Assembly: GCA_016183765.1 (NCBI GenBank)
Contig: JACPEA010000011.1
Location: forward strand, 496,001-560,000
DNA from: Bacteroidota bacterium
GTDB taxonomy: Bacteria; Bacteroidota; Bacteroidia; Chitinophagales; Chitinophagaceae
DNA length: 64,000 nucleotides
Direction: 5' to 3'
Made by a program: the position numbers and the translations under genes. Position 1 is the stretch's first letter; every line of letters starts with the position of its first letter. Below are positions 1 to 64,000 of the stretch, piece by piece. The notes under the pieces are model-generated. The model was not told where the DNA came from. It made no database searches and saw only the letters and a list, made by a program, of their open reading frames with translations.

Positions 1-2
1 TG

Positions 3-560
3 GCTGCTTTGATGATCGATGTATCCTGGATCAAAAAACACCTGGGCGATGATACGGAACTGGTATCTAAAAAAGTAGATAACCTGCTGGATGCGATCTC
101 CGGTAACCTGGATTCCTTCTCCCGTATTTACAGTGCCATGAACCCCTCAATGCTGAATGAGCTGGGTTTACATGCTTCTGTTGAGTACCTGGTACATTCT
201 TTTACCAAATCAAGCGGTATACCTGTAAAACTGGTCTCCAACACGGAGAATGAAAAGATCCATCCGAATCAAAGCCTGGCCCTGTACCGTATTGTGCAGG
301 AAGCACTGGCCAATGTAAAACAACATGCCAAAGCCAGCTCGGCCACCGTTAGCCTGATCAGGCAGGATGGTACCCTGGAACTGCAGATAGAAGATGATGG
401 CGTAGGATTTACTCCCCCCGACGACGTAGATAGCAAACAGCATTACGGTATCCTGGAAATACGGGAAAGGGTGTATGCGATGAATGGGGCATTCCATATT
501 TCATCTGCCCCCGGTAAGGGCACAACCCTCACTATCCAGGTTCCCTTAGAGAAACGTTAA
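3..560 (+). CDS. Sensor histidine kinase, C-terminal ATPase domain (partial)
   Basis: The reading frame is open to the left edge, so the N-terminal sensor and phosphoacceptor parts are missing. What remains is a GHKL ATPase domain of the NarL/LiaS/DesK-type kinases. The N-box is IVQEALANVKQHAKA (residues about 97-111 from the first TTG), the G1 box is DDGVGF, the G2 box is HYGILEIRERV, and the end is GKGTTLTIQVPL. Kinases of this class phosphorylate LuxR-type response regulators; no such regulator lies in the window, so it may be just upstream. An efflux operon follows about 100 bp downstream, but a regulatory link is only inferred from proximity. Confidence 0.85.
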   Translation, partial: AALMIDVSWIKKHLGDDTELVSKKVDNLLDAISGNLDSFSRIYSAMNPSMLNELGLHASVEYLVHSFTKSSGIPVKLVSNTENEKIHPNQSLALYRIVQEALANVKQHAKASSATVSLIRQDGTLELQIEDDGVGFTPPDDVDSKQHYGILEIRERVYAMNGAFHISSAPGKGTTLTIQVPLEKR

Positions 561-687
561 TTTATTGGCAAAAAACCTTTTGTAGCTTCACCTGTTTTAT
601 AAACGGGATACCAACCTCTGTCATTTAGCGGTCAATAATCAAACAAAGCCCCCATTTTCAGTGTTTTTTAATATAATTTCGCGCGCA

Positions 688-1014
688 ATGGGGAAAATAA
701 CCGCCTTTTTACTGCTGTTGATGTTTATCATCCAGTCTCCTGTATTTGCCTGTGCCTTGCAGGTAAAGGTGGATCAGGCTGCCCTGTTATTTGCCGATAC
801 CGGCAGCGGACAGCAGGATACAGACCAGGACCAGGATCTCGACCAGCACGGTCATTTCGATAATGATGAATCTGACGATTTCAAATTGCCGGTTTGCCGT
901 ATCGGATGGGTACTTCCCTATCACAAAAACACCAAGAACCTCTCTGGCCAGTACCTGTTGGCTCGGGTTGCGCAACAGAACTTTTCCGTTAATACGCCTC
1001 CTCCTGAGTGCTAA
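688..1014 (+). CDS. Small secreted Asp/Gln-rich hypothetical protein
   Basis: This is a 108-residue protein I do not recognise. The ATG at 688 is chosen over a GTG at 661 because it begins a clean signal peptide (MGKITAFLLLLMFIIQSPVF, then ACA). The mature part has a run rich in Asp, Gln and His around residues 40-65 (QDTDQDQDLDQHGHFDNDES), an inner PVCRIGW, and ends in NTPPPEC. Acid/His-rich secreted proteins can bind metals, but that is only a suggestion here. It sits 75 bp before the RND adaptor gene in the same direction and may be the first gene of that efflux operon. Confidence 0.65.
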   Translation: MGKITAFLLLLMFIIQSPVFACALQVKVDQAALLFADTGSGQQDTDQDQDLDQHGHFDNDESDDFKLPVCRIGWVLPYHKNTKNLSGQYLLARVAQQNFSVNTPPPEC

Positions 1015-1061
1015 GGAAAACCTTCGCTGATTTTTCTATTTACTAAGTCTATTCTTTATCG

Positions 1062-1073
1062 GCCCATATGGGC
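1062..1073. promoter_or_regulatory. 12-bp perfect palindrome upstream of efflux adaptor
   Basis: GCCCATATGGGC is a perfect 12-bp palindrome lying 17 bp before the adaptor start. It could be an operator or an mRNA hairpin, but no regulator is assigned to it. Confidence 0.3.
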
Positions 1074-1089
1074 AAAAACAATTCTAGTT

Positions 1090-2220
1090 ATGCATAGTCG
1101 TGTACTGTATGTATGGATCCTTATTTGTACGGGTGTATTCTTTATTTCCTGTGGTGCTAAAAAGGAGACCAGCCAGGCAACCCCGGAAACTTTCCAGGTA
1201 TTTCAACCCATTGTTATTGACACATCATACGAAAAATCGTATGTGGCAGATATCCATTCTATGCAAAACGTAGAAATACGGGCCCGTGTAAAGGGATTTA
1301 TTGAGAAGATACTGGTAGATGAGGGTAAACCCGTAAAAGCCGGCCAAATCCTATTCGTTTTTAATAACCTGATGCTGAAAGAAGAGCTGCTGAAGGCCAA
1401 TGCGCACTTAAAAAATGCTGTGGCTGAGCTGAAAGTGACCGAAGTGGAACTGAAGAACGTGAGGAACCTGGTAGAGAAAAAAGTGGTTTCAGAAACGGAA
1501 CTGGAAATGGCCAAAGCCAAAAAAGAAGCGATCGAAGCAAAGATCCTGGAAGCCAAAGCCGCTGTGTCCATTGCAGAACTGCACATCTCCTATTCGCAGA
1601 TCAAAGCACCTTTTGACGGGGTGATCAACCGGATCCCTTATAAAGTAGGTAGCCTGGTAGATGAGGGCACTCTTCTGACCACCCTTTCTAACAACAAGGA
1701 AATGTTTGCCTATTTCAACATTTCAGAGAAAGAGTATCTCCGTTTCTCTAAGTCGAATGAGCTCACCAAACAAAATTCCATTTCGCTGCTGCTGGCCGAT
1801 AACACACGCTTCAAATACAAAGGCCGCATCGAAACAGCCGAAACAGAGATTGATAAGAATACCGGAAACATTGCCATCCGCGCACGTTTTGCCAACCCCG
1901 AATACCTGCTCAAACATGGGGCTACCGGTAAGATCATACTCAATGGGGTATTGGACAATGCCCTTGTGATCCCGCAGAAATCAACGTTTGAAGTGCAGGA
2001 CAGGGTGAATGTGTTTGTGGTCGACAGTAAAAATATTGTAAGAACAAGACCCGTGGAGATCCTGTGGCGGTTACCACACCTGTACGTGGTGGGTGCCGGC
2101 CTTGCCACTGGCGACAAAGTGATCTACGAAGGAGTGCAACTGGTGAAGGAGGGTGACAGCATCAATACCAAACCTGTTGATCTGCACAGCCTGCTTCCAC
2201 AACTCTTATCAACCCATTAA
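1090..2220 (+). CDS. RND efflux periplasmic adaptor (membrane fusion protein)
   Basis: This 376-residue lipoprotein is the AcrA/MexA-type link between an inner-membrane RND pump and an outer-membrane channel. The signal peptide ends in a lipobox (FFISCGAKK, Cys about 21). It is followed by the barrel/lipoyl half (VEIRARVKGFIEKILVDEG), a coiled-coil hairpin about residues 95-150 rich in Lys, Glu and Ala, the second lipoyl half (ISYSQIKAPFDGVINRIPY), and beta-barrel and membrane-proximal domains (LDNALVIPQKSTFEVQ). It lies 8 bp before the pump gene, forming a clear operon with the two genes that follow. The substrate cannot be told from sequence. Confidence 0.92.
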   Translation: MHSRVLYVWILICTGVFFISCGAKKETSQATPETFQVFQPIVIDTSYEKSYVADIHSMQNVEIRARVKGFIEKILVDEGKPVKAGQILFVFNNLMLKEELLKANAHLKNAVAELKVTEVELKNVRNLVEKKVVSETELEMAKAKKEAIEAKILEAKAAVSIAELHISYSQIKAPFDGVINRIPYKVGSLVDEGTLLTTLSNNKEMFAYFNISEKEYLRFSKSNELTKQNSISLLLADNTRFKYKGRIETAETEIDKNTGNIAIRARFANPEYLLKHGATGKIILNGVLDNALVIPQKSTFEVQDRVNVFVVDSKNIVRTRPVEILWRLPHLYVVGAGLATGDKVIYEGVQLVKEGDSINTKPVDLHSLLPQLLSTH

Positions 2221-2228
2221 TCCAACCC

Positions 2229-5200
2229 ATGACATCTAATTTTATACGCCGACCGATCTTATCGATTGTTATTTCGTTACTGATCATGCTCATCGGGCTG
2301 ATCTCACTCACGCAACTGCCGGTGACCCAGTTCCCGGATATCGCGCCGCCCGAAGTGACCGTGACCACCAAGTATACCGGTGCCAATGCAGAAACCTGTG
2401 TAAAAGCCGTAGTGACCCCGCTGGAACGTGCCATTAATGGTGTGCCCGGCATGTCTTATATGTCGTCTGTTTCCGGTAACGACGGATCCAGCGTCATCTC
2501 CATCATATTCAAATCGGGGGTAGACCCCGAAGTGGCATCGGTGAATGTGCAGAACCGGGTATCGTCCGTAGTGGATGAATTACCGGAAGAAGTGATCAAA
2601 GCAGGTGTGATTGTGGAGAAAGTACAGAACAGTATGCTGCTGTACCTGAACATTCTCAGTGAGGACAGTACCATGGATGAAAAGTTCCTGTACAACTTTA
2701 CAGACATCAACTTATTACCCGAGTTAAAAAGGATCGAAGGTGTGGGTTTTGCCGATATCATGGGTTCCAGGGAATATTCCATGCGTATCTGGATGAACCC
2801 GGATAAGATGACCACGTACGATATTTCTACCGATGATGTGATCAGGGCGCTGAAAGAGCAGAATGTGGAGGCCGCGCCGGGTAAGATCGGCGAAAGCTCC
2901 GGCAAAAGACCCGAGGCCCTGCAGTATGTGTTGAAGTACACAGGTAAGTTCAACACAGAGGAACAATATGAGAACATTGTATTGAAGAGTACGGTAGATG
3001 GACAGATCATTTTGTTGAAAGATGTGGCCAATGTGGAATTCGGCTCACAGGAATATGATGTGATCTCCAAAGAGAACGGCAAACCTTCTGCGGCCATCCT
3101 GCTGAAACAAAGGCCGGGCAGTAATGCCAGCCAGGTGATCGCCAATATCAAAAGCCGGATGGAAGACCTGTCTGCCGGGTTCCCTTCCGGTATGACGTAT
3201 ACGATCAGTTACGACGTATCTGCTTTCCTGGATGCCTCGATCCATGAAGTGATCAAGACCCTGATCGAAGCCTTCCTGCTTGTGGCATTGGTGGTGTTTG
3301 TGTTTTTGCAGGATTTCCGGTCAACCATCATACCGGCCATTGCGGTACCGGTTTCATTGGTGGGAACCTTCTTTTTCATTAAGCTGTTCGGCTTTTCGAT
3401 CAATATGATCACCCTGTTCGCGTTGGTATTGTCCATCGGTATCGTGGTGGATGATGCCATTGTGGTGATAGAAGCGGTTCACTCCATCATGGAAGAAACC
3501 AACCTGAGTCCGCGAAAAGCCACTGAAAAAGCCATGCGTGAAATCAGTGGTGCCATCATTGCCATTACACTGGTCATGTCGGCGGTGTTCCTGCCGGTAG
3601 CTTTCCTGGAAGGTCCTACGGGCGTGTTCTATCGACAGTTCTCGCTGACCATGGCGGTATCTATTGTCTTATCGGGTATCGTGGCATTGACCTTGACACC
3701 CGCACTTTGTGCCGCCCTGCTAAAAAATAACCACCACGCGGGTGCTCATGCAAAAAAGAGCCTGTTCCAGGTCTTCTTCGATGCATTCAATAACCGATAC
3801 AATGGTGTGGCCAATAAATACAAAAAACTGATCGAAGCCATTGCTAACCGAAGAGTGGTTACCTGGCTGATCATCCTGCTGTTCTGCGGATTGACCGGAA
3901 TGGTGGGCAGGGTTTTGCCAAGTGGTTTTATTCCCAACGAAGACCAGGCAACCATCTACGCTAACGTAACGGCCCCCTCCGGTGCTACGCTGGAGCGTAC
4001 TGAACAAGTGGTGGATGAGATCCAGAAAGCTGCACAGGCATTGCCCGATGTGGCGTCGGTATCAACCCTGGCCGGTTATAGTGTATTGTCTGAAGGTGTG
4101 GGTGCCACATTCGGGATGAACCTGATCGGACTGAAAAAATGGGAAGACCGTGAGCGGACCGATAAAGAAGTGATCGAACTGCTGAAAGACAAGACCCGTC
4201 ACATCAAAGATGCCCGGATCGAATTCTTTACACCACCACCGGTACCGGGGTATGGTAATTCAAGTGGTTTTGAACTGCGTTTGCTGGATAAGACCGGCAA
4301 GGGCGATCTGAAGAAACTGGAATCCGTTGCCAATGATTTTGTACGCGAACTGAAAAAACACCCGGCCATCGGAAATGCTTTCACCACTTTCGATGCCAGT
4401 TTTCCGCAGTACCTGGTCAGCATCGATAATATCAAAGCTGCACAGAAAGGGGTGGTTCTGGCAGACGTGCTCAATACGCTGCAGGCTTTTATCGGTAGTG
4501 AATATGCCACCAACTTTATCCGCTTTGGTCAGCTGTACCGGGTAATGATCCAGTCATCGCCCGAATTCCGCTCACGTCCCGAAGACCTGATGCGTTTGTT
4601 TGTAAAGAACAAGATGGGTGAGATGGTGCCGGTGGCCGCTTTCCTGAAAATTGAAAAAGTATATGGCCCCGAACAGGTGACCCGTTATAATATGTATCCC
4701 TCCGCCATGGTGAACGGAGAACCCAAAGCGGGGTATAGCAGTGGACAGGCCATTGAAGCCATCCGCGAAGTGGCCAAGACCAAACTGCCGGCTGGTTTTG
4801 GGTACGACTGGGCAGGCTCCTCGCGCGACCAGGCCAATACGGGTGGCGAAGCGATATTGATCTTCATACTGAGCCTGTTGTTCGTGTACCTGCTGCTCTC
4901 GGCCCAGTACGAAAGTTTCCTGTTGCCCATGCCAGTGATCCTTTCGCTGCCAACGGGTGTGTTCGGTGCATTTTTCCTGTTGTGGGTATTGGGACTGGAG
5001 AACAATATCTATGCGCAGGTAGCCATGATCATGCTGATCGGTCTGTTAGGTAAGAACGCGATCCTGATCGTAGAATTCGCTTCTATGAAACACAGGGAAG
5101 GTAAAACACCGTTACAGGCAGCCATTGAAGGGGCCGCATCAAGACTGCGCCCTATCCTGATGACCTCTTTTGCTTTCATTGCCGGGCTGATACCCCTGAT

Positions 5201-5387
5201 CTTTGCCAGTGGTGCAGGCGCCATCGGTAATAAGACCATCGGTACCGCTGCGGCAGGTGGTATGTTGTTCGGAACCATTTTTGGTGTCATCGTGATACCC
5301 GGTATTTATGTGATCTTCTCTAAGATCACAGATGCGATACGGAAAACAAGGAACAAAGAGGAAAAACCATTTACAGAGACAATCTAA
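2229..5387 (+). CDS. RND efflux pump, AcrB/HAE1 family
   Basis: This 1052-residue protein is the proton-driven inner-membrane pump of a tripartite efflux system. It shows the family plan: TM1 (SIVISLLIMLIGLISLTQLP), a large periplasmic pore/docking region, six TM helices, then the same layout again. The proton-relay pair is visible in TM4 (SIGIVVDDAIVVIEAV, Asp408-Asp409, matching the usual AcrB positions), with the second-half motif GKNAILIVEFA near residue 940. Length fits hydrophobe/amphiphile (HAE1) pumps rather than metal pumps. It has an adaptor gene just upstream and an outer-membrane factor 6 bp downstream. Confidence 0.95.
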   Translation: MTSNFIRRPILSIVISLLIMLIGLISLTQLPVTQFPDIAPPEVTVTTKYTGANAETCVKAVVTPLERAINGVPGMSYMSSVSGNDGSSVISIIFKSGVDPEVASVNVQNRVSSVVDELPEEVIKAGVIVEKVQNSMLLYLNILSEDSTMDEKFLYNFTDINLLPELKRIEGVGFADIMGSREYSMRIWMNPDKMTTYDISTDDVIRALKEQNVEAAPGKIGESSGKRPEALQYVLKYTGKFNTEEQYENIVLKSTVDGQIILLKDVANVEFGSQEYDVISKENGKPSAAILLKQRPGSNASQVIANIKSRMEDLSAGFPSGMTYTISYDVSAFLDASIHEVIKTLIEAFLLVALVVFVFLQDFRSTIIPAIAVPVSLVGTFFFIKLFGFSINMITLFALVLSIGIVVDDAIVVIEAVHSIMEETNLSPRKATEKAMREISGAIIAITLVMSAVFLPVAFLEGPTGVFYRQFSLTMAVSIVLSGIVALTLTPALCAALLKNNHHAGAHAKKSLFQVFFDAFNNRYNGVANKYKKLIEAIANRRVVTWLIILLFCGLTGMVGRVLPSGFIPNEDQATIYANVTAPSGATLERTEQVVDEIQKAAQALPDVASVSTLAGYSVLSEGVGATFGMNLIGLKKWEDRERTDKEVIELLKDKTRHIKDARIEFFTPPPVPGYGNSSGFELRLLDKTGKGDLKKLESVANDFVRELKKHPAIGNAFTTFDASFPQYLVSIDNIKAAQKGVVLADVLNTLQAFIGSEYATNFIRFGQLYRVMIQSSPEFRSRPEDLMRLFVKNKMGEMVPVAAFLKIEKVYGPEQVTRYNMYPSAMVNGEPKAGYSSGQAIEAIREVAKTKLPAGFGYDWAGSSRDQANTGGEAILIFILSLLFVYLLLSAQYESFLLPMPVILSLPTGVFGAFFLLWVLGLENNIYAQVAMIMLIGLLGKNAILIVEFASMKHREGKTPLQAAIEGAASRLRPILMTSFAFIAGLIPLIFASGAGAIGNKTIGTAAAGGMLFGTIFGVIVIPGIYVIFSKITDAIRKTRNKEEKPFTETI

Positions 5388-5393
5388 TCAAAC

Positions 5394-6827
5394 ATGAAAA
5401 GAAATTATTTAGGTGGGATAGTGGTGTTGTGTGCCGGTTTATGGCTGGGCTCCTGCAGTGTACCGGCAGTGGTCACCCAGAAAAACGGGTTGAGTCTGCC
5501 GGCAGCCTATCCCGGATCAACAACGGATACCGCAACTGTGACCTTGCATAACTGGAAATCATTTTTTACAGATACCAGCCTGCTGGCGCTGATCAGTACC
5601 GGGCTCGAATACAACCACGACCTCCAGGCTGCCATGCAGCGTATCCGGTCGGCGCAGTCGGAAGTATTGCTGCAGAAAGGTTTGTTAGCGCCCACGGTAA
5701 GCGCCGGTGTGGTAAGCAGCCTGAAAAAGTTTGGCCTGTATACCATGGATGGTGCGGGTAATATTGCTACAGAGATGACCCCCGGTAAACTTATCCCGGT
5801 AAACCTGCCAGATTATTTTCTGGGCTTGCAAACCAGTTGGGAAGTAGATGTATGGGGTAAACTCAAAAACAAGAAAAAAGCGGCATTGGCCCGTTATCTT
5901 GCCAGTGTGGAAGGAAAGAACCTGCTCACCACGCAGATCGTATCGGCCATTGCTGCCAGTTATTATGAGCTGATGGCCATCGATCATACATTGAAGATCA
6001 TTGATGAAACGATTCTCATCCAGGAAAGGGCGTACGAGCTGGTAAAAGTGCAGAAAGAATCAGCAGTTTCTACCGAACTGGCGGTGAAACAATTTGAATC
6101 CCGTTTGCTGAACCTCAGGGCATTTCATTGGGATCTGCTGCAGCAGGCGAAACAGGTAGAAAGTGCCATTCATATCCTTACAGGCAGAATGCCCGTGCCG
6201 ATACAACGGGAACAGCAGTTTTTTGAAGCAGCATTTCCAGCACTGATAGAAACGGGGGTTCCTTCGGCACTGTTGCAGAACAGGCCCGACATACGCCAGG
6301 CCGAATGGAATGTACTTGCCAGCAATGCCGAACTGCAGTCGGCCCGCGCAGCGTTCTATCCATCATTCAACATCACCGGTTCCCTGGGTTTCCAGGCATT
6401 TAAACCGGATCTGTTGATACGTACGCCAGAGTCTGTTGCCTACGGACTGCTGGGCGGACTGACCACACCGATCATTAACCGAACGGCACTGAAAGCAAAT
6501 TTCCAGAGAGCCAATGCCGGACAGATAGAGGCATTTTACCAATACCAGAAAGCTATCTTAACAGGTTACGTGGAAGTGCATAATGAACTGCTGCGTGTAA
6601 AGAACCTGGAACGGGTTTTTGACCTGAAGAACAAAGAAGCAGCATCGTTGTCGCAGTCGATCGATATCGCAGAAATCCTGTTTAAAGCGGGCCGTGCCAG
6701 TTACCTGGAAGTGCTGCTGACACAGCAAAATGCTTTGCAGGCAAAACTGGAACTGGTGGATACGCGTAAAAAACAATTCCTGACAACCGTGAATCTGTAC
6801 AAAGCATTAGGTGGTGGCTGGCAGTAA
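5394..6827 (+). CDS. Outer-membrane efflux factor, TolC/NodT family lipoprotein
   Basis: This 477-residue protein is the outer-membrane exit duct of the efflux system. It has a lipoprotein signal (GLWLGSCS, Cys about 22). The two repeated OEP domains are visible: the first contains TSWEVDVWGKLKNKKKAA, the second contains RPDIRQAEWNVLASNAELQS followed by ARAAFYPSFNITGSLGF. The C-terminal helix pair (AGRASYLEVLLTQQNAL) is typical. It is the last gene of the operon, with only 6 bp separating it from the pump. The next gene, at 6870, is convergent. Confidence 0.93.
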   Translation: MKRNYLGGIVVLCAGLWLGSCSVPAVVTQKNGLSLPAAYPGSTTDTATVTLHNWKSFFTDTSLLALISTGLEYNHDLQAAMQRIRSAQSEVLLQKGLLAPTVSAGVVSSLKKFGLYTMDGAGNIATEMTPGKLIPVNLPDYFLGLQTSWEVDVWGKLKNKKKAALARYLASVEGKNLLTTQIVSAIAASYYELMAIDHTLKIIDETILIQERAYELVKVQKESAVSTELAVKQFESRLLNLRAFHWDLLQQAKQVESAIHILTGRMPVPIQREQQFFEAAFPALIETGVPSALLQNRPDIRQAEWNVLASNAELQSARAAFYPSFNITGSLGFQAFKPDLLIRTPESVAYGLLGGLTTPIINRTALKANFQRANAGQIEAFYQYQKAILTGYVEVHNELLRVKNLERVFDLKNKEAASLSQSIDIAEILFKAGRASYLEVLLTQQNALQAKLELVDTRKKQFLTTVNLYKALGGGWQ

Positions 6828-6869
6828 TTGTCGGCCATTACCTTTTATAATTGTGTTTTCTGAGTGGAG

Positions 6870-7655
6870 CTACGCGGTTGCAACAGCGGCACCAGTAAGT
6901 CGCCTGGGTATGCCATACAATGCCCAGGGAAAGATCAACAGGATGATCTGCAGCAACACCAATACCATCCCTTGAGAGATATGGAACAAAGAACCATGCC
7001 CGATAAGCAGGGATTCTGTGCTGTCATTATAGGAGATGATCACGCTTGCCATGTACGCAATGAATAACATCACCTGAGTAAAAACGAATAGGTTCAGCCA
7101 GATCACAGCATGGTGCTGATGCTTGTTGGCGATGCTTAATCTGTGCTGGTGATGTTTGTAGATCAGTATCATGCAATAAGCTGCATACCCGATACCCATG
7201 AAGGAACGCAGCAGGAAACTGCTGTAAAAGGATATCACCGAATGAAAGTACTCGTTTTGGAAAATACTGTCAGGCACTTCCACGATGGTCCTGGCCAGTG
7301 CTTGTTTGGTGTCAAAATCTGTGAACAGCCAGGGGGTGATGAGCAAAAAATGTATCACAGCCGGTAAAAAATGGAGCCAATCCTTTTTATCAAGTTTTGT
7401 TTTGCCGGTCAGGGTTCCGCGTACATAAAAGTAGAGGATCGGCCCCGGAAGCAGGAACAGGAAACTGGGATTGATGAATGCAATGGCGATCCAGAACACA
7501 TTACCACTGAACACAATGGTATAATGCACGAGCACATACAATGAAACAATAAAAAAATAGATGGCAAGGTAGCGGTTCACTTTATTACCTCCTCTGCTGA
7601 ATGCAAAGAGGGTCATAGAAATCAACATTCCTAGCGCTGCCGCTAATAATAGCAT
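6870..7655 (-). CDS. Seven-helix membrane protein like AraC-type sensors, no HTH
   Basis: This 261-residue protein consists almost wholly of hydrophobic segments, about seven, starting MLLLAAALGMLISMTLFAF. It resembles the N-terminal membrane half of Bacteroidota 7TM-AraC regulators, including the tail LLIFPWALYGIPRR that normally precedes the cytoplasmic AraC DNA-binding domain. Here the frame stops 9 residues after that tail (LTGAAVATA), so no HTH is present, and the sequence beyond the stop runs straight into the convergent efflux gene. It may be a truncated regulator or a stand-alone sensor. A decayed AraC-like HTH fragment lies about 270 bp to its 5' side (about 7920-8100). Confidence 0.75.
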   Translation of the reverse strand: MLLLAAALGMLISMTLFAFSRGGNKVNRYLAIYFFIVSLYVLVHYTIVFSGNVFWIAIAFINPSFLFLLPGPILYFYVRGTLTGKTKLDKKDWLHFLPAVIHFLLITPWLFTDFDTKQALARTIVEVPDSIFQNEYFHSVISFYSSFLLRSFMGIGYAAYCMILIYKHHQHRLSIANKHQHHAVIWLNLFVFTQVMLFIAYMASVIISYNDSTESLLIGHGSLFHISQGMVLVLLQIILLIFPWALYGIPRRLTGAAVATA

Positions 7656-7919
7656 AATAATTGGGGATTGGGGGGGGTAATCAACAATTGGTTACAAGGG
7701 ATGATTGAATTCTATATGGGCCACTTACGCAATGTATGCAGCGGCTTTTTGTTTAGTGGAGTACTTGTTTGTTTTACATGATTTTATAGTGCTGCACTAA
7801 ATTCAGGTAGTAAAAGTTCGACAAAATGCCGATTTTGAAAACCCCTCAATTAAGGGAATGAGCGAAGTGAGGCAAAACTGCTCCAATTCCCAGGCTGTTT
7901 CCTTACTACCAGCTACCCG

Positions 7920-8100
7920 GGATGCCGTTTGTTGCTCTCGCTTTTGGTACTCTGTATCAATGAGTTATCCTGCCGGGATATATGGCTGTATTTTTCGTTG
8001 GTACGGTTGATGCTGCCGGTTCTCGATTTTTCTGCATTGCCGCGTTCTGGTTTGTGAAGCCTAACACATAACTAATATCTATAATGGAATGAGTTTTATT
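7920..8100 (-). pseudogene. Remnant of an AraC-family HTH domain
   Basis: Minus-strand translation gives IIDISYVLGFTNQNA (codons about 8085-8041), which closely fits the second HTH helix pair of AraC regulators (pattern DIAYxLGFSNxSAF). The expected continuation (RAFKRWTG, then SPxEYR) is lost in this frame. A degenerate version (KSRTGSINRTNEKYSHI) follows in another frame, suggesting a frameshifted leftover. It begins directly after the 8121-8162 terminator and has no complete gene around it. The rest of the 7656-8120 gap shows nothing else that I can name. Confidence 0.4.
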
Positions 8101-8120
8101 ACCCTGCTCCTGGTCTATCA

Positions 8121-8162
8121 AAAAAAGCCGGCAACTGATCACCAGTTGCCGGCTTTTTTTTA
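8121..8162. terminator. Bidirectional intrinsic terminator
   Basis: A perfect 11-bp stem (GCCGGCAACTG at 8127-8137 with its complement at 8143-8153) has a 5-base loop, an A-run before it and a T-run after it. It lies 28 bp past the stop of the minus-strand PhnA gene and can act on either strand. Confidence 0.85.
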
Positions 8163-8189
8163 GATTGCCAATCTGTTGGTGCAGATCGG

Positions 8190-8780
8190 TTATGCGTTAT
8201 TTCCCTGTTTTCTTACATATTTGGTCAGGATCACAATGGTCTGGCCTTCGATCTTTCCCTCGATCTGTTCCATATTGTCCGGAACCAGGCGGATATTTTT
8301 TACCACGGTTCCCATTTTGGCATTGAGGGTAGAGCCTTTTACATCCAGCGATTTGGTCAGTACAATGGTATCTCCCTGCTGGAGTATGGCGCCATTAGCG
8401 TCTTTGTGCAGGTCAACGCTGCCATCACTCTCATGATCGCCGGTAGCTTTGGCCCAGGCAAGCCGCTCATCGTCGAGGTACAACATATCCAGTTGGTCGG
8501 CTGCCCAACTCTCGGTGCGTAAACGGTTCAGCATACGCCAGGCCACTACCTGTACACCGGGTACCTCACTCCACATAGAGCTGGTCAGGCATTTCCAGTG
8601 CTCCTGGTCCAGTTCAGCTTTTTTATCGACCTGGTTACGACATACTTTACAGGCCATGATACAGTTTTCGGCGTCAGGATGATCCTGTGGCTGCACTTCG
8701 TACACCTGGATATCATCGGTTGATCCGCAGAGTTCACATTTGTTCTCACTTCTGTTAAGCAGGGTCGCGTCAAGTTTCAT
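8190..8780 (-). CDS. PhnA-domain (YjdM-like) zinc-binding protein
   Basis: This 196-residue protein belongs to the PhnA/YjdM family, once linked to phosphonate use but whose biochemical role is not settled. The N-terminus has zinc-ligand cysteines (CELCG at about residue 16, CKVC at about 47). The C-terminal part carries the SH3-like PhnA domain (VDLHKDANGAILQQGDTIVL, ending VRKQGN). The ATG at 8780 is chosen; the frame is open for 51 codons further upstream but that stretch looks non-coding. It is a single-gene unit ended by the strong hairpin at 8121-8162. Confidence 0.85.
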   Translation of the reverse strand: MKLDATLLNRSENKCELCGSTDDIQVYEVQPQDHPDAENCIMACKVCRNQVDKKAELDQEHWKCLTSSMWSEVPGVQVVAWRMLNRLRTESWAADQLDMLYLDDERLAWAKATGDHESDGSVDLHKDANGAILQQGDTIVLTKSLDVKGSTLNAKMGTVVKNIRLVPDNMEQIEGKIEGQTIVILTKYVRKQGNNA

Positions 8781-9046
8781 CTTGTATGAATTTGGCCCGC
8801 AAGGTAAAAAAACTATTGGCAGAACCCCGTAGTTTTTACAGAATGATCGCCCGTCGTTCATCCTGCCGGATCTATTTCCTGCATTGGTGAGATGAAAATC
8901 CGAAGTTCCGGAACGCGAAGGGAGGGTAGGCACCCGATCAGTACGGAACCCTGAAATACTTACGGAGTAAGGAGTTGGGGATGATAAAAGTCATATAAAA
9001 CAGCCCCGAAGCGCATTAGCTTTAACAGTCAATAAAACCTGATCCT

Positions 9047-9502
9047 ATGGCTAAGAAATTAGTAAATACCATTCATTACGCCATCTGGGTAGATCATAAA
9101 AAAGCGATCATCATCCATATCGACAGTAAGGGTGTGATGAAGGAAGAAGACCTGATCTCCGCATTCGACAGCCACCAGCGGTTCCGTGGAGAAAGCACCA
9201 ACAAGACCGGTATCCTGACCGCATCCCTGAATGTAAAGAAGAAGGAACAGAACCGCCAGCATGCGCAGATGCATCAGTTCTGTAAGAATATCATCGCCCG
9301 TGTGTCTCCAACAGCCGCATTCGTGTTACTGACCGGACCTGCAGAGGCCAAGTATGACCTGCACCGCGAGTTCAGCCGCAAAAGGTCATTTGCACAGGTA
9401 CCCATGGAAGTAAAGACCACCGGGAAAATGAAAGCAGAGGGGCTTGCCCTGTTATTAAAGACAAGACTGGCAGAAAAAGCGAGGATACATTTTACAGAAT
9501 AA
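9047..9502 (+). CDS. Small protein of the baeRF/translational-machinery-like type
   Basis: This 151-residue protein has no signal peptide. The start HYAIWVDHKKAIIIHID and the later AAFVLLTGPAEAKYDLHREF resemble short bacterial eRF1-fold proteins (often labelled translational machinery protein or host attachment-like), in which the N-terminal WxDH and the central GPxxAK are recurrent. No catalytic residues can be named. It is a single gene, convergent with the small membrane protein gene at 9508, with only 5 bp between stops. Family assignment is by motif resemblance only. Confidence 0.6.
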   Translation: MAKKLVNTIHYAIWVDHKKAIIIHIDSKGVMKEEDLISAFDSHQRFRGESTNKTGILTASLNVKKKEQNRQHAQMHQFCKNIIARVSPTAAFVLLTGPAEAKYDLHREFSRKRSFAQVPMEVKTTGKMKAEGLALLLKTRLAEKARIHFTE

Positions 9503-9507
9503 GGAGC

Positions 9508-9933
9508 TTACAGCAGTTTCATACCGTAATGGCCAAGTGTGGTAAAAAGGGTGCATCGTACGATCACACCCAGGCTGCACCATAGTACCATTTTATTAAC
9601 GGGAACGTTAAAACCCACTCCTACACCAATGCTGATGGGGGCGCCTACTGTCATGGTGCCCAGGAACCCAAGTCCGGCAACACCATATTTCTCCCATATG
9701 CGTATGATCATTCCGGTCTTTGGTTTTTCTTCTGCCGGTTGTTTCCGGTACTTGTTCAGCACCTTGCGTACCTGTTTGCCCAGGTAGGCGGCCACGAATA
9801 CGCCGATCAATCCGCCAACGATGCTGGCCAGGCCGATCATGTAAGAGGGCAGTTCAAAAGCGAACCCGGCCGGAATGGCTGCGTATACTTCAAAAGTTGC
9901 CAGTGCAACAACGGTTGCTATTTTCAATGTCAT
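9508..9933 (-). CDS. Small integral membrane protein (possible small multidrug export family)
   Basis: This 141-residue protein has about four membrane segments: one at the N-terminus (IATVVALATFEVYAAIPAGF), one at about 30-52, and two in the C-terminal half (YGVAGLGFLGTMTVGAPISI and the terminal LWCSLGVIVRCTLF). A basic/charged loop (KYRKQPAEEKPK) separates the halves. The Gly/Pro-rich loop GAPISIGVGVG after a YGVAGLGFLG helix recalls the small multi-drug export (DUF1269/PF06695-like) and VTT-type membrane proteins. The function is unknown. Confidence 0.6.
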   Translation of the reverse strand: MTLKIATVVALATFEVYAAIPAGFAFELPSYMIGLASIVGGLIGVFVAAYLGKQVRKVLNKYRKQPAEEKPKTGMIIRIWEKYGVAGLGFLGTMTVGAPISIGVGVGFNVPVNKMVLWCSLGVIVRCTLFTTLGHYGMKLL

Positions 9934-10039
9934 AGGATTCCTGCTTTGCCACGAAGATAGCGGAACAAACTGCTGGTAAAACAGCCGGAACCGGTGGAAC
10001 CATCACTTTAACATTCTATAAATTACAGCCTCCGTCATA

Positions 10040-10072
10040 ATAAAAAAGCCATTCACCTGAGGGTAAATGGCT
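10040..10072 (-). terminator. Intrinsic terminator of the DUF302 gene
   Basis: Read on the minus strand, an 11-bp stem with one mismatch (AGCCATTTACC / GGTGAATGGCT) is followed by six T residues. It lies 25 bp past the stop of the DUF302 gene. Confidence 0.75.
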
Positions 10073-10096
10073 GGTAAAACCGGGTATAAAAATATA

Positions 10097-10525
10097 TTAT
10101 GCCAGTAAAGCGTTCATGACCGATTGGATGGACTGGTACATGGCAGCAGCTTCTTTGAAAAGTTCCGGATTACCCTCAACCATTTTGAGCAGTGGTTCCA
10201 TATTCATGGTAGATACCACTGTTTCACCATTCTCTTCATATACGGCGATCCTGCAGGGCATGAATGTGGCAAAACCCGGGAAAGCGGTCAGCATTTTGGA
10301 TGCCATGGGGGCACGGCAGATCTCGAATACATGAACCTTCCGCTCAATAGGAAACCCCTTGGTCTGCAGGATCTCAAAGAAATCATAACTGTGCAGTACG
10401 GAGAATTTGAACTGTTCGGAGGCTGCTCCCACCAGCGCTATGGCAGCTGTAATGGGTTTGGTTCCACTTACCTGATAGGTGAATGTGTTGGTTGTCGGAT
10501 TAACAGTGCTGGTTGTTTGGGTCAT
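10097..10525 (-). CDS. DUF302 domain protein
   Basis: This 142-residue cytoplasmic protein spans a single DUF302 domain. Telltale parts are FSVLHSYDFFEILQTKGFP, then VHVFEICRAPMASKMLTAFP (the conserved E-x-C-x-P segment), then PCRIAVYEENGETVVSTMN. DUF302 proteins are of unknown biochemical role, and some occur with sulfur or stress genes. Here it stands alone with its own terminator at 10040-10072. Confidence 0.85.
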   Translation of the reverse strand: MTQTTSTVNPTTNTFTYQVSGTKPITAAIALVGAASEQFKFSVLHSYDFFEILQTKGFPIERKVHVFEICRAPMASKMLTAFPGFATFMPCRIAVYEENGETVVSTMNMEPLLKMVEGNPELFKEAAAMYQSIQSVMNALLA

Positions 10526-10616
10526 AGGTTATTTTTTACAAAGATAAGCAGGGTTGCAAGAGGTATTTGTAACAATGGTTACATAAACCTTGATACAATA
10601 GGATCGCCCACCGGGC

Positions 10617-11267
10617 CTAGTCTTTGATAAAAGCCAGCTGGGCAGAATGGTAGACCGGCTTTTTGACCTGCTCCCGCAGATTCTTGAAAGATTCAAAGGG
10701 GCCACGTGCGGCGAACAGGTTTACCAGCCAGGCGGGTAACCAGCCGCCGGGGTCAACCTGCAGTACATATTCAATTTTGGTTAGCCCGTTGTGCAGCGGT
10801 GTGATGAGCCATTTACCGGAAGACTGTTGTATGCGAACAATATTTTTCTTTTCAGGCAGGTAAGTGGGTTTGTTCTGTGCCAGTATGGTAACCGCTTTGT
10901 TTTGCATATCCTGCGAAATGGCAATGCTGATAATGAAATCACGGTTTCGGGCGGGCCAGGGGAGGCTTACCTCTGAATAATAAATGACCTCTTCCGGAGA
11001 CACTTGTTTTAGCAGGCTGCAAGTTTTGGTGGCGTATACCCAATCCTGCGTATTCTTTACATCCATCAATACTGCAGCCAACTTGCTTAAGGGGGCATCT
11101 ACCGTACAAACAGTTTTTACAGCTTTAAAACGCGAACCGTCCAGGTTTTGTGTGTAGACCTGTATGCCATCTTTTTCAGTATATAATTTCCAGCTGCTCT
11201 GGGCAATGAGAGGCGCAGAAACACCGAGTAACGCAAAGAAAAACAGGGAGAATAATTTTTGCCACAT
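10617..11267 (-). CDS. Secreted START-domain protein
   Basis: This 216-residue protein has an N-terminal signal peptide (SLFFFALLGVSAPLIAQ) and then one START/Bet v1-like fold (WKLYTEKDGIQVYTQNL ... VYYSEVSLPWPARNRDFI ... WLPAWLVNLFAARGPFESF). START domains bind lipids or other hydrophobic ligands in a deep pocket. Export to the periplasm is inferred from the signal peptide. It stands alone on the minus strand, divergent from the glycosidase genes. The ligand is unknown. Confidence 0.82.
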   Translation of the reverse strand: MWQKLFSLFFFALLGVSAPLIAQSSWKLYTEKDGIQVYTQNLDGSRFKAVKTVCTVDAPLSKLAAVLMDVKNTQDWVYATKTCSLLKQVSPEEVIYYSEVSLPWPARNRDFIISIAISQDMQNKAVTILAQNKPTYLPEKKNIVRIQQSSGKWLITPLHNGLTKIEYVLQVDPGGWLPAWLVNLFAARGPFESFKNLREQVKKPVYHSAQLAFIKD

Positions 11268-11444
11268 ATGAGAACCTATTTATCTAATAACAGGTGACCA
11301 AGGCTTTTGTTTATCAGTCGGTATCATTTTTAGAGATACCTATGCCGGAATATATTCGTGTTATATTCATATAGCCATCGGATTCGGTATTGTTTTATTT
11401 GATAAGTTTGGTTCTCTTTATCCATCACTTGAAATTCTATTATT

Positions 11445-12974
11445 ATGCGTTGTATTTCCCTGTGCCTGTTGCTTTGTTCTGGTGTTACGGCTTTTGCTTT
11501 TAACAGTGTAGCATCGGCTGCAGATACGTTTGCCCCTGGTCCGGTAGTCGCACATCGCGGAGCATTCAAATTGCACCAGTATCCGGAAAACTCCATCGCA
11601 TCTTTACGTGAAGCCATCCGTTTGAAATGTGCGGGTTCCGAATTCGATGTACGGATGACTGCTGATGATTCGCTCGTCATCAATCACGACCCCGAGTACC
11701 ATAAACTCCCGATCGAGAAACATACTTATGCGGAACTGACGGCTTTCCCCCTTGCCAATGGCGAAAAACTGCCTACACTGCGTGAGTATATTGTGGCAGG
11801 TATCACCAACAATACCACTACGCGACTGGTTTGCGAGATCAAACCCTCACCTGAGAGCAAGGAACGTGGACAGCTCATTGCAGAAAGATCGGTGCAGCTG
11901 ATCAACCAACTGGGAGCAGAGAAGAAAGTGGTGTATATCAGTTTTGATTATGACATTCTTAAGAAGATACTGGTGGTCAACCCCAAAGCCAACACCCAAT
12001 ACCTGAATGGCGATATTGCTCCCGAGCAGTTAAAAAAAGATGGGGTGGCCGGCGCCGATTATCACTATTCCGTATTCAGGAACAAACCCGAATGGATCAG
12101 GCAGGCAAAACAGAACCAGATCGTACTCAATGCCTGGACGGTGAACGATACCGAAACCATGGACTGGCTGCTGGCCAACGAATTTGATTTCATCACCACC
12201 AACGAACCCGAACTGCTGGCAGAGCGCGTAAAACAGTCCCTCACCCGTAATGGCTGGAAACTCAGTTGGAGCGATGAGTTCGATTCCAAAGGACTGCCCG
12301 ACAGTACCCGCTGGGGTTTTGATGTGGGAGGTCATGGCGGCGGCAACAATGAACTGCAGTACTATACGGATAAGGACACCCTGAATGCCAAAGTGGAGAA
12401 AGGTGTACTGAAGATCACCGCCCGCAAAGAGAGCAAGGAGAACAAAGCCTATACTTCTGCCAAACTGGTAACAGACAAGACCGCCTTATTCACGTATGGA
12501 CGCATAGAAGTGCGCGCCAAACTACCTGCCGGCAAAGGCACCTGGCCCGCTATCTGGATGCTGGGCAAGAATATTCAACAGGCAGGCTGGCCCACTTGTG
12601 GCGAAATAGATATCATGGAACATGTAGGATATCAGAAGGACAGCATTTTTGGAACCATCCACAGCGAAGCCTATAACCACATGAAAGGAACGCAGAAAGG
12701 CAGGAGCATCTACACGGCAGATCCTTATGACCGCTTTCATGTATATGCCATTGAGTGGACCAAAGAGAAGATCGATTTCCTGATGGATGGTGTGGTGTAT
12801 AACCATATTCGTAACGAACATAAGAGCACCAGGGAATGGCCCTTCGACCAGCCTTTTTACCTGATCCTCAACCTGGCCATCGGTGGTAACTGGGGTGGCA
12901 AATACGGGGTGGATGATTCCATTTTCCCGGCAACGATGGAAGTGGACTGGGTTAGGGTGTATACCCGTAAATAA
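11445..12974 (+). CDS. Secreted GDPD-GH16 fusion (phosphodiesterase plus beta-glucanase)
   Basis: This 509-residue exported protein has two catalytic modules. Residues about 33-262 are a glycerophosphodiester phosphodiesterase domain with its catalytic set visible: AHRG (His37-Arg38), YPENS, EFD (Glu66, Asp68) and NHDP (His81). Residues about 270-509 are a family 16 glycoside hydrolase of the laminarinase type, with the nucleophile/acid motif GEIDIME (Glu387, Asp389, Glu392) and the usual TWPAIWML before it. The first 25 residues form a signal peptide. The next gene is a GH30 enzyme, so the pair probably attacks beta-1,3/1,6-glucan. The joining of a phosphodiesterase to a glucanase is unusual. 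Confidence 0.9.
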   Translation: MRCISLCLLLCSGVTAFAFNSVASAADTFAPGPVVAHRGAFKLHQYPENSIASLREAIRLKCAGSEFDVRMTADDSLVINHDPEYHKLPIEKHTYAELTAFPLANGEKLPTLREYIVAGITNNTTTRLVCEIKPSPESKERGQLIAERSVQLINQLGAEKKVVYISFDYDILKKILVVNPKANTQYLNGDIAPEQLKKDGVAGADYHYSVFRNKPEWIRQAKQNQIVLNAWTVNDTETMDWLLANEFDFITTNEPELLAERVKQSLTRNGWKLSWSDEFDSKGLPDSTRWGFDVGGHGGGNNELQYYTDKDTLNAKVEKGVLKITARKESKENKAYTSAKLVTDKTALFTYGRIEVRAKLPAGKGTWPAIWMLGKNIQQAGWPTCGEIDIMEHVGYQKDSIFGTIHSEAYNHMKGTQKGRSIYTADPYDRFHVYAIEWTKEKIDFLMDGVVYNHIRNEHKSTREWPFDQPFYLILNLAIGGNWGGKYGVDDSIFPATMEVDWVRVYTRK

Positions 12975-13040
12975 CCAGACATAGTACCTGGTCCGTTCCG
13001 GTGAATGACAAAAGTCATAAGCCTGCTGTATTTGATACGA

Positions 13041-13048
13041 TACATTTG
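13041..13048 (+). promoter_or_regulatory. -7 promoter box of the GH30 gene
   Basis: TACATTTG matches the Bacteroidota TAnnTTTG -7 element and lies 52 bp before the ATG at 13101. No TTG is seen at the proper -33 distance. A small hairpin (TGCCTGC / GCAGGCA, 13047-13068) covers the expected transcript start. Confidence 0.5.
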
Positions 13049-13100
13049 CCTGCATTGATCAGCAGGCAGACATACTGCTGTGTTCATTAAAAACCATGTT

Positions 13101-14558
13101 ATGAAATCCATCCTTACCGCCTCTCTTTTTCTGGGGGCTATCGTATGTTTTGGTCAGTCCAAAAAAGTGCCACCTACACCACCGCTCAGTTATCTTGGTA
13201 AAACGGTCACGGTATACACCACCGCCGCCAATACGGATCTGCGATTGTCGCAGACAGATAAAGTGGTCTTTAAAGAACTGGCACAACCCACCGAGGGAGA
13301 GATCAGCGTGTTTGTGGACCCGACCAAGACCTATCAGTCCTTCATGGGTATCGGCGCGGCTTTAACCGATGCCAGTGCCGAAACCTTTGCCAAACTCTCC
13401 AGAGAAAAACAGGAAGAGTTCCTGACCGCTTATTATGATGTGAACAAAGGCATTGGTTATACCCTGGCCCGCACCAATATCCACAGCTGCGATTTCAGCA
13501 GTGGCAGTTATACCTATGTAAAAGAGGGCGATGCAGATCTGGGCTCCTTCAATATTGATCACGACCGCCAGTACCGGATCCCTTTCATTAAAAGGGTGAT
13601 CGCTGCGGCGGGTGGAAAGATCACTACGTATGCAAGTCCCTGGAGCCCGCCTGCATTCATGAAATCGAATAAAAACATGTTGCGTGGCGGTAAACTGTTA
13701 CCGGAATACAGGCAGAGCTGGGCCAGGTACTATACCAAATTCATCAAAGCCTACGAAAAGGAAGGCATCCCTATCTGGGGTATCACTGTTCAGAACGAAC
13801 CCATGGCCACACAGAAATGGGAGTCCTGCATTTTTACTGCCGAAGAAGAAAGGGATTTCCTGAAGCAATACCTGGGACCTACCATGGCACGCGAAGGACT
13901 GGCTGATAAGAAGATCGTGGTGTGGGACCATAACCGAGACCTGATGTTTCACCGCGCCAACGTGATCTTTGATGATCCCGAAGCGGCAAAATATGCCTGG
14001 GGTATGGGTTTTCACTGGTATGAGGACTGGAGTGGCGGATTGCCCATGTACGAGAACGTGGGACTGGTACAGAAAGCCTTCCCCAATAAAAACCTGTTGT
14101 TCACAGAAGGCTGTGCCGAAAGTTTTGACCCCACCCGTTACCAGTTCTGGGGGCTGGGCGAAGAATATGGCTGCTCCATGATCCACGATTTTAACAATGG
14201 ATCTGTGGGCTGGACGGACTGGAATATCCTGCTCGATGAAAAAGGCGGTCCCAACCATGCAGGTAATTTCTGTTTTGCACCGGTGCATGCCAATACAGAG
14301 GATGGCAGTCTTATCTATACCAACTCGTATTATTATATCGGGCATTTCTCCAAATTCATCCGCCTGGGCGCCAAACGTATCGGAAGTGCGGCCAGCAGGA
14401 GCCAGTTGTTAACTACATCGTTCATCAATAAAGACAGGAAAATAGCGGTGATCGTAATGAACCAGAGCGATAAAAAACTGGACTATAATATCTGTATCGG
14501 CAGAGCTGCGGCCGTGATCACTATTCCGCCGCATGCTATCCAGACCCTGGTATTGTAA
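13101..14558 (+). CDS. Glycoside hydrolase family 30 enzyme (probable beta-1,6-glucanase)
   Basis: This 485-residue secreted enzyme (signal MKSILTASLFLGAIVCFGQ) has the GH30 (beta/alpha)8 plan plus a side beta-domain: FMGIGAALTDASAET, the sheet motif ARTNIHSCDFS, TYASPWSPPAFMK, the acid/base NEP (Glu233) and the nucleophile LLFTEGC (Glu336). The C-terminus ends in a beta-sandwich (PPHAIQTLVL). Members cleave glucosylceramide, beta-1,6-glucan or related links. With the GH16 gene 126 bp upstream, glucan breakdown is the likelier role. ATG 13101 is preferred to a GTG at 13080 because it starts the signal peptide. Confidence 0.92.
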   Translation: MKSILTASLFLGAIVCFGQSKKVPPTPPLSYLGKTVTVYTTAANTDLRLSQTDKVVFKELAQPTEGEISVFVDPTKTYQSFMGIGAALTDASAETFAKLSREKQEEFLTAYYDVNKGIGYTLARTNIHSCDFSSGSYTYVKEGDADLGSFNIDHDRQYRIPFIKRVIAAAGGKITTYASPWSPPAFMKSNKNMLRGGKLLPEYRQSWARYYTKFIKAYEKEGIPIWGITVQNEPMATQKWESCIFTAEEERDFLKQYLGPTMAREGLADKKIVVWDHNRDLMFHRANVIFDDPEAAKYAWGMGFHWYEDWSGGLPMYENVGLVQKAFPNKNLLFTEGCAESFDPTRYQFWGLGEEYGCSMIHDFNNGSVGWTDWNILLDEKGGPNHAGNFCFAPVHANTEDGSLIYTNSYYYIGHFSKFIRLGAKRIGSAASRSQLLTTSFINKDRKIAVIVMNQSDKKLDYNICIGRAAAVITIPPHAIQTLVL

Positions 14559-14684
14559 AACGGATCGTCTGTACTCAATAAAAAAGTGATCTGTTATCAT
14601 TATTGACCTGTTTCAGACGGTCTGCACAGGCAATTATTCCGGCAACAGTCAAAAGTTAAAACCGCATTTTTCCTGTCACTACAG

Positions 14685-14724
14685 TACGAGTTATACCAGT
14701 TAGATCTAACTGGTATAACTCGTA
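14685..14724. repeat. Perfect 40-bp palindrome
   Basis: Twenty bases (TACGAGTTATACCAGTTAGA) are followed at once by their exact reverse complement, with no loop and no mismatch, centred between 14704 and 14705. There is no T-run, so it is not a normal terminator. It could be an operator, a recombination or resolution site, or the end of a lost element. Confidence 0.9.
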
Positions 14725-14867
14725 TAACGGATTGATAACCATTTCTTTTCCAGACGGCAATTACCCAAAAAGGTCAAAAAATGGAAAAACCGCAGGTAAA
14801 GGGGCTGTTTTAGGGCCCTGAAAATGTGGATAAACCCAACTTATACTGAACTATCACCGGGTAGGCA

Positions 14868-14919
14868 TCGGGAAGCGACCGGGAAGCGACCGGGAATTGA
14901 CCGGGAAGCTACTGGGAAA
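14868..14919 (+). repeat. 11-bp imperfect tandem repeat
   Basis: The unit CGGGAAGCGAC occurs about four times in a row with small changes (CGGGAATTGAC, CGGGAAGCTAC). No function is apparent. Confidence 0.6.
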
Positions 14920-15097
14920 GGGTTGAAGAGGTGGGCGCTTTGAATTGGGAGGCAGCAGGGAATGGATCCCTATGTCAACTTTTAAATGAGCAGGATCTAG
15001 GGGAGCTTACACGATGTTAATATTAACACGGAATGAAGGTGTCAGATTAGTGAATGGTTAATTCAATCATCTAATACAAACGCCCAAAGAACGCACT

Positions 15098-15130
15098 ACG
15101 GCCTTCATTTCGGAGGCCGTTTCTTTTTTA
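15098..15130 (+). terminator. Terminator-like hairpin at island edge
   Basis: The stem ACGGCCT / AGGCCGT with a loop of about 9 bases is followed by TTCTTTTTT. No gene ends just upstream on the plus strand, so it may belong to a gene lost when the island arrived. Confidence 0.6.
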
Positions 15131-15277
15131 TAACTATTATTATATCGAATGATGAATTGGGAAATGGAGATGGTATCTTATTTGTCATTATTGACAAATC
15201 CGGTGCCTTCGTCCTACTTAAACCCACAGTACATTACTTCGCAGTAACATTGTAACTTAATAGCCTAAAGTAGTTGT

Positions 15278-15700
15278 ATGAATGTGGATAAAGAGTCGAA
15301 GCAAACAGAGGACGAAGTTGTACAAAAACTCATTATACATTTAGAGAATAATGGGTGGATTATAGACAGCTTTTGTTTGGGGCATACGCATGGTTGCGAT
15401 ATTGTAGCTACGAAGAATAAAATTGAGCTTGTAATCGAGGTAAAAGGGGCACGAGCATCAGATAACTCCCCGGTTAAAAAAAGAGATTTTTTCGATAGCG
15501 GGCAAATAAAAACTCATTTTGGAAAATCAATGGTAAAAGTTTTAGAAGAAATGCACAAAAGGCCGAATTCCACATTTGGTATTGCCCATCCAGATGATGC
15601 TGATATTCGTAAAGCAATCGGCCATCTTGTTTCCAACCTCAAAAAATTAAATATTATTCATTATTGGGTGAAGATTAATGGAGAGATTGTTGAAGAATAG
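15278..15700 (+). CDS. Small PD-(D/E)XK-type nuclease-like protein
   Basis: This 140-residue protein is AT-rich in its DNA compared with the flanks. It shows the core of the PD-(D/E)XK nuclease fold: an N-terminal helix with acidic residues (EDEVVQKLI), then CDIVATKNKIELVIEVKGAR with Asp41, Glu54 and Lys56 as candidate catalytic residues. I do not recognise a named family. It faces the minus-strand ATPase/nuclease cluster (ends 15700 and 15739) and could be an unlinked cargo gene or part of the same system. Nuclease activity is inferred only. Confidence 0.65.
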   Translation: MNVDKESKQTEDEVVQKLIIHLENNGWIIDSFCLGHTHGCDIVATKNKIELVIEVKGARASDNSPVKKRDFFDSGQIKTHFGKSMVKVLEEMHKRPNSTFGIAHPDDADIRKAIGHLVSNLKKLNIIHYWVKINGEIVEE

Positions 15701-15738
15701 TGATCAAACTATATTAGATTTATAATGTATTCCAAGTT

Positions 15739-16149
15739 TTATCTTGCCTTCTTCAAAGATTTTGATACCAAATCCAGTTTGTCCCACCTGTTTAGGAATT
15801 GTTCACCCGCTAATTTATTTATATTAATTATTCCTCGAGTTTCATATTGATTTACTCTGCGCTTAGTTTCTGCAGAAGTGGCAATATAATAGTCTGGAGT
15901 ATCTTGATCGTTTAGGTTCACAAAAATGTAAATTATTCCAGGAAGAACTTTGTCTTTCATGATGGGCCACCCAACACTTTTTCGATTTTTAATCGCTTTC
16001 ACCTGGACTGATATAGTTTTATTATTAGTGTTGGCAAATAGGTCGATTGCTTTCGCGTTTCCTATTGTCATTCCAACTGAATACCCTCGGCGATATAATT
16101 CAGCAGCAACAAAATATTCGCCTGCTAAGTGTGAACTGTTTGTTTCCAT
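15739..16149 (-). CDS. Small PD-(D/E)XK-type protein (QxK variant)
   Basis: This 136-residue protein opens with HLAGEYFVAAELYRRGYSVG, the helix typical of PD-(D/E)XK/archaeal resolvase-like proteins (Glu11). Then come AIDLFANTNNKTISVQVKA (Asp36, Gln49, Lys51), where Glu of the ExK motif is replaced by Gln, a known variant. The C-terminal region has a basic tail. It is the last of four minus-strand genes, 46 bp after the 385-residue gene. No partner or target is known. Confidence 0.65.
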   Translation of the reverse strand: METNSSHLAGEYFVAAELYRRGYSVGMTIGNAKAIDLFANTNNKTISVQVKAIKNRKSVGWPIMKDKVLPGIIYIFVNLNDQDTPDYYIATSAETKRRVNQYETRGIININKLAGEQFLNRWDKLDLVSKSLKKAR

Positions 16150-16195
16150 GGTCTGTTTTGAAGTGCTTTTATTAAATAGAAATATTATAGAGACG

Positions 16196-17353
16196 TTAAA
16201 GTAATGTATACGTGATTTGTTCTAAATCCTCACTGGAAAAATCCAAATCCGTATTGTCTACTTGCACTTTGAAATTAATACCATTGTTGCTTAGGTTAAT
16301 GCTGTAATTACTTGGAGGAATAGGTATATTTTCTAAATCGACAAATTGCATTTCTTCAATCCAATAAAGATATTTGGAAAAAGCAGTCATAATATCATTA
16401 AAAACACCTGCGAGGTATTGATTGTTTTTTTGCTCTGTGTAATATACCCCGGGTATATTATCATATTCATATACATAATTAAGTCGATCGGAGAATTGAT
16501 CATAAGGAGCAAACGCCTCTATCATTACCGATAGCGAAATTTCAAAATGTCTTGCAATATTCAGGACGTGTCTTATTACTGCATCCATTATGTGTGTTTT
16601 TGATAGTGGGAAATCATCCAGCAAAGATTGCCGGAGGGCGTGGAAGGCCCTGTACATACGAATTGCGAATACTTCACCAATAAACCCTCCCGGATCAGGT
16701 TGTTTACCCAACAGTAATAGTAAAAGATTCATTTCATTTCTATCATAATCGTTATAACAAGTTCGAAATTTGTGTGGATTTCCGTCATCAATTGTAATGC
16801 CATTTTTGGCTGCCTTAATATCTATGTCAGAAATCGATATGAATGTTGTACGTGCTAAAAGCTTACCACTAAACTGCTGTATTTGCTTCTCATCTACGAT
16901 TCTTGGAAAAACATAAACCACAGCATTTCCATTTCCGGCAGATGTCGCCAAGGTTTTTAATAAACGATGCTGGTCTCGTTTTTTATTACTATTGACATCA
17001 AACTCAACGTGGGCGTTTTTAGTCGTGGTGGTTCCATAAAATATACTTTTGCTATTTGTATTATAATCTTTGTGGACTCCAGCCTTAAATTGCATAAACA
17101 GGAGTCGTGGATTTCCACCTATGAAGTTTGGCGATGAATGAATACAAATGTCATAACCGCCTCCTGGCTTACCTTCTAAACTGATGGGGAGTCCACTCGC
17201 CACTGCTGTTGGAGTTTGCATAAGAGGAAAACGCCAATGTGGTCTCCAATATCTTTTCAGCGATACCGGCTGCAAAAACCACCAAAAACTATCGGCTAAT
17301 GAAAGGAGCTCATGAGTTATATTTATCTCTAAACTTTTCTCGATTTTACTCAT
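16196..17353 (-). CDS. Unrecognised 385-residue island protein with D...QxK signature
   Basis: I do not recognise this protein. It has no signal peptide or membrane segment. The N-terminal third contains aromatic-rich FWWFLQPVSLKRYWRPHW, followed by GGGYDICIHSSPNF and RLLFMQFKAG. Asp68 and Gln88-x-Lys90 are spaced like the active site of QxK-type PD-(D/E)XK nucleases. The rest is helical and acidic at the C-terminus. The stop of the zinc-ribbon gene lies only 9 bp before its ATG, so the two are probably co-expressed. It may be an effector nuclease or a substrate-recognition subunit. Confidence 0.55.
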   Translation of the reverse strand: MSKIEKSLEINITHELLSLADSFWWFLQPVSLKRYWRPHWRFPLMQTPTAVASGLPISLEGKPGGGYDICIHSSPNFIGGNPRLLFMQFKAGVHKDYNTNSKSIFYGTTTTKNAHVEFDVNSNKKRDQHRLLKTLATSAGNGNAVVYVFPRIVDEKQIQQFSGKLLARTTFISISDIDIKAAKNGITIDDGNPHKFRTCYNDYDRNEMNLLLLLLGKQPDPGGFIGEVFAIRMYRAFHALRQSLLDDFPLSKTHIMDAVIRHVLNIARHFEISLSVMIEAFAPYDQFSDRLNYVYEYDNIPGVYYTEQKNNQYLAGVFNDIMTAFSKYLYWIEEMQFVDLENIPIPPSNYSINLSNNGINFKVQVDNTDLDFSSEDLEQITYTLL

Positions 17354-17362
17354 AACTGTAAC

Positions 17363-17965
17363 TTATACGTTTTCAAAAAATTTAATCGCAAAATCACAAA
17401 AGTCAATGATCACTTGTTTATCTAAGTCGAACTCATGTCTATTGCCCAAATAATTCTTTGATGTTGGTGTTATTTCCTTTCCTTCGATAAGTTCTGATAC
17501 AGTAGTACATTTGATATGTCTTTTTGAAACCAGAATAATATAAGCATTAGTATATGGATAGTTTTTGGGTAAATCGGAAATTCTAAATTCACCACTTGCT
17601 CGGAATTTGACTTCAATAAAATAAACCTCCTTATTTTTTGGATTTTGCATAACAAAATCCGGCATCCTTCTTATTTCTTGAGCGACATCTGATCGGACCC
17701 CTTTTAATAATTCCATAATGCCAGGAATAGTGTTTTCCATGCCATATCTAAAAACATTATATCCTAAACTCAAAAACAATTCTTGAATTAGGGTTTCAGC
17801 TATTCGCCCTTTAATCATCCCATAACGATAGGAATACTCCTTGTTGTTTAGACCAACATTCAAGACATCCTCATCGGCTATGTCATCTTTTTGATTATGA
17901 TAACAGACAGTACATACTCCTCCGTTAAACTTTGTAAAAGCACCACACTTGATACAATCTGCCAT
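17363..17965 (-). CDS. Zinc-ribbon plus PD-(D/E)XK nuclease-like protein
   Basis: This 200-residue protein starts with a four-cysteine zinc ribbon (CIKC at Cys4/Cys7 and CTVC at Cys18/Cys21). After a linker, a PD-(D/E)XK core follows: the helix GRIAETLIQELF (Glu57), then MPDFVMQNPKNKEVYFIEVK with Asp103, Glu118 and Lys120. This is a full ExK-type active site. It starts 10 bp after the OLD-type ATPase gene and ends 9 bp before the 385-residue gene, so it is the second gene of a tight operon. A DNA-cutting role guided by the ATPase is a reasonable guess. Confidence 0.7.
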   Translation of the reverse strand: MADCIKCGAFTKFNGGVCTVCYHNQKDDIADEDVLNVGLNNKEYSYRYGMIKGRIAETLIQELFLSLGYNVFRYGMENTIPGIMELLKGVRSDVAQEIRRMPDFVMQNPKNKEVYFIEVKFRASGEFRISDLPKNYPYTNAYIILVSKRHIKCTTVSELIEGKEITPTSKNYLGNRHEFDLDKQVIIDFCDFAIKFFENV

Positions 17966-17975
17966 AGAGTTTGAT

Positions 17976-19589
17976 TTATTCGTATGCTAATTCAATCGCC
18001 TTCTGTAACGCATTATATATTACGGGCATTCCCTTTTTAAACTCTTCTTCGGAATTGATCGACTCAACAACAGTTAACGCGAGATTCACCTTATCCTTAT
18101 TTCCCTTCATTTGATTCACTTCTTCGTGCGTTTTGCGAAAGGTCGTGGGATAATACATCTCTATAGCCTCAACGGGTAATTCATGAATATGCACATCGTC
18201 AACAAGCCAATTGTGTGTTTTCTTAAACATATCGTAAGATTTCTTTTTTGCCGGATCTATTTTGTCCAACAGAAAAATCACCTTATCCCTATATACCCCG
18301 TTAGTTAATAAAGGCGTATAGCACTGATGAATGCAATGGTAAATATCCTTATGCTTCTCATGATCGCCGCGAGCGAATATTACTTTTATAGCGGAACATT
18401 TTTTATTGCCTTTAAAAAGTTTCTCTATCAATCCCTTGAGCAATGTAAATTCAGTCTGACCCTCGACAACTAAAAAATTACTTGGCAGGAGAATATCCTG
18501 CGGACTACCACCAAGCAGTTGATAAATAGAATTAAGCTGTTCTTGTTCAGTTGCAATTTCTAACAGTTCAGATATGCCATCCTCTTTATCAACCCGATAT
18601 ATTTTTTGGTTGTCGAAAATTTCATTAGCGAAAATCGATGAGTGTGAGTTAATAAATACCTGGCCACCGTTATCTACAATATCTCTTAAGGCAGATTTTA
18701 ATGCTCGTTGTGCAGTTGGATGTAGGTGTAGCTCTGCTTCGTCGATCAAAAAAGTGAAATTTCTTGCTATACCTTTTTCTTTTCGATAATCCGCATAGGC
18801 TTGGACTATTGCGAGCATCACTGCTCGTTGCATACCATCTCCTTTATGTTCGGCTTTGGTCTTTATGCCATCGTCAACCTCTGTCTCAAACTTCTTCAAC
18901 ATATCCTCTATTGCCGGATTCTCAATGTGAAATTGTACTTTCGCATTTTCATCAAATTGCTTCGCCAGATAAAACTCTACTTTCTTTTCAAGTAAATTTA
19001 CTGACTGACGGAAATCCGATGTAGTGCCGTTAAAAAGCTCATCAAACAATTCTATAAATGCCCTGTACTTGGGATCGTTATCAACCATGTCCTTCAATAC
19101 ATCAGCGAGCATTTCTGCGATAGGTGATTTGGCTTTATATCCTGCAACATCTGATAGTCGTTGGCGAGTTGTAACATAAACAATCTTCGGAAGGAAGTAA
19201 TTTAAAGCTGTGTCTATACCTCTTGGGTTTCCCTTGTTGTCCCCATTCACAATAAGGGTCCGTTTATCAGTCTCACTATCTTTTTCTATGATAAATTCAT
19301 CAGCACCTTCTAAAGTTTTTTCCATCGTGGTTTTGTAAGCACCGTCTGGAAGAGCTACTATCCCGGCTTGTACATCACTAAAGTGTAGCCTAACCTTAAT
19401 AGGCAACTCGTAGTTGTGATTTCTATAGGAAGACTTATCAGTTTTACCAGAATCAAACCAATCAAGAGCATCGAACAAATTTGTTTTGCCATGATTATTC
19501 TTCCCAACAAATATGTTCATATCGCTGACGGCAAAATCATACTTCTTAATTGATTTGAAGTTCTCGACTTCTATGCGAGTAATTTTCAT
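17976..19589 (-). CDS. OLD-family ATPase/TOPRIM nuclease
   Basis: This 537-residue protein has an ABC/RecF-type ATPase with the family start MKITRIEVENFKSIKKYDF, Walker A GKNNHGKT (residues 29-36), ABC-like signature GDGMQRAVMLA (250-260), Walker B FLIDEAELHLHP (Asp283, Glu284) and switch His in NSHSSIF. A TOPRIM domain follows: FLVVEGQTE (Glu376, Glu380) and later LLDKID (Asp442, Asp445). OLD proteins of this layout cut or nick DNA and appear in phage defence (for example GajA of Gabija). No UvrD-like GajB is adjacent; instead three nuclease-like genes follow in the operon. It is the promoter-proximal gene of this AT-rich cluster. Confidence 0.85.
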   Translation of the reverse strand: MKITRIEVENFKSIKKYDFAVSDMNIFVGKNNHGKTNLFDALDWFDSGKTDKSSYRNHNYELPIKVRLHFSDVQAGIVALPDGAYKTTMEKTLEGADEFIIEKDSETDKRTLIVNGDNKGNPRGIDTALNYFLPKIVYVTTRQRLSDVAGYKAKSPIAEMLADVLKDMVDNDPKYRAFIELFDELFNGTTSDFRQSVNLLEKKVEFYLAKQFDENAKVQFHIENPAIEDMLKKFETEVDDGIKTKAEHKGDGMQRAVMLAIVQAYADYRKEKGIARNFTFLIDEAELHLHPTAQRALKSALRDIVDNGGQVFINSHSSIFANEIFDNQKIYRVDKEDGISELLEIATEQEQLNSIYQLLGGSPQDILLPSNFLVVEGQTEFTLLKGLIEKLFKGNKKCSAIKVIFARGDHEKHKDIYHCIHQCYTPLLTNGVYRDKVIFLLDKIDPAKKKSYDMFKKTHNWLVDDVHIHELPVEAIEMYYPTTFRKTHEEVNQMKGNKDKVNLALTVVESINSEEEFKKGMPVIYNALQKAIELAYE

Positions 19590-19734
19590 AAGCCAGTTTG
19601 GTTATAATTTATAGATCGGCTTAACAGCCGACAGATTGAGCGATTAAAGGATTTAGATGTGCGTGGGGGGAAGGGGGATTGTCAAAATACGAAGCCTATC
19701 TTAAATTATCAAACTTTTAATATGTAAAAGGAGG

Positions 19735-19765
19735 TCGGGCCTATAGCTCAGTTGGTTAGAGCACC
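19735..19765 (+). repeat. Inverted copy of tRNA(CAU) 5' half
   Basis: Thirty-one bases, covering the acceptor 5' strand and whole D-arm, are identical to the start of the tRNA at 19904-19977 but on the opposite strand. The copy stops before the anticodon arm. A short GGCCCGA at 19797-19803 could pair with its 5' end, but no tRNA fold results. Confidence 0.85.
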
Positions 19766-19787
19766 AATTAGGGTAATCTCCAAGCCC

Positions 19788-19847
19788 TTTATTGCGGCCC
19801 GATTGAAGAATCTATCTCCTGAACCTGTTTATTGCGAGTTTTATTGC
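19788..19847 (+). repeat. Three TTTATTGC direct repeats near tRNA
   Basis: TTTATTGC occurs at 19788, 19828 and 19840 within 60 bp, between the tRNA fragment and the tRNA. Such clustered short repeats near a tRNA often mark integrase binding in an attachment site, but no integrase gene is in the window. Confidence 0.4.
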
Positions 19848-19854
19848 AACCTCT

Positions 19855-19892
19855 AAAAACAACAAAGGCCTCCAACTGAATGAAAGCCTTTG
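19855..19892 (-). terminator. Terminator after tRNA(CAU)
   Basis: On the minus strand CAAAGGC pairs with GCCTTTG, closing a stem-loop, and the sequence TTGTTTTTAG follows. It lies 12 bp past the tRNA 3' end. Confidence 0.6.
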
Positions 19893-19903
19893 CAGACGTG
19901 AAG

Positions 19904-19977
19904 TGGGCCCACCAGGGCATGATCCTGGGACCCCCTGATTATGAGTCAGGTGCTCTAACCAACTGAGCTATAGGCCC
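19904..19977 (-). tRNA. tRNA with CAU anticodon (Met elongator or Ile2)
   Basis: This 74-base tRNA folds fully: acceptor GGGCCTA / TGGGCCC, D-arm GCTCAGTTGGTTAGAGC, anticodon stem CCTGA / TCAGG around loop CTCATAA (anticodon CAT), and T-stem CCAGG / CCTGG. CCA is not encoded. It lacks initiator features, so it is elongator tRNA-Met or the lysidine-modified tRNA-Ile2; sequence alone does not settle which. The T-loop reads ATCATGC instead of TTCRANY, with T54 and A58 both exchanged. Its 5' half is copied in inverse orientation at 19735-19765. Confidence 0.88.
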
Positions 19978-20152
19978 GAATAACATTTCTGCTATTCAAG
20001 GCGGCAAAAATAGAGAAAAGACCAGTAAAATCTGAATTGAAAATTTGAAAATTTGAAAATCAAGCCATTACTTGCCTGCATATTGGTAGCTGAATACCAT
20101 TTAACCATGGCAAATCAGCATTTTCAAATTTTCTCATTCTCAAATTTTCAAA

Positions 20153-20761
20153 TTGACCAAAAACATCCTATTCGACCTCGGCGGGGTTTTTATGAACCTC
20201 GATTTTGGTCTGACCGAGCGGGCATTCATCGATCTCGGTGTTACGGCATTTCCCGGCATGTTCAACCAGCACCATTCCAACGACCTGTTCGAGCAACTGG
20301 AGACCGGCAAGATCAGCGACCAGGAATTCTACGACGTATTCCGCCAGGAATCTGGCATTGCTTTGACCGATGAGCAGATCAGGCAGGCCTGGAACGCATT
20401 GATGCTCGATTTTCCGCAGGAGCGGCTCGACTGGCTGGCCGGGATCAGGGATAAATACCGGGTCTACCTGTTCTCCAATACCAACAGCATCCATTACGAC
20501 GCTTTCACGGAGATCCTTGCCCGGGAAAATAACTGTACTGATTTTGACAGCTATTTCATCAAAGCCTATTATTCCCATACCCTGGGCATGCGGAAACCCT
20601 ATGTGGGATCGTATCAGAAAATACTCGCAGAACAGCAACTGGACCCCGCCGAAACCCTGTTTATAGATGATACCGCGAAAAACCTGGTGGGGGCGAGTGA
20701 GGCAGGTCTGCAGACCCTGCATTTGGTGGGGCCGAGGACGGTTTTGGATCTGGGGCTTTGA
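20153..20761 (+). CDS. HAD-superfamily hydrolase (YihX/epoxide-hydrolase-like)
   Basis: This 202-residue cytoplasmic phosphatase-like protein shows HAD motif I as ILFDLGGVFMNLDF (nucleophile Asp8), a helical cap, motif II VYLFSNTN, the motif III Lys in MRKPYVGSYQ, and motif IV FIDDTAKN. This pattern fits the subgroup containing E. coli YihX-type sugar-phosphate phosphatases. The start is a TTG at 20153; no in-frame ATG exists before motif I. Upstream (20036-20152) is an inverted arrangement of AAATTTTCAA words. The substrate is unknown. Confidence 0.88.
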   Translation: MTKNILFDLGGVFMNLDFGLTERAFIDLGVTAFPGMFNQHHSNDLFEQLETGKISDQEFYDVFRQESGIALTDEQIRQAWNALMLDFPQERLDWLAGIRDKYRVYLFSNTNSIHYDAFTEILARENNCTDFDSYFIKAYYSHTLGMRKPYVGSYQKILAEQQLDPAETLFIDDTAKNLVGASEAGLQTLHLVGPRTVLDLGL

Positions 20762-20768
20762 ATGGCGA

Positions 20769-20797
20769 ATTCAAAAGTCAAAAGTCAAAAGTCAAAA
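20769..20797 (+). repeat. AAAAGTC heptamer tandem repeat
   Basis: Four consecutive copies of AAAAGTC or near-copies occur just after the HAD gene stop. The same heptamer builds the inverted repeat at 57451-57530, 37 kb away. Confidence 0.75.
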
Positions 20798-20828
20798 GGG
20801 ACTGGTGGGTAGGTTGAGAGGGAAAGAT

Positions 20829-21086
20829 TTATTTAACTTCCTCAAAATCAATGTAATCGTCGCTTTTGGCGGCGGATTCTTTGGCGGCTGCTTGTTGGGC
20901 TTGAGCTTGTGCCTGGGCCTGCTGTTGCTGCTGGCGGTACTGCTGCTGTTGCGCCTGCTGCATTTCCTGCATCTTGCGGAGATTGTCTTTAACCTGCGAA
21001 GTGGCTTTGCTCACGGGGATCACCAGCTCAAATATGAATTTGTAAGCCAGGTAGATCAGGAAACCGTATAAGATCATCTTGAACAT
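20829..21086 (-). CDS. DUF4834-type small membrane protein
   Basis: This 85-residue protein has one N-terminal membrane helix (MILYGFLIYLAYKFIFELVI), then a short basic stretch, and a long Gln/Ala-rich low-complexity tail (QQQYRQQQQQAQAQAQAQQA), ending DDYIDFEEVK. This layout fits the DUF4834 family of Bacteroidota, of unknown function. The ATG at 21086 is chosen because the frame upstream (to 21200) overlaps the region leading to rimP and does not look coding. ATG 21077 is an alternative. It is divergent from rimP. Confidence 0.7.
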   Translation of the reverse strand: MFKMILYGFLIYLAYKFIFELVIPVSKATSQVKDNLRKMQEMQQAQQQQYRQQQQQAQAQAQAQQAAAKESAAKSDDYIDFEEVK

Positions 21087-21210
21087 AAGGGTGTAAAGGT
21101 AAAGAATATCGAACCGGTAACAGACGATCTTGGTATAGGAACTGTTAAAACCATTCCGGGTAACCAGGGGCCCGGTAAACGGCGAAACCCGGGCCACCAA
21201 AGAAAGAAAT

Positions 21211-21242
21211 TTGGCGGTATAGGCTCATTTACACTACATTTG
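21211..21242 (+). promoter_or_regulatory. Promoter of the rimP-nusA-infB operon
   Basis: TTG at 21211-21213 and TACATTTG at 21235-21242, spaced by 21 bp, match the Bacteroidota -33/-7 promoter. The rimP ATG is 57 bp downstream. Confidence 0.7.
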
Positions 21243-21298
21243 CACTATCAAAGAATCAACAGAAGGGAACGGCTACCGTTCCCTTCTCCTTTTTACAT

Positions 21299-21769
21299 AT
21301 GGCAAATGAAACGGCAATACAGGCCATCGAACAGATGCTGACCAGCGTGCTGGCAGAAGAACCGGAATATTTTCCCGTATCTGTCCGCATCAAACCTACC
21401 AATAATATCAAAGTGTTCATTGACGGGGACAATGGCATCACCATTGAAAAATGTGTTCGTTTTAACCGCTCCCTGTACAAACTGATCGAAGAAAGCGGCA
21501 TGTACCCCGAGGGTGAATTTTCGCTGGAAGTCTCCTCACCAGGCATCGATGAACCCCTGAAACTGCACCGCCAGTACACCAGAAATATCGGGCGCGATGT
21601 AGAGATCAGCTTTACGGACGGCACCAAAAAAGAAGGCAAACTGCTGTCGGTGGCCGAGGCAGACCTGATCATCGAACACACAGAAGGCAAAGGCAAAAAA
21701 GCTGTAACCCAGCAACTGGTGGTACCCTTCAGTAACATACAATCAACAATCGTTCAAATAAAATTCTAA
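21299..21769 (+). CDS. rimP: Ribosome maturation factor RimP
   Basis: This 156-residue cytoplasmic protein is needed for late 30S subunit assembly. The N-terminal alpha/beta domain holds IKVFIDGDNGITIEKCVRFN and the hallmark LEVSSPGIDEPLK near residues 80-92. The C-terminal SH3-like domain (GRDVEISFTDGTKKEGKL) ends at IQSTIVQIKF. The order rimP-nusA-infB is the conserved arrangement across bacteria, with nusA starting 45 bp on. Confidence 0.96.
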   Translation: MANETAIQAIEQMLTSVLAEEPEYFPVSVRIKPTNNIKVFIDGDNGITIEKCVRFNRSLYKLIEESGMYPEGEFSLEVSSPGIDEPLKLHRQYTRNIGRDVEISFTDGTKKEGKLLSVAEADLIIEHTEGKGKKAVTQQLVVPFSNIQSTIVQIKF

Positions 21770-21814
21770 ACCCGTACCGCCCCGCGGCACGGCACCGTAC
21801 TAAAAAATTGAATT

Positions 21815-23065
21815 ATGGCCAGTATCAACCTGATTGAGGCGTTCCAGGAGTTCAAAGACGCAGAGAATATCGATCGTCCAACGATGATGAAAGTGGTGGA
21901 AGATGTGTTCAAGACCCTGCTCCGTAAGAAATTCGGCAGTGATGATAATTTTGACGTGATCGTAAACGCCGAAAAAGGTGACCTTGAGATCATCCGCAGG
22001 CGTATGATCGTGGAAGATGGTGAAGTGATGGACCCCCTGGCCGAAGTAGCCTATACCCAGGCCATCAAGATCGAACCCGACTTTGAAGTAGGGGAAGAAT
22101 TGTATGAAGAAGTGGACATCCTCGATTTCGGACGCCGCGCCATCCTGGCCGCCAAACAGACCCTGGCCAGCCGTATCAGCGACCTGAAGAAGAATGTACT
22201 GATCAAGAAATATGGCGACCGCATCGGCGATATCATCAGCGCAGAAGTATACCAGGTATGGAAAAAAGAGGTATTGCTGCTGGATGAGGAAGGCAATGAA
22301 CTGATCCTGCCCAAATCGGAGCAGATCCCGCAGGATTATTTCAAGAAAGGCGAGAATATCCGCGCCGTGGTAGCCCGGGTTGACCTGAAGAACAACTCAC
22401 CGGTGATCATCCTGTCAAGGACCAGTCCGCTGTTCCTGGCCAAATTGCTCGAAATTGAGGTGCCTGAGATCTTCGACGGACTCATCGCCATCAAAAAGAT
22501 CGTTCGCGATCCGGGAGAAAGGGCCAAAGTGGCAGTGGAATCTTACGACGACCGTATTGACCCCGTGGGCGCCTGCGTGGGTATGAAAGGAAGCCGGATC
22601 CACGGTATCGTACGCGAACTGAAGAACGAGAACATAGACGTGATCAACTTTACCACCAATATCCAGCTGCTGATCCAGCGTTCCTTAACACCGGCCAAGA
22701 TCAGCTATATGGAACTGGATAATGAGAAAAAACACGCCGAAGTCTACCTCAAAGCCGACCAGGTATCCCTGGCCATCGGCCGCCGCGGGGTCAACATTAA
22801 ACTGGCCTGCGAACTGACCGGCTACGAAATTGATGTGTACCGCGAGGACGAGGAAGTGGTGGATGAGTTCGATATTGACCTGGACGAGTTCTCAGACGAG
22901 ATCGAACCATGGGTGATCGAAGAACTGAAGCGCATTGGTTGCGATACCGGCCGCAGCATCCTGAAACTGACCGCCGAGGAACTGGAAAGAAGGACCGACC
23001 TGGAGAAAGAGACCATCAACGAAGTGAGAAGAATCTTGCAGGAAGAGTTTGACAGAGAAGAATAA
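21815..23065 (+). CDS. nusA: Transcription termination/antitermination factor NusA
   Basis: This 416-residue protein binds RNA polymerase and nascent RNA. An N-terminal RNAP-binding domain (about 1-125) is followed by an S1 domain (GDIISAEVYQVWKKEVLLLD), KH1 (VGMKGSRIHGIVRELKNENI) and KH2 (IGRRGVNIKLACELTGYEID). The C-terminal tail beyond residue 345 is acidic, then has a short helix-hairpin segment (LKLTAEELERRTDLEKETIN). Length and order are normal for Bacteroidota. It is co-oriented with rimP and infB. Confidence 0.97.
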   Translation: MASINLIEAFQEFKDAENIDRPTMMKVVEDVFKTLLRKKFGSDDNFDVIVNAEKGDLEIIRRRMIVEDGEVMDPLAEVAYTQAIKIEPDFEVGEELYEEVDILDFGRRAILAAKQTLASRISDLKKNVLIKKYGDRIGDIISAEVYQVWKKEVLLLDEEGNELILPKSEQIPQDYFKKGENIRAVVARVDLKNNSPVIILSRTSPLFLAKLLEIEVPEIFDGLIAIKKIVRDPGERAKVAVESYDDRIDPVGACVGMKGSRIHGIVRELKNENIDVINFTTNIQLLIQRSLTPAKISYMELDNEKKHAEVYLKADQVSLAIGRRGVNIKLACELTGYEIDVYREDEEVVDEFDIDLDEFSDEIEPWVIEELKRIGCDTGRSILKLTAEELERRTDLEKETINEVRRILQEEFDREE

Positions 23066-23081
23066 GCAGCTATTAAGGGAC

Positions 23082-23089
23082 TATCTTTG
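23082..23089 (+). promoter_or_regulatory. Possible internal -7 box before infB
   Basis: TATCTTTG matches TAnnTTTG exactly, 98 bp before the infB ATG. No TTG lies at -33. It may give infB a promoter of its own. Confidence 0.4.
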
Positions 23090-23122
23090 TCGAATAGATA
23101 GTCTGAACGATACTTTAAAAAG

Positions 23123-23173
23123 CCCATGGACCATAGTCCATTGTTCATGGGACGTCGACCATTGACTATGGAC
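23123..23173. repeat. Inverted word repeats between nusA and infB
   Basis: Copies of CCATAGTCCATTG and its near-complement CCATTGACTATGGA, plus CCCATG...CATGGG, give overlapping imperfect hairpins in the 121-bp gap. They may attenuate transcription into infB. Confidence 0.5.
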
Positions 23174-23186
23174 TAAAAATTACTGA

Positions 23187-26099
23187 ATGTCAGAACTGAA
23201 ATTACCGAGACTGTTAGCAGCCGCCAAGGAATTCAACATTGGTCAGGATACCCTGATCGAGTTCCTGGTGAAGAAAGGATTTAACCGCGATGACCTGAAG
23301 CCCACCGCCAAGCTGCAGGAAGACCAGTACTATGCACTGCAGGCAGAGTTCCAGAGCGATAAAGTAGCGAAGAACAAAGCCGACCAGGTAGAAATACCCA
23401 AGGGAGCGGCGCAGGGTGAGCCCAAGAAGAAAAAAGACGAGGAAGAGATATCATTCAGGAAAGAAGAGAAAAAACCGGCGAAAGAAGAGCCCAAACCCGC
23501 CGAACCGGTAGTGGAAGCCCCCAAACCGGAGCCCGTAGCCGAAACACCGGTTGCCCCGCCGCCGCCGCCACCTGCCGAAGCAGAAGTAGCCAAAATAGAA
23601 GTCCCGGAACTGGAAGGTACCAAAGTGATCACCAAGATCGATCTTTCTGCGATCGACTCTTCTACCAGGCCGAAAAAGACAGCTAAGAAAAAAGAAGAGA
23701 AGGAAAAAGCGCCTGCTGTTGAGGAAGCGCCCAAAGCGGCCGTCAAGGAAGAAACACCGGCAGCACCGGTAGTACCCGCAGCGCCTGTAGTGGCTGCAGT
23801 CCCGGCGCCAGCGCCACAGCCCGAAGAAGAGACCGGACCAACCATCACCAATATCAAGGCAGAGAAACTGGAAGGACCCAAAATTCTTGGAAAGATCGAG
23901 TTGCCTGTTAACAGCGATACCCGTCCCAAACCCATGGCCAGGGATGAAAAACGCAAACGCAAACGTATTCCCGTTGACAAAGCGGGTGCTCCGGGACAAG
24001 CCGGTGCCGTTCAACGTGATGCCAATGGACGTCCTACAACCGGACCCAACCGTCCGATCGTTCCTGCCAACAACAATACCGGTGGACGCGACCGCGGACA
24101 GGGTGGCTTTAACCGCGGGGGCCAGGGAGGCAACCGTGGCGGAGGCAACCGTGGACCGGCTGTACGCAGGGAGGAAAAAGAGATCGATCAGAAAGCCATC
24201 CAGGAGAAGATCCGCGAGACCCAGGCCAAACTGGCCGGTACGGGTGGACGTGGTAAGAGCCTGAAAGCTAAATACCGCCGCGCCAAACGCGATGAAGCCG
24301 CTGAAGCCATGGGCGAGGAGACCGTTGACAACAAACTGCAGGTAACGGAATTTGTTACCGTAAGTGAGCTGGCCAACCTGATGGACGTAAGTTTTGCCGA
24401 TGTGATCGGAAAATGTATGAACCTCGGTATCATGGTATCCATCAACCAGCGCCTGGATGCGGAAGTGATTGAACTGGTGGCCAGTGAATTCGGCTTTGAA
24501 GTGGAATTCATTGGACTGGAAGATGCCGATGAAATGGAAGATGAGGACTACGAAGATGAAGAGGAAGACCTGGTTCCCAGGGCACCGATCGTAACGATCA
24601 TGGGTCACGTAGACCATGGTAAGACCTCATTGCTCGACTATATTCGAAGCGCCAATGTGGTGGCCGGAGAGGCCGGGGGTATTACCCAGCACATCGGTGC
24701 CTATGAAGTGACCCTGCCCAATGGCAAAGCCATCACTTTCCTGGATACACCGGGTCACGAAGCGTTCACCGCCATGCGTGCCCGTGGTGCCAAAGTAACT
24801 GATATCGCCATTATCGTGGTTGCGGCCGACGATGCGGTGATGCCCCAGACCAAGGAAGCCATCAGCCACGCACAGGCTGCCGGTGTTCCGATGATCTTTG
24901 CGGTGAATAAAATCGATAAGGACGGAGCCAATCCGCAGAAGATATACGAGCAGTTATCACAGATGAATATCCTGGTAGAAGCCTGGGGTGGTAAATACCA
25001 GAACCAGGAACTCTCTGCCAAACAGGGCCTGAATGTGGACCTGCTGCTGGAAAAAGTATTGCTGGAAGCAGAAGTACTTGACCTGAAAGCCAATCCCGAC
25101 AGGGAAGCTTCCGGTACCATCATCGAAGCTTCGCTGGATAAGGGCCGCGGTTATGTGGCCACCATCCTGGTACAGAACGGTACCCTGCGCCAGGGCGACC
25201 TGATCGTTTCAGGACAGCATTTTGGACGTGTGAAAGCCATGTTCAACGAGCGTAACCAGCGTATTGAAGAAGCGCCACCATCCACCCCGGTAGTGATATT
25301 GGGTCTGAACGGTGCGCCACAGGCCGGTGAGAAGTTCAAAGTGTTTGAAGACGAGGCCGAAGCCAAAGAGACCGCTACCAAACGTGCCCAGATCCTGCGC
25401 GAGCAGGGACTGCGTGCCAGGAAACATATTACCCTGGATGAGATCGGCCGCCGTTTGGCACTGGGTAACTTCAAGGAACTCAACATCATCATCAAAGGTG
25501 ACGTGGACGGTTCCGTGGAAGCCCTCAGCGACTCCCTGCAGAAACTGTCTACCGAAGAGATCGCCGTTCGCGTGGTACACAAAGGCGTGGGCCAGATCTC
25601 GGAAAGTGATGTGCTGCTGGCAACCGCATCCGATGCCATCATCATCGGCTTTAATGTGCGTCCGTCCATGCAGGCCAATAAACTGTCTGAAACAGAAGGT
25701 GTGGAGATCAAACTCTACTCCATCATCTACCAGGCCATCGACGAGATCAAGAGCGCGATGGAGGGTATGCTGGAACCCAAGTACCAGGAAAAGATCACTG
25801 CCAACGTGGAAGTGCGCGAAGTGTACAAGTTCGACAAAGCCACTGTGGCCGGCTGTTATGTACTGGAAGGAAAGATCGCCAGGAACAGCAAGATCAGGAT
25901 CATCCGCGATGGTATTGTGGAATATCCCAAAGGAGAAGGACAGAGCGCAGAGCTGGGCAGCCTGAAACGTTTCAAGGACGATGCCAAAGAAGTGGCGACC
26001 AATATGGAATGTGGTCTGACCATCAAAAACTTCAACGACCTGAAAGTAGGGGATATCGTGGAAGCGTTCGAAGAAGAAGAAGTGAAAAGGACATTATAG
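23187..26099 (+). CDS. infB: Translation initiation factor IF-2
   Basis: This 970-residue GTPase delivers initiator tRNA to the 30S subunit. The N-terminal IF2-N helix ([20 protein letters not shown]) leads into a long low-complexity stretch rich in Lys, Glu, Pro and Ala, then a Gly/Arg/Asn-rich part ([14 protein letters not shown]). A second IF2-N-like segment lies near [17 protein letters not shown]. The G domain begins at about residue 472: [20 protein letters not shown]. Beta-barrel and IF2 C-terminal domains complete it. The length is typical of Bacteroidota, in which the N-terminal spacer is long. Confidence 0.98.
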
Positions 26100-26100
26100 G

Positions 26101-26236
26101 AGCAGCTGTGAGCGATGGGCTATGAGCCATGAGCTTTGAGCTGCGAGCAGGAAAGGTATAGACGACATGATTTGTTCTATACCTTTTCCATTTAAAAAGC
26201 TCATAGCTCATCGCTCACCGCTCGAAGCTTAATATA
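26101..26236. repeat. Inverted GAGCTATGAGC-type words with terminator hairpin
   Basis: The left block (words such as GAGCGATGGGCTATGAGC) and right block (AGCTCATAGCTCATCGCTCA) are mutually inverted and enclose the stem GGAAAGGTATAGA / TCTATACCTTTTCC (26150-26192). This gives a long hairpin directly after infB and is a likely terminator. Confidence 0.65.
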
Positions 26237-26286
26237 TATATTTTGTTAAAAGCCCCGCCCCGCAGGCGAAACCGGGGTTGAATAAT

Positions 26287-26294
26287 TACATTTG
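26287..26294 (+). promoter_or_regulatory. -7 box that decides the parvulin start
   Basis: TACATTTG ends one base before the ATG at 26296. A transcript from it would start near 26300, so the ATG at 26311 is the more likely start codon. Confidence 0.5.
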
Positions 26295-26310
26295 AATGAT
26301 ATTGAAGTTT

Positions 26311-27723
26311 ATGAAGTACCTATTTTCAGCAGCAGTGGCTTTTCTGGTTTGTGGAACGATGACCGTTTCGGCACAAAGCAAAAAAGTAGTGGCGGATAAA
26401 ATTGTGGGACAGGTGGGCGACAGGATCATCCTCCGTTCCGACATCCAGAATGCAATGGCCGATATGAAACGCCAGGCACAGGGTCAGGAAAACGTGATCC
26501 TGCCTACCGAATGCCAGATCATGGAAGGCCAGCTGATCCGTAAGGCGCTGGTATTGCAGGCGCAGAAAGACTCCCTGAATGTTAGTGAAGATGAGATAGA
26601 TGCGGCACTGGACAACCGTATCCGCAGTTTCATCATGCAGTACGGCTCTAAAGACATACTGGAAGAGATCGCGGGTAAAACCGTGTACCAGATCAAGGAA
26701 GATTTTAAAGAGGCCCTGCGCGAACAGAAACTGTCTGAGCAGATGCAGAGCAAGATCGTGGATGCGATCAAGATCACCCCCACGGAAGTAAAAGCCTATT
26801 ACAATAAGATCCCGAAAGATAGTCTGCCCTTTTACGAGAGCGAGATCGAACTGAGCCAGATCGTGATCCACCCCAAAGCCAATAAGGATGTGGAAGAATA
26901 TGTATCGAAGCAGTTATATGATTACAAACGCCAGGCAGAGACACAGGGCACCAAAAAATTTGACCAGCTGGCCAAACTGTACAGCGAAGACCCTGCAGTA
27001 AAAGAGAATGGCGGACAGTACAGCCTGAACCGTAATGACAAAGGCTCCTGGGATCCGGCTTTCTTGTCGGCCTGTTTCCGTTTGAAGGAGGGCCAGATCT
27101 CGCCGGTGATCAAATCGAAATTTGGTCTGCACATCATACAGATGGTGAGCCGCTCGGGTGATGAAGCGGTGGTAAAACATATCCTGCGTATTCCGCCGGT
27201 GACCGAAGATGAGATCAATGAAACCAAAAAACTGCTGGACTCTGTGAGGAACAGACTGGTGGCTGGTGAACTTACATTTGGCGCCGCAGTGAACAAATAC
27301 AGCGACGACGATAACAGTAAGTTCAGTGCGGGAGCACTTTCCGGTCGCGATGGCAACGGCTCGCCAACCACATTCCTGTCTATCGACCAGCTGGACAAGG
27401 ATATTGTAGTATTGCTGAAAGACCTGAAACCAGGTGAATATTCCAAACCACAATTGTACAAGGACGAAAGGGGAGGCCAGGTGGTACGCCTGATCTACCT
27501 GCGAAACCGCACCGAGCCCCACCGTGAGAACCTGAAAGAAGACTACGACCGTGTTGCCAAAAGAGCGCTGGAAGAAAAGAAGAGCAGTGCATTGGAAAAA
27601 TGGTTCAAGGACCATATCCCTACTTATTTCATCTCAATCGATAAAGAATATGCTTCCTGCCATGGACTGGAAGAATGGCGCAAGTCGGCAGAAAATGCAG
27701 AGAAAGCGAGGAGCAACCAGTAG
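26311..27723 (+). CDS. SurA-like periplasmic peptidyl-prolyl isomerase
   Basis: This exported chaperone/isomerase of about 470 residues has two parvulin domains. The signal peptide is MKYLFSAAVAFLVCGTMTVSAQ. A SurA N-terminal helical region (VGDRIILRSDIQNAMADMK ... ILEEIAGKTVYQIKEDFKEA) is followed by parvulin 1 (ELSQIVIHPKAN ... KFGLHIIQMVSR) and a less complete parvulin 2 (VKHILRIPP ... GEYSKPQLYK). Proteins of this type assist outer-membrane protein folding. ATG 26311 is chosen because a -7 box sits directly before the alternative ATG at 26296; both give a signal peptide. Confidence 0.9.
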   Translation: MKYLFSAAVAFLVCGTMTVSAQSKKVVADKIVGQVGDRIILRSDIQNAMADMKRQAQGQENVILPTECQIMEGQLIRKALVLQAQKDSLNVSEDEIDAALDNRIRSFIMQYGSKDILEEIAGKTVYQIKEDFKEALREQKLSEQMQSKIVDAIKITPTEVKAYYNKIPKDSLPFYESEIELSQIVIHPKANKDVEEYVSKQLYDYKRQAETQGTKKFDQLAKLYSEDPAVKENGGQYSLNRNDKGSWDPAFLSACFRLKEGQISPVIKSKFGLHIIQMVSRSGDEAVVKHILRIPPVTEDEINETKKLLDSVRNRLVAGELTFGAAVNKYSDDDNSKFSAGALSGRDGNGSPTTFLSIDQLDKDIVVLLKDLKPGEYSKPQLYKDERGGQVVRLIYLRNRTEPHRENLKEDYDRVAKRALEEKKSSALEKWFKDHIPTYFISIDKEYASCHGLEEWRKSAENAEKARSNQ

Positions 27724-28090
27724 TGAGTCGTGAGGCGTGAATCGTCAATTGTCAATAGTGAATTGTGAATGGGTAGGGGGAGTAGTGAGTGGTGAGTAGG
27801 GAGTTCGGAAAGAAGTTATATGATCAAAAGGGTGAGCTGCATGCTCACCCTTTTTCTTGGACCTAACCCACCCGCCACTTACGCCTCACGACTGACGATT
27901 CACGACCAATTGACAATTCACCATTCACAATTGCCTACTCACCACTCACGATTGTCAATTGTGAATGGGCAATGGGGAGTTCAGAAAGAGTTTGCTACAA
28001 AAAAAAAGGGTGCACATCATACGAATACATTTCACTCCCTACTCCCCACTCACCACTGCCAATTACCCTCCCTCCTCCCCTTCCAACTAA
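27724..28090. repeat. Clustered GTGAATTG/GAGTGGTG-type inverted words
   Basis: The 413-bp gap after the parvulin gene holds no gene. It is packed with short words (GTGAATTGTGAATGG, AGTGAGTGGTGAG) on its left and their complements (CCATTCACAATTG, CTCACCACTCAC) on its right, with a regular terminator between (27826-27854). The word CAATTGTGAATGG recurs at 61.2 kb. Confidence 0.7.
27826..27854 (+). terminator. Terminator of the parvulin gene
   Basis: AAAGGGTGAGC pairs with GCTCACCCTTT around a 5-base loop, and a T-run follows. Confidence 0.85.
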
Positions 28091-28128
28091 TTGAAAATCA
28101 GCCGATCAGAAGAAAGATGTAAAAATAT

Positions 28129-28159
28129 TTGGTAAATTGCATGTATGTACATACATTTG
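28129..28159 (+). promoter_or_regulatory. marR promoter with overlapping 16-bp palindromic operator
   Basis: TTG (28129-28131) and TACATTTG (28152-28159) are spaced 20 bp. A perfect palindrome ATGTATGTACATACAT (28141-28156) overlaps the -7 box. A similar dyad lies before the pirin gene at 28638-28653, pointing to autoregulation by the MarR protein. Confidence 0.65.
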
Positions 28160-28163
28160 TGTT

Positions 28164-28622
28164 GTGAAATTAGAACAGGCCATACAGAGTACTAAATTCA
28201 AGAACGAAGTGCATAAGGCAGGATTGAACATATTATATACCGCCTGGTGGTTGAAAACACAGATGAGCAAGGAACTGAAGGAGTTTGGCTTAACCCATGA
28301 GCAATACAATGTGTTGCGGATCCTGAAAGGTAAATACCCCGACCAGATGTGCGTAAGGGATATCGCCTGCAGGATGATTGAAAAGAACTCGAATGTGCCC
28401 CGGATCATTGACAGGCTGGAAATTAAGAAACTGGTAAAACGTGCTACCTCGGCCATCGATAAACGGGAAACCGTGATTACCCTTACCCAGGGCGGAATTG
28501 CCCTCCTGGAAGCCAGTACAGTATCGGTCAACAGGACCATGGATGCATCGATGGTGATCAATGAACAGGATGCTGTTGCTTTGAATATCCTGCTTGAAAA
28601 AGTAAGGCTGGACGAAAAATAA
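28164..28622 (+). CDS. MarR-family transcriptional regulator
   Basis: This winged-helix regulator of about 152 residues dimerises and binds palindromes. The helices LNILYTAWWLKTQMSKELKE and GLTHEQYNVLRILKG lead to the recognition part (MCVRDIACRMIEKNSNVPRI, then IDRLEIKKLVKR) and the wing (DKRETVITLTQGG). The GTG at 28164 is chosen; an ATG at 28137 would lie inside the promoter and operator. It precedes a pirin-YceI-DoxX-like-pirin-reductase series, and matching dyads before both marR and pirin suggest it controls both. Confidence 0.85.
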   Translation: MKLEQAIQSTKFKNEVHKAGLNILYTAWWLKTQMSKELKEFGLTHEQYNVLRILKGKYPDQMCVRDIACRMIEKNSNVPRIIDRLEIKKLVKRATSAIDKRETVITLTQGGIALLEASTVSVNRTMDASMVINEQDAVALNILLEKVRLDEK

Positions 28623-28637
28623 TTTTTTTAAACAGAT

Positions 28638-28653
28638 ACGTGTATGTACACGT
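28638..28653. promoter_or_regulatory. MarR-type operator before the pirin operon
   Basis: ACGTGTATGTACACGT is a palindrome apart from its two central bases. It shares GTATGTACA with the dyad at 28141-28156 and lies 16 bp before the pirin ATG. Confidence 0.6.
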
Positions 28654-28669
28654 AATAAAGTTAACTGAC

Positions 28670-29389
28670 ATGAAAACGATCATACATAAAGCCGATACAA
28701 GGGGTCATGCCAATTTTGGCTGGCTCAACAGTTACCATACATTCAGTTTTGGCAACTATCATGATCCCGAGCGCGTGCATTTTGGTGCATTACGGGTTCT
28801 GAATGACGATACCGTTGCCAAGGGTATGGGATTTCCCAAACACCCGCACGATAACATGGAAATTGTATCGATCCCGCTGTATGGCGACCTGCACCACAAA
28901 GACAGCACCGGCCGCGATGAGATCATTCGCCAACATGACGTACAGATCATGAGCGCGGGCAGTGGTATTGCACACAGCGAGATGAACGCCAATAAAGACA
29001 AGGAAGTTAAGTTCCTGCAGATCTGGGTATTTCCGAAACTGGCCAATATTGAACCACGGTATGCGCAGAAAAATTTTAAACCTGAAGACAGGAACAACCA
29101 GTTACTGACGGTGGTGGCTCCCGACGACGACAATGCGGTGTTCATTAACCAGGATGCCTGGTTCTCGCTGGGTAAATTCTCAAAAGACCTGACCACCAGC
29201 TACCAGATCCGTAAACCAGGTAATGGCGTGTATGCGTTCATCCTGAACGGAACCGTAACCCTGAATGGCGAAACCGTATCTGACCGCGACGGACTGGGGA
29301 TCTGGGATACAGATACCCTCAACATCAAAGCCGATACCGACGCTGAATTTTTACTGATCGATGTCCCTATGCACATCGAAACCACATAA
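28670..29389 (+). CDS. Pirin family protein (first copy)
   Basis: This 239-residue bicupin is of the pirin/YhhW type. Metal-ligand residues appear in FPKHPHDNMEIVSIPL (two His and a Glu) and in HKDSTG and SAGSGIAHSEMN. The second cupin is degenerate (YAFILNGTVTLNGETVSDRD). Some pirins have quercetinase activity, others act as redox cofactors in transcription. ATG 28670 (MKTIIHKADTRGH) is chosen because the upstream in-frame GTG lies in the operator. It is followed by yceI-like, DoxX-like, second pirin and FMN reductase genes. Confidence 0.9.
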   Translation: MKTIIHKADTRGHANFGWLNSYHTFSFGNYHDPERVHFGALRVLNDDTVAKGMGFPKHPHDNMEIVSIPLYGDLHHKDSTGRDEIIRQHDVQIMSAGSGIAHSEMNANKDKEVKFLQIWVFPKLANIEPRYAQKNFKPEDRNNQLLTVVAPDDDNAVFINQDAWFSLGKFSKDLTTSYQIRKPGNGVYAFILNGTVTLNGETVSDRDGLGIWDTDTLNIKADTDAEFLLIDVPMHIETT

Positions 29390-29441
29390 AAAAACACTAA
29401 TCCTAATCAATCACAAATACAAACAATTAAAACAAAAAACA

Positions 29442-29969
29442 ATGTCAACTTACAAAATCGACGCAGCACACAGTGAGATCACTTTCAAGGTAAAACACCT
29501 GATGATCACCAATGTAACCGGTAACTTCAACAAGTTTGATGCTACCCTGGAAAGTTCCGCCGCTGATTTCAGCGATGCCAAAATCTCTTTTGAGGCGGAT
29601 ATCGACAGCATTTCTACCAACAACGAACAGCGTGATGCTCACCTGAAAAGCGATGACTTCTTTTCCGCTGAGAAATTTCCTAAACTGAGCTTTGTCTCTA
29701 CCTCATTCAACAAACTGAACGGCGGTGAATACCTGCTGAAAGGGAACCTGACCATCCGTGGCAACAGCAAACCCGTAGAACTGGCCGTTGAATATGGTGG
29801 AACCGTTACCGATCCTTACGGACAGGTAAAAGCAGGTTTTGAGATCGGCGGTAAGATCAGCCGTAAAGAATTCGGCCTTACCTGGAGCGCTACCACAGAA
29901 GCGGGTGGTGTAGTGGTGAGTGACGAAGTGAAACTGCACCTGGCTGTTCAAATGATCAAACAGGCTTAA
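29442..29969 (+). CDS. YceI-like lipocalin-fold protein
   Basis: This 175-residue protein matches YceI throughout: STYKIDAAHSEITFKVKHLM at the start, HLKSDDFFSAEKFPKLSF in the middle, KGNLTIRGNSKPVELAVEYG, and GGKISRKEFGLTW near the end. YceI proteins form a beta-barrel binding isoprenoid-like lipids. There is no signal peptide, so this is a cytoplasmic form, common in Bacteroidota. ATG 29442 begins the conserved domain. It lies 52 bp after pirin in what looks like a stress-linked operon. A hairpin (29979-30011) follows its stop. Confidence 0.92.
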   Translation: MSTYKIDAAHSEITFKVKHLMITNVTGNFNKFDATLESSAADFSDAKISFEADIDSISTNNEQRDAHLKSDDFFSAEKFPKLSFVSTSFNKLNGGEYLLKGNLTIRGNSKPVELAVEYGGTVTDPYGQVKAGFEIGGKISRKEFGLTWSATTEAGGVVVSDEVKLHLAVQMIKQA

Positions 29970-29978
29970 ATAATAATG

Positions 29979-30011
29979 TATACCGGCCCGGTGAATAACT
30001 GGACCGGTATA
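29979..30011 (+). terminator. Hairpin after the yceI-like gene
   Basis: TATACCGG pairs with CCGGTATA in a stem with inner mismatches and a short loop. Only a weak T-rich tail follows, so it may be a partial terminator or RNA processing site. Confidence 0.45.
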
Positions 30012-30069
30012 TATTCCAACCATTGTACCTGAGAAGGTGATCGGTTGGTTATTTCTAACAATCTATATA

Positions 30070-30468
30070 ATGCACATGAAACTGATCAAACACCTGCCGG
30101 TGTATGTACTGGCATTGATTTACCTGGTATTCGGGTCCAACTATTTTTTCCATTTCATCACAATGCCTCCAATGGCCGGTAATGCGGGCAGTTTTGTAGG
30201 CGTATTATACAGCACCAGTTTTCTGCTGGTAGTAAAACTGCTGGAGATCGCTTTTGCGGTGCTGATGCTGGTTCCCAAAACAAGGGCGCTGGGTCTGGTG
30301 CTGATTGCCCCCATTACCATTAATATCCTGTTGTTTGAATTGCTGATAGCCCAGCAGCCGGGTCTTGCGGTGCTGATGGTGATCCTGAACGGGCTGGCCA
30401 TCCTGCAGTATAAGGACCAGTATATCGGAATGCTGAAAGTTCGTCTGGCATTGGCAAATCATTCATAA
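30070..30468 (+). CDS. DoxX-like four-helix membrane protein
   Basis: This 132-residue membrane protein has four hydrophobic helices: LPVYVLALIYLVFGSNYFF, STSFLLVVKLLEIAFAVLML, GLVLIAPITINILLFELLIA and GLAVLMVILNGLAILQY. The layout and FGSNYFFHF fit the DoxX-like group. The function is unknown; it is often found near redox genes, as here between YceI and pirin. ATG 30070 is chosen, with 30076 equally possible. Confidence 0.7.
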   Translation: MHMKLIKHLPVYVLALIYLVFGSNYFFHFITMPPMAGNAGSFVGVLYSTSFLLVVKLLEIAFAVLMLVPKTRALGLVLIAPITINILLFELLIAQQPGLAVLMVILNGLAILQYKDQYIGMLKVRLALANHS

Positions 30469-30509
30469 GAAGAGACTTGTATTTATCCTTCTCTGTTTAA
30501 TATTCTTGT

Positions 30510-31220
30510 ATGCAATACCTGTTATATCCGGCATCGGAAAGGGGATTGAAAGACCTGGGATGGCTGCAGAGCCAATTCTCGTTCAGTTTCTCATCCTACC
30601 AAAATCCTGTTAAAAAAGGTTTTGGACTGCTGCACACGTTCAACGACGATACGGTGAAACCCGGTGGCGGTTTTGGTCTGCACGCACATGCCAATATGGA
30701 GATCATCAGTGTGATGCTGCAGGGCAAAATGAACCATAAGGATACGATGGGTTATTCCGAGGTAGTGGAGAAGGACTGGGTGCAGCTGATGAGCGCCGGA
30801 ACCGGTTTGCGGCATGAAGAGCACAATATTGGTGAGGAGGACGTACAATTCCTGCAGATCTGGATCGAACCCAAGCTGCAGAATATTGGTCCCCGTTACC
30901 AGAAAAGGTATTTCCCGCAGGAAAAGCGGAAGAACCAGCTGAAGACCATTGTGAGCAATGAAGAAGGTACAGAACATTGCTGGATCAACCAGAATGCGCG
31001 TTTGCAGCTGGGCTGGTTTGAGCAGAACAGGGAGATCCCGTATGTGCTGAACCCGCAGAACAAAGCCGTATTCGTTTTTGTACTGGAAGGCGTATTGTCG
31101 GTCAGCGGGCAAACACTCACCCGTCGCGATGCCATCGGTATCTGGGATACGGATGCTTTTACCCTGCATACCGAACAGGAAGCTGCTTTTATTGTTATAG
31201 AAGTACCGGTCAATCATTAA
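30510..31220 (+). CDS. Pirin family protein (second copy)
   Basis: This 236-residue bicupin is related to the first pirin (same layout, clearly diverged). Ligand motifs are LHAHANMEIISVML, HKDTMG and SAGTGLRHEEHN, followed by QFLQIWIEPK. Two pirins flanking YceI and DoxX-like genes suggests one redox or stress operon. The gap before it is 41 bp, the next gene follows after 38 bp. Confidence 0.9.
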   Translation: MQYLLYPASERGLKDLGWLQSQFSFSFSSYQNPVKKGFGLLHTFNDDTVKPGGGFGLHAHANMEIISVMLQGKMNHKDTMGYSEVVEKDWVQLMSAGTGLRHEEHNIGEEDVQFLQIWIEPKLQNIGPRYQKRYFPQEKRKNQLKTIVSNEEGTEHCWINQNARLQLGWFEQNREIPYVLNPQNKAVFVFVLEGVLSVSGQTLTRRDAIGIWDTDAFTLHTEQEAAFIVIEVPVNH

Positions 31221-31258
31221 TGAACCACCATGGTTGGTCCATGGAATAAATCATACAC

Positions 31259-31822
31259 ATGAACATAGAGATCATATCAGGAAGTCCGCGAAAAGACAGT
31301 GTATCGCACCGGGTGGCAGTGTACCTGCAGAAAACCCTGGCAGAGAAAACCCATCATACGGTGAACATCATTGATGTCCGCGACTGGGACCTGCCGCTGC
31401 TGCAGGAGGTCTTTAGCAGTATGGAGAAGGTTCCGGATGCCTATAAACCGTTGGCAGAGAGGATGTTTGCGGCAGATGCCTTCATCCTGGTGACCCCTGA
31501 ATACAATGGCAGTTATTCACCGGCCTTACAGAACCTGCTGGACCATTTTCCCAAGCAGCAGCATAAGGCTTTTGGTATAGTGACCGCTTCGCCGGGGGCC
31601 ATGGGCGGTATGCGTGCCACACAGCAATTGTTGCTGCTGGTGCCTGCTTTGTTCGGCATAGCATCGCCATATATGCTGGTTACGCCTTTTGTAGACAAGA
31701 AATTTGACGCAGAAGCCCGGCTGATTGATACATCATTCCAGAAAAACATAGACATTTTTATTAATGAGTTCCTCTGGCTGGCAGAAACCCTGCACCCGGA
31801 GATGGAAACGGTCTATAATTAA
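31259..31822 (+). CDS. NAD(P)H-dependent FMN reductase
   Basis: This 187-residue flavodoxin-like enzyme passes electrons from NAD(P)H to FMN or a substrate such as a quinone. The phosphate loop is ISGSPRKDSVSHRVA (residues 5-19), followed by the family motif VTPEYNGSYSPALQNLLDH (about 79-97). ASPGAMGGMRATQQL further on binds the flavin ring. It is the last gene of the MarR-linked series and is followed by a terminator-like hairpin at 31828-31865. Confidence 0.9.
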   Translation: MNIEIISGSPRKDSVSHRVAVYLQKTLAEKTHHTVNIIDVRDWDLPLLQEVFSSMEKVPDAYKPLAERMFAADAFILVTPEYNGSYSPALQNLLDHFPKQQHKAFGIVTASPGAMGGMRATQQLLLLVPALFGIASPYMLVTPFVDKKFDAEARLIDTSFQKNIDIFINEFLWLAETLHPEMETVYN

Positions 31823-31827
31823 CCTGA

Positions 31828-31865
31828 AAAAATGTGGCGGAGTTGTAACTTCGCCACTTTCTTTT
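31828..31865 (+). terminator. Terminator between the FMN reductase gene and purF
   Basis: GTGGCG and CGCCAC close a stem with an inner mismatch, followed by TTTCTTTT. It ends the redox gene series 11 bp before the purF start. Confidence 0.6.
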
Positions 31866-31876
31866 AAATACTCCGC

Positions 31877-33724
31877 ATGAGCGACGAAATCAAACACGAG
31901 TGTGGCCTTGCCTACATCCGGTTACGAAAGCCCTTTTCCTATTATCTGCAAAAGCATGGCTCTGTTACGTACGGTCTGAACAAGCTGTACCTGCTGATGG
32001 AGAAACAACATAACCGCGGTCAGGATGGAGCAGGTATCGCCGCCGTAAAACTGAATACCGAACCCGGTAGTCCTTTTTTACACCGCATGCGCAGTAATGC
32101 GCTGCAACCCATTGCCGATATTTTCTTTCAAGTAGGCCAGGAGATCGCAGAACTGGAGAAATACCAGCCCGATATCAAACAGCATCCCGGCCTGATGAAG
32201 GGTCATCTTCCTTTTCTGGGCGAACTGTTACTGGGTCATCTGCGTTACGGAACACAGGGGAAGAACAATGTGGAGTTCTGTCACCCCTTCATCAAAAGAG
32301 ACCTGATGCCGGGCAAGAACCTGGCCCTTGCGGGAAACTTTAACCTGGTAAATACCGATGAGTTATTTGATCTCATCAATATGGATCCCGGTGAGTTCCA
32401 GAAACAGAGCGACCTGGCAGCGATGATGGAAGTGCTGCATCATTTCCTGTCCAAAGAAGATGCCCAACACCCCAATGCGGCCGATGTGGCTACCGTACTG
32501 AAAAAAGCCACTCCTTTGTTCGACGGTGGTTATACCGTTGGCGGCCTGCTGGGTAACGGCTACAGTTTTGTGATGCGCGATGCACATGGCATACGCCCGG
32601 CCTATTATTATATCAACGACGAAGTGATCGTGGCCGCCAGTGAACGTGCCGCCATCCGAACCACGTTCAATGTAGGCGAAAATGAAGTACTGGAACTGAT
32701 GCCCGGTATGGCCCTGATTGTGGATGATAAAGGTAAATATCAGATAGAGCAGGTACTGGAACCCAAAGAAAGAAGGGCCTGCAGTTTTGAACGCATCTAT
32801 TTCTCACGCGGAAGTGATGAAAAAATATACAGGGAGCGTATTGCGTTGGGACACCACCTCAGCAAGACCGTTCTTGAGAACATCAGCTACGACCTGAAGA
32901 ATACCATCTTCTCCTACATACCCAATACCGCTGAAGTGGCTTTTTACGGGCTGGTGAAGGGCATGGAGGAATACCTGAACAAGATCAAGGTAGAACGTAT
33001 CCTCAGCTGGGGTAAGGATTTTACGCCCGAGAAACTGGAAGAGATGGTGAACCGGAAGATCCGCCAGGAAAAGATCGCGATCAAGGATGTGAAACTCCGC
33101 ACCTTCATTACCGAAGATGCCAACCGAAATGAGATGGTGCAGCACGTATACGATATCACGTATGGTACCGTGCGCAAAAAAGAAGATACGCTGGTGGTGA
33201 TCGACGACAGTATTGTACGTGGTACCACTTTGAAAGAAAGTATTGTACGGATGCTGGCGCGCCTGCAACCCAAAAAGATCACAGTGGTTTCTTCCGCCCC
33301 GCAGATCCGTTACCCGGATTGTTACGGTATCGATATGAGTAAACTGGGCGATTTCATTGCTTTCCGTGCCGCCATCGCCTTGCTGAAAGAGCGCAATATG
33401 GAACATGTACTCACCGATCTACTGGAAAAAATAAAAGAATTACAACGCACCAACCAGCTGCATACCGAAAATGTGGTTCGGCAGGTATACAAACCCTTCA
33501 CCACGCAGGAGATCTCCGATAAGATCGCACAACTGATTACCCCGCAGGAAGTGGATGTACCGGTAGAAGTGATCTACCAGACCATCGAAGACCTGCACGA
33601 CAGCTGCCCCACCAACACCGGCGACTGGTACTTCACCGGCAACTACCCCACACCCGGCGGAAATAAAGTGGTGAACAAGGCTTTCCTGAATTTTATGGAA
33701 GGAAAGAACGTAAGAGGTTATTGA
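31877..33724 (+). CDS. purF: Amidophosphoribosyltransferase (PurF), long Bacteroidota form
   Basis: This 615-residue enzyme makes phosphoribosylamine from PRPP and glutamine, the first step of purine synthesis. The class II glutaminase domain starts at HECGLAYIRLRKP (Cys9 nucleophile after an 8-residue propeptide) and contains HNRGQDGAG. The phosphoribosyltransferase domain carries the PRPP loop LVVIDDSIVRGTTLKES and YFSRGSDEKIYR. It is about 100 residues longer than E. coli PurF, with extra sequence in the glutaminase half and at the C-terminus, typical of a Bacteroidota variant. The exact role (main PurF or paralogue) is not certain. Confidence 0.88.
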   Translation: MSDEIKHECGLAYIRLRKPFSYYLQKHGSVTYGLNKLYLLMEKQHNRGQDGAGIAAVKLNTEPGSPFLHRMRSNALQPIADIFFQVGQEIAELEKYQPDIKQHPGLMKGHLPFLGELLLGHLRYGTQGKNNVEFCHPFIKRDLMPGKNLALAGNFNLVNTDELFDLINMDPGEFQKQSDLAAMMEVLHHFLSKEDAQHPNAADVATVLKKATPLFDGGYTVGGLLGNGYSFVMRDAHGIRPAYYYINDEVIVAASERAAIRTTFNVGENEVLELMPGMALIVDDKGKYQIEQVLEPKERRACSFERIYFSRGSDEKIYRERIALGHHLSKTVLENISYDLKNTIFSYIPNTAEVAFYGLVKGMEEYLNKIKVERILSWGKDFTPEKLEEMVNRKIRQEKIAIKDVKLRTFITEDANRNEMVQHVYDITYGTVRKKEDTLVVIDDSIVRGTTLKESIVRMLARLQPKKITVVSSAPQIRYPDCYGIDMSKLGDFIAFRAAIALLKERNMEHVLTDLLEKIKELQRTNQLHTENVVRQVYKPFTTQEISDKIAQLITPQEVDVPVEVIYQTIEDLHDSCPTNTGDWYFTGNYPTPGGNKVVNKAFLNFMEGKNVRGY

Positions 33725-33725
33725 T

Positions 33726-33812
33726 AATGAGTGAATGAGTGGATGAGTGGATGAGTGAATGGATGGAAAGCCTTAACATTCACTCATCCACTCATCCACT
33801 CATTCACTCATT
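33726..33812. terminator. Perfect 36-bp octamer-based inverted repeat between convergent genes
   Basis: The left arm 33726-33761 (octamers GAGTGAAT and GAGTGGAT in series) is the exact complement of the right arm 33777-33812, with a 15-base loop. It begins one base past the purF stop and ends two bases before the FabH-like stop, so it can end both transcripts. The same octamers recur at 61110-61210. Confidence 0.85.
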
Positions 33813-33814
33813 GT

Positions 33815-34894
33815 CTAAACCCTGTAACAGATCGCATTAATATTCATCCCTGCGCCTACGGAGGCGAACAGGATGATGTCTCCTTTTTCCAGTTCGTGGG
33901 CGCCCAGTTGTTCGTGTTTTACCAGGTCGTACAGGGTGGGTATGGTGGCAACGGAGCTGTTCCCGAACTTATGGATGCTCATGGGCATGATGCCATTGGG
34001 CACTTCGCGCAGGCCGTAGAGTTTGTAGAGTGCTTTTACAAAACCTTCATCCATTTTTTCGTTGGCCTGGTGCAGGAAGAATTTTTTCACATCCGTAACC
34101 TGCAAACCGCATTTTTCCAGGCAGGCTTTCATGGCCGGCGGTACGTTTTTGATGGCGTATTCGTACACTTTTCTTCCCTTCATCTTCATGTAGCGTATGT
34201 TCTGGTCGGCTTTCGGGTTGTAGGACTGTCCGTACTTCAGGTAATAGGCTTCTTCCACGCAATGGCTTTGTACACTGGTGGCGAGTATGCCGCTGTCTTG
34301 TTCGCTGCCTTCTACGGCTTCAATGACGGTGGCTCCGGCCCCGTCGCTGAAGATCATGCTGTCGCGGTCGTATTTGTCGATCACACGGCTTAGCGTTTCT
34401 GTTCCGATGACCAGGCATTTTTTGGCGATGCCGGCTTTGATATAGGCATCGGCCTGTATCACACCCTGTATCCATCCGGGGCAGCCGAACAAAATATCAT
34501 AAGCCACGCAGTTGGGGTTATGGATGCCCAGTGATTGTTTTACGCGGGATGATAAGGCCGGTAAGGCATCGCTTTGGATACTGCCGGATAAGATATTTCC
34601 GAAATTATGTGCTACGATGATCTGGTCAAGCGTTTCCGGGTCAATGCCGGCATCTTCGATGGCTCTGCGGGCAGCGATGGCAGCCATGTCGGAAGAGTTC
34701 ATGCCGGCATCTGCATAACGGCGCTCTTCAATTCCGGTGATATCCCTGAATTTGTCTACGATCTCATTGGGAGCAGTAACAATATGTTCATGGTCCTCAC
34801 TGTAAAAATCCTGGTGGACAAAATCTCTGTTGGTCTTGATGTTGGGTGGAATGAAACTCCCTGTTCCGGTAATTACGGTTCTTATTTGCGGCAT
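33815..34894 (-). CDS. Ketoacyl-ACP synthase III family protein (FabH-like)
   Basis: This 359-residue thiolase-fold condensing enzyme has the Cys-His-Asn triad: FGCPGW (Cys138), FLHQAN (His275) and KFGNSS (Asn312). The N-terminus PQIRTVITGTGSFIPPN is typical. The FabH family starts fatty acid synthesis; this branch is more often found making special alkyl chains, so its acyl substrate is open. ATG 34894 is preferred to the TTG at 34924 as it fits the family start. It is convergent with purF and co-directional with the guanylyltransferase gene. Confidence 0.88.
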   Translation of the reverse strand: MPQIRTVITGTGSFIPPNIKTNRDFVHQDFYSEDHEHIVTAPNEIVDKFRDITGIEERRYADAGMNSSDMAAIAARRAIEDAGIDPETLDQIIVAHNFGNILSGSIQSDALPALSSRVKQSLGIHNPNCVAYDILFGCPGWIQGVIQADAYIKAGIAKKCLVIGTETLSRVIDKYDRDSMIFSDGAGATVIEAVEGSEQDSGILATSVQSHCVEEAYYLKYGQSYNPKADQNIRYMKMKGRKVYEYAIKNVPPAMKACLEKCGLQVTDVKKFFLHQANEKMDEGFVKALYKLYGLREVPNGIMPMSIHKFGNSSVATIPTLYDLVKHEQLGAHELEKGDIILFASVGAGMNINAICYRV

Positions 34895-35020
34895 GAGCAA
34901 AATAGGGTTAATAGTTTGTAACAATTACTATAGCGATAAAAGAATCCTGCCCGCGAACAGGCAACGCTTCAAATGTAATCAATATTCATGCAGGATGGTA
35001 TTGACAAACCCTATTTTGAA

Positions 35021-35055
35021 TATAAAAAAAGCGATCGCTTGTTAGTAGCGGTCGT
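35021..35055 (-). terminator. Terminator after the guanylyltransferase gene
   Basis: Minus-strand arms ACGACCGCT and AGCGATCGC pair at 7 of 9 positions around a 7-base loop, followed by seven T residues. Confidence 0.6.
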
Positions 35056-35117
35056 TCGTATCCTAACAATTCTCTTACCTCGTCAGGATCAGCAAAATCA
35101 TACAATGATCAGTGAAA

Positions 35118-36200
35118 TCAGAGATATTTATCACCTTTATTCCGTTTTACTTCAGCCACATATTCTTTGATGGATTGCTCCTTTTCTTTTTTGCAGATCA
35201 GTAATACGTCTTTGGTGTCTACCACAATGAAATCATCCAGTCCCTGCAGTACCAGCAATTTATCATTGTCGGCAGATACCATACACTTGGTGGCGTCGAT
35301 CACGATCACGTTTTCTCCGGCCACAGCGTTACCGAGATAGTCTTTTTCGAGGTTGTCGTAAGCGCTGTTCCAGGTACCCAGGTCGCTCCAGCCAAAAGAA
35401 GAGGGGATCACATACACATTATCCGCTTTTTCCATGATGGCAAAATCGATGGAGACATTGGTACAGAGGGGATATATCCGGTTGATGGCTTCCTGTTCGG
35501 CTGGGGTGTTGAAATGTTCTTTTTCTGAATCGAAGAGTTCGAACATTTCGGGCTGGTAGATCTCAAATGCTTTGATCACATTTTTCACCTGCCATACAAA
35601 AATGCCTGCATTCCACAGAAAATCACCACTTGCCAGGAAGGTCTTGGCCAGTTCCAGGTTGGGTTTTTCGGTGAAGGTCTTTACCTGGTAGATACCATCA
35701 GCTACCGGAAGGGCTTCGTGCTGTATATACCCATAACCGGTATTAGGGTGCGTGGGTTTGATGCCCAGTGTTACCAGGGATCTGATATGGGATACAAAAT
35801 CCAGCGCCTGTAAAGTGGTTGCCCGGAAATTCTCATTGTCTAAAATGATATGGTCACTTGGCGCTACGATCAGGGAGGCTTCGGGGTCTTTCTGAAGCAA
35901 TTTGTAGGAAATATAAGCTACACAGGGAGCTGTGTTCTTACGGCTGGGTTCAGCCAGGATATTTTCCGGGTTGAGGGCAGGCAATTGCTCTTTTACGATA
36001 TGGCAATATTCTCCGGAGGTAACTACAAAAATGTTCTCTGCAGGAATGAAAGCTGAAAAACGATCATAGGTCCATTGGATAAGTGATTTACCCGTATTCA
36101 GGATATCCAGAAACTGTTTGGGATAACTGCTGCGGCTGCTGGGCCAGAAACGGCTCCCGATCCCACCGGCCATGATGGCAACATAGTGATGTTTATTCAT
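35118..36200 (-). CDS. manC: Mannose-1-phosphate guanylyltransferase
   Basis: This 360-residue nucleotidyltransferase makes GDP-mannose from GTP and mannose-1-phosphate. The signature is at the N-terminus (VAIMAGGIGSRFWPSSRS, then SYPKQFLDI). Further signs are EPSRKNTAPC, VAPSDHIILD, FTEKPNLELAK, and SFGWSDLGTW near the end. It lacks the isomerase half found in bifunctional ManC/AlgA. The ATG at 36200 (MNKHHYVAIM) is chosen over an upstream alternative at 36236. It lies 75 bp after kdsD, consistent with cell-surface sugar synthesis. Confidence 0.93.
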   Translation of the reverse strand: MNKHHYVAIMAGGIGSRFWPSSRSSYPKQFLDILNTGKSLIQWTYDRFSAFIPAENIFVVTSGEYCHIVKEQLPALNPENILAEPSRKNTAPCVAYISYKLLQKDPEASLIVAPSDHIILDNENFRATTLQALDFVSHIRSLVTLGIKPTHPNTGYGYIQHEALPVADGIYQVKTFTEKPNLELAKTFLASGDFLWNAGIFVWQVKNVIKAFEIYQPEMFELFDSEKEHFNTPAEQEAINRIYPLCTNVSIDFAIMEKADNVYVIPSSFGWSDLGTWNSAYDNLEKDYLGNAVAGENVIVIDATKCMVSADNDKLLVLQGLDDFIVVDTKDVLLICKKEKEQSIKEYVAEVKRNKGDKYL

Positions 36201-36274
36201 CTGCTCCAAATTAATAACGACAATTTTGCGATGCAATATTACAGGCTTATTTGCCGAATACCCGTAAATAATGG

Positions 36275-37237
36275 TTAAACAATTCCTTCGCGAACCAGGT
36301 CATGCAGGTGTAAAATACCCAGGTACTGCCCCTGTTCTTCCACGATCAGTTGACTAATATCGTTTTTTCTTAATATGTCGAGGGCTTCAACCGCGAGTAA
36401 GGAGGCGACAACGGTTTTGGGGTGGGGGGATAAGATATCTTTTGCGGTGATCTGGCTGATGTCGTTGCTTCTTTCCAGCATGCGTCGCAGGTCGCCATCG
36501 GTGATGATGCCGATTACCTGGTTCTCGCTGTTGGTCACGGCGGTCACACCCAGGCGTTTCTCGGTGATCTCAACGATCACTTCTTTTAAACTGGCCGTAG
36601 GCCGCACCGAAGGTTTTTCGTTGGCCTGTATCAGGTCGGCCACCCGCAGGTACAGTCGTTTTCCCAGGTTACCGCCGGGATGGTATCTGGCAAAATCCTG
36701 CCCGGTAAAACCGTTCAGTTCCATCAAACAAACGGCCAGCACATCACCCATCACCATTTGCGCGGTGGTACTGCTGGTGGGGGCCAGGTTATTGGGACAG
36801 GCTTCTTTGCTCACGGTGGTGTCCAGAACAAGGTCGCCCTGCTGTGCCAGGAAACTGTTGGTATTACCCACCATGCTGATAAGGGTATTGCCGAAATTCC
36901 GGATCAGGGGCACCAGCACTTTGATCTCGGGGCTTTCCCCGCTTTTACTGATGATCATCACCACGTCGTCTTGCTGAACCATGCCCAGGTCGCCATGGAT
37001 GGCGTCGGCAGCATGCATGAACAGGGCCGGGGTACCGGTAGAGTTCAGGGTAGACACGATCTTCTGGCCCACAATGGCGCTTTTGCCGATCCCACTGATC
37101 ACCAGACGGCCTTTAGACTGGTGAATGGTGTGTACGGCTTTCTCGAAAGATTCGTTGATGGACGACGCCAAACCGGCTACGGATTGGGCTTCCAGTTCGA
37201 TGGTATGCAGGGCGGTTTGCCGGATAGATAGACTCAT
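36275..37237 (-). CDS. kdsD: Arabinose-5-phosphate isomerase (KdsD/KpsF/GutQ family)
   Basis: This 320-residue enzyme interconverts ribulose-5-phosphate and arabinose-5-phosphate, the first step to Kdo for lipopolysaccharide. The SIS domain shows LVISGIGKSAIVGQKIVSTL and IISKSGESPEIKVL (active site region), then PTSSTTAQMVMGDVLAVCLM. Two CBS domains follow (about residues 205-320: VIVEITEKRLGVTAVTNSEN, DISQLIVEEQGQYLGILHL). The ATG at 37237 is preferred since a -7 box (37244-37251) overlaps the upstream TTG. Confidence 0.93.
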   Translation of the reverse strand: MSLSIRQTALHTIELEAQSVAGLASSINESFEKAVHTIHQSKGRLVISGIGKSAIVGQKIVSTLNSTGTPALFMHAADAIHGDLGMVQQDDVVMIISKSGESPEIKVLVPLIRNFGNTLISMVGNTNSFLAQQGDLVLDTTVSKEACPNNLAPTSSTTAQMVMGDVLAVCLMELNGFTGQDFARYHPGGNLGKRLYLRVADLIQANEKPSVRPTASLKEVIVEITEKRLGVTAVTNSENQVIGIITDGDLRRMLERSNDISQITAKDILSPHPKTVVASLLAVEALDILRKNDISQLIVEEQGQYLGILHLHDLVREGIV

Positions 37238-37243
37238 GTGAGA

Positions 37244-37251
37244 CAAAGGTA
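37244..37251 (-). promoter_or_regulatory. kdsD -7 box abutting its start codon
   Basis: On the minus strand TACCTTTG lies six bases before the ATG at 37237, so the mRNA should begin at or next to the start codon and be leaderless or nearly so. Confidence 0.5.
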
Positions 37252-37456
37252 AACTTTAACAGCCATGTGGTGATATTGCCCTGATACTTTACTAACTTCG
37301 CTACCCTTTTAAAAAAACCTTCCCTGGTTCCCGGGAAAAGGGCAAATAACTGCCGGACACGCAGTAACTCCTGCCGTTAAAATATTTTATGTAACGATTT
37401 CCGGCAAAAAGAAGTATATTATACAATCGTTAGAAAAGTGAAACTGATTTTGATAC

Positions 37457-39754
37457 ATGGCTACAAGTACAAAAAAAACCGCTACCAAGGCAGCATCCTC
37501 CAAGCCTAAAAAAGCTACCACTACCCCCAAAGCGGCAACTAAAAAAAGCATCCCATCCCATTCCTATGATATTTATGGGGCCCTGGAACAGTATTTCGGC
37601 TTTCGTGAGTTCAAAGGCACCCAGGAAAAAGCGATCAACAGCATTCTCAACGGGAAAGATACATTTGTGATCATGCCTACGGGTGGCGGTAAAAGTCTTT
37701 GTTACCAGCTACCGGCCATGATGCTGCCGGGCTGCGCCATCATCGTATCGCCCCTGATCGCCCTGATGAAAAACCAGGTGGACCTGGTCCGTGGGTACAG
37801 CGAGAAGGACGAAGTGGCGCATTTTCTGAACTCTTCGCTGAATAAGAGCCAGATCAAAGAGGTGAAAGACGACCTGGACAGCGGTAAGACCAAACTGCTG
37901 TACGTAGCGCCTGAAACACTGACCAAACAGGAGAACCTGGAATATTTCAGCGACCTGGACATTTCTTTTTTTGCGGTGGATGAAGCACACTGTATTTCTG
38001 AATGGGGCCATGATTTCAGGCCGGAATACCGGCGACTGCGTGAGATGATGGATATCATCAATCCGGATATACCCGTGGTGGCATTGACGGCAACCGCTAC
38101 CCCCAAAGTAAAGAGCGATATTGTCAAGAACCTGGGTCTGCGTGAGCCGGAGATATTGTTGTCTTCGTTTAACCGATCCAACCTGTATTACGAGATCCAG
38201 CCCAAGATAGCGAAAGACCAGACCGTCAAGAGCATCGTTAAATTCATTACGGGCCACAAGGGGAAGAGCGGCATCATTTATACCCTGAACCGGAAAACGA
38301 CAGAAGAACTGGCTGAAATACTGGTGGCCAACCAGATCAAAGCGGTGGCATACCATGCCGGTCTCGACCAGAAACTGCGTGCCGAAAGGCAGGACCAGTT
38401 CCTGAACGAAGATGTACAGGTGATTGTAGCCACGATCGCCTTCGGAATGGGGATCGATAAACCGGATATCCGTTATGTGATCCATTTCAATATCCCCAAA
38501 TCCATCGAGAACTATTACCAGGAAACCGGTCGCGCAGGAAGAGATGGCATGGAAGGGATCTGTGTCCTGTATTATTCACACAAGGATGTGTCCAAACTGG
38601 AACACCTGATGCGTGATAAACCCTTGAGCGAACGTGAAGTAGGGGCGCAGCTGATCGATGAAACAGTGGCTTATGCCGAAAGCGCCGTTTGCCGAAGAAA
38701 GATACTGCTGCATTATTTCGGCGAGAACTGGGACACCCCCAATTGCGGCAACTGCGATAACTGTCTGCATCCCAAAGAAAAGATAGAAGCCAAAGAAGAT
38801 GTGGTGAAGATGCTGAAAACCATCAAGGCGCTGGATGAACGCTTTACCACCGACTATGCAGTGAACGTGGTGATGGGTAAACTGACCCCGCAGATCAATC
38901 TATACCGGCACGATTCCCTGCCGGTATTCGGGATCGGTAAGGACAAAGAAGCGCATTTATGGAACAGCCTGGTGCGGCAGATGCTGCTGGAGAACCTGAT
39001 CAAAAAAGACATTGAAGAGTACGGCTTGCTGAAGATGACCGAAAAAGGAGAGAAATTTCTCAAAAAACCGGCTTCATTCAAGATCGTACTGAACAACCTG
39101 TTCGAAGATGCGCAGTTTGATGAGGATGAAAATGAAAATGCTTCACAGGGCAGCGCTGCAGCGGATGAGAAGCTGTTCGAGATGTTGAAGGAACTTCGCC
39201 AGAAAGAGGCCAAGCGGAAAAGCCTGCCGCCTTTTGTGATCTTTCTCGAAAGTTCCCTGCAGGATATGGCCACCATTTATCCCACCACGCTGGAAGAGAT
39301 GGAGAAATGCCAGGGAGTAAGCAAAGGGAAAGCCCTCAAATACGGGAAGCCGTTCGTGGAACTGATCGCCAAATATGTTGAGGAGAATGATATTGAGAAG
39401 CCGGATGATTTTGTGATGAAGAGTGTGGCCAATAAAGCCAATAACAAGATCTATATCATCCAGAACGTGGATAAGAAGATACCGCTGGAAACCATTGCCA
39501 AAAACAAGAGCCTGCGTCTGGATGAATTACTGGAAGAGATGGAGACCATCGCGGCCAGCGGCACCAAACTGAACCTGGATTATGCCATCGACGAATGGCT
39601 GGACAGTTACGACCAGGAAGAGATCATCGATTATTTTAAAAACTGTGAAACCTCTTCACTCCAGGTAGCACAGGAGGAACTGAGTGAGAACAACTATAAC
39701 TGGGAGCAGCTGAAGATCATGCGGATCAAGTTCCTGAGTGTGTATGGAAACTGA
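37457..39754 (+). CDS. recQ: ATP-dependent DNA helicase RecQ
   Basis: This 765-residue 3'-5' helicase acts in recombination and replication repair. A Lys/Thr/Ala-rich tail of about 35 residues precedes the core. Motif I is [15 protein letters not shown], motif II is [21 protein letters not shown] is [10 protein letters not shown], and VI is [15 protein letters not shown] follows, with zinc cysteines at CRRKI and CGNCDNC, and HRDC at about residues 575-655 ([20 protein letters not shown]). A further C-terminal segment recalls the HTH/RQC-like tail of Bacteroidota RecQ. A terminator follows at 39797-39824. Confidence 0.96.
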
Positions 39755-39796
39755 TCGATGATGGCGCTGATCTTAATATGATTGATATGATTTTTT

Positions 39797-39824
39797 GGAG
39801 CCCGTTCTGTTAGGACGGGCTTTT
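39797..39824 (+). terminator. recQ terminator
   Basis: AGCCCGT and ACGGGCT pair around a 9-base loop, followed by TTTATATT. It lies 43 bp after the recQ stop. Confidence 0.75.
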
Positions 39825-39884
39825 ATATTGTTCAGGAGCCGTTGCTGCGACTGGCCTTGCTAATGATCCACTTTCAGGATCATT

Positions 39885-40218
39885 GCAACCAGGTGAAAGG
39901 AGTTCCCTACTGGTATTGTATTTCCCCTTGCCGCGGCCTTTAGGCCGTGGGATGATGAGGTGTTTTTTTCAGCCCGGCGAAAGGAGGGCCTGCTGGTATT
40001 GTATTTCCTCTTGCTGTGGTCTTCAGGCCGTGGGATGATGAGGTGTTTTTTCAGCCCGGCGAAAGGAGGGCCTGCTGGTATTGTATTTCCTCTTGCTGCG
40101 GTCTTCAGGCCGTGGGATGATCAGGTGTTTTTTTCAGCCCGGCGAAAGGAGTTCCTGCTGGTTTTGTATTTCCCCTTGCCGCGGCCTTCAGGCCGTGGAA
40201 TGATTAGGTGTTTTTTGA
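39885..40218 (+). repeat. Upstream REP array, four ~83-bp units
   Basis: Four tandem units of about 83 bp each carry a hairpin of the type CCGCGGCCTTTAGGCCGTGG (near 39929, 40010, 40093 and 40176), joined by conserved text including CAGCCCGGCGAAAGGAG. The shared core on this strand is TTCAGGCCG or TTTAGGCCG. The same core appears on the opposite strand in the downstream array (40800-41471), so the two arrays are inverted around the RAYT gene. An open frame over this array (39960-40238) is a by-product of the repeats. Confidence 0.88.
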
Positions 40219-40227
40219 TAGAGGGTT

Positions 40228-40243
40228 CCGGGCTTTAGCCCGG
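40228..40243. repeat. Inner left hairpin of the RAYT unit
   Basis: CCGGGC-TTTA-GCCCGG is a perfect stem with a 4-base loop, 75 bp before the RAYT start. Its partner on the right, in inverse orientation, is at 40785-40798. Confidence 0.7.
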
Positions 40244-40318
40244 GGTGGGGTTAAATAAACGGCAGCTCTGCGTATTAATACGCTATTGGAATAACCTGTT
40301 TCTTGTTTTCTTACATAC

Positions 40319-40792
40319 ATGTCATATACCAATGTTTATATCCATTATGTATGGGCTACCCGTAAACGGTGCCCCCTGCTCCAGATGCCTTACCGACATA
40401 CATTATTTGATCATATGTATCAGAATGCGTTACGAAAGGGTATCTATCTCGATCGGGTGAATGGTTTTACGGACCATATTCATTGCCTGGTTTGGCTAAG
40501 GCCGGCACAAACTATGGATGCGGTGGCTCAATTACTGAAAGGAGAATCGGCCTATTGGTTTAATCATTATGGGGGTTTTGGCGACCTGAAGTTGCAATGG
40601 CAGGAAGGTTATTTTGCGGCATCTGTTTGTTTATCCATGATTGAGAAGGTGAGGGCTTATATTGATAATCAGGAGCAGCATCATCAGAAAAGAACATTTA
40701 TTGAGGAATATGAACAATGGAAGAAGTTGTATTTGCTAACAAAAGATCTTGATAACAGTCTGGCCCATTACCAATTAAAGACCCGGCGCTAA
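40319..40792 (+). mobile_element. RAYT: REP-associated Y1 (HUH) transposase
   Basis: This 157-residue transposase is of the IS200/IS605 TnpA-like RAYT group. These cut and rejoin single-stranded DNA at REP hairpins using a tyrosine. The HUH motif is DHIHCLVWL (His53, His55), the catalytic Tyr is in RAYIDNQEQHH (Tyr114), and WQEGYFAASVCLS is the family marker. Length and fold are complete, so it could be active. It sits between two inverted hairpins (40228-40243 and 40785-40798) and, outside these, two inverted REP arrays. It is a domesticated or self-copying REPtron rather than an ordinary insertion sequence. Confidence 0.9.
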
Positions 40793-40798
40793 AGCGCC
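40785..40798. repeat. Inner right hairpin overlapping the RAYT stop codon
   Basis: GGCGCTAAAGCGCC is a perfect stem straddling the TAA stop at 40790-40792. In inverse orientation it reads GGCGCTTTAGCGCC, resembling the left hairpin. Confidence 0.65.
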
Positions 40799-40799
40799 T

Positions 40800-41471
40800 G
40801 AGCCAATTATCTTTCACCTCCTGTAACCCCCGGCCTGAAGTCCGGGGCAAGATTTAGATGAGATAGAACAAATGTCATAGCCAATTATCTTTCACCTCCT
40901 GTAACCTCCGGCCTGAAGTCCGGGGCAAGATTTAGATGGGATAGAACAAATGTCATAGCCAATTATCTTTCACCTCCTGTAACCCCCGGCCTGAAGTCCG
41001 GGGCAAGATTTAGATGGGATAGAACAAATGTCATAGCCAATCATTCTCACCTTCTGTAACCTCCGGCCTGAAGTCCGGGCAAGATTTAGATAAGATAGAA
41101 CAAATGTTATAGCCAATTATCTTTCACCTCCTGTAACCCCGGCCTGAAGTCCGGGGCAAGATTTAGATAAGATAGAACAAATGTCATAGCCAATTATCTT
41201 TCACCTTCTGAATCTCCCGGCCTGAAGTCCGGGGCAAGATTTAGATGAGATAGAGCAAATGTTATAGTCAATCATTTTCACTTCCTGTAACCCCCGGCCT
41301 GAAGTCCGGGCAAGATTTAGATGAGATAGAGCAAATGTCATAGCCAATTATCTTTCACCTCCTGTAACCCCCGGCCTGAAGTCCGGGCAAGATTTAGATG
41401 AGATAGAACAAATGTCATAGCCAATTATCTTTCACCTCCTGTAACCCCCGGCCTGAAGTCCGGGGCAAGAA
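40800..41471 (+). repeat. Downstream REP array, nine ~77-bp units
   Basis: Nine tandem units of about 77 bp each carry a CCCCGGCCTGAAGTCCGGGG-type hairpin (near 40831, 40909, 40988, 41064, 41140, 41218, 41295, 41371 and 41449), separated by a conserved linker with CAAGATTTAGATGAGATAG and ATAGCCAATTATCTTTCACC. The linkers are conserved too, so this is not a CRISPR. The remaining gap, 41472-41638, shows nothing else. Confidence 0.92.
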
Positions 41472-41638
41472 CCTACAACCGGAGCAATGCCTGAAAAGTG
41501 CATAATAATTTCAGAAATCCGTCAAATAACTGAAAACGAAACAAGAGCATGCGTATCAGGCAAATTGATACCTGTTATACCGACAGATAAAAGGAACATC
41601 AAAAATTGATCTACCCGGCCATTGCCCTGAAGTATGGA

Positions 41639-44233
41639 TCAAATTGCCCGTGCAATGGGTAAAAAAGCATCCAGTGTGTAGGCACCTTGTACAGCACGGT
41701 TCTCGTATACCATGAAGTACCTGTAGGCATTTCCGGCTTTGGCGGCCCAGGCATTCCCGAGACGGATTTTTGCCTCCGCATCCAGGTGATCACCTTTGGT
41801 TTCAAGGATAATGGTTTTGCCCGATTTGCTCCTGATAATGAAGTCGGGGTAGTGATTGATATAACCATTGATACAAAATCCTTTTCTTTCTATGTTCCGT
41901 GTCCAGAAAGCAATATTTTCCATATTGGCTATTTCATTGATGACGCGTTCTTCAAAACCATTCATGCGTCCTTCTGTTTCGTATAAGGATTTTGGAAAAT
42001 CTTTGGAAATATCGCCTGGAATGATCTCAGGCGGAAAACGGTAAGAAGGACGTATCAAAACCTTATCAGTGTCCAGGAATTCCCTGAATTTTTTCTCTGC
42101 AAAAAGTTCTTTCAGGCTGTTGATTTTGGCCTTGATTTTATCGGCATAACTGTATTCATGGCTGACCAGTGATATGAACTGCTCATCACCGAAACCTTCC
42201 AGTATCCGGCTGATATATTTCATTATTTCACTGTCGGGAATGGGGTCGAACTTACCGATGATAGTCATGATCCTTTTGGTAAAATTTTTTACCCGGCTGT
42301 CTATTCTGGCAGGGTCCAGCAGGTAAGCCTGCAGGCTATCGCGGATAGCACCATCCAGTTTGATAAAACTGGGTGTATGTTCTTTTTTACTTTCATCAAG
42401 GTCTACCTTATAGAGGTTGGCAGTAACGTTGGTAAAATCAATTTTGGTGTCTTCCTGCGACAGTTTAAAATCTCTATCCAGCAGTTCCTCTTTTTCCAGC
42501 AGTTTATCACCCCCGAAAATCTCGCCTGCGGGCACCTGCAGAAAAAACTGGGGTATCTGCATCGAAAGTGCATCGGGCCGGAAGAACTCCTTCATGCTGT
42601 ATTTTTTCACGATCGATTGGATTTCGGAGGGTAAGGAAATGGTTTGTGTATGCGCCGATTCCATCACCCTGGCATCCATGGCGCTTGTTTCCTGGATGGC
42701 CATGGTTTCGATGATGGATAGGGGCTCGGCAGGTGCTTCTGTTTCGATCATAGCCATAATCCGTGCGGAATCAATGCCGGAACTGATATCTTCCTCCTGT
42801 TCTTCCCCGTCTGTTGCAAAAACCGTTAACTGGTTCAATACCTGGTTCGGAGCGGGCGTTGTAGTGGTGGCGTTTGTTTCGGGTAGTTTGTAGTCCTGTT
42901 TACTGAACCCCGCTTTATTTAACCCCTTTACAATATTATCCAGGGTGTCGATGAATTTATCGGAAGCAGTCAGTACATAACTCAGGTTTAGCAAAGCAAA
43001 ACTATGTTTGGTAACATAGGGTTGACGCAGCACCCGGCCCAGGATCTGCTCTACGTCTACCGCCGATGATTTGTCGGCAAGCGAGGCAAGGATATACGCA
43101 AAAGGACAATCCCAGCCTTCTTTTAATACATTAACAGTGATGATATACCTAACAGGACAATCCGGGCTCATCAGGTCCTCGGATTTGATCTCATTGATAT
43201 TGGCCGTTTTAATACGGATTTGTTCGGCAGGTATTTGTAATTCAACCAGTTTTTCTTTCAGTTTTTCAAATGTGGTATTGTCTTCTGCGTTCCGGGGCTG
43301 TGCCTGAAACAGTACGATGGGCCTGATATAACGTCCCCCGTTTTTATGTTCTTCCAGGGCCTCTTTCTCCAGTTTGCGTTGCAGTTGCAGGGCCGAATGG
43401 ATCACTTCTGTTTTGTCGTGATGGTTGTATACAATTACGGGCAGTTTCACCATATTCTCCCGTTTCAGTTCCAGGGCATCCACAAAACTGATGATATTAC
43501 TGTTTTTACGGGGCGTAGCCGTAAGGTCGAGAATAAAGCAGGGGTTCAGGTTAACCAGCATATCAACACTGAGTTCGCTTTCTGCGTTATGACTTTCATC
43601 CACCACCACCACCGGGTTAAGCGCCTGTATCACTTTCATCAGGCTGATCTCTTCTTCGGTACCCAGCAGGGAGCCGAAAGATTGCAGGTTACCATTTTCC
43701 TGGTACACTTTCCGGTCTTCTTTACTGCGCGAGCGAAAGCTGTCGAAGCTCATCACAATAATATTGAGCTGCTCCTGCACACTGGAAGGGTTAAAACTGC
43801 TGCCCTGCAGCAGGGCCGACTTATCAAAAATTTCCACGCGGCCGTTAAAATGGGTATTCAGTTTTTGCCGGTAGGGATGCGAAGAATCGCTAAGGTTACG
43901 CAGGGTTTGATCCAGGATGGTGATGGAAGGCACCAGCCATACCACCACTTTGTTCTTATCGTAAGAGAATGAATCGAAAATGGTTTTAATGGCGTTGCAG
44001 GCAATAAAGGTTTTACCGCCGGCAGTGGGTACTTTTACGCATACATGCGGTACACCGGGAATATTGTTTTTATAAGGCTCAATAGCCGATCCCACAAAAG
44101 GCTGGAGAGGCGTTTTGGGGTGCTGCGACCAAAATCCGTAAAACGAATCACCCAGGTGTTTTACTTCCTGTAAACGGGAAAGAAATCTTTCCAGGTCGGC
44201 GATAACATCCTGCTGGTATTTTTTCAGTTCCAT
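41639..44233 (-). CDS. res: Type III restriction endonuclease subunit (Res)
   Basis: This 864-residue subunit moves on DNA and cuts when two Mod sites meet head-to-head. The SF2 helicase part has motif I KVPTAGGKT (residues 67-75), DESH (212-215), LTATPRK (238-243) and QILGRVLRQP near 405. A helical linker follows, with a PD-(D/E)XK endonuclease near the C-terminus: YPDFIIRSKSGKTIILETKG, with Asp, Glu and Lys of the active site present. It lies 8 bp after mod, co-transcribed. All motifs look intact, so cutting activity is likely. Confidence 0.92.
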   Translation of the reverse strand: MELKKYQQDVIADLERFLSRLQEVKHLGDSFYGFWSQHPKTPLQPFVGSAIEPYKNNIPGVPHVCVKVPTAGGKTFIACNAIKTIFDSFSYDKNKVVVWLVPSITILDQTLRNLSDSSHPYRQKLNTHFNGRVEIFDKSALLQGSSFNPSSVQEQLNIIVMSFDSFRSRSKEDRKVYQENGNLQSFGSLLGTEEEISLMKVIQALNPVVVVDESHNAESELSVDMLVNLNPCFILDLTATPRKNSNIISFVDALELKRENMVKLPVIVYNHHDKTEVIHSALQLQRKLEKEALEEHKNGGRYIRPIVLFQAQPRNAEDNTTFEKLKEKLVELQIPAEQIRIKTANINEIKSEDLMSPDCPVRYIITVNVLKEGWDCPFAYILASLADKSSAVDVEQILGRVLRQPYVTKHSFALLNLSYVLTASDKFIDTLDNIVKGLNKAGFSKQDYKLPETNATTTTPAPNQVLNQLTVFATDGEEQEEDISSGIDSARIMAMIETEAPAEPLSIIETMAIQETSAMDARVMESAHTQTISLPSEIQSIVKKYSMKEFFRPDALSMQIPQFFLQVPAGEIFGGDKLLEKEELLDRDFKLSQEDTKIDFTNVTANLYKVDLDESKKEHTPSFIKLDGAIRDSLQAYLLDPARIDSRVKNFTKRIMTIIGKFDPIPDSEIMKYISRILEGFGDEQFISLVSHEYSYADKIKAKINSLKELFAEKKFREFLDTDKVLIRPSYRFPPEIIPGDISKDFPKSLYETEGRMNGFEERVINEIANMENIAFWTRNIERKGFCINGYINHYPDFIIRSKSGKTIILETKGDHLDAEAKIRLGNAWAAKAGNAYRYFMVYENRAVQGAYTLDAFLPIARAI

Positions 44234-44241
44234 AGGCTGGC

Positions 44242-45825
44242 TTAAAACCGTGTGATATCTCGCGGTATTTTTTTAAAACGGATAGCATACATTGTCAGGT
44301 ACTCGCTGGTAAGTGTACAATTGTCTGCGTATATAATATATTCTTCAGCTTTGGTCCGGATGGTGGCCAGAAAATCATGGTCAAGTGTGGTGGCACGCCC
44401 GGGTTCATAAAAAAAATAATAAGCCGTTTGGTTGTGCAGGCCCAGCAAAAAAGGGTTGTCTTTATTTTTAGCCGTATCGGGTAAAGCCTGCTGGGTTTCC
44501 GTGTAAAAAATATAGCGGCGCAGCTCTTTTACCGGAACCGACTCATTCAGAATACCTTCTTCTGTAAAAATGGGGTGCCCCAGCGTATAATAATCAAAGC
44601 CGCCGCCGGTGCCTTCTTTGTCTGCATAACCACCGATCACCCGTTTCACCCTTTCGGCTGTAATGGTTTCGGCATAGTTCTCCATTTCAATGAGAATGAA
44701 CTTGCGATTGCCCCCATCCTGTTTGTTCAGGTTTAATACCGCATGGGCCGTAGTGCCGGAGCCAGCGAATGAGTCGAGGATGATGGCATTTTTATCAGTA
44801 CTCAGCTGAACTAATCGCTCCATTAGTTTTAGTGGTTTGGGTGTGTCAAATGGCAGGCTACTTTCAGGAAAAATTTGTTTTATCTCTTTTTTTGCTTCCT
44901 GTGTGTGACCAACTTCCTTATATGTCCAAACTGTTAATGGGGTCATCCCGTCTTTAACATCACTTTTGAATCTTTTCAGTCTAGGCATATTAGAGCCTGT
45001 TTCTCCAAACCAAATTCTTGATTCACTTTGTAACTCATTGAATCTTTCTTCGGTGACAACCCAACATCTTCCGGAAGGGGGCAAGTAAGTTTGCCCGGAG
45101 GGAGTTGTGATTTGATAAAGTTTCTCTTTTATGACAGGCCCAACTGTTAGATCGCTTGAAGTCCAATCTCCTCGGCTATCATTGTCTGGATTAGCGTATC
45201 TGTTATCTGCATCTTCTGTTCTTGGTAAGCTGAATTCTACTTGGCTAGCTTTTTTTGCGTAGCATAGAATAAAGTCGTGATTCGGCGAAAACCTTTTTTT
45301 GGTATTTATTGGAGAAAATGCCCTCTGCCAAATGACATTATTTATAAAGTTGTTAGTACCGAAAATCTCATCTAACAATAATTTTAGATTTGCCTGTTCA
45401 TAATCATCAATTGAACAAAAGAAGATGCCATCATCTGATAAAAGCCTATGTAGAAGTTTTATCCTTGGATACATCATGCAAAGCCATTTATCATCACGCG
45501 AAAGATCTTCCCCTTCTTTGCCAACAATTTTTGAAAACCATTTTTGAATTGTCGGATGGTTTACTTTATCAGTATATAACCATTGTTCTTTCCCGGTATT
45601 ATACGGCGGATCTATATAAATACACTTGATCTTTCCTTCATACTCCGGCAGTAAAGCTTTCAGCGCTTCCAGGTTATCGCCATGAATGATCCGGTTCCCG
45701 CTTCCGCCGACCGATTTACTTTTTTTCCCGTTAGGGAAACCATACCCATGCTCCAAAACACGGAAAGGCACGTCGAGGTGATGGTTGATCACCTTGTCTT
45801 TTCCTATCCAATGTAATGTGGGCAT
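44242..45825 (-). CDS. mod: Type III modification methyltransferase (Mod)
   Basis: This 527-residue beta-class N6-adenine methyltransferase sets the target sequence of the type III system. Motif IV is IYIDPPYNTG (DPPY 72-75) and motif I is ILDSFAGSGTTAHAVL (353-359), in the beta order. The target recognition region between (about 150-310) is clearly more AT-rich in DNA than the rest of the gene, suggesting a swapped domain. The start IHGDNLEALKALLP is standard. The divergent XRE regulator at 45965 is a likely controller. Confidence 0.92.
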   Translation of the reverse strand: MPTLHWIGKDKVINHHLDVPFRVLEHGYGFPNGKKSKSVGGSGNRIIHGDNLEALKALLPEYEGKIKCIYIDPPYNTGKEQWLYTDKVNHPTIQKWFSKIVGKEGEDLSRDDKWLCMMYPRIKLLHRLLSDDGIFFCSIDDYEQANLKLLLDEIFGTNNFINNVIWQRAFSPINTKKRFSPNHDFILCYAKKASQVEFSLPRTEDADNRYANPDNDSRGDWTSSDLTVGPVIKEKLYQITTPSGQTYLPPSGRCWVVTEERFNELQSESRIWFGETGSNMPRLKRFKSDVKDGMTPLTVWTYKEVGHTQEAKKEIKQIFPESSLPFDTPKPLKLMERLVQLSTDKNAIILDSFAGSGTTAHAVLNLNKQDGGNRKFILIEMENYAETITAERVKRVIGGYADKEGTGGGFDYYTLGHPIFTEEGILNESVPVKELRRYIFYTETQQALPDTAKNKDNPFLLGLHNQTAYYFFYEPGRATTLDHDFLATIRTKAEEYIIYADNCTLTSEYLTMYAIRFKKIPRDITRF

Positions 45826-45874
45826 CTGTCTTCTAAGGTTTGATAAGTACAGGAGCTGTCGTAAAACAACAATA

Positions 45875-45932
45875 TTGTACTATAAAGACAGTAAATGTAT
45901 TTAAAATATCTTAAACTGTACTTTTAGGACAA
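45875..45932. promoter_or_regulatory. Dyad operator between mod and the XRE regulator
   Basis: TTGTACTATAAAGACAGT (45875-45892) and ACTGTACTTTTAGGACAA (45915-45932) form an imperfect inverted pair 22 bp apart in the 139-bp divergent gap. This fits control of both directions by the XRE protein. An inner palindrome ACAATATTGT is at 45869-45878. Confidence 0.55.
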
Positions 45933-45964
45933 TTCAAGATGAGGGTGTTGAAGAAATTTGATTT

Positions 45965-46333
45965 GTGAAAAAAACCATCGGAGAACGAATACGGAAGCTG
46001 CGGCAAAGCAAAGACTATACCCAGGATAATATGGCTGCTGAACTGGAGATCACTGCGGGTGCTTATGCCAAAATTGAACGTGGCGAAACCGATCCCTCCG
46101 CCACCCGCCTGCTCAGGATCGCTGAAATCCTGGAAGTGGATGTAGCCAGTTTTTTTACCGGGGGCAACCCCGTACCACAGCAGGTTGTACAATCAGCCCC
46201 CCAGCCTTATGGCTATGCGTCTAAAGAAGAACTGGCCCAGTTAGCCCAACTGGTAAAACAGCTGGTCCAGGACCTGGAAAAATTGAAAGAACAACTAACA
46301 GCAGTGCCAAAAGCAACTAAAAAAGGAAAATAA
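45965..46333 (+). CDS. XRE-family regulator, possible R-M controller
   Basis: This 122-residue protein has an N-terminal lambda-repressor-type HTH (IGERIRKLRQSKDYTQDNMA through ITAGAYAKIERGETDPSATR). A C-terminal heptad-rich helix (SKEELAQLAQLVKQLVQDLE) likely dimerises. The GTG at 45965 is the only plausible start because a TGA lies in frame just before it. Its position, divergent from mod over a dyad, suggests it times expression of the restriction system like a C protein. It is longer than ordinary C proteins (about 80 residues). Confidence 0.8.
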   Translation: MKKTIGERIRKLRQSKDYTQDNMAAELEITAGAYAKIERGETDPSATRLLRIAEILEVDVASFFTGGNPVPQQVVQSAPQPYGYASKEELAQLAQLVKQLVQDLEKLKEQLTAVPKATKKGK

Positions 46334-46556
46334 GATTCCTGCACGTACAACACCCGGACTGGTTCCCCGGGCTTACCCCCCTTTGACATTGCACATATCC
46401 CGGAAGAGAGTCCTTTTACCACGGGATTTTTCCCGTTTTTTGCCTTTTTTCCCATTTTCTGGCACCATACTTGTAACCGATAAGCAGCGGTACAGCTGTC
46501 TGTATTGTCTAAGAGAATGGTTTCCCCCGCTATTTCAGAAATTTTATACATCCGTT

Positions 46557-46811
46557 ATGCATATCCAGAATTTACAACCGGGGTTAGTGGAAGAGCGCAG
46601 TTTTGTAACCGTAATGGCCGACAGGAACGGTCGGCTGGTACTGAAAGTGCTGGATATGGATGGACGTATTGCCAAAACCATGGTGGCCCAGATCAATGAA
46701 GGACGTCAGCAACTGGAGCTGAACATGGGCGATCTGAATAGCGGCCGGTATGTAATGAATGCTTTCAGCGGTGACATATTCATCAAGTCCATCCGCTTTG
46801 AAAAGCAATAA
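46557..46811 (+). CDS. Orphan type IX secretion CTD-like small protein
   Basis: This 84-residue protein consists only of a beta-sandwich that recalls the Por/type IX sorting domain: VTVMADRNGRLVLKVLDMDG, then INEGRQQLELNMGDLNSGRY (pattern GxxxLxLxxLxxGxY), then FIKSIRFEKQ. Sorting domains normally sit at the end of large secreted proteins, yet there is no such body and no signal peptide here. The frame is open upstream to 46383 but that part does not look coding. It may be a decayed or free-standing relative. Confidence 0.6.
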   Translation: MHIQNLQPGLVEERSFVTVMADRNGRLVLKVLDMDGRIAKTMVAQINEGRQQLELNMGDLNSGRYVMNAFSGDIFIKSIRFEKQ

Positions 46812-46839
46812 CTAAGGGTTCAATTGGGGGTATCTATAT

Positions 46840-46874
46840 GGGTCTCGCCGTAATACTGGCGGGACCTTTGTTTT
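46840..46874 (+). terminator. Terminator after the CTD-like gene
   Basis: GGTCTCGCC and GGCGGGACC pair (one G-T) around an 8-base loop, followed by TTTGTTTT. Confidence 0.7.
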
Positions 46875-46915
46875 AAAATAGCTGTATAGCTGTCGTAAAG
46901 TTTTTTGCTGATACA

Positions 46916-47968
46916 CTATCTGTTTTTCTGCGCTTGCATATAGGACGATACCCGTTGTTTCGCATTTTCCCTCACATTCAGGTAAAAAAAGTTCAGGTCC
47001 GCTACATGGTAGTTCCGGCCGGTGAGGAACAGGTTGCCGAAGAAACGGGGTTTGCCTGTCCAAAGTACCCCCTGTACGGCTTTGGCATCAATGATCTTTG
47101 GGATCAGCCGGTTGAAGTTGAGCAATAGTCCGCCTTTGTTTTCTATTCTTTCTGCCAGGGGTTTACCGGCATCCCAGGTAAGCGGGTTGGTTACAGTGGC
47201 AACAAAGGGTTCTTTAGCGATATAATCCGGCTTATACCCTTCGCGCATGGTGCGCCAGCTAACTGCACAGCCGGTCTGCCAAGGGGTGAGGCAGGGTTGA
47301 ATGGAAGAGAACCAGTCAGGCTCCAGCGGCATACCTACCAGGTAAGCAGCGATCAGCTGTTTGCCCAGTTCGGTGCCATCAAACAGTTCTTTCAATAAAC
47401 GTTTGGCATGCTGTGTTCCCTGGCTATGCGATGCAATGATCACCGGGCGGCCATGATTGTAATGCGAGAGATAATACTGAAATGCGGTTTTCACATCCTG
47501 GTACGCCAATTCAAAAGCAGCCAGGGCCTGCAGTGTGTCCTGGGCGTTTGCCGGGAAATAGGCATAGTAGTTGGCCTGGCGGTAACGGGGGGCATAAACC
47601 CGGCCCGCTTCGTTGAATACGCTGGCCTGCAGTAAGATACTGGTGTAATCGGTTTTGGCATTCAGTTCGGCATCATCGATCGGCGCGTTCCAGCCAAGGC
47701 TTTTCTTTTGATCGGTATAAGTGGTGGGATAGATAAAAAAAACATCAGCGCTGGTATCGGGTTGATACGACTTCCGTAAAGGAGCAGGCACGCTATCAGA
47801 AGGGTCCCATTTGGACGGTAATGCGGCCCAATGATCCGGGTTGCTGTAATCAGGCGCCCCGTGGGTATTGGTAAATGTATAATGGGAGATAAAACGATGA
47901 TACCCATTGCTGCATCCCCCAACAAAAAAGAAAAATATCCAAACGATGAATGGCCATTTCCGGATCAT
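46916..47968 (-). CDS. DUF3089 alpha/beta-hydrolase-like lipoprotein
   Basis: This 350-residue exported protein has a lipobox (FFFVGGCSNG, Cys about 19). DUF3089 signs are ADVFFIYPTTY, the nucleophile elbow IIASHSQGTQHA (Ser in SHSQG) and YLVGMPLEPDWF. The family has a lipase/esterase-like fold with unknown substrate. Anchoring in the outer membrane or periplasm is inferred. It stands alone, divergent from the 2OG-Fe(II) oxygenase gene. Confidence 0.87.
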   Translation of the reverse strand: MIRKWPFIVWIFFFFVGGCSNGYHRFISHYTFTNTHGAPDYSNPDHWAALPSKWDPSDSVPAPLRKSYQPDTSADVFFIYPTTYTDQKKSLGWNAPIDDAELNAKTDYTSILLQASVFNEAGRVYAPRYRQANYYAYFPANAQDTLQALAAFELAYQDVKTAFQYYLSHYNHGRPVIIASHSQGTQHAKRLLKELFDGTELGKQLIAAYLVGMPLEPDWFSSIQPCLTPWQTGCAVSWRTMREGYKPDYIAKEPFVATVTNPLTWDAGKPLAERIENKGGLLLNFNRLIPKIIDAKAVQGVLWTGKPRFFGNLFLTGRNYHVADLNFFYLNVRENAKQRVSSYMQAQKNR

Positions 47969-48092
47969 ATCTTAAAGTTGATAAAAATTCTCCATAAGCG
48001 CATATTATCTACACATTACCTGGTATGATGCCTATTTTGTATTTTTCACGCCATATCCGATCTATTTTACTCACTAAACTATCTAACGAATT

Positions 48093-49037
48093 ATGTCTAT
48101 TCCTGTCGTTGACCTGGCAGATTTCCTGGGTGGAGATGCCGGTCGTAAAGCAGCATTTGTAGAGTCACTGGGTAAGGCCTATGAAGAAGTGGGTTTTGTG
48201 GCAGTGAAGAACCACGGGGTGCCTGATGAACTGATTGCACAGCAATATGAATATGTACAACAGTTCTTTTCCTTACCGCTGGAAAAGAAACTGGCATATG
48301 AGATCCCCGGACTGTCCGGCCAGCGCGGTTATACCAGTTTTGGCCGCGAGCATGCCAAAGGCAGTGAAGCCCCGGACCTGAAAGAGTTTTTCCAGTATGG
48401 TCAAACGGTGGAAGACAAGGATCCCATAAAGTCTGAATACCCCGATAACGTATCCGTACCGGAAATAGCTGCGTTCAACCAGACCCTGTTCAACGCTTAC
48501 CGCAATTTTGAAAAAAGCGGGAAAGCCCTGTTGCAGGCCATCGCTTTATACCTCGGACTGGATGAACATTTTTTCGATGAATCCATTCACAACGGGAACT
48601 CCATCCTGCGTTGTATACATTATCCACCCATCACCCAGGAGCCCAGGTCTGCGATCCGCGCGGAACAGCATGAGGATATTAACCTGATCACTTTACTGGT
48701 AGGCGCTTCTGCTGATGGTCTGCAGATCCTGACCAAACAGGGCGACTGGGTAGGCGTTACCTCACTGCCCGAGCAGATCGTGGTGAATGTGGGCGATATG
48801 CTGCAGCGGCTCACCAACAACAAACTGCGCAGTACCACGCACCGGGTGGTGAATCCGCCAAGGGAACTCTGGCATACCAGCCGTTTTTCCATGCCATTCT
48901 TCCTGCATCCCAGGAGCGAGATGAGCCTTGCCTGCCTGGAAAGCTGTATTGATGCCGAACATCCCAAAGCCTACCCCGATGCAACAGCAGGAGAATACCT
49001 TGACGAGCGCCTACGGGAAATTGGATTGAAGAAATAA
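48093..49037 (+). CDS. 2-oxoglutarate/Fe(II)-dependent oxygenase (IPNS-like)
   Basis: This 314-residue enzyme is of the isopenicillin-N-synthase-like group. The N-terminal DIOX_N part begins IPVVDLADFLGG with VGFVAVKNHGVP. Iron ligands are His193 and Asp195 (QHEDINLITLL) and His250 (STTHRVVNPP); the 2-oxoglutarate Arg is Arg264 (SRFSMPFF). These oxidise small molecules; the substrate is not predictable. A strong hairpin follows. Confidence 0.92.
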   Translation: MSIPVVDLADFLGGDAGRKAAFVESLGKAYEEVGFVAVKNHGVPDELIAQQYEYVQQFFSLPLEKKLAYEIPGLSGQRGYTSFGREHAKGSEAPDLKEFFQYGQTVEDKDPIKSEYPDNVSVPEIAAFNQTLFNAYRNFEKSGKALLQAIALYLGLDEHFFDESIHNGNSILRCIHYPPITQEPRSAIRAEQHEDINLITLLVGASADGLQILTKQGDWVGVTSLPEQIVVNVGDMLQRLTNNKLRSTTHRVVNPPRELWHTSRFSMPFFLHPRSEMSLACLESCIDAEHPKAYPDATAGEYLDERLREIGLKK

Positions 49038-49050
49038 CCCTTATTCATAA

Positions 49051-49111
49051 CCGTGCCTTAGTGCCTTTGTGTGCAATTATCCCGCACAAAGGCACTAAGG
49101 CACGGTTTTTT
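49051..49111 (+). terminator. 21-bp perfect stem terminator
   Basis: CCGTGCCTTAGTGCCTTTGTG is followed 14 bases later by its full complement and then a T-run. The word TGTGCCTTTG recurs at 50464-50473. Confidence 0.85.
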
Positions 49112-49183
49112 GACCACTATGCGTATTTGTTTACCCCAAGCCTGAAATTTTAATTAAATTCCGCTCTCAACAAAGTACTCCTG

Positions 49184-50440
49184 ATGGTTGTGATGCGCCA
49201 TATACCTTTTTTGCGGGCTGTGTTCTGGCACAGCATTACCGCAGTAGGAGGGCCGCAGGGACATATGGGCATGATGTTGAAGACCTTTGTACAACAAAGA
49301 AAAGATCTGACCGAAACGGAACTGATCGAATACAACGGCTTTTGCCAGCTGTTGCCCGGGGCCTCTTCTACACAGACACTTACACTGATCGGTTACAAAA
49401 GAGGAGGACTGCCCCTGGCTATCCTTACACTGCTCATCTGGATACTACCCGCCTGTGCATTGATGGGCGGCATCTCTTTCCTGCTGGATTATTTTGAAGA
49501 TATGGGGCTGAAAGTGGGGGTGTTCAAATTCGTGCGTCCCATGGCCATCGGGTTTATCGCGTATTCCACTTTCCGCATTTTCGGGGTGGCGGTTAATAAC
49601 ACCATTACCAAAGTGATCATGGTAGTGGCCACCCTGGCCACATTCATTGCATTCAAGACACCCTGGATCTTCCCGGCACTGATCGTAGCGGCAGGTATTG
49701 CCACCAACTTCAGCGACAGGAGGATACCGCAGACAGAGATCCCGCATAAAAAAGTAGGCTGGGGTAATATCCTCATCTTTTTTGCCCTGTTTGGACTGGC
49801 GGGTTATTTTTCAGAAACAGCCAGCCGCCAAAACTGGGAATACCGAAAACCGATCAACCTGTTCGAGAATACCTACCGCTTCGGCAGCCTGGTATTCGGC
49901 GGCGGAGACGTGCTGATACCGCTGATGTATGAACAATATGTGATTCGCCCGGAAACAAAAAGGGTACAGTCCACTAAAAGAGACGTTCTGAAAATGAGCC
50001 GGGAAGATTTTTTAACCGGATCGGGTATGGTGCGCGCCATACCTGGCCCCGTATTCTCTATCGGCGCCTTCACCGGTGGCATGGTGCTGCGCGACCAGGG
50101 TACGCTGATGCAGTTACTGGGCTGTGTGATCGGCGCCATAGGTATCTTTTTACCCAGCGCCCTGCTGGTGCTGTTCTTTTTCCCGGTATGGCATAACCTG
50201 AAAAAATATGCGGCGATCTACCGGTCGTTGGAGGGCATCAATGCCGCTGTCGTGGGTATCATGGCAGGAGCTACCTGTTACCTCATCAAAGACACATTCC
50301 TTAGTTCGCTGATCCAGGCGGAAGCCATCGGTATCTGGGACCTGATGATCGTGATCCTTACTTTCCTGCTGCTCAACAGCCATAAGATACCCGCTCCCCT
50401 TATTGTAGCAGGCTGCCTGGTATTGGGCTGGTTTATCTGA
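49184..50440 (+). CDS. chrA: Chromate transporter family protein (ChrA)
   Basis: This 418-residue two-domain (long-chain) CHR transporter carries each signature twice: [12 protein letters not shown], then [18 protein letters not shown] in the N-half, and [13 protein letters not shown], then [15 protein letters not shown] in the C-half. About ten membrane helices are visible. Members export chromate by proton symport/antiport, though many homologues may carry other oxyanions. It is a single gene with no metal-resistance neighbours. Confidence 0.92.
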
Positions 50441-50555
50441 TACCCCCAAAAAAACCGCGACTTTGTGCCTTTGCGGCCAAACCTCCTCCAAAAACAAGGT
50501 AAATGAAGTGGTCAGTAATATACCTGTTACATAAAGGAATTTCGTATATTAGAGC

Positions 50556-51299
50556 ATGGTCACACTAGCACTGTATAACCTGAAAGGCGGGGTTGGTAAA
50601 ACTGCTGCCACAATCAACCTGGCGTATTTAGCTGCCAAAGAAGGCTATAAAACCCTGATCTGGGATATGGACCCGCAAGGCTCCTCTTCCTTTTATCTCG
50701 GTGCCGAAGCCAATACCAAAAACGAATCGCGTAAGCTGCTGAGCAGTGAAATGGAATTGCTGGACGCGGTACAGGCTTCTGCTTATGAGAACCTCGACAT
50801 CATTCCTGCCGACCTTTCTGCCCGTCATGCAGATGTGCAACTGAGCGAAATGAAACATTCGAAAAGAAAGATCTCTTCTTTGTTGTCGGGCCTGAAGAAA
50901 GACTATGATGTCGTGATCCTGGACTGTCCGCCCGGGATCTCTATCCTGCATGATGCCGTTTTTGCCGGTGTTGACTGGATACTGATGCCCAATATCCCTA
51001 CCACTTTATCGATCCGGTCTTATGAAACAGTGGCGGCTTATTTCAGGGAGAATGAGCTGGACCTCTCCAAGCTGAAATGTTTCTTCAGCATGGTGGACCA
51101 CCGTAAGAACCTGCACCATGAAGTGATGAATAGTTTTTATAAGGACAAAGTATTCCTGAAAAGTTATATCCCTTATCTCAGCGATGTGGAGAAAATGGGT
51201 ATCCATGAAGCCCCCCTGGAAACCTTTGCCGCCAGCAGTTATGCGGCGCAGTGTTATCGCGACCTCTGGAAAGAGATCAGGAAGACCTGTATTGAGTAG
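50556..51299 (+). CDS. ParA-family ATPase (chromosomal, no ParB)
   Basis: This 247-residue P-loop ATPase has the deviant Walker A KGGVGKTAATINLA (residues 10-23), switch DMDPQGSSS and Walker B VVILDCPPG. ParA proteins position DNA or protein complexes. No parB or parS-like gene is adjacent, so it is an orphan form, perhaps positioning another cargo. It starts 116 bp after chrA and is followed 40 bp on by an esterase gene in the same direction. Confidence 0.88.
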   Translation: MVTLALYNLKGGVGKTAATINLAYLAAKEGYKTLIWDMDPQGSSSFYLGAEANTKNESRKLLSSEMELLDAVQASAYENLDIIPADLSARHADVQLSEMKHSKRKISSLLSGLKKDYDVVILDCPPGISILHDAVFAGVDWILMPNIPTTLSIRSYETVAAYFRENELDLSKLKCFFSMVDHRKNLHHEVMNSFYKDKVFLKSYIPYLSDVEKMGIHEAPLETFAASSYAAQCYRDLWKEIRKTCIE

Positions 51300-51339
51300 T
51301 TTTTGAAAGTGTCATTTGCTTTTCACCAAACGTCTGCGT

Positions 51340-52071
51340 ATGAACAGAGAACTGGATTCCTGGTATAGTCCTGCGTTGGGAAAAGATATGCCCATCGCCT
51401 CTTATGGACAGGATGGTTTTGCCTTATTACTGATACCCACCGCTGCTGCAGATTACCTGGAATACGAAAGGTTCCAGCTGATCAACGCGCTGGCCCCGTT
51501 CATTGATTCGGGTAAACTGCGGGTATTCAGCATTGACAGCATGAACAAGGAGAGCTGGATGAATGCTGAAATGGTACCCGAACACAAAGCCATCCGTCAT
51601 AACCAGTTCAATGAGTATGTATTTAATGAAGTGGTGCCTTTTATCCGCAACGCTACCAGTCAGGACACCATGATCTATACCTGCGGCGCATCTTTTGGCG
51701 CACTGCATGCCATGAACCTGTTCCTGAAAAGACCCGATATTATCAACGGCGCCATCAGCATGAGTGGCGTGTATAACCTTACGGAATATACCAGGGGATT
51801 TTTTGACGAACAGGTCTATTATAACAGCCCGGAACACTATATGCCCAACCTCACCGATAACTGGTATCTTGAAAAGATCAAAGCCAGTCATCATATACAT
51901 ATCTACACCGGCAGCGGCGCTTATGAAGATCCCGAAGCTTCGCGGCGGTTTGCCGGGATACTGTACAGCAAAGGCATCTGGTATGACCTGGATGTCTGGG
52001 GGCCGGATATCACCCACGACTGGCCTACCTGGCGGACCATCCTGCCTTATATCATCGATACGAAATTCTGA
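51340..52071 (+). CDS. Esterase D-like alpha/beta hydrolase
   Basis: This 243-residue protein is of the putative esterase (esterase D/PF00756) type. The nucleophile elbow is CGASFGALHAM (Ser of GASFG), followed by SMSGVYNLTEYT. The acid and His lie near YTGSGAYEDPEA and ITHDWPTW (His). No signal peptide is visible. ATG 51340 (MNRELDSWYSP) is chosen over a TTG at 51316. The substrate is unknown. Confidence 0.82.
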   Translation: MNRELDSWYSPALGKDMPIASYGQDGFALLLIPTAAADYLEYERFQLINALAPFIDSGKLRVFSIDSMNKESWMNAEMVPEHKAIRHNQFNEYVFNEVVPFIRNATSQDTMIYTCGASFGALHAMNLFLKRPDIINGAISMSGVYNLTEYTRGFFDEQVYYNSPEHYMPNLTDNWYLEKIKASHHIHIYTGSGAYEDPEASRRFAGILYSKGIWYDLDVWGPDITHDWPTWRTILPYIIDTKF

Positions 52072-52240
52072 CGGTTCCCGGGGGCAGGGGATTATATGCA
52101 GCCAGCATTTGTTTTACAGAAGTCGCTGTTTCTTCCGGTGTTACTCTATGCAGGTATATTCTGTAAAAGCCGAGTTAATTCGCCATACATTTCTTGTACT
52201 ATGCCACTGCTGATTTAATATTACAGCCTAAATTGACGAT

Positions 52241-53011
52241 TTGAGAAAAAGTTTACCCTTTCTGCTGCTGGTATTGTTTGCCTGTATCTTTCATGAAAGC
52301 CATGCCCAGACAGTTACCATCAGCGGAACGGTATATGATATTTCTGCCAGGAGGCCGCTGGAAGCGGTAGCGGTGCTGAGCAGTTCGGGTCGCGGAACCA
52401 TTACGGATTCGCTCGGTAATTACAGTATTAGGGTGCCCGCCAAAGATTCGATCTGGTTCTCGCTGATCGGTAAGACCACCATGAAATACCCGGTTGACAC
52501 TATTTCAAACCTGGATCATTTCAATGTGATGATCCATATACGCAGTTTTGAACTGCCGGAGGTGAAAGTGCGGAACAGCTATTATAAATTCGATTCTATC
52601 CAGAACCGGAAAGACTATGCCAAGATCTTTGATTTCAGAAAACCAGGTCTTAGGTTGAGCAATAGCCCCACCTATAATCCAGGCGGTTTGACCGTGGGTT
52701 TCGACCTGGATGAGATCATCAATATGTTCCGCGTAAAAAGGAACCGCAGTATCCAGAGCCTGCAGAAACGTTTGCTGGATCAGGAACAGGAAAAATACGT
52801 GAACAACCGCTACAGCAAACAGTTTGTGAGAAAGATCACCAAACTGGCATCTCCTGAACTGGACACGTTCATGGTCCGCTATCGCCCCGATTACGAAGTG
52901 GTGCAACTGTTGAACGACCTGGAACTGGGATATTATATCCAGCAAAGTTTTGAGCAGTACAAAGCTTCGAAAAACACACCCCGGGGAACGTTGCGCAGAC
53001 GCGACGAATGA
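52241..53011 (+). CDS. Exported carboxypeptidase-regulatory-like domain protein
   Basis: This 256-residue protein has a signal peptide (LPFLLLVLFACIFHESHAQ) and a CarboxypepD_reg-like beta-sandwich (TISGTVYDISARRPLEAVAV, then GTITDSLGNYSIRVPAKDSI) similar to the plug-proximal domain of SusC/TonB receptors. The basic, helical C-terminal half is unrecognised. The start is TTG 52241. Bacteroidota have many such proteins of unknown role at the cell surface. Confidence 0.8.
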   Translation: MRKSLPFLLLVLFACIFHESHAQTVTISGTVYDISARRPLEAVAVLSSSGRGTITDSLGNYSIRVPAKDSIWFSLIGKTTMKYPVDTISNLDHFNVMIHIRSFELPEVKVRNSYYKFDSIQNRKDYAKIFDFRKPGLRLSNSPTYNPGGLTVGFDLDEIINMFRVKRNRSIQSLQKRLLDQEQEKYVNNRYSKQFVRKITKLASPELDTFMVRYRPDYEVVQLLNDLELGYYIQQSFEQYKASKNTPRGTLRRRDE

Positions 53012-53220
53012 GCAGCCATTAAAGATAAAATATCGGGCAGGGATATGGAAGGGTAGGGTACGGGAGTACCGGAGGTAGCCAAATGCCTACACCCATACAA
53101 ATAAAACGGGGGTTCCGGCGATAATCCTGTACTGCAAACCGATCATTTTAAAGATTCAGCCGAATTATTTTGGCAGCTTAACCATTCATCGATAAACTGC
53201 AGTCAGATATAAATAGTTTT

Positions 53221-53228
53221 TATCTTTA
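53221..53228 (+). promoter_or_regulatory. -7 box of second RND operon
   Basis: TATCTTTA differs from TAnnTTTG in one base and lies 22 bp before the TTG start at 53251. Confidence 0.4.
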
Positions 53229-53250
53229 ACGGCCCTTAAATTATACGACT

Positions 53251-54303
53251 TTGAAACATTTTTATATCCTATCGCTCGGACTGTTCCTGGCAACTGCCTG
53301 TAAGAGCAAAAAAGAGAATGCACCCAAACAGAACAATGCCAACCAGCCCGTAACGGTAGATGTGATCATTGCCACGCCGCAAACTGTTTCCAATGCTGTT
53401 GAAGCCAACGGTACCGTGGTGGCCAACGAGTATGTAGAGCTGCACCCGGAAGTGAGTGGCAGGCTTACCTACCTGAATGTTCCGGAAGGATCACGTGTTG
53501 AGCAGGGCACACTGATAGCGCGCGTGAACGATGCGGATCTGCAGGCGCAGCTGAACAAAACCAAAGTATTGCTGGAAATGGCCGTGAAAACGGAAGACCG
53601 TCTGCGTAAACTGCTGGCCATCAACGGCGTTAACCAGGCCGAGTATGATGTGGCCCTGAACGCCGTGAATAGTTATAAGGCCGATATGGCCTATACCCAG
53701 TCCCTCATCGATAAAACAGTGATCAAAGCGCCGTTCAGCGGCGTGGTTGGCCTGCGCCAGGTGAGCCCGGGTGCTTATGTGTCTCCCTCCACCATCATCG
53801 CTACCATACAGCAGGTGGATAAGATCAAGATCGACTTTACCCTTCCGGAAGAATATGGTAAAATGATCCGTAAGGGTAATATGGTGGATGTGCAGGTAGA
53901 TGTTACCAATAAAACGATCCGGAAAGCAGTGGTATCTGCCATTGAACCACAGGTGAACCAGGCAACCCGTAACCTGAAAGTGAGGGCGCTGCTGCAGGGC
54001 AGCGATGTAAACCCCGGAGCCTATGTAAAAGTACTCCTGTTGGCCAGTCGCGATAAAAAAACCATCCTGATCCCGTCCAATGCCATCATTCCCGACGATA
54101 AGAACAAACAGGTGGTGCTGGTGAAGAACGGGCAAGCCGCTTTTGTGAATATTGAAACCGGCAGCAGGCAGGCATATACGGTGGAAGTGCTGAAAGGCCT
54201 TGAACCGGGCGATTCCGTTGTTGTGACCGGTTTGTTGTTTGCAAGACCCAAATCAACGCTGAAAGTGAAGAGCGTAAAGAAACTGGAACAGTTAGCGAAC
54301 TAA
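53251..54303 (+). CDS. RND efflux periplasmic adaptor, second system
   Basis: This 350-residue lipoprotein adaptor has a lipobox ATACKSKKE (Cys about 17). Lipoyl halves are VELHPEVSGRLTYLNVPEGS and TVIKAPFSGVVGLRQVSPGA, with a shorter coiled-coil hairpin than the first adaptor, a beta-barrel (IDFTLPEEYGKMIRKGNMVD) and the C-terminal domain with ILIPSNAIIPDDKNKQVVLV. The start is TTG 53251. It is followed by the pump gene after 58 bp. Confidence 0.92.
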   Translation: MKHFYILSLGLFLATACKSKKENAPKQNNANQPVTVDVIIATPQTVSNAVEANGTVVANEYVELHPEVSGRLTYLNVPEGSRVEQGTLIARVNDADLQAQLNKTKVLLEMAVKTEDRLRKLLAINGVNQAEYDVALNAVNSYKADMAYTQSLIDKTVIKAPFSGVVGLRQVSPGAYVSPSTIIATIQQVDKIKIDFTLPEEYGKMIRKGNMVDVQVDVTNKTIRKAVVSAIEPQVNQATRNLKVRALLQGSDVNPGAYVKVLLLASRDKKTILIPSNAIIPDDKNKQVVLVKNGQAAFVNIETGSRQAYTVEVLKGLEPGDSVVVTGLLFARPKSTLKVKSVKKLEQLAN

Positions 54304-54361
54304 AGCAATCCCGTTCCGGTACCCGATTTTTTGATTTCCAAAACAGAACAGCCACACAGCT

Positions 54362-57300
54362 ATGAATATTTCTGAACTATCGTTGAAGCGGCCGGTATTG
54401 GCTACCGTAATGAACCTGCTGATCATCCTGTTTGGATTAGTGGGTTTCAGTTTCCTGGCTGTGCGTGATTATCCTGCCATTGACCCGCCCATTATTTCCA
54501 TCAGCACCAGTTATGTGGGCGCCAATGCCGACATCATTGAAAGCCAGATCACCGAACCATTGGAGAAACAGGTGAATGGTATTCCCGGTATCCGTTCCAT
54601 TTCATCATCCAGCTCACTGGGTAGCAGCAATATTACGGTTGAGTTCAACCTGGGGGTTGACCTGGAAGCTGCTGCCAGTGATGTGCGCGATAAGGTAGGA
54701 CAGGCCCAGCGAAGCCTGCCCCAGGATATTGATGCCCCACCGATCGTTTCCAAAGCCGATGCCAGTGGCGATTTCATCCTGGTACTGGCGGTGCAAAGCC
54801 GTACCAAGAGCCTGATGGAGCTGAGCGATTATGCGGAGAACGTATTACAGCAGCAGCTCCAGACCATCAAAGATGTGAGTGCGGTGAACATTTTCGGGCA
54901 AAAGCGGTATGCCATGCGTATCTGGCTGAACCCCGACAGGATGCGTGCCCATAATGTGGCATTCACAGATATCAGGACAGCGATCAATACAGAAAATATT
55001 GAATTGCCGCCGGGTAAGATCTATGGTAACACTACGGAACTCATTATCCGCCCCCTGGGAAGACTGCGCAATGAACAACAGTTCCGCGACCTGATCATCC
55101 GCGAAGATGCCAGCGGTATCGTTCGCCTGGGCGATGTGGCCAAAGTGGAACTGGGACCTGAACAGCTGGAACAGTCCTGGAAACTGAATGGCGTGAATGC
55201 AGTGGGTCTGGCTATTGTGCCGCAACCCGGCGCCAATAACGTACAGATAGCCGACGAGTTCAATAAACGACTGGAGCAGATCAAAAAAGCCAATAAGTCG
55301 GATATTGAAATGACAGTGATACTGGATAATACCATCAATATCCGTAAGTCGCTGGAAGAAGTAAAAGAGACCATGATCATCTCGTTCAGCCTGGTGGTAC
55401 TGGTGATCTTCCTGTTCTTCCGTAACTGGCTTATTGCGCTGCGGCCATTGATCGATATCCCGATCTCGCTGGTGGCTACTTTCTTCATCATGTATATTGC
55501 CGGCTTCTCTATCAATATCCTTACCCTGTTGGGTATCGTACTGGCAACCGGCCTGGTGGTGGATGATGGAATTGTGGTAACGGAAAATATCTTCCGGAAA
55601 CTGGAAGAGGGCCTGCCGATCCGCAAAGCGGCATTGGAAGGGAGTAAGGAGATCTTTTTTGCGGTCATCTCTACCTCCATCACCCTGGCGGTGGTGTTCC
55701 TGCCCGTGATCTTCCTGGAAGGTTTTGTGGGAAGGCTGTTCCGCGAGTTCGGCGTGACCCTGGCCGTGGCGGTATTGATCTCGGCATTCGTATCACTCAC
55801 CATCACACCGGTACTGAACGTATACCTCAGTTCTGAAAAAGCCCACGAAGGCTGGTTCTATAAAAAGACAGAACCTTTCTTTACCGGTATGGAAGAAGGC
55901 TATAAACGTTTACTCTCCGCATTCATGAATGTGCGCTGGATGGCCTGGGTGATCGTACTGGTCTGTATGGGCATCATTGTAGGAGTAATGAGCACTTTGC
56001 AGAGCGAGATCGCACCGCTGGAAGACAGGAGCAGTATCCGTTTTACCGTAACGGCGCCCGAGGGAACCAGCTACAACGCCATGCTAAAGATCTCGGATAA
56101 TATCGCCAATTTCCTGATCGATTCAGTTCCTGAGAATGATTTTGTACAGGCACGTACCCCCGGCGGGTTTGGTCCGGGCGGAGCCGCCAACTCAGCTGCA
56201 CCAAGGGTAGCACTGGTGCCACCCGATCAGCGTAAGAGAAGCCAGAACGAGATCGCCAACGACCTGCAGAAAAAATTGGGCAGGTTCAACGAAGTAAGAG
56301 CGTTTGCCATACAGGAACAGACCATTGCGGTAGGTTTTGCTTCCAGGGGATCGCTGCCAGTGCAGTTCATCCTGCAGAACCAGGACCTGGCCAAACTGAA
56401 AGCGGTCATTCCCAAATTCCTCGAAGAAGCCCGTAAGGATAAGACCTTTGCCAACGTGGACGTAAACATCAAGTTCAACAAGCCCGAGGTACAGTTAACC
56501 ATCGACAGGATGAAGGCCAAGGACCTGGGACTGTCTACTGCAGATGTGGTGGCCACCATGCAATCGGCCTTCAGTGGCGGCCGGATGGCCTATTTCATCA
56601 TGAATGGTTTCCAGTATTCCGTAGTGGCGCAGGTGGAGCGCGATAACCGGAGCACGCCGAATGATATCAGTAACCTGTATGTGAGAAACAACAGGGGTGA
56701 TTATATTCCACTGGATGCGGTGGTGAAAATGGAAGAAAACAGTAACCCGGCTACCCTGTATCACTTTAACCGTTACAAAGCAGCCACCATCTCTGCTTCA
56801 CTGGCAGAAGGAAAAACAATTGGGGATGGTATCAAAGCCATGAACGCCATTGGTAATAAACTGCTGGATGAATCTTTCCAGACATCGCTCAACGGTCCTT
56901 CCAGGGACTATTCAGAAAGTTCCTCCAATATTGTATTCGCCTTTATCCTGGCATTGTTACTGATCTACCTGGTACTGGCGGCTCAGTTCGAAAGTTTCCT
57001 GGACCCATTGATCATCATGATCACGGTGCCACTGGCTTTGGCCGGCGCCTTGTTGAGCCTGTACCTGTTTGACCAGACCCTGAATATCTTCTCTGAGATA
57101 GGTATGATCATGCTGATCGGGCTGGTGACGAAAAACGGTATCCTGATCGTGGAGTTCGCCAACCAGAAACGGAATTTCGGTATGCCCAAGCGCCAGGCGG
57201 TGATAGAAGCGGCCACGCAGAGGTTGCGACCGATCCTGATGACCAGTCTGGCTACATCATTGGGGGCCCTGCCCATTGCCCTGAGCCTGGGCGCCGCTGC

Positions 57301-57439
57301 CACAAGCCGTATGCCATTGGGTATTGTAGTGGTGGGCGGTATCCTGTTCTCGCTGGTACTTACCCTGCTGGTGATCCCTGCCGTATACAGCTTTATCTCC
57401 GGTAAACACCGGGCGAAACATATTGAGATCACAGAATAA
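54362..57439 (+). CDS. RND efflux pump, second system (MdtB/HAE1-like)
   Basis: This 1025-residue proton-driven pump starts MNISELSLKRPVLATVMNLL. The TM4 proton-relay pair is Asp401-Asp402 (TGLVVDDGIVVTENIF). The second half has VTKNGILIVEFANQ and RPILMTSLATSLGALPIAL. It is closer to the MexF/MdtB type than the 2229-5387 pump. No outer-membrane factor follows, so it probably shares one encoded elsewhere, possibly that at 5394-6827. It ends in the 31-bp inverted repeat at 57451. Confidence 0.94.
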   Translation: MNISELSLKRPVLATVMNLLIILFGLVGFSFLAVRDYPAIDPPIISISTSYVGANADIIESQITEPLEKQVNGIPGIRSISSSSSLGSSNITVEFNLGVDLEAAASDVRDKVGQAQRSLPQDIDAPPIVSKADASGDFILVLAVQSRTKSLMELSDYAENVLQQQLQTIKDVSAVNIFGQKRYAMRIWLNPDRMRAHNVAFTDIRTAINTENIELPPGKIYGNTTELIIRPLGRLRNEQQFRDLIIREDASGIVRLGDVAKVELGPEQLEQSWKLNGVNAVGLAIVPQPGANNVQIADEFNKRLEQIKKANKSDIEMTVILDNTINIRKSLEEVKETMIISFSLVVLVIFLFFRNWLIALRPLIDIPISLVATFFIMYIAGFSINILTLLGIVLATGLVVDDGIVVTENIFRKLEEGLPIRKAALEGSKEIFFAVISTSITLAVVFLPVIFLEGFVGRLFREFGVTLAVAVLISAFVSLTITPVLNVYLSSEKAHEGWFYKKTEPFFTGMEEGYKRLLSAFMNVRWMAWVIVLVCMGIIVGVMSTLQSEIAPLEDRSSIRFTVTAPEGTSYNAMLKISDNIANFLIDSVPENDFVQARTPGGFGPGGAANSAAPRVALVPPDQRKRSQNEIANDLQKKLGRFNEVRAFAIQEQTIAVGFASRGSLPVQFILQNQDLAKLKAVIPKFLEEARKDKTFANVDVNIKFNKPEVQLTIDRMKAKDLGLSTADVVATMQSAFSGGRMAYFIMNGFQYSVVAQVERDNRSTPNDISNLYVRNNRGDYIPLDAVVKMEENSNPATLYHFNRYKAATISASLAEGKTIGDGIKAMNAIGNKLLDESFQTSLNGPSRDYSESSSNIVFAFILALLLIYLVLAAQFESFLDPLIIMITVPLALAGALLSLYLFDQTLNIFSEIGMIMLIGLVTKNGILIVEFANQKRNFGMPKRQAVIEAATQRLRPILMTSLATSLGALPIALSLGAAATSRMPLGIVVVGGILFSLVLTLLVIPAVYSFISGKHRAKHIEITE

Positions 57440-57450
57440 GAGAGAAGTTA

Positions 57451-57530
57451 AAAGTCAAAATTAAAAAGTCAAAAGTCAAAACAGGGCGAGTGTTCCTCAT
57501 TTTGACTTTTGACTTTTTAATTTTGACTTT
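57451..57530. terminator. Perfect 31-bp inverted repeat of AAAAGTC words
   Basis: Left arm 57451-57481 is the exact complement of right arm 57500-57530, with an 18-base loop. It lies 11 bp after the pump stop and is built of AAAGTCAAAA words also seen at 20769-20797. Confidence 0.8.
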
Positions 57531-57555
57531 CATGCCATCTCCTCTATTCTCTTGT

Positions 57556-57563
57556 TACCTTTG
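57556..57563 (+). promoter_or_regulatory. pdxH -7 box
   Basis: TACCTTTG matches TAnnTTTG and lies 18 bp before the ATG at 57582. Confidence 0.55.
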
Positions 57564-57581
57564 TTGTCTTAATCAGTGATT

Positions 57582-58226
57582 ATGAGCCATACCATTGCCG
57601 ATATCCGGAGAGATTATATGATGCATGCCCTGAATGAGGCTGATATGGCCGAAAACCCTATGGAGCAATTTGCCCGCTGGTGGGATGATGCCATCAAAAG
57701 TGAGATAGACGAAGTGAATGCCATGACACTGGCTACGGCTACCTTGGGTGGACTGCCGTCGGCAAGGGTGGTATTATTGAAGGGGTTTGATGAGCGGGGT
57801 TTTATCTTTTTCACCAATTACCATAGCCATAAAGGAAGGGAACTGGAACAGAACCCGCGTGCATCACTGATCTTTTTCTGGAAGGAGCTGGAGCGGCAGG
57901 TACGCATTGAAGGCATTGTGGAAAAAGTTCCTGAAAAAGAGAGTGACGACTATTTCCAGTCACGCCCGGTCGGCAGCCGCATCGGCGCCTGGGCCTCGCC
58001 CCAAAGCAGCGTGATCGATAACCGGGAAGTGATCGAAAACCATGTGAAGGAACTGGAGAAAAGATTCAGCGATGGTTTTATACCCCGCCCGGAACATTGG
58101 GGTGGTTATGTGGTAAAACCTGCTAATATTGAATTCTGGCAGGGCCGCAGCAGCCGCCTGCACGACCGCGTAAAGTATGTACACCAGCTCGGCAGCAAAT
58201 GGCATATGCAAAGACTAGCACCGTAG
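57582..58226 (+). CDS. pdxH: Pyridoxamine 5'-phosphate oxidase
   Basis: This 214-residue FMN enzyme oxidises pyridoxine or pyridoxamine 5'-phosphate to pyridoxal 5'-phosphate. The family parts are PSARVVLLKGFDERGFIFFT (FMN site), NPRASLIFFWKELERQVRIE, SRPVGSRIGAWASPQS, and the C-terminal WQGRSSRLHDRVKY plus RLAP. ATG 57582 is chosen with the -7 box 18 bp upstream; a GTG two codons earlier is possible. Confidence 0.96.
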   Translation: MSHTIADIRRDYMMHALNEADMAENPMEQFARWWDDAIKSEIDEVNAMTLATATLGGLPSARVVLLKGFDERGFIFFTNYHSHKGRELEQNPRASLIFFWKELERQVRIEGIVEKVPEKESDDYFQSRPVGSRIGAWASPQSSVIDNREVIENHVKELEKRFSDGFIPRPEHWGGYVVKPANIEFWQGRSSRLHDRVKYVHQLGSKWHMQRLAP

Positions 58227-58261
58227 AACCTTGAACCATCTTACTGGTTACCGAAATGGCA

Positions 58262-59875
58262 TTATTGGTTTTCTTTCACCTGGTATTGAGCCAGTAACTG
58301 GCAATCAGGGTCTGCTTCCACTTTTACGGGGTTACTGTTTACCGGGATACTGGCAGTAGTGATCTTCTGGTCGATCCTGATTTTTGTGATCCGTTTCCTC
58401 CCCGCTGTATCCGTTACTGCAATATCGAGGGGCATTGAAAATTCTGTCCGGGTCTTTTGTGTTACAACAAGTCGTACCTCTTTCATTGCTGCAACATAGT
58501 TCCAGCTGATATCGAGATCGGGATTCTCGCCTGTATACAGCCATTGCCTGAAAAAAGTACCCAGGTCTTTCCCCGAAACGGTTTCTGCCACTTTCTGGAA
58601 ATCCTCTGTTGACGCATTACTGTTCTGATAGGTCTGGTAGTAGGTCCGTATGATCTTCCAGAAAAGATCATCACCCAGCTGATTGCGCAGCATCAGCAAT
58701 ACCCATCCCCCTTTCTGGTAAGAATGTGCGTTCAGCAGGGTCATAGGTTTTGTTCTGCCTGCACTGTCTACAACCGGTGTTTTTTTGATCCTGGTAAATG
58801 CCAGTACAGTTTCCCTGTCTTTTTGTAAACGACTGGTCAGGGTATCGTTTCCATGCCGGTACTCCATGTACAGGTGGGTCATGGCGGTGGCAAAACCTTC
58901 GCTTAACCAGAGATGCGGCCAGTCGGTTTCAGTGGCATGGTTGCCGAACCACTGGTGAGCAATTTCATGTGTCAGCAGTTCCTCCATCTGGCGCTTGCCG
59001 GTGATGCTGGTCTCGGTATAAAAAATGGCACCTGCATTTTCCATACCGCCGAAAATGGTTTTAGATTGCACGTTGGCCAGTTTGGGATAAGGATAGGTCC
59101 CCAGTTTACCAATAAAAAAAGGCAGGATCTCCGTAGCCTGTGCATAATCATAAAACCCGGCTTTTTTATTTTCGGGAAATACCCAGCTGCTAACCGGAAT
59201 GCCATTTACTTCACCCGCTTGTTCAATAGCGAAATCAGCAATACCTACGGCCATCACTTTCACAGGCAACGGAACCTTTTCTGTCCATTGGGTGAGGCGT
59301 TTTTTTCCTGGTAAACTTATCTCTTTTGTCTTCACACCGTTGGACACTACTTTGTAATGATCCGGTGCAGTGACTACAAATGCTACAGATGCTTTATCGG
59401 ACAGATGATCCTTACAGGGAATCCAGTAATGTGCCCGGTTTGGCCAGTTATCGCTGAAAAAGGTCCGGCGCCCGAACTGGTTACGGCTAATGATGAGCCC
59501 GTCTGCCGGAATACCTTTATAGTGAATAGTGAATCTGTGTAAGGAACCTGCTTCACCGGCAGCAGGAAGCTGAATGGTCAGGCGGTCAAGCTTATGTGTA
59601 AAAGTGAGTTTTTTGCCGTCTTCTATCACCGATGTCACCAGCATACCCCTGCCCGTATCATTGATATTGGACAGATCGAAGGATACCGCAGCCAGTTTTT
59701 CGGTAAACCGTACCGTGATCAGGGCCGTGCCTGTAAGACTGTCGTTCCTGTCTGAAACTTCCAGTTGGAATGTATACTGCTGCACATCGATGGAGGGATT
59801 GTAGCGGTTTTGTTGCTGTGCGGCCAGCGACTGGCAGACAAGTATGCCCAGGATGGGAAAGAATTTTTTCATCAT
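58262..59875 (-). CDS. Secreted M1-family metallo-aminopeptidase
   Basis: This 537-residue exported zinc peptidase (signal MMKKFFPILGILVCQSLAAQ) shows the exopeptidase motif GGMENAGAIFY and the zinc site HEIAHQWFGN followed 18 residues on by SEGFA (Glu ligand). An N-terminal beta-saddle domain precedes. It lacks the large helical C-terminal domain of PepN and so is a short form. Cleavage of N-terminal residues from peptides outside the inner membrane is inferred. ATG 59875 begins the signal peptide. Confidence 0.92.
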   Translation of the reverse strand: MMKKFFPILGILVCQSLAAQQQNRYNPSIDVQQYTFQLEVSDRNDSLTGTALITVRFTEKLAAVSFDLSNINDTGRGMLVTSVIEDGKKLTFTHKLDRLTIQLPAAGEAGSLHRFTIHYKGIPADGLIISRNQFGRRTFFSDNWPNRAHYWIPCKDHLSDKASVAFVVTAPDHYKVVSNGVKTKEISLPGKKRLTQWTEKVPLPVKVMAVGIADFAIEQAGEVNGIPVSSWVFPENKKAGFYDYAQATEILPFFIGKLGTYPYPKLANVQSKTIFGGMENAGAIFYTETSITGKRQMEELLTHEIAHQWFGNHATETDWPHLWLSEGFATAMTHLYMEYRHGNDTLTSRLQKDRETVLAFTRIKKTPVVDSAGRTKPMTLLNAHSYQKGGWVLLMLRNQLGDDLFWKIIRTYYQTYQNSNASTEDFQKVAETVSGKDLGTFFRQWLYTGENPDLDISWNYVAAMKEVRLVVTQKTRTEFSMPLDIAVTDTAGRKRITKIRIDQKITTASIPVNSNPVKVEADPDCQLLAQYQVKENQ

Positions 59876-59970
59876 GGCGTTGGTTTCTGGGATTAAATGT
59901 AAAACTTGTACCGTCATCTACAGTAATCCTGTTGTGTTCACCAAATAGTAACGCTGTTCGGGAATGGGTT

Positions 59971-60046
59971 AATAAGAGAAGAACGGAGAAAAGAAGACAG
60001 GAAGCCGTCTCCCTTCTTTTCTTCTTTTCTCCGTTTCTCTCTTATT
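59971..60046. repeat. Near-perfect 27-bp inverted repeat
   Basis: Left arm 59971-59997 and right arm 60020-60046 match at 25 of 27 positions, built of GAGAAAAGAAG words. It lies between the aminopeptidase start and transketolase stop, so it may end the minus-strand transketolase gene's downstream read-through. Confidence 0.65.
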
Positions 60047-60098
60047 CAAGAAACCGCAGCCTTTCAGCCACGGTTCCTAAAGTAATATATTATCCTGT

Positions 60099-61064
60099 TT
60101 ATTTTTTCCTTGCCATCACTTTCTCAGCAGCAGCTACGATAAACGGTGTATCCAGGCCGTACTTGGTCAGCAGTTCGTTGGGTTTACCGCTTTCGCCAAA
60201 AGTATCGTTGGTGCCGATGTATTCGATGGGAACCGGAATATGGCGGGCCGCAACCTGTGCAACAGCGTCGCCCATACCGCCGATGATATTATGTTCTTCC
60301 ACCGTTACCGCACATTTGGTTTTGGAGAGTGATGCGATGATCGCAGCTTCATCCAGCGGTTTGATGGTGTGCAGGTTGATCAGTTCTACGCTGATGCCTT
60401 TGTCTTCCAGGATCCTTCCGGCTTCAATGGCTTTCCATACCATGTGTCCGCAGGCGAAAATGGTGACATCGGTTCCTTCGCTCAGCTGTTGGGCCTTACC
60501 GATCACGAAATCGCTTCCGTCCTCTTTGGTAAAGTTGGGCCATTTGGGACGTCCGAAACGGAGGTATACCGGACCCTGGTGGGCTGCAATGGCTTTGGTG
60601 GCCGCTTTGGTCTGGTTAAAATCGCAGGGCACGATCACGGTCATGCCCGGCAGCATTTTCATCAGGCCAATATCTTCCAGTATCTGGTGGGTAGCGCCAT
60701 CTTCGCCCAGTGTTAAACCGGCATGAGAGGCACAGATCTTCACATTCTTATCACTGTATGCCACACTCTGGCGTATCTGGTCGTACACACGGCCGGTGCT
60801 GAAGTTGGCGAAAGTGGTGGTATAAGGAATTTTACCGCCGATGGTCATACCGGCTGCAATACCGATCATATTGGCTTCGGCAATACCTACCTGTACAAAA
60901 CGGTTGGGGAAATCTTTGATAAAGGGACCGAGTTTCAAAGAACCGGCAAGGTCGGCGGTGAGTACCACAACGTTCTCATTCTCTTTACCGATCTCATGTA
61001 TACCCTCGCCAAAACCGCCACGGGTTTCTTTTTCGTTCAGTACCTGGATGTCTTTCAGTTTCAT
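60099..61064 (-). CDS. Transketolase, C-terminal subunit
   Basis: This 321-residue protein equals the pyrimidine-binding and C-terminal domains of transketolase (VVLTADLAGSLKLGPFIKDF, FVQVGIAEANMIGIAAGM with the catalytic Glu, SHAGLTLGEDGATHQ, VTVEEHNIIGGMGDAVAQ). A split enzyme needs an N-terminal subunit with the diphosphate-binding domain, usually the neighbouring gene. None is in the window. It may be encoded elsewhere. Confidence 0.93.
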   Translation of the reverse strand: MKLKDIQVLNEKETRGGFGEGIHEIGKENENVVVLTADLAGSLKLGPFIKDFPNRFVQVGIAEANMIGIAAGMTIGGKIPYTTTFANFSTGRVYDQIRQSVAYSDKNVKICASHAGLTLGEDGATHQILEDIGLMKMLPGMTVIVPCDFNQTKAATKAIAAHQGPVYLRFGRPKWPNFTKEDGSDFVIGKAQQLSEGTDVTIFACGHMVWKAIEAGRILEDKGISVELINLHTIKPLDEAAIIASLSKTKCAVTVEEHNIIGGMGDAVAQVAARHIPVPIEYIGTNDTFGESGKPNELLTKYGLDTPFIVAAAEKVMARKK

Positions 61065-61109
61065 ACAGTGATTTTATTGATGGTGCAAAGTAAAGGAAAA
61101 GTAGGGAGG

Positions 61110-61210
61110 AATAAGTGAATGAGTGGGTGAGTGAATGAGTGGATGAGTGGATGAGTGAATAAGTGAATGAGTGGGTGAGTGAATGAGTGGATGAGTGGAT
61201 GAGTGAATGG
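61110..61210 (+). repeat. Tandem octamer array, two 48-bp units
   Basis: Octamers of the form RRTRAGTG (mainly GAGTGAAT and GAGTGGAT) repeat about 12 times as two identical 48-bp units (61110-61157 and 61158-61205). There is only one orientation here, unlike the mirrored arrangement of the same octamers at 33726-33812. Confidence 0.85.
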
Positions 61211-61212
61211 AA

Positions 61213-61259
61213 AATGGGCAATTGCGAGGGGGGATATTCACCATTCACAATTGCCCATT
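61213..61259 (-). terminator. Terminator-like hairpin after carB half
   Basis: AATGGGCAATTG and CAATTGCCCATT form a perfect 12-bp stem with a 23-base loop. On the minus strand TTTTCC follows. It lies 13 bp after the carB stop. Confidence 0.5.
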
Positions 61260-61272
61260 CACAAAAAACGTC

Positions 61273-62919
61273 CTATCCTTCGAAAGTACTGTAGAAATAG
61301 GGTGTCTTGGCTTCGAATTCGGCGCTGCAGGTATCTACCATCTTGTATACGCGGGTGATACCGAGAGATTTTCTTTTCTGGTATACCTGTTCGTCGCTGC
61401 AATCACCGTGCAGGATCCGGGCTATCTGGGCATCGCCAAAGCCGTTTTTCTTGGCTTCTTTGAGCAGTTCTTCCGGAATGGTGTCGATGGTGTATTGGGC
61501 GATCTCTTTTTCGATAGTACAGAGTTTCTGTATCTGATACAGGAACCAGCGGTCGATGCGGGTGGCCTGTGCAATGGATTTGATGGTGGACCCCTGCATC
61601 AGTGCGTCCTTGATGCGGAAGATGCGATCCCATTTCGGGGTCTTGATATATTCTACCAGTTCCTCGCTTTTCATCAGGCTTTTTCCATAGTAACCCAGGC
61701 CAATGGCTTCGTTCTCCAGGCTCTGGCAGGCTTTCTGGATGGCTTCGGTGAAACTTCTTCCGATGGCCATTACCTCACCCACGCTCTTCATCTGTAAGCC
61801 CAGGGTATCATTGGCGCCTTTGAACTTGTCGAAGTTCCAGCGGGGTACTTTTACAATTACATAGTCTAACGCAGGCTCAAAATAGGCCGATGTGGTCCCG
61901 GTGATCTGGTTCTTCAGTTCATCCAGTGAGTAACCGATGGCCAGTTTGGCTGCTATCTTGGCAATGGGGTAACCGGTTGCTTTGGAAGCCAGGGCTGAGG
62001 ACCGGCTCACGCGGGGGTTGATCTCTACGGCGATGAGTTCTTCTGTTTCGGGGTTCTGGGCAAACTGTACGTTACATCCACCGGCAAAATTGCCCAGCGA
62101 ACGCATCATCAGGATGGCTTTGTTACGCATATCCTGGAAGGAGGTATCGCTCAGGGTCATGGCCGGGGCCACGGTAATGGAATCTCCGGTATGCACGCCC
62201 ATCGGGTCGAGGTTCTCTACTGTACAGATGATCACCACATTATCATTTTGATCGCGCAGCAGCTCCAGCTCGTATTCTTTCCATCCCAGAACCGCTTTCT
62301 CTACCAGTACTTCGTGTATGGGAGAGGCTTTCAGACCTCTTTCGAGGGCTGCATCCAGGTCGTCTTTGCTATGTACAAAACCACCGCCGGTACCTCCAAG
62401 TGTGAAGGAAGGGCGGATCACCAGCGGGAAACCGATCTCCTGTGCAAACTCTTTGCCTTCCAGAAAGCTGTTGGCTACCTTACTGGGGGCTACCGCTACT
62501 CCGATTTTCACCATTAACTGCCTGAATTTCTCGCGGTCTTCCGCGGTATCAATGGCGGCAACGTCTACCCCGATCAGACGGCAATGGTATTTTTCCCAGA
62601 TGCCCAGTTCTTCGGCTTCTTTACAGAGATTCAGGGCTGTTTGTCCGCCCATGGTGGGCAGAACGGCATCGATCTGGTTCTCTTCCAGTATCTGTTCAAT
62701 ACTTTCTACGGTCAGGGGTAACAGGTACACTTTATCGGCCATCATGGGGTCGGTCATAATGGTGGCCGGGTTACTGTTGATCAGGACCACTTTGATACCC
62801 TCTTCGCGCAGACTGCGGGCAGCCTGGGAACCGGAATAGTCGAACTCACAGGCCTGGCCGATGATGATGGGGCCGGAACCGATGATCAGAACGGATTTGA
62901 TGGAATTGTCTTTGGGCAT
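61273..62919 (-). CDS. carB: Carbamoyl-phosphate synthase large chain, N-terminal half only
   Basis: This 548-residue protein covers exactly the first ATP-grasp half of CarB (normally about 1070 residues): [64 protein letters not shown] and [19 protein letters not shown], then the oligomerisation helices. It stops cleanly after [10 protein letters not shown], where the second half would begin. No CarB C-half follows; word repeats and transketolase do. It is thus a split CarB whose partner is elsewhere. ATG 62919 is chosen. Confidence 0.92.
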
Positions 62920-62941
62920 GGTTGCAAAAAAATAAATTGTG

Positions 62942-62949
62942 CAAATGTA
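62942..62949 (-). promoter_or_regulatory. carB -7 box
   Basis: On the minus strand TACATTTG matches TAnnTTTG and lies 22 bp before the ATG at 62919. Confidence 0.55.
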
Positions 62950-63056
62950 AGGCCGCAAGGGCAAAGACTGTGTTATTTTTTGCTCCGGGGCGGCCAAACG
63001 GAACAAAACAGCCCAAATAGCGTTATTATTACAAATTGATTACGTAAAATAATAAT

Positions 63057-63530
63057 ATGGCAGTACTAAAAGAAGGCAGCAAAGCACCCGCATTCAAGGC
63101 ATTGGATCAGAACGGGAATGCCATTTCGCTGGCCGATTTCAAGGGTAAGAAACTGGTTCTTTATTTCTATCCGAAAGACGATACCCCCACTTGTACCATA
63201 CAGGCCTGCAACCTGCGCGATAACTACGCCCTGCTGAAGAAAAAAGGCTACCAGGTGGTTGGGGTAAGTGTGGACGATGTGAAAAGCCACAAAAAGTTTG
63301 AGCAGAAACATGAACTGCCCTTCCCGCTGGTATCAGACGAGGATAAAAAGATCGTGGACAAATACAATTTGTGGGGTGAGAAGAAATTCATGGGCCGCAC
63401 CTATATGGGAACTACCCGTACCACGTTCCTGATCGATGAAGAAGGTAAGATCGTCAAGATCATCGATAAACCCGATAGCAAGAACCATACGGAAGAGATC
63501 CTGGAAGCCTGGAAAGCGGCCGGTAAATAA
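63057..63530 (+). CDS. bcp: Thioredoxin-dependent thiol peroxidase (Bcp-type peroxiredoxin)
   Basis: This 157-residue cytoplasmic enzyme reduces peroxides. The peroxidatic Cys46 lies in DDTPTCTIQACNLRD with the resolving Cys51 five residues later, the classic atypical 2-Cys Bcp layout. GYQVVGVSVDDVKSHKKF and RTYMGTTRTTFLIDEEG complete the fold. Single gene, divergent from carB, ended by the hairpin at 63551. Confidence 0.95.
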   Translation: MAVLKEGSKAPAFKALDQNGNAISLADFKGKKLVLYFYPKDDTPTCTIQACNLRDNYALLKKKGYQVVGVSVDDVKSHKKFEQKHELPFPLVSDEDKKIVDKYNLWGEKKFMGRTYMGTTRTTFLIDEEGKIVKIIDKPDSKNHTEEILEAWKAAGK

Positions 63531-63550
63531 TACCTGTCTGCTGATGACAT

Positions 63551-63589
63551 AAAAAAAGAAGCTGCCCGGAAGGACAGCTTCTTTTTTTA
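63551..63589. terminator. Bidirectional terminator between bcp and the OmpA-type gene
   Basis: AAGAAGCTG and CAGCTTCTT pair, with an A-run before and a T-run after. It serves both convergent genes. Confidence 0.85.
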
Positions 63590-63596
63590 TGGTCTT

Positions 63597-64000
63597 CTAT
63601 TGTTTTGTCTCCAGTAATTTGAAGAACTGGTCCAGTTGCGGCAGGATCACGATACGTGTTCTGCGGTTTACGGAACGGCCTTCTGATGTAGTATTGGTAG
63701 CCAAAGGCAGGTACTGGCTGCGGCCGGCGGCGGTCATGCGTTTAGGATCCAATCCGTAGGTGTTCTGTAATACACGAACTACGGTAGTGGCGCGTTTTAC
63801 GCTCAGGTCCCAGTTGTCCTGGATACCGGGAATGCTGATCGGCAGCGAATCGGTATGACCTTCCACCATGAATTCGATCTCAGGCTGGTTGTTCAGCACT
63901 TTGGCCACTTTACCCAGTACTTCTTTGGCACGGTCAGTGATCTCGTAGCTGCCACTCTTGAACAGCAGTTTGTCGGAGATATCTACATATACCACGCCTT
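63597..64000 (-). CDS. OmpA/MotB-type peptidoglycan-binding protein (partial)
   Basis: The C-terminal part of an OmpA-like domain protein is present, with its frame open to the right edge. The signature is LLFKSGSYEITDRAKEVL, FMVEGHTDSLP, LSVKRATTVVRVLQ and AAGRSQYLPLATN, then NRRTRIVILP. These domains bind peptidoglycan to anchor outer-membrane or motor-like proteins. The MotB-like layout (YVDISDKLLFKSG) suggests it belongs to that group. The N-terminal part lies beyond the window. Confidence 0.88.
   Translation of the reverse strand, partial: GVVYVDISDKLLFKSGSYEITDRAKEVLGKVAKVLNNQPEIEFMVEGHTDSLPISIPGIQDNWDLSVKRATTVVRVLQNTYGLDPKRMTAAGRSQYLPLATNTTSEGRSVNRRTRIVILPQLDQFFKLLETKQ

What the first reader, a model, noticed from the sequence alone, without database searches (positions are those of the whole stretch)
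39885..41471. RAYT transposase nested in two shells of inverted hairpins (REPtron)
An intact HUH transposase is flanked by inner hairpins of GCTTTAGC type and outer arrays (four 83-bp and nine 77-bp units). The array cores (TTCAGGCCG) point in opposite directions on the two sides. The two arrays have different linkers, hinting at independent expansions of one REP family. RAYT/REP systems are described mainly in Gammaproteobacteria.
Basis: partly seen in the sequence, partly recalled or inferred. Interest (0 to 1): 0.62.

Follow-up and report, generated by a model that had tools for sequence, protein, structure and literature searches.

The report
Hairpin-repeat family of an IS200-like transposase
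A small single-strand DNA-cutting enzyme in a Bacteroidota bacterium sits inside two nested pairs of hairpin repeats, and the same kind of hairpins are scattered elsewhere in its genome and flank the enzyme's relatives in other Bacteroidota, although the survey that defined this enzyme group recorded it as having no such repeats.

Summary
In detail: a 157-aa Y1 HUH transposase (40319-40792, Tyr114) lies between inner hairpins and outer arrays (4 hairpins left, 9 right) that point in opposite directions. "RAYT/REPtron" is right in how it probably works, not in family. By motif (YIDNQEQHH) the protein fits TnpA-Y1 subclass 1.2, close to IS200 transposases; it lacks the RAYT Y---NP motif, the RAYT profile score and the GTAG foot. 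The 2018 survey that defined subclass 1.2 lists it with REP "no".

The hairpins are nevertheless REP-like: foot mostly (A/C)TTG, 8-bp stem, loop TTYA. They are about 30-fold denser beside the 21 genes of its clade than farther out in the same loci, and 19-fold in 29 independent loci (27 positive). 21 model hits lie elsewhere in this genome; all 7 close pairs are inverted with feet outward, like REPINs. In the genus, four gene-bearing genomes outside the model have 31-46 hits; of 15 gene-negative ones 14 have 0 or 1.

The "two shells" are a module: an outer hairpin, then a same-strand inner one 44-47 nt on (35-40 nt in six loci of other families). Cleavage and mobility are inferred, not shown.

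The parts
40319..40792 (+). Y1 HUH transposase gene, 157 aa, TnpA-Y1 subclass 1.2 by motif (DHIH, WQ, YIDNQEQHH)
40475..40483 (+). codons H53-I54-H55 of the HUH motif (position computed from the residue number)
40658..40660 (+). codon of the expected catalytic tyrosine Y114 (position computed from the residue number)
39906..40216 (+). left outer array, 83-bp units x 3.8; hairpins at 39931-39950, 40014-40033, 40096-40115, 40179-40198, each with foot CTTG and loop TTTA or TTCA
40226..40245 (+). inner left hairpin, loop TTTA, no TTG foot, 47 nt (loop to loop) after the last left outer hairpin
40782..40801 (-). inner right hairpin, loop TTTA on the - strand, 6 of 8 pairs; its loop holds the gene's stop codon; 46 nt from the first right outer hairpin
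40801..41470 (-). right outer array, 77-bp units x 8.7; nine hairpins starting at 40828, 40906, 40984, 41061, 41137, 41215, 41292, 41369, 41446 (20 nt each), foot CTTG and loop TTCA on the - strand; 3 of 9 have lost one stem base

Best explanation
This is a REPtron-like locus run by a class 1 (IS200-side, subclass 1.2 by motif) Y1 transposase instead of a class 2 RAYT. Its substrate is a hairpin of a kind I found in no paper searched: foot (A/C)TTG, 8-bp stem of free sequence, loop TTYA, in some lineages followed on the same strand by a second, footless hairpin with loop TTYA at a near-fixed distance (44-47 nt in this genome). One such module points inwards from each side of the gene with its foot outwards. 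Gene-less copies (two inverted modules, outer hairpins 134-150 bp apart, or a single module) are scattered between genes as presumed non-autonomous elements. Proposed working: the enzyme, presumably a dimer, reads the TTYA loop and stem on single-stranded DNA, uses the TTG foot as the guide that picks the cut dinucleotide (predicted CA by the IS608/Marinomonas rule), and cuts and rejoins through Tyr114, so modules are copied or moved while the gene stays put. Local units then multiply in tandem, as in the 4- and 9-hairpin arrays. Shown by computation: the protein family and motifs, the hairpin type, enrichment, dispersal, inverted pairing, fixed spacing, co-occurrence of gene and repeats, and the difference in array size between relatives. 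Inferred: binding, cleavage, the guide rule, mobility, and how the arrays grew.
For: Enrichment: in 21 clade-A loci, 68 hairpins in 19.2 kb of flanks (450 bp each side) against 5 in 42.8 kb farther out; clade B (36 loci) 6 in 32.7 kb and clade C (13 loci) 0 in 11.9 kb, so it follows the protein clade. Independent repeat on 29 loci from outside the window's family: 27 of 29 positive, 22 on both sides, 109 hairpins in 26.4 kb against 13 in 59.9 kb; 29 of 29 proteins have Y---Q--HH. Foot TTG: 34 of 65 against 2.3% background; 46 of 109 in the independent set. Dispersal: 30 model hits at E<=0.1 in the genome, 9 at this locus and 21 elsewhere; all 7 close pairs among these 21 are foot-outward, 134-150 bp apart; 0 of 19 TTG-footed hairpins in 11 stretches lie in an ORF of 150 aa or more. 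Gene and repeats together: 18 of 18 gene-bearing genomes tested have 2-30 hits, 2 of 12 without a match have 1 (partly circular because the model holds hairpins of 17 of the 18). Not circular: in the genus, four genomes outside the model whose best match is 43-67% identical (G205, G195, G156, G181) have 42, 45, 31, 46 hits; of 15 gene-negative genomes 11 have 0, 3 have 1, one has 9 (Fisher p 0.0013 at a cut of 5 hits chosen afterwards, no correction for kinship). Fixed spacing: 13 of 19 TTG-footed hairpins in 11 own-genome stretches have a same-strand TTYA hairpin 44-47 nt downstream, one has one at 125 nt, no others between 20 and 150 nt, none upstream; the window has 46 and 47. Loop: T, T and A are invariant and the third base is T or C (the scan asked for TTYA, but a count of 8-4-8 hairpins with any loop in the 29 independent loci also gives TTYA or its complement in 109 of 155 near the genes, and at least 12 of 129 farther out); T, T and A are the positions found essential, and the third found free, in the Marinomonas REP (passages of PMC8266576). 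Fold: the top 30 PDB matches are all Y1 transposases.
Against: No biochemical data. No clean empty site was found: at the one dispersed locus compared in G207 the repeats are absent, but the intervening DNA also differs. Foot-outward orientation is strict among the close pairs of the window's genome but only a tendency elsewhere (41 of 65, binomial p 0.046; 68 of 109); in G205 9 of 10 listed close pairs are outward, in G195 0 of 4 (typed part of the list). About half of the hairpins beside the genes have feet other than TTG (31 of 65; 63 of 109). 6 of 27 gene-negative genomes have at least one hit and G173 has nine. L020 has no hairpin within 450 bp, and L228 and L233 have none. The double module is frequent only in the window's genus: in 19 other family loci 3 of 26 outer hairpins have a second one downstream at 42-46 nt and 2 have one upstream at 45-49 nt; in the phylum set 15 of 55 have one downstream at 35-40 nt, all from 6 of 29 loci in three genera, and 3 have one upstream at 46-47 nt. 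Hits that match on both strands are counted twice: G156's 31 hits lie at no more than 21 places.
Confidence: 0.82

Rival explanations
1. Ordinary transcription terminators or mRNA-stabilising hairpins that happen to flank the gene; no link with the enzyme.
For: Hairpins are intergenic and mostly GC-rich; the recQ gene beside the locus does end in a terminator-like hairpin (sequence).
Against: The loop is fixed as TTYA whatever the stem; the base after the hairpin is A or G in 56 of 65 cases and T in 4, unlike a terminator's T-run; the type is specific to one protein clade, forms arrays of 4 and 9, and gives 0 or 1 hit in 14 of 15 gene-negative genomes of the same genus.
Confidence: 0.04
2. A plain IS200-like insertion sequence whose ends are these hairpins and which moves as one unit with its gene.
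For: Passes NCBIfam's IS200 cut-off; the closest folds are IS200/IS605 transposases.
Against: One copy in the genome; the other two full-length Y1 proteins are 36% and 34% identical to it; the ends are inverted shells, not the same-strand pair of ends that I recall for IS200/IS605; the gene lies beside recQ in three genomes of the group (G000, G207, G205) while gene-less modules are what is dispersed.
Confidence: 0.08
3. Dispersed hairpins are relics of an older element and the present protein is domesticated for another task, such as repair of stalled forks, without acting on them.
For: Copy numbers are modest (21 dispersed hits); six of fourteen elements read are single modules; G173 has nine hits without a detected gene.
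Against: Most dispersed stems, spacings and pairings are intact; beside the genes the stem sequence changes between lineages while pairing and loop are kept (although those rows were chosen for pairing); array sizes differ between close relatives.
Confidence: 0.15

Closest known systems
TnpA-Y1 subclass 1.2 (Quentin et al. 2018, PMC6006769; abstract, sections 12, 18, 38 and passages read)
   Same: DH[IV]H, WQ, Y---Q--HH, short protein, low copy number, Bacteroidetes
   Different: Its table gives REP 'no' and the text says it is generally without typical IS200 terminal secondary structures; here the genes have REP-like hairpins. The automatic REP search described there was built on GTAG or GTGG feet (section 38), which would miss a TTG foot; the parts read do not say whether subclass 1.2 was also inspected by hand
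RAYT / TnpA-REP REPtrons (class 2; E. coli, Stenotrophomonas, Marinomonas)
   Same: HUH-Y1 enzyme flanked by foot-plus-hairpin repeats that are dispersed between genes; the Marinomonas REP loop TTTA has the same essential positions T, T, A (passages of PMC8266576)
   Different: Catalytic motif Y---Q--HH instead of Y---NP; commonest foot (A/C)TTG instead of GTAG/GTGG; double-hairpin module in some lineages
REPINs (Bertels and Rainey 2011, PMC3116915; passages read)
   Same: Inverted repeat pairs that act as the unit of dispersal
   Different: Here each arm holds two hairpins in tandem; outer hairpins start 134-150 bp apart, against 71 bp between the ends of GI REPINs
IS200/IS605 insertion sequences
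   Same: Nearest protein relatives by profile, sequence and fold
   Different: No multi-copy IS; end geometry differs (IS geometry recalled)

Membership tests
TnpA-Y1 subclass 1.2 | Y motif Y---Q--HH | tested here: met
   YIDNQEQHH in the window protein; 20 of 21 clade A, 35 of 36 B, 4 of 4 D, 1 of 13 C; 29 of 29 phylum loci
TnpA-Y1 subclass 1.2 | HUH motif DH[IV]H and WQ | tested here: met
   DHIH at 52, WQE at 94 in the window protein; 17 of 21 clade-A proteins have [DN]H-H, the other four EH-H
TnpA-Y1 subclass 1.2 | placement in the published tree or by its own profiles | not tested
   published profiles and reference sequences were not at hand; assignment rests on motifs
TnpA-Y1 subclass 1.2 | absence of REPs (as published) | tested here: not met
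   this is the point of difference
RAYT / TnpA-REP (class 2) | Y---NP catalytic motif | tested here: not met
   0 of 74 proteins
RAYT / TnpA-REP (class 2) | NCBIfam REP_Tyr_transpos cut-off (80 bits) | tested here: not met
   no match at E<=0.01 for the window protein; five relatives scanned reach at most 25.4 bits
RAYT / TnpA-REP (class 2) | GTAG or GTGG foot | tested here: not met
   CTTG in the window; GTAG 1 of 65, GTGG 0 of 65 in clade A
REP system (functional sense) | foot-plus-hairpin repeats beside the gene and dispersed in the genome | tested here: met
REP system (functional sense) | enzyme cuts and rejoins single-stranded repeats | not testable with these tools
   needs purified protein
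IS200/IS605 insertion sequence | IS200 profile cut-off | tested here: met
   61 bits against 55
IS200/IS605 insertion sequence | several near-identical copies with the gene | tested here: not met
   one copy; the other two full-length Y1 proteins are 36% and 34% identical

The most novel reading that the evidence does not exclude
REP systems arose (or persisted) on the IS200 side of the Y1 family as well as on the RAYT side. Across Bacteroidota, subclass 1.2 enzymes keep cognate repeat populations with clade-specific stem length and loop (TTYA in clade A; short GC stem with GTA or GAA loop in clade B), and in some lineages the mobile unit is a two-hairpin module that resembles a miniature left-plus-right IS end pair on one strand.
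Probability: 0.5. Interest if true: 0.75.

Novelty: new variant of a known kind. Interest (0 to 1): 0.62.

Why it matters
If true, a group of HUH enzymes described as neither insertion sequence nor REP-associated gains a substrate. That makes its function testable and offers a second line in which to ask how transposases become tied to chromosomal repeats. 84 of 395 genomes drawn from the phylum have a match to the window protein at E<=1e-24 (not all of these need be clade A). Clades with different stems and loops would let one map which residues read which part of the hairpin. The genus also offers a natural comparison, with gene-bearing and gene-free species differing in repeat content.

Tried and rejected
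The first genome count used the exact right-array core with one mismatch: nine hits, all in the right array, which looked like refutation of dispersal. The pattern is its own reverse as a string, so its built-in control was void, and it was too strict because stems vary; the covariance model R1 replaced it.

The pair-covariation count is strongly positive, but the rows were chosen for pairing, and I left out by hand 10 of the 59 hairpins printed (weaker or duplicate ones) before aligning 49; I give it little weight and rest on the near/far comparison. Rfam gives no match at or above a gathering score for 39700-41600 (four chance-level hits at E<=1). Clean empty sites: L110 flanks gave no usable synteny; L094 gave a locus without the repeats in G207 but with other differences. 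The AlphaFold model rests on three sequences (pLDDT 69.6) and is used only for fold class. For the partial-repeat ladders no shuffle control was run. Repeat counts are lower bounds because at most 150 candidates a genome were scored, and the listings are cut; L015 and probably many of the other genomes are MAGs or drafts, so arrays may be collapsed.

I gave 18 of the 19 clade-A genomes of the family search (G112 left out) and 12 of the 73 family genomes without a match. In one search I gave 15 of the 51 genus members without a match, chosen mostly for completeness, and of the nine gene-bearing genus members besides G000 the four with the closest matches (43-67%); G159, G177, G182, G189 and G190 (29-38%) were not tested. 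That these four are clade A rests on identity and on the hairpins; they were not put in the tree. For the neighbourhood count I used 74 loci: three of the window's genome, L015, L016 and 69 others; the rest of the matches were not fetched. From I used the 29 new loci that the call returned, not its other matches. Downstream of recQ, 19 further genus loci were read over 0.3-1.5 kb: none has the gene there; G205's copy was found through. Literature: seven searches were answered; by titles and abstract starts none lists a paper on REPs of subclass 1.2 other than the 2018 survey that says there are none (one search listed 20 of 196 papers, 20 of 71). I saw the outline and passages of the 2025 RepRanger paper (PMC12306157): RAYT and transposase occur 0 times. 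The library lacks most subscription papers.

Full report
WHAT IS THERE. The window is part of a 3.67-Mb, 17-contig genome (G000). Its closest named relative at this locus is a Chitinophagaceae MAG. The gene at 40319-40792 encodes a 157-aa Y1 HUH transposase, with DHIH at 52, WQE at 94 and YIDNQEQHH at 114. It lies between recQ (37457-39754, +) and an ORF with a type III restriction Res domain (41639-44233, -) that is followed by a DNA methylase. On its left are four hairpins in 83-bp units, on its right nine in 77-bp units, and between these and the gene one inner hairpin on each side. The outer hairpins begin with CTTG and have loop TTTA or TTCA; left ones read on the + strand, right ones on the - strand. 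Loop-to-loop distances from outer to inner hairpin are 47 nt (left) and 46 nt (right). The gene's stop codon is in the loop of the inner right hairpin.

A RELATED LOCUS. L015 (JADBXR010000017.1) has the same gene order and an 88% identical protein. The inner hairpins are kept and there is one full outer hairpin on each side, plus at least one partial unit on the left. The right array can be aligned to its single unit, linker included. So the arrays most likely grew in the window's lineage, each from its own neighbouring DNA; loss or assembly collapse in the MAG cannot be excluded.

THE HAIRPIN GOES WITH ONE CLADE OF ENZYMES. I searched 147 genomes of the family (74 with a match), took 74 loci and built a tree. 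The window protein falls in clade A (21 rows, support 100/97). Hairpins with 8-bp stem and TTYA loop (TTAA included) number 68 in 19.2 kb of clade-A flanks and 5 in 42.8 kb farther out; clade B has 6 in 32.7 kb, clade C 0 in 11.9 kb, clade D (4 loci) 11 in 3.3 kb. TTG precedes 34 of 65 of the TTYA ones, mostly as ATTG (18) or CTTG (13), against 2.3% expected. The test was then repeated with the same settings (TTYA loops only) on 29 loci from other families of the phylum: 27 of 29 positive, 109 in 26.4 kb against 13 in 59.9 kb. Clade B has a different type, a short GC stem with GTA or GAA loop: stems with a 3-nt loop occur at 2.4 and 1.6 per kb (left, right) against 0.24 farther out.

THE HAIRPIN IS DISPERSED. 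A covariance model of 49 hairpins finds 38 matches at E<=10 in the genome, 30 at E<=0.1; of these 9 are at this locus and 21 elsewhere. All 7 pairs closer than 200 bp among the 21 are foot-outward, at 134-150 bp. In 11 stretches I saw eight two-module elements, two of them with a decayed left outer hairpin, and six single modules (counted by eye). None of 19 TTG-footed hairpins is in an ORF of at least 150 aa. 13 of these 19 have the inner hairpin 44-47 nt on. The two shells around the gene and the dispersed elements thus share one architecture. Outside the family, 15 of 55 outer hairpins, in 6 of 29 loci from three genera, have a second one at 35-40 nt; in 19 other loci of the family it is 3 of 26, at 42-46 nt.

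GENE AND REPEATS TOGETHER. In the family, 18 of 18 gene-bearing genomes have 2-30 hits and 2 of 12 genomes without a match have one each. That is partly circular, since the model holds hairpins of 17 of the 18 (G100 gave none). In the genus, four gene-bearing genomes outside the model (best matches 43-67% identical) have 42, 45, 31 and 46 hits, the 31 of G156 at no more than 21 places, and G207 (the genome of L015) has 11; of 15 gene-negative ones 11 have none, 3 have one and G173 has nine.

HOW IT PROBABLY WORKS. The loop rule T-T-N-A was found by selection and mutation for the Marinomonas REP (PMC8266576, passages), where the foot also steers the cut dinucleotide; the loops here are TTYA. 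By that rule a TTG foot predicts CA. The predicted fold is that of IS608/ISDra2 transposases, with the RAYT-hairpin structure 4er8 as rank 30. I infer strand-specific cutting and rejoining through Tyr114. One outer plus one inner hairpin on the same strand could serve as a minimal pair of ends for one dimer; this is a proposal.

WHAT IT IS CALLED. By motif it is TnpA-Y1 subclass 1.2, described in PMC6006769 as close to IS200 transposases, low in copy number, and with REP 'no' (sections 12, 18, 38 and passages). It is not a class 2 RAYT by motif, profile or foot. It works like a REPtron. The seven answered literature searches listed no report of REPs for this subclass.

OPEN POINTS. Cleavage and mobility are untested. 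At the recQ locus the gene is also present in G205 (67% identical), while G195, with recQ 95% identical, has a 267-bp x 4.2 hairpin array there and no gene on that 8.3-kb contig. Seven of 21 TTG-footed hairpins (own genome and L015) have partial units (foot, left stem, start of loop) within 200 nt outside the foot, 17 outside and 0 inside, with a 14-nt period in the longest run (no shuffle control); I cannot say whether slippage or the enzyme made them.

Noticed in passing
L197 4916-5340 and 6380-6680; L199 near 4460 and 6390; L203 near 4017; L015 4840-4875: Ladders of partial repeats (foot, left stem, start of loop) with a 14-nt period in the longest run, only on the outer side of the foot: 17 outside, 0 inside (no shuffle control). 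Cause unknown.
   Followed up: partly
window 40790-40792; also L137, L022 and L025: The transposase stop codon lies in the loop of the hairpin that overlaps the end of the gene.
   Followed up: partly
G195:C230 (L154): At the orthologous recQ locus of the closest relative by recQ identity, a 267-bp x 4.2 hairpin array and no transposase gene on that contig.
   Followed up: partly
L001, L002 and clade B loci: The genome's other two full-length Y1 genes have their own hairpins: L001 with CCCC-GTA-GGGG / CCCC-ATC-GGGG types, L002 with arrays of GCCCTTTCAGGGC and CGGGGAGAATCCCCACG types.
   Followed up: partly
window 41639-45825 and L002: Two of the genome's three full-length Y1 genes sit beside what look like restriction-modification genes (Res/methylase here; hsdS- and hsdR-like neighbours in L002 by eye). 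No enrichment test was made.
   Followed up: no
G173: Nine repeat hits without a transposase match at E<=1e-8: possible orphan repeats.
   Followed up: no
G000:C12 end (L095) and C6:9-101 (L004): Pieces of another Y1 gene, looking like an ordinary IS200 transposase, cut by contig ends (C12 read by eye; for C6).
   Followed up: no
window 33726-33812 and 61109-61209: Tandem arrays of an 8-base unit GAATGAGT / CATTCACT, similar letters also near dispersed repeats in L088 and L090.
   Followed up: no
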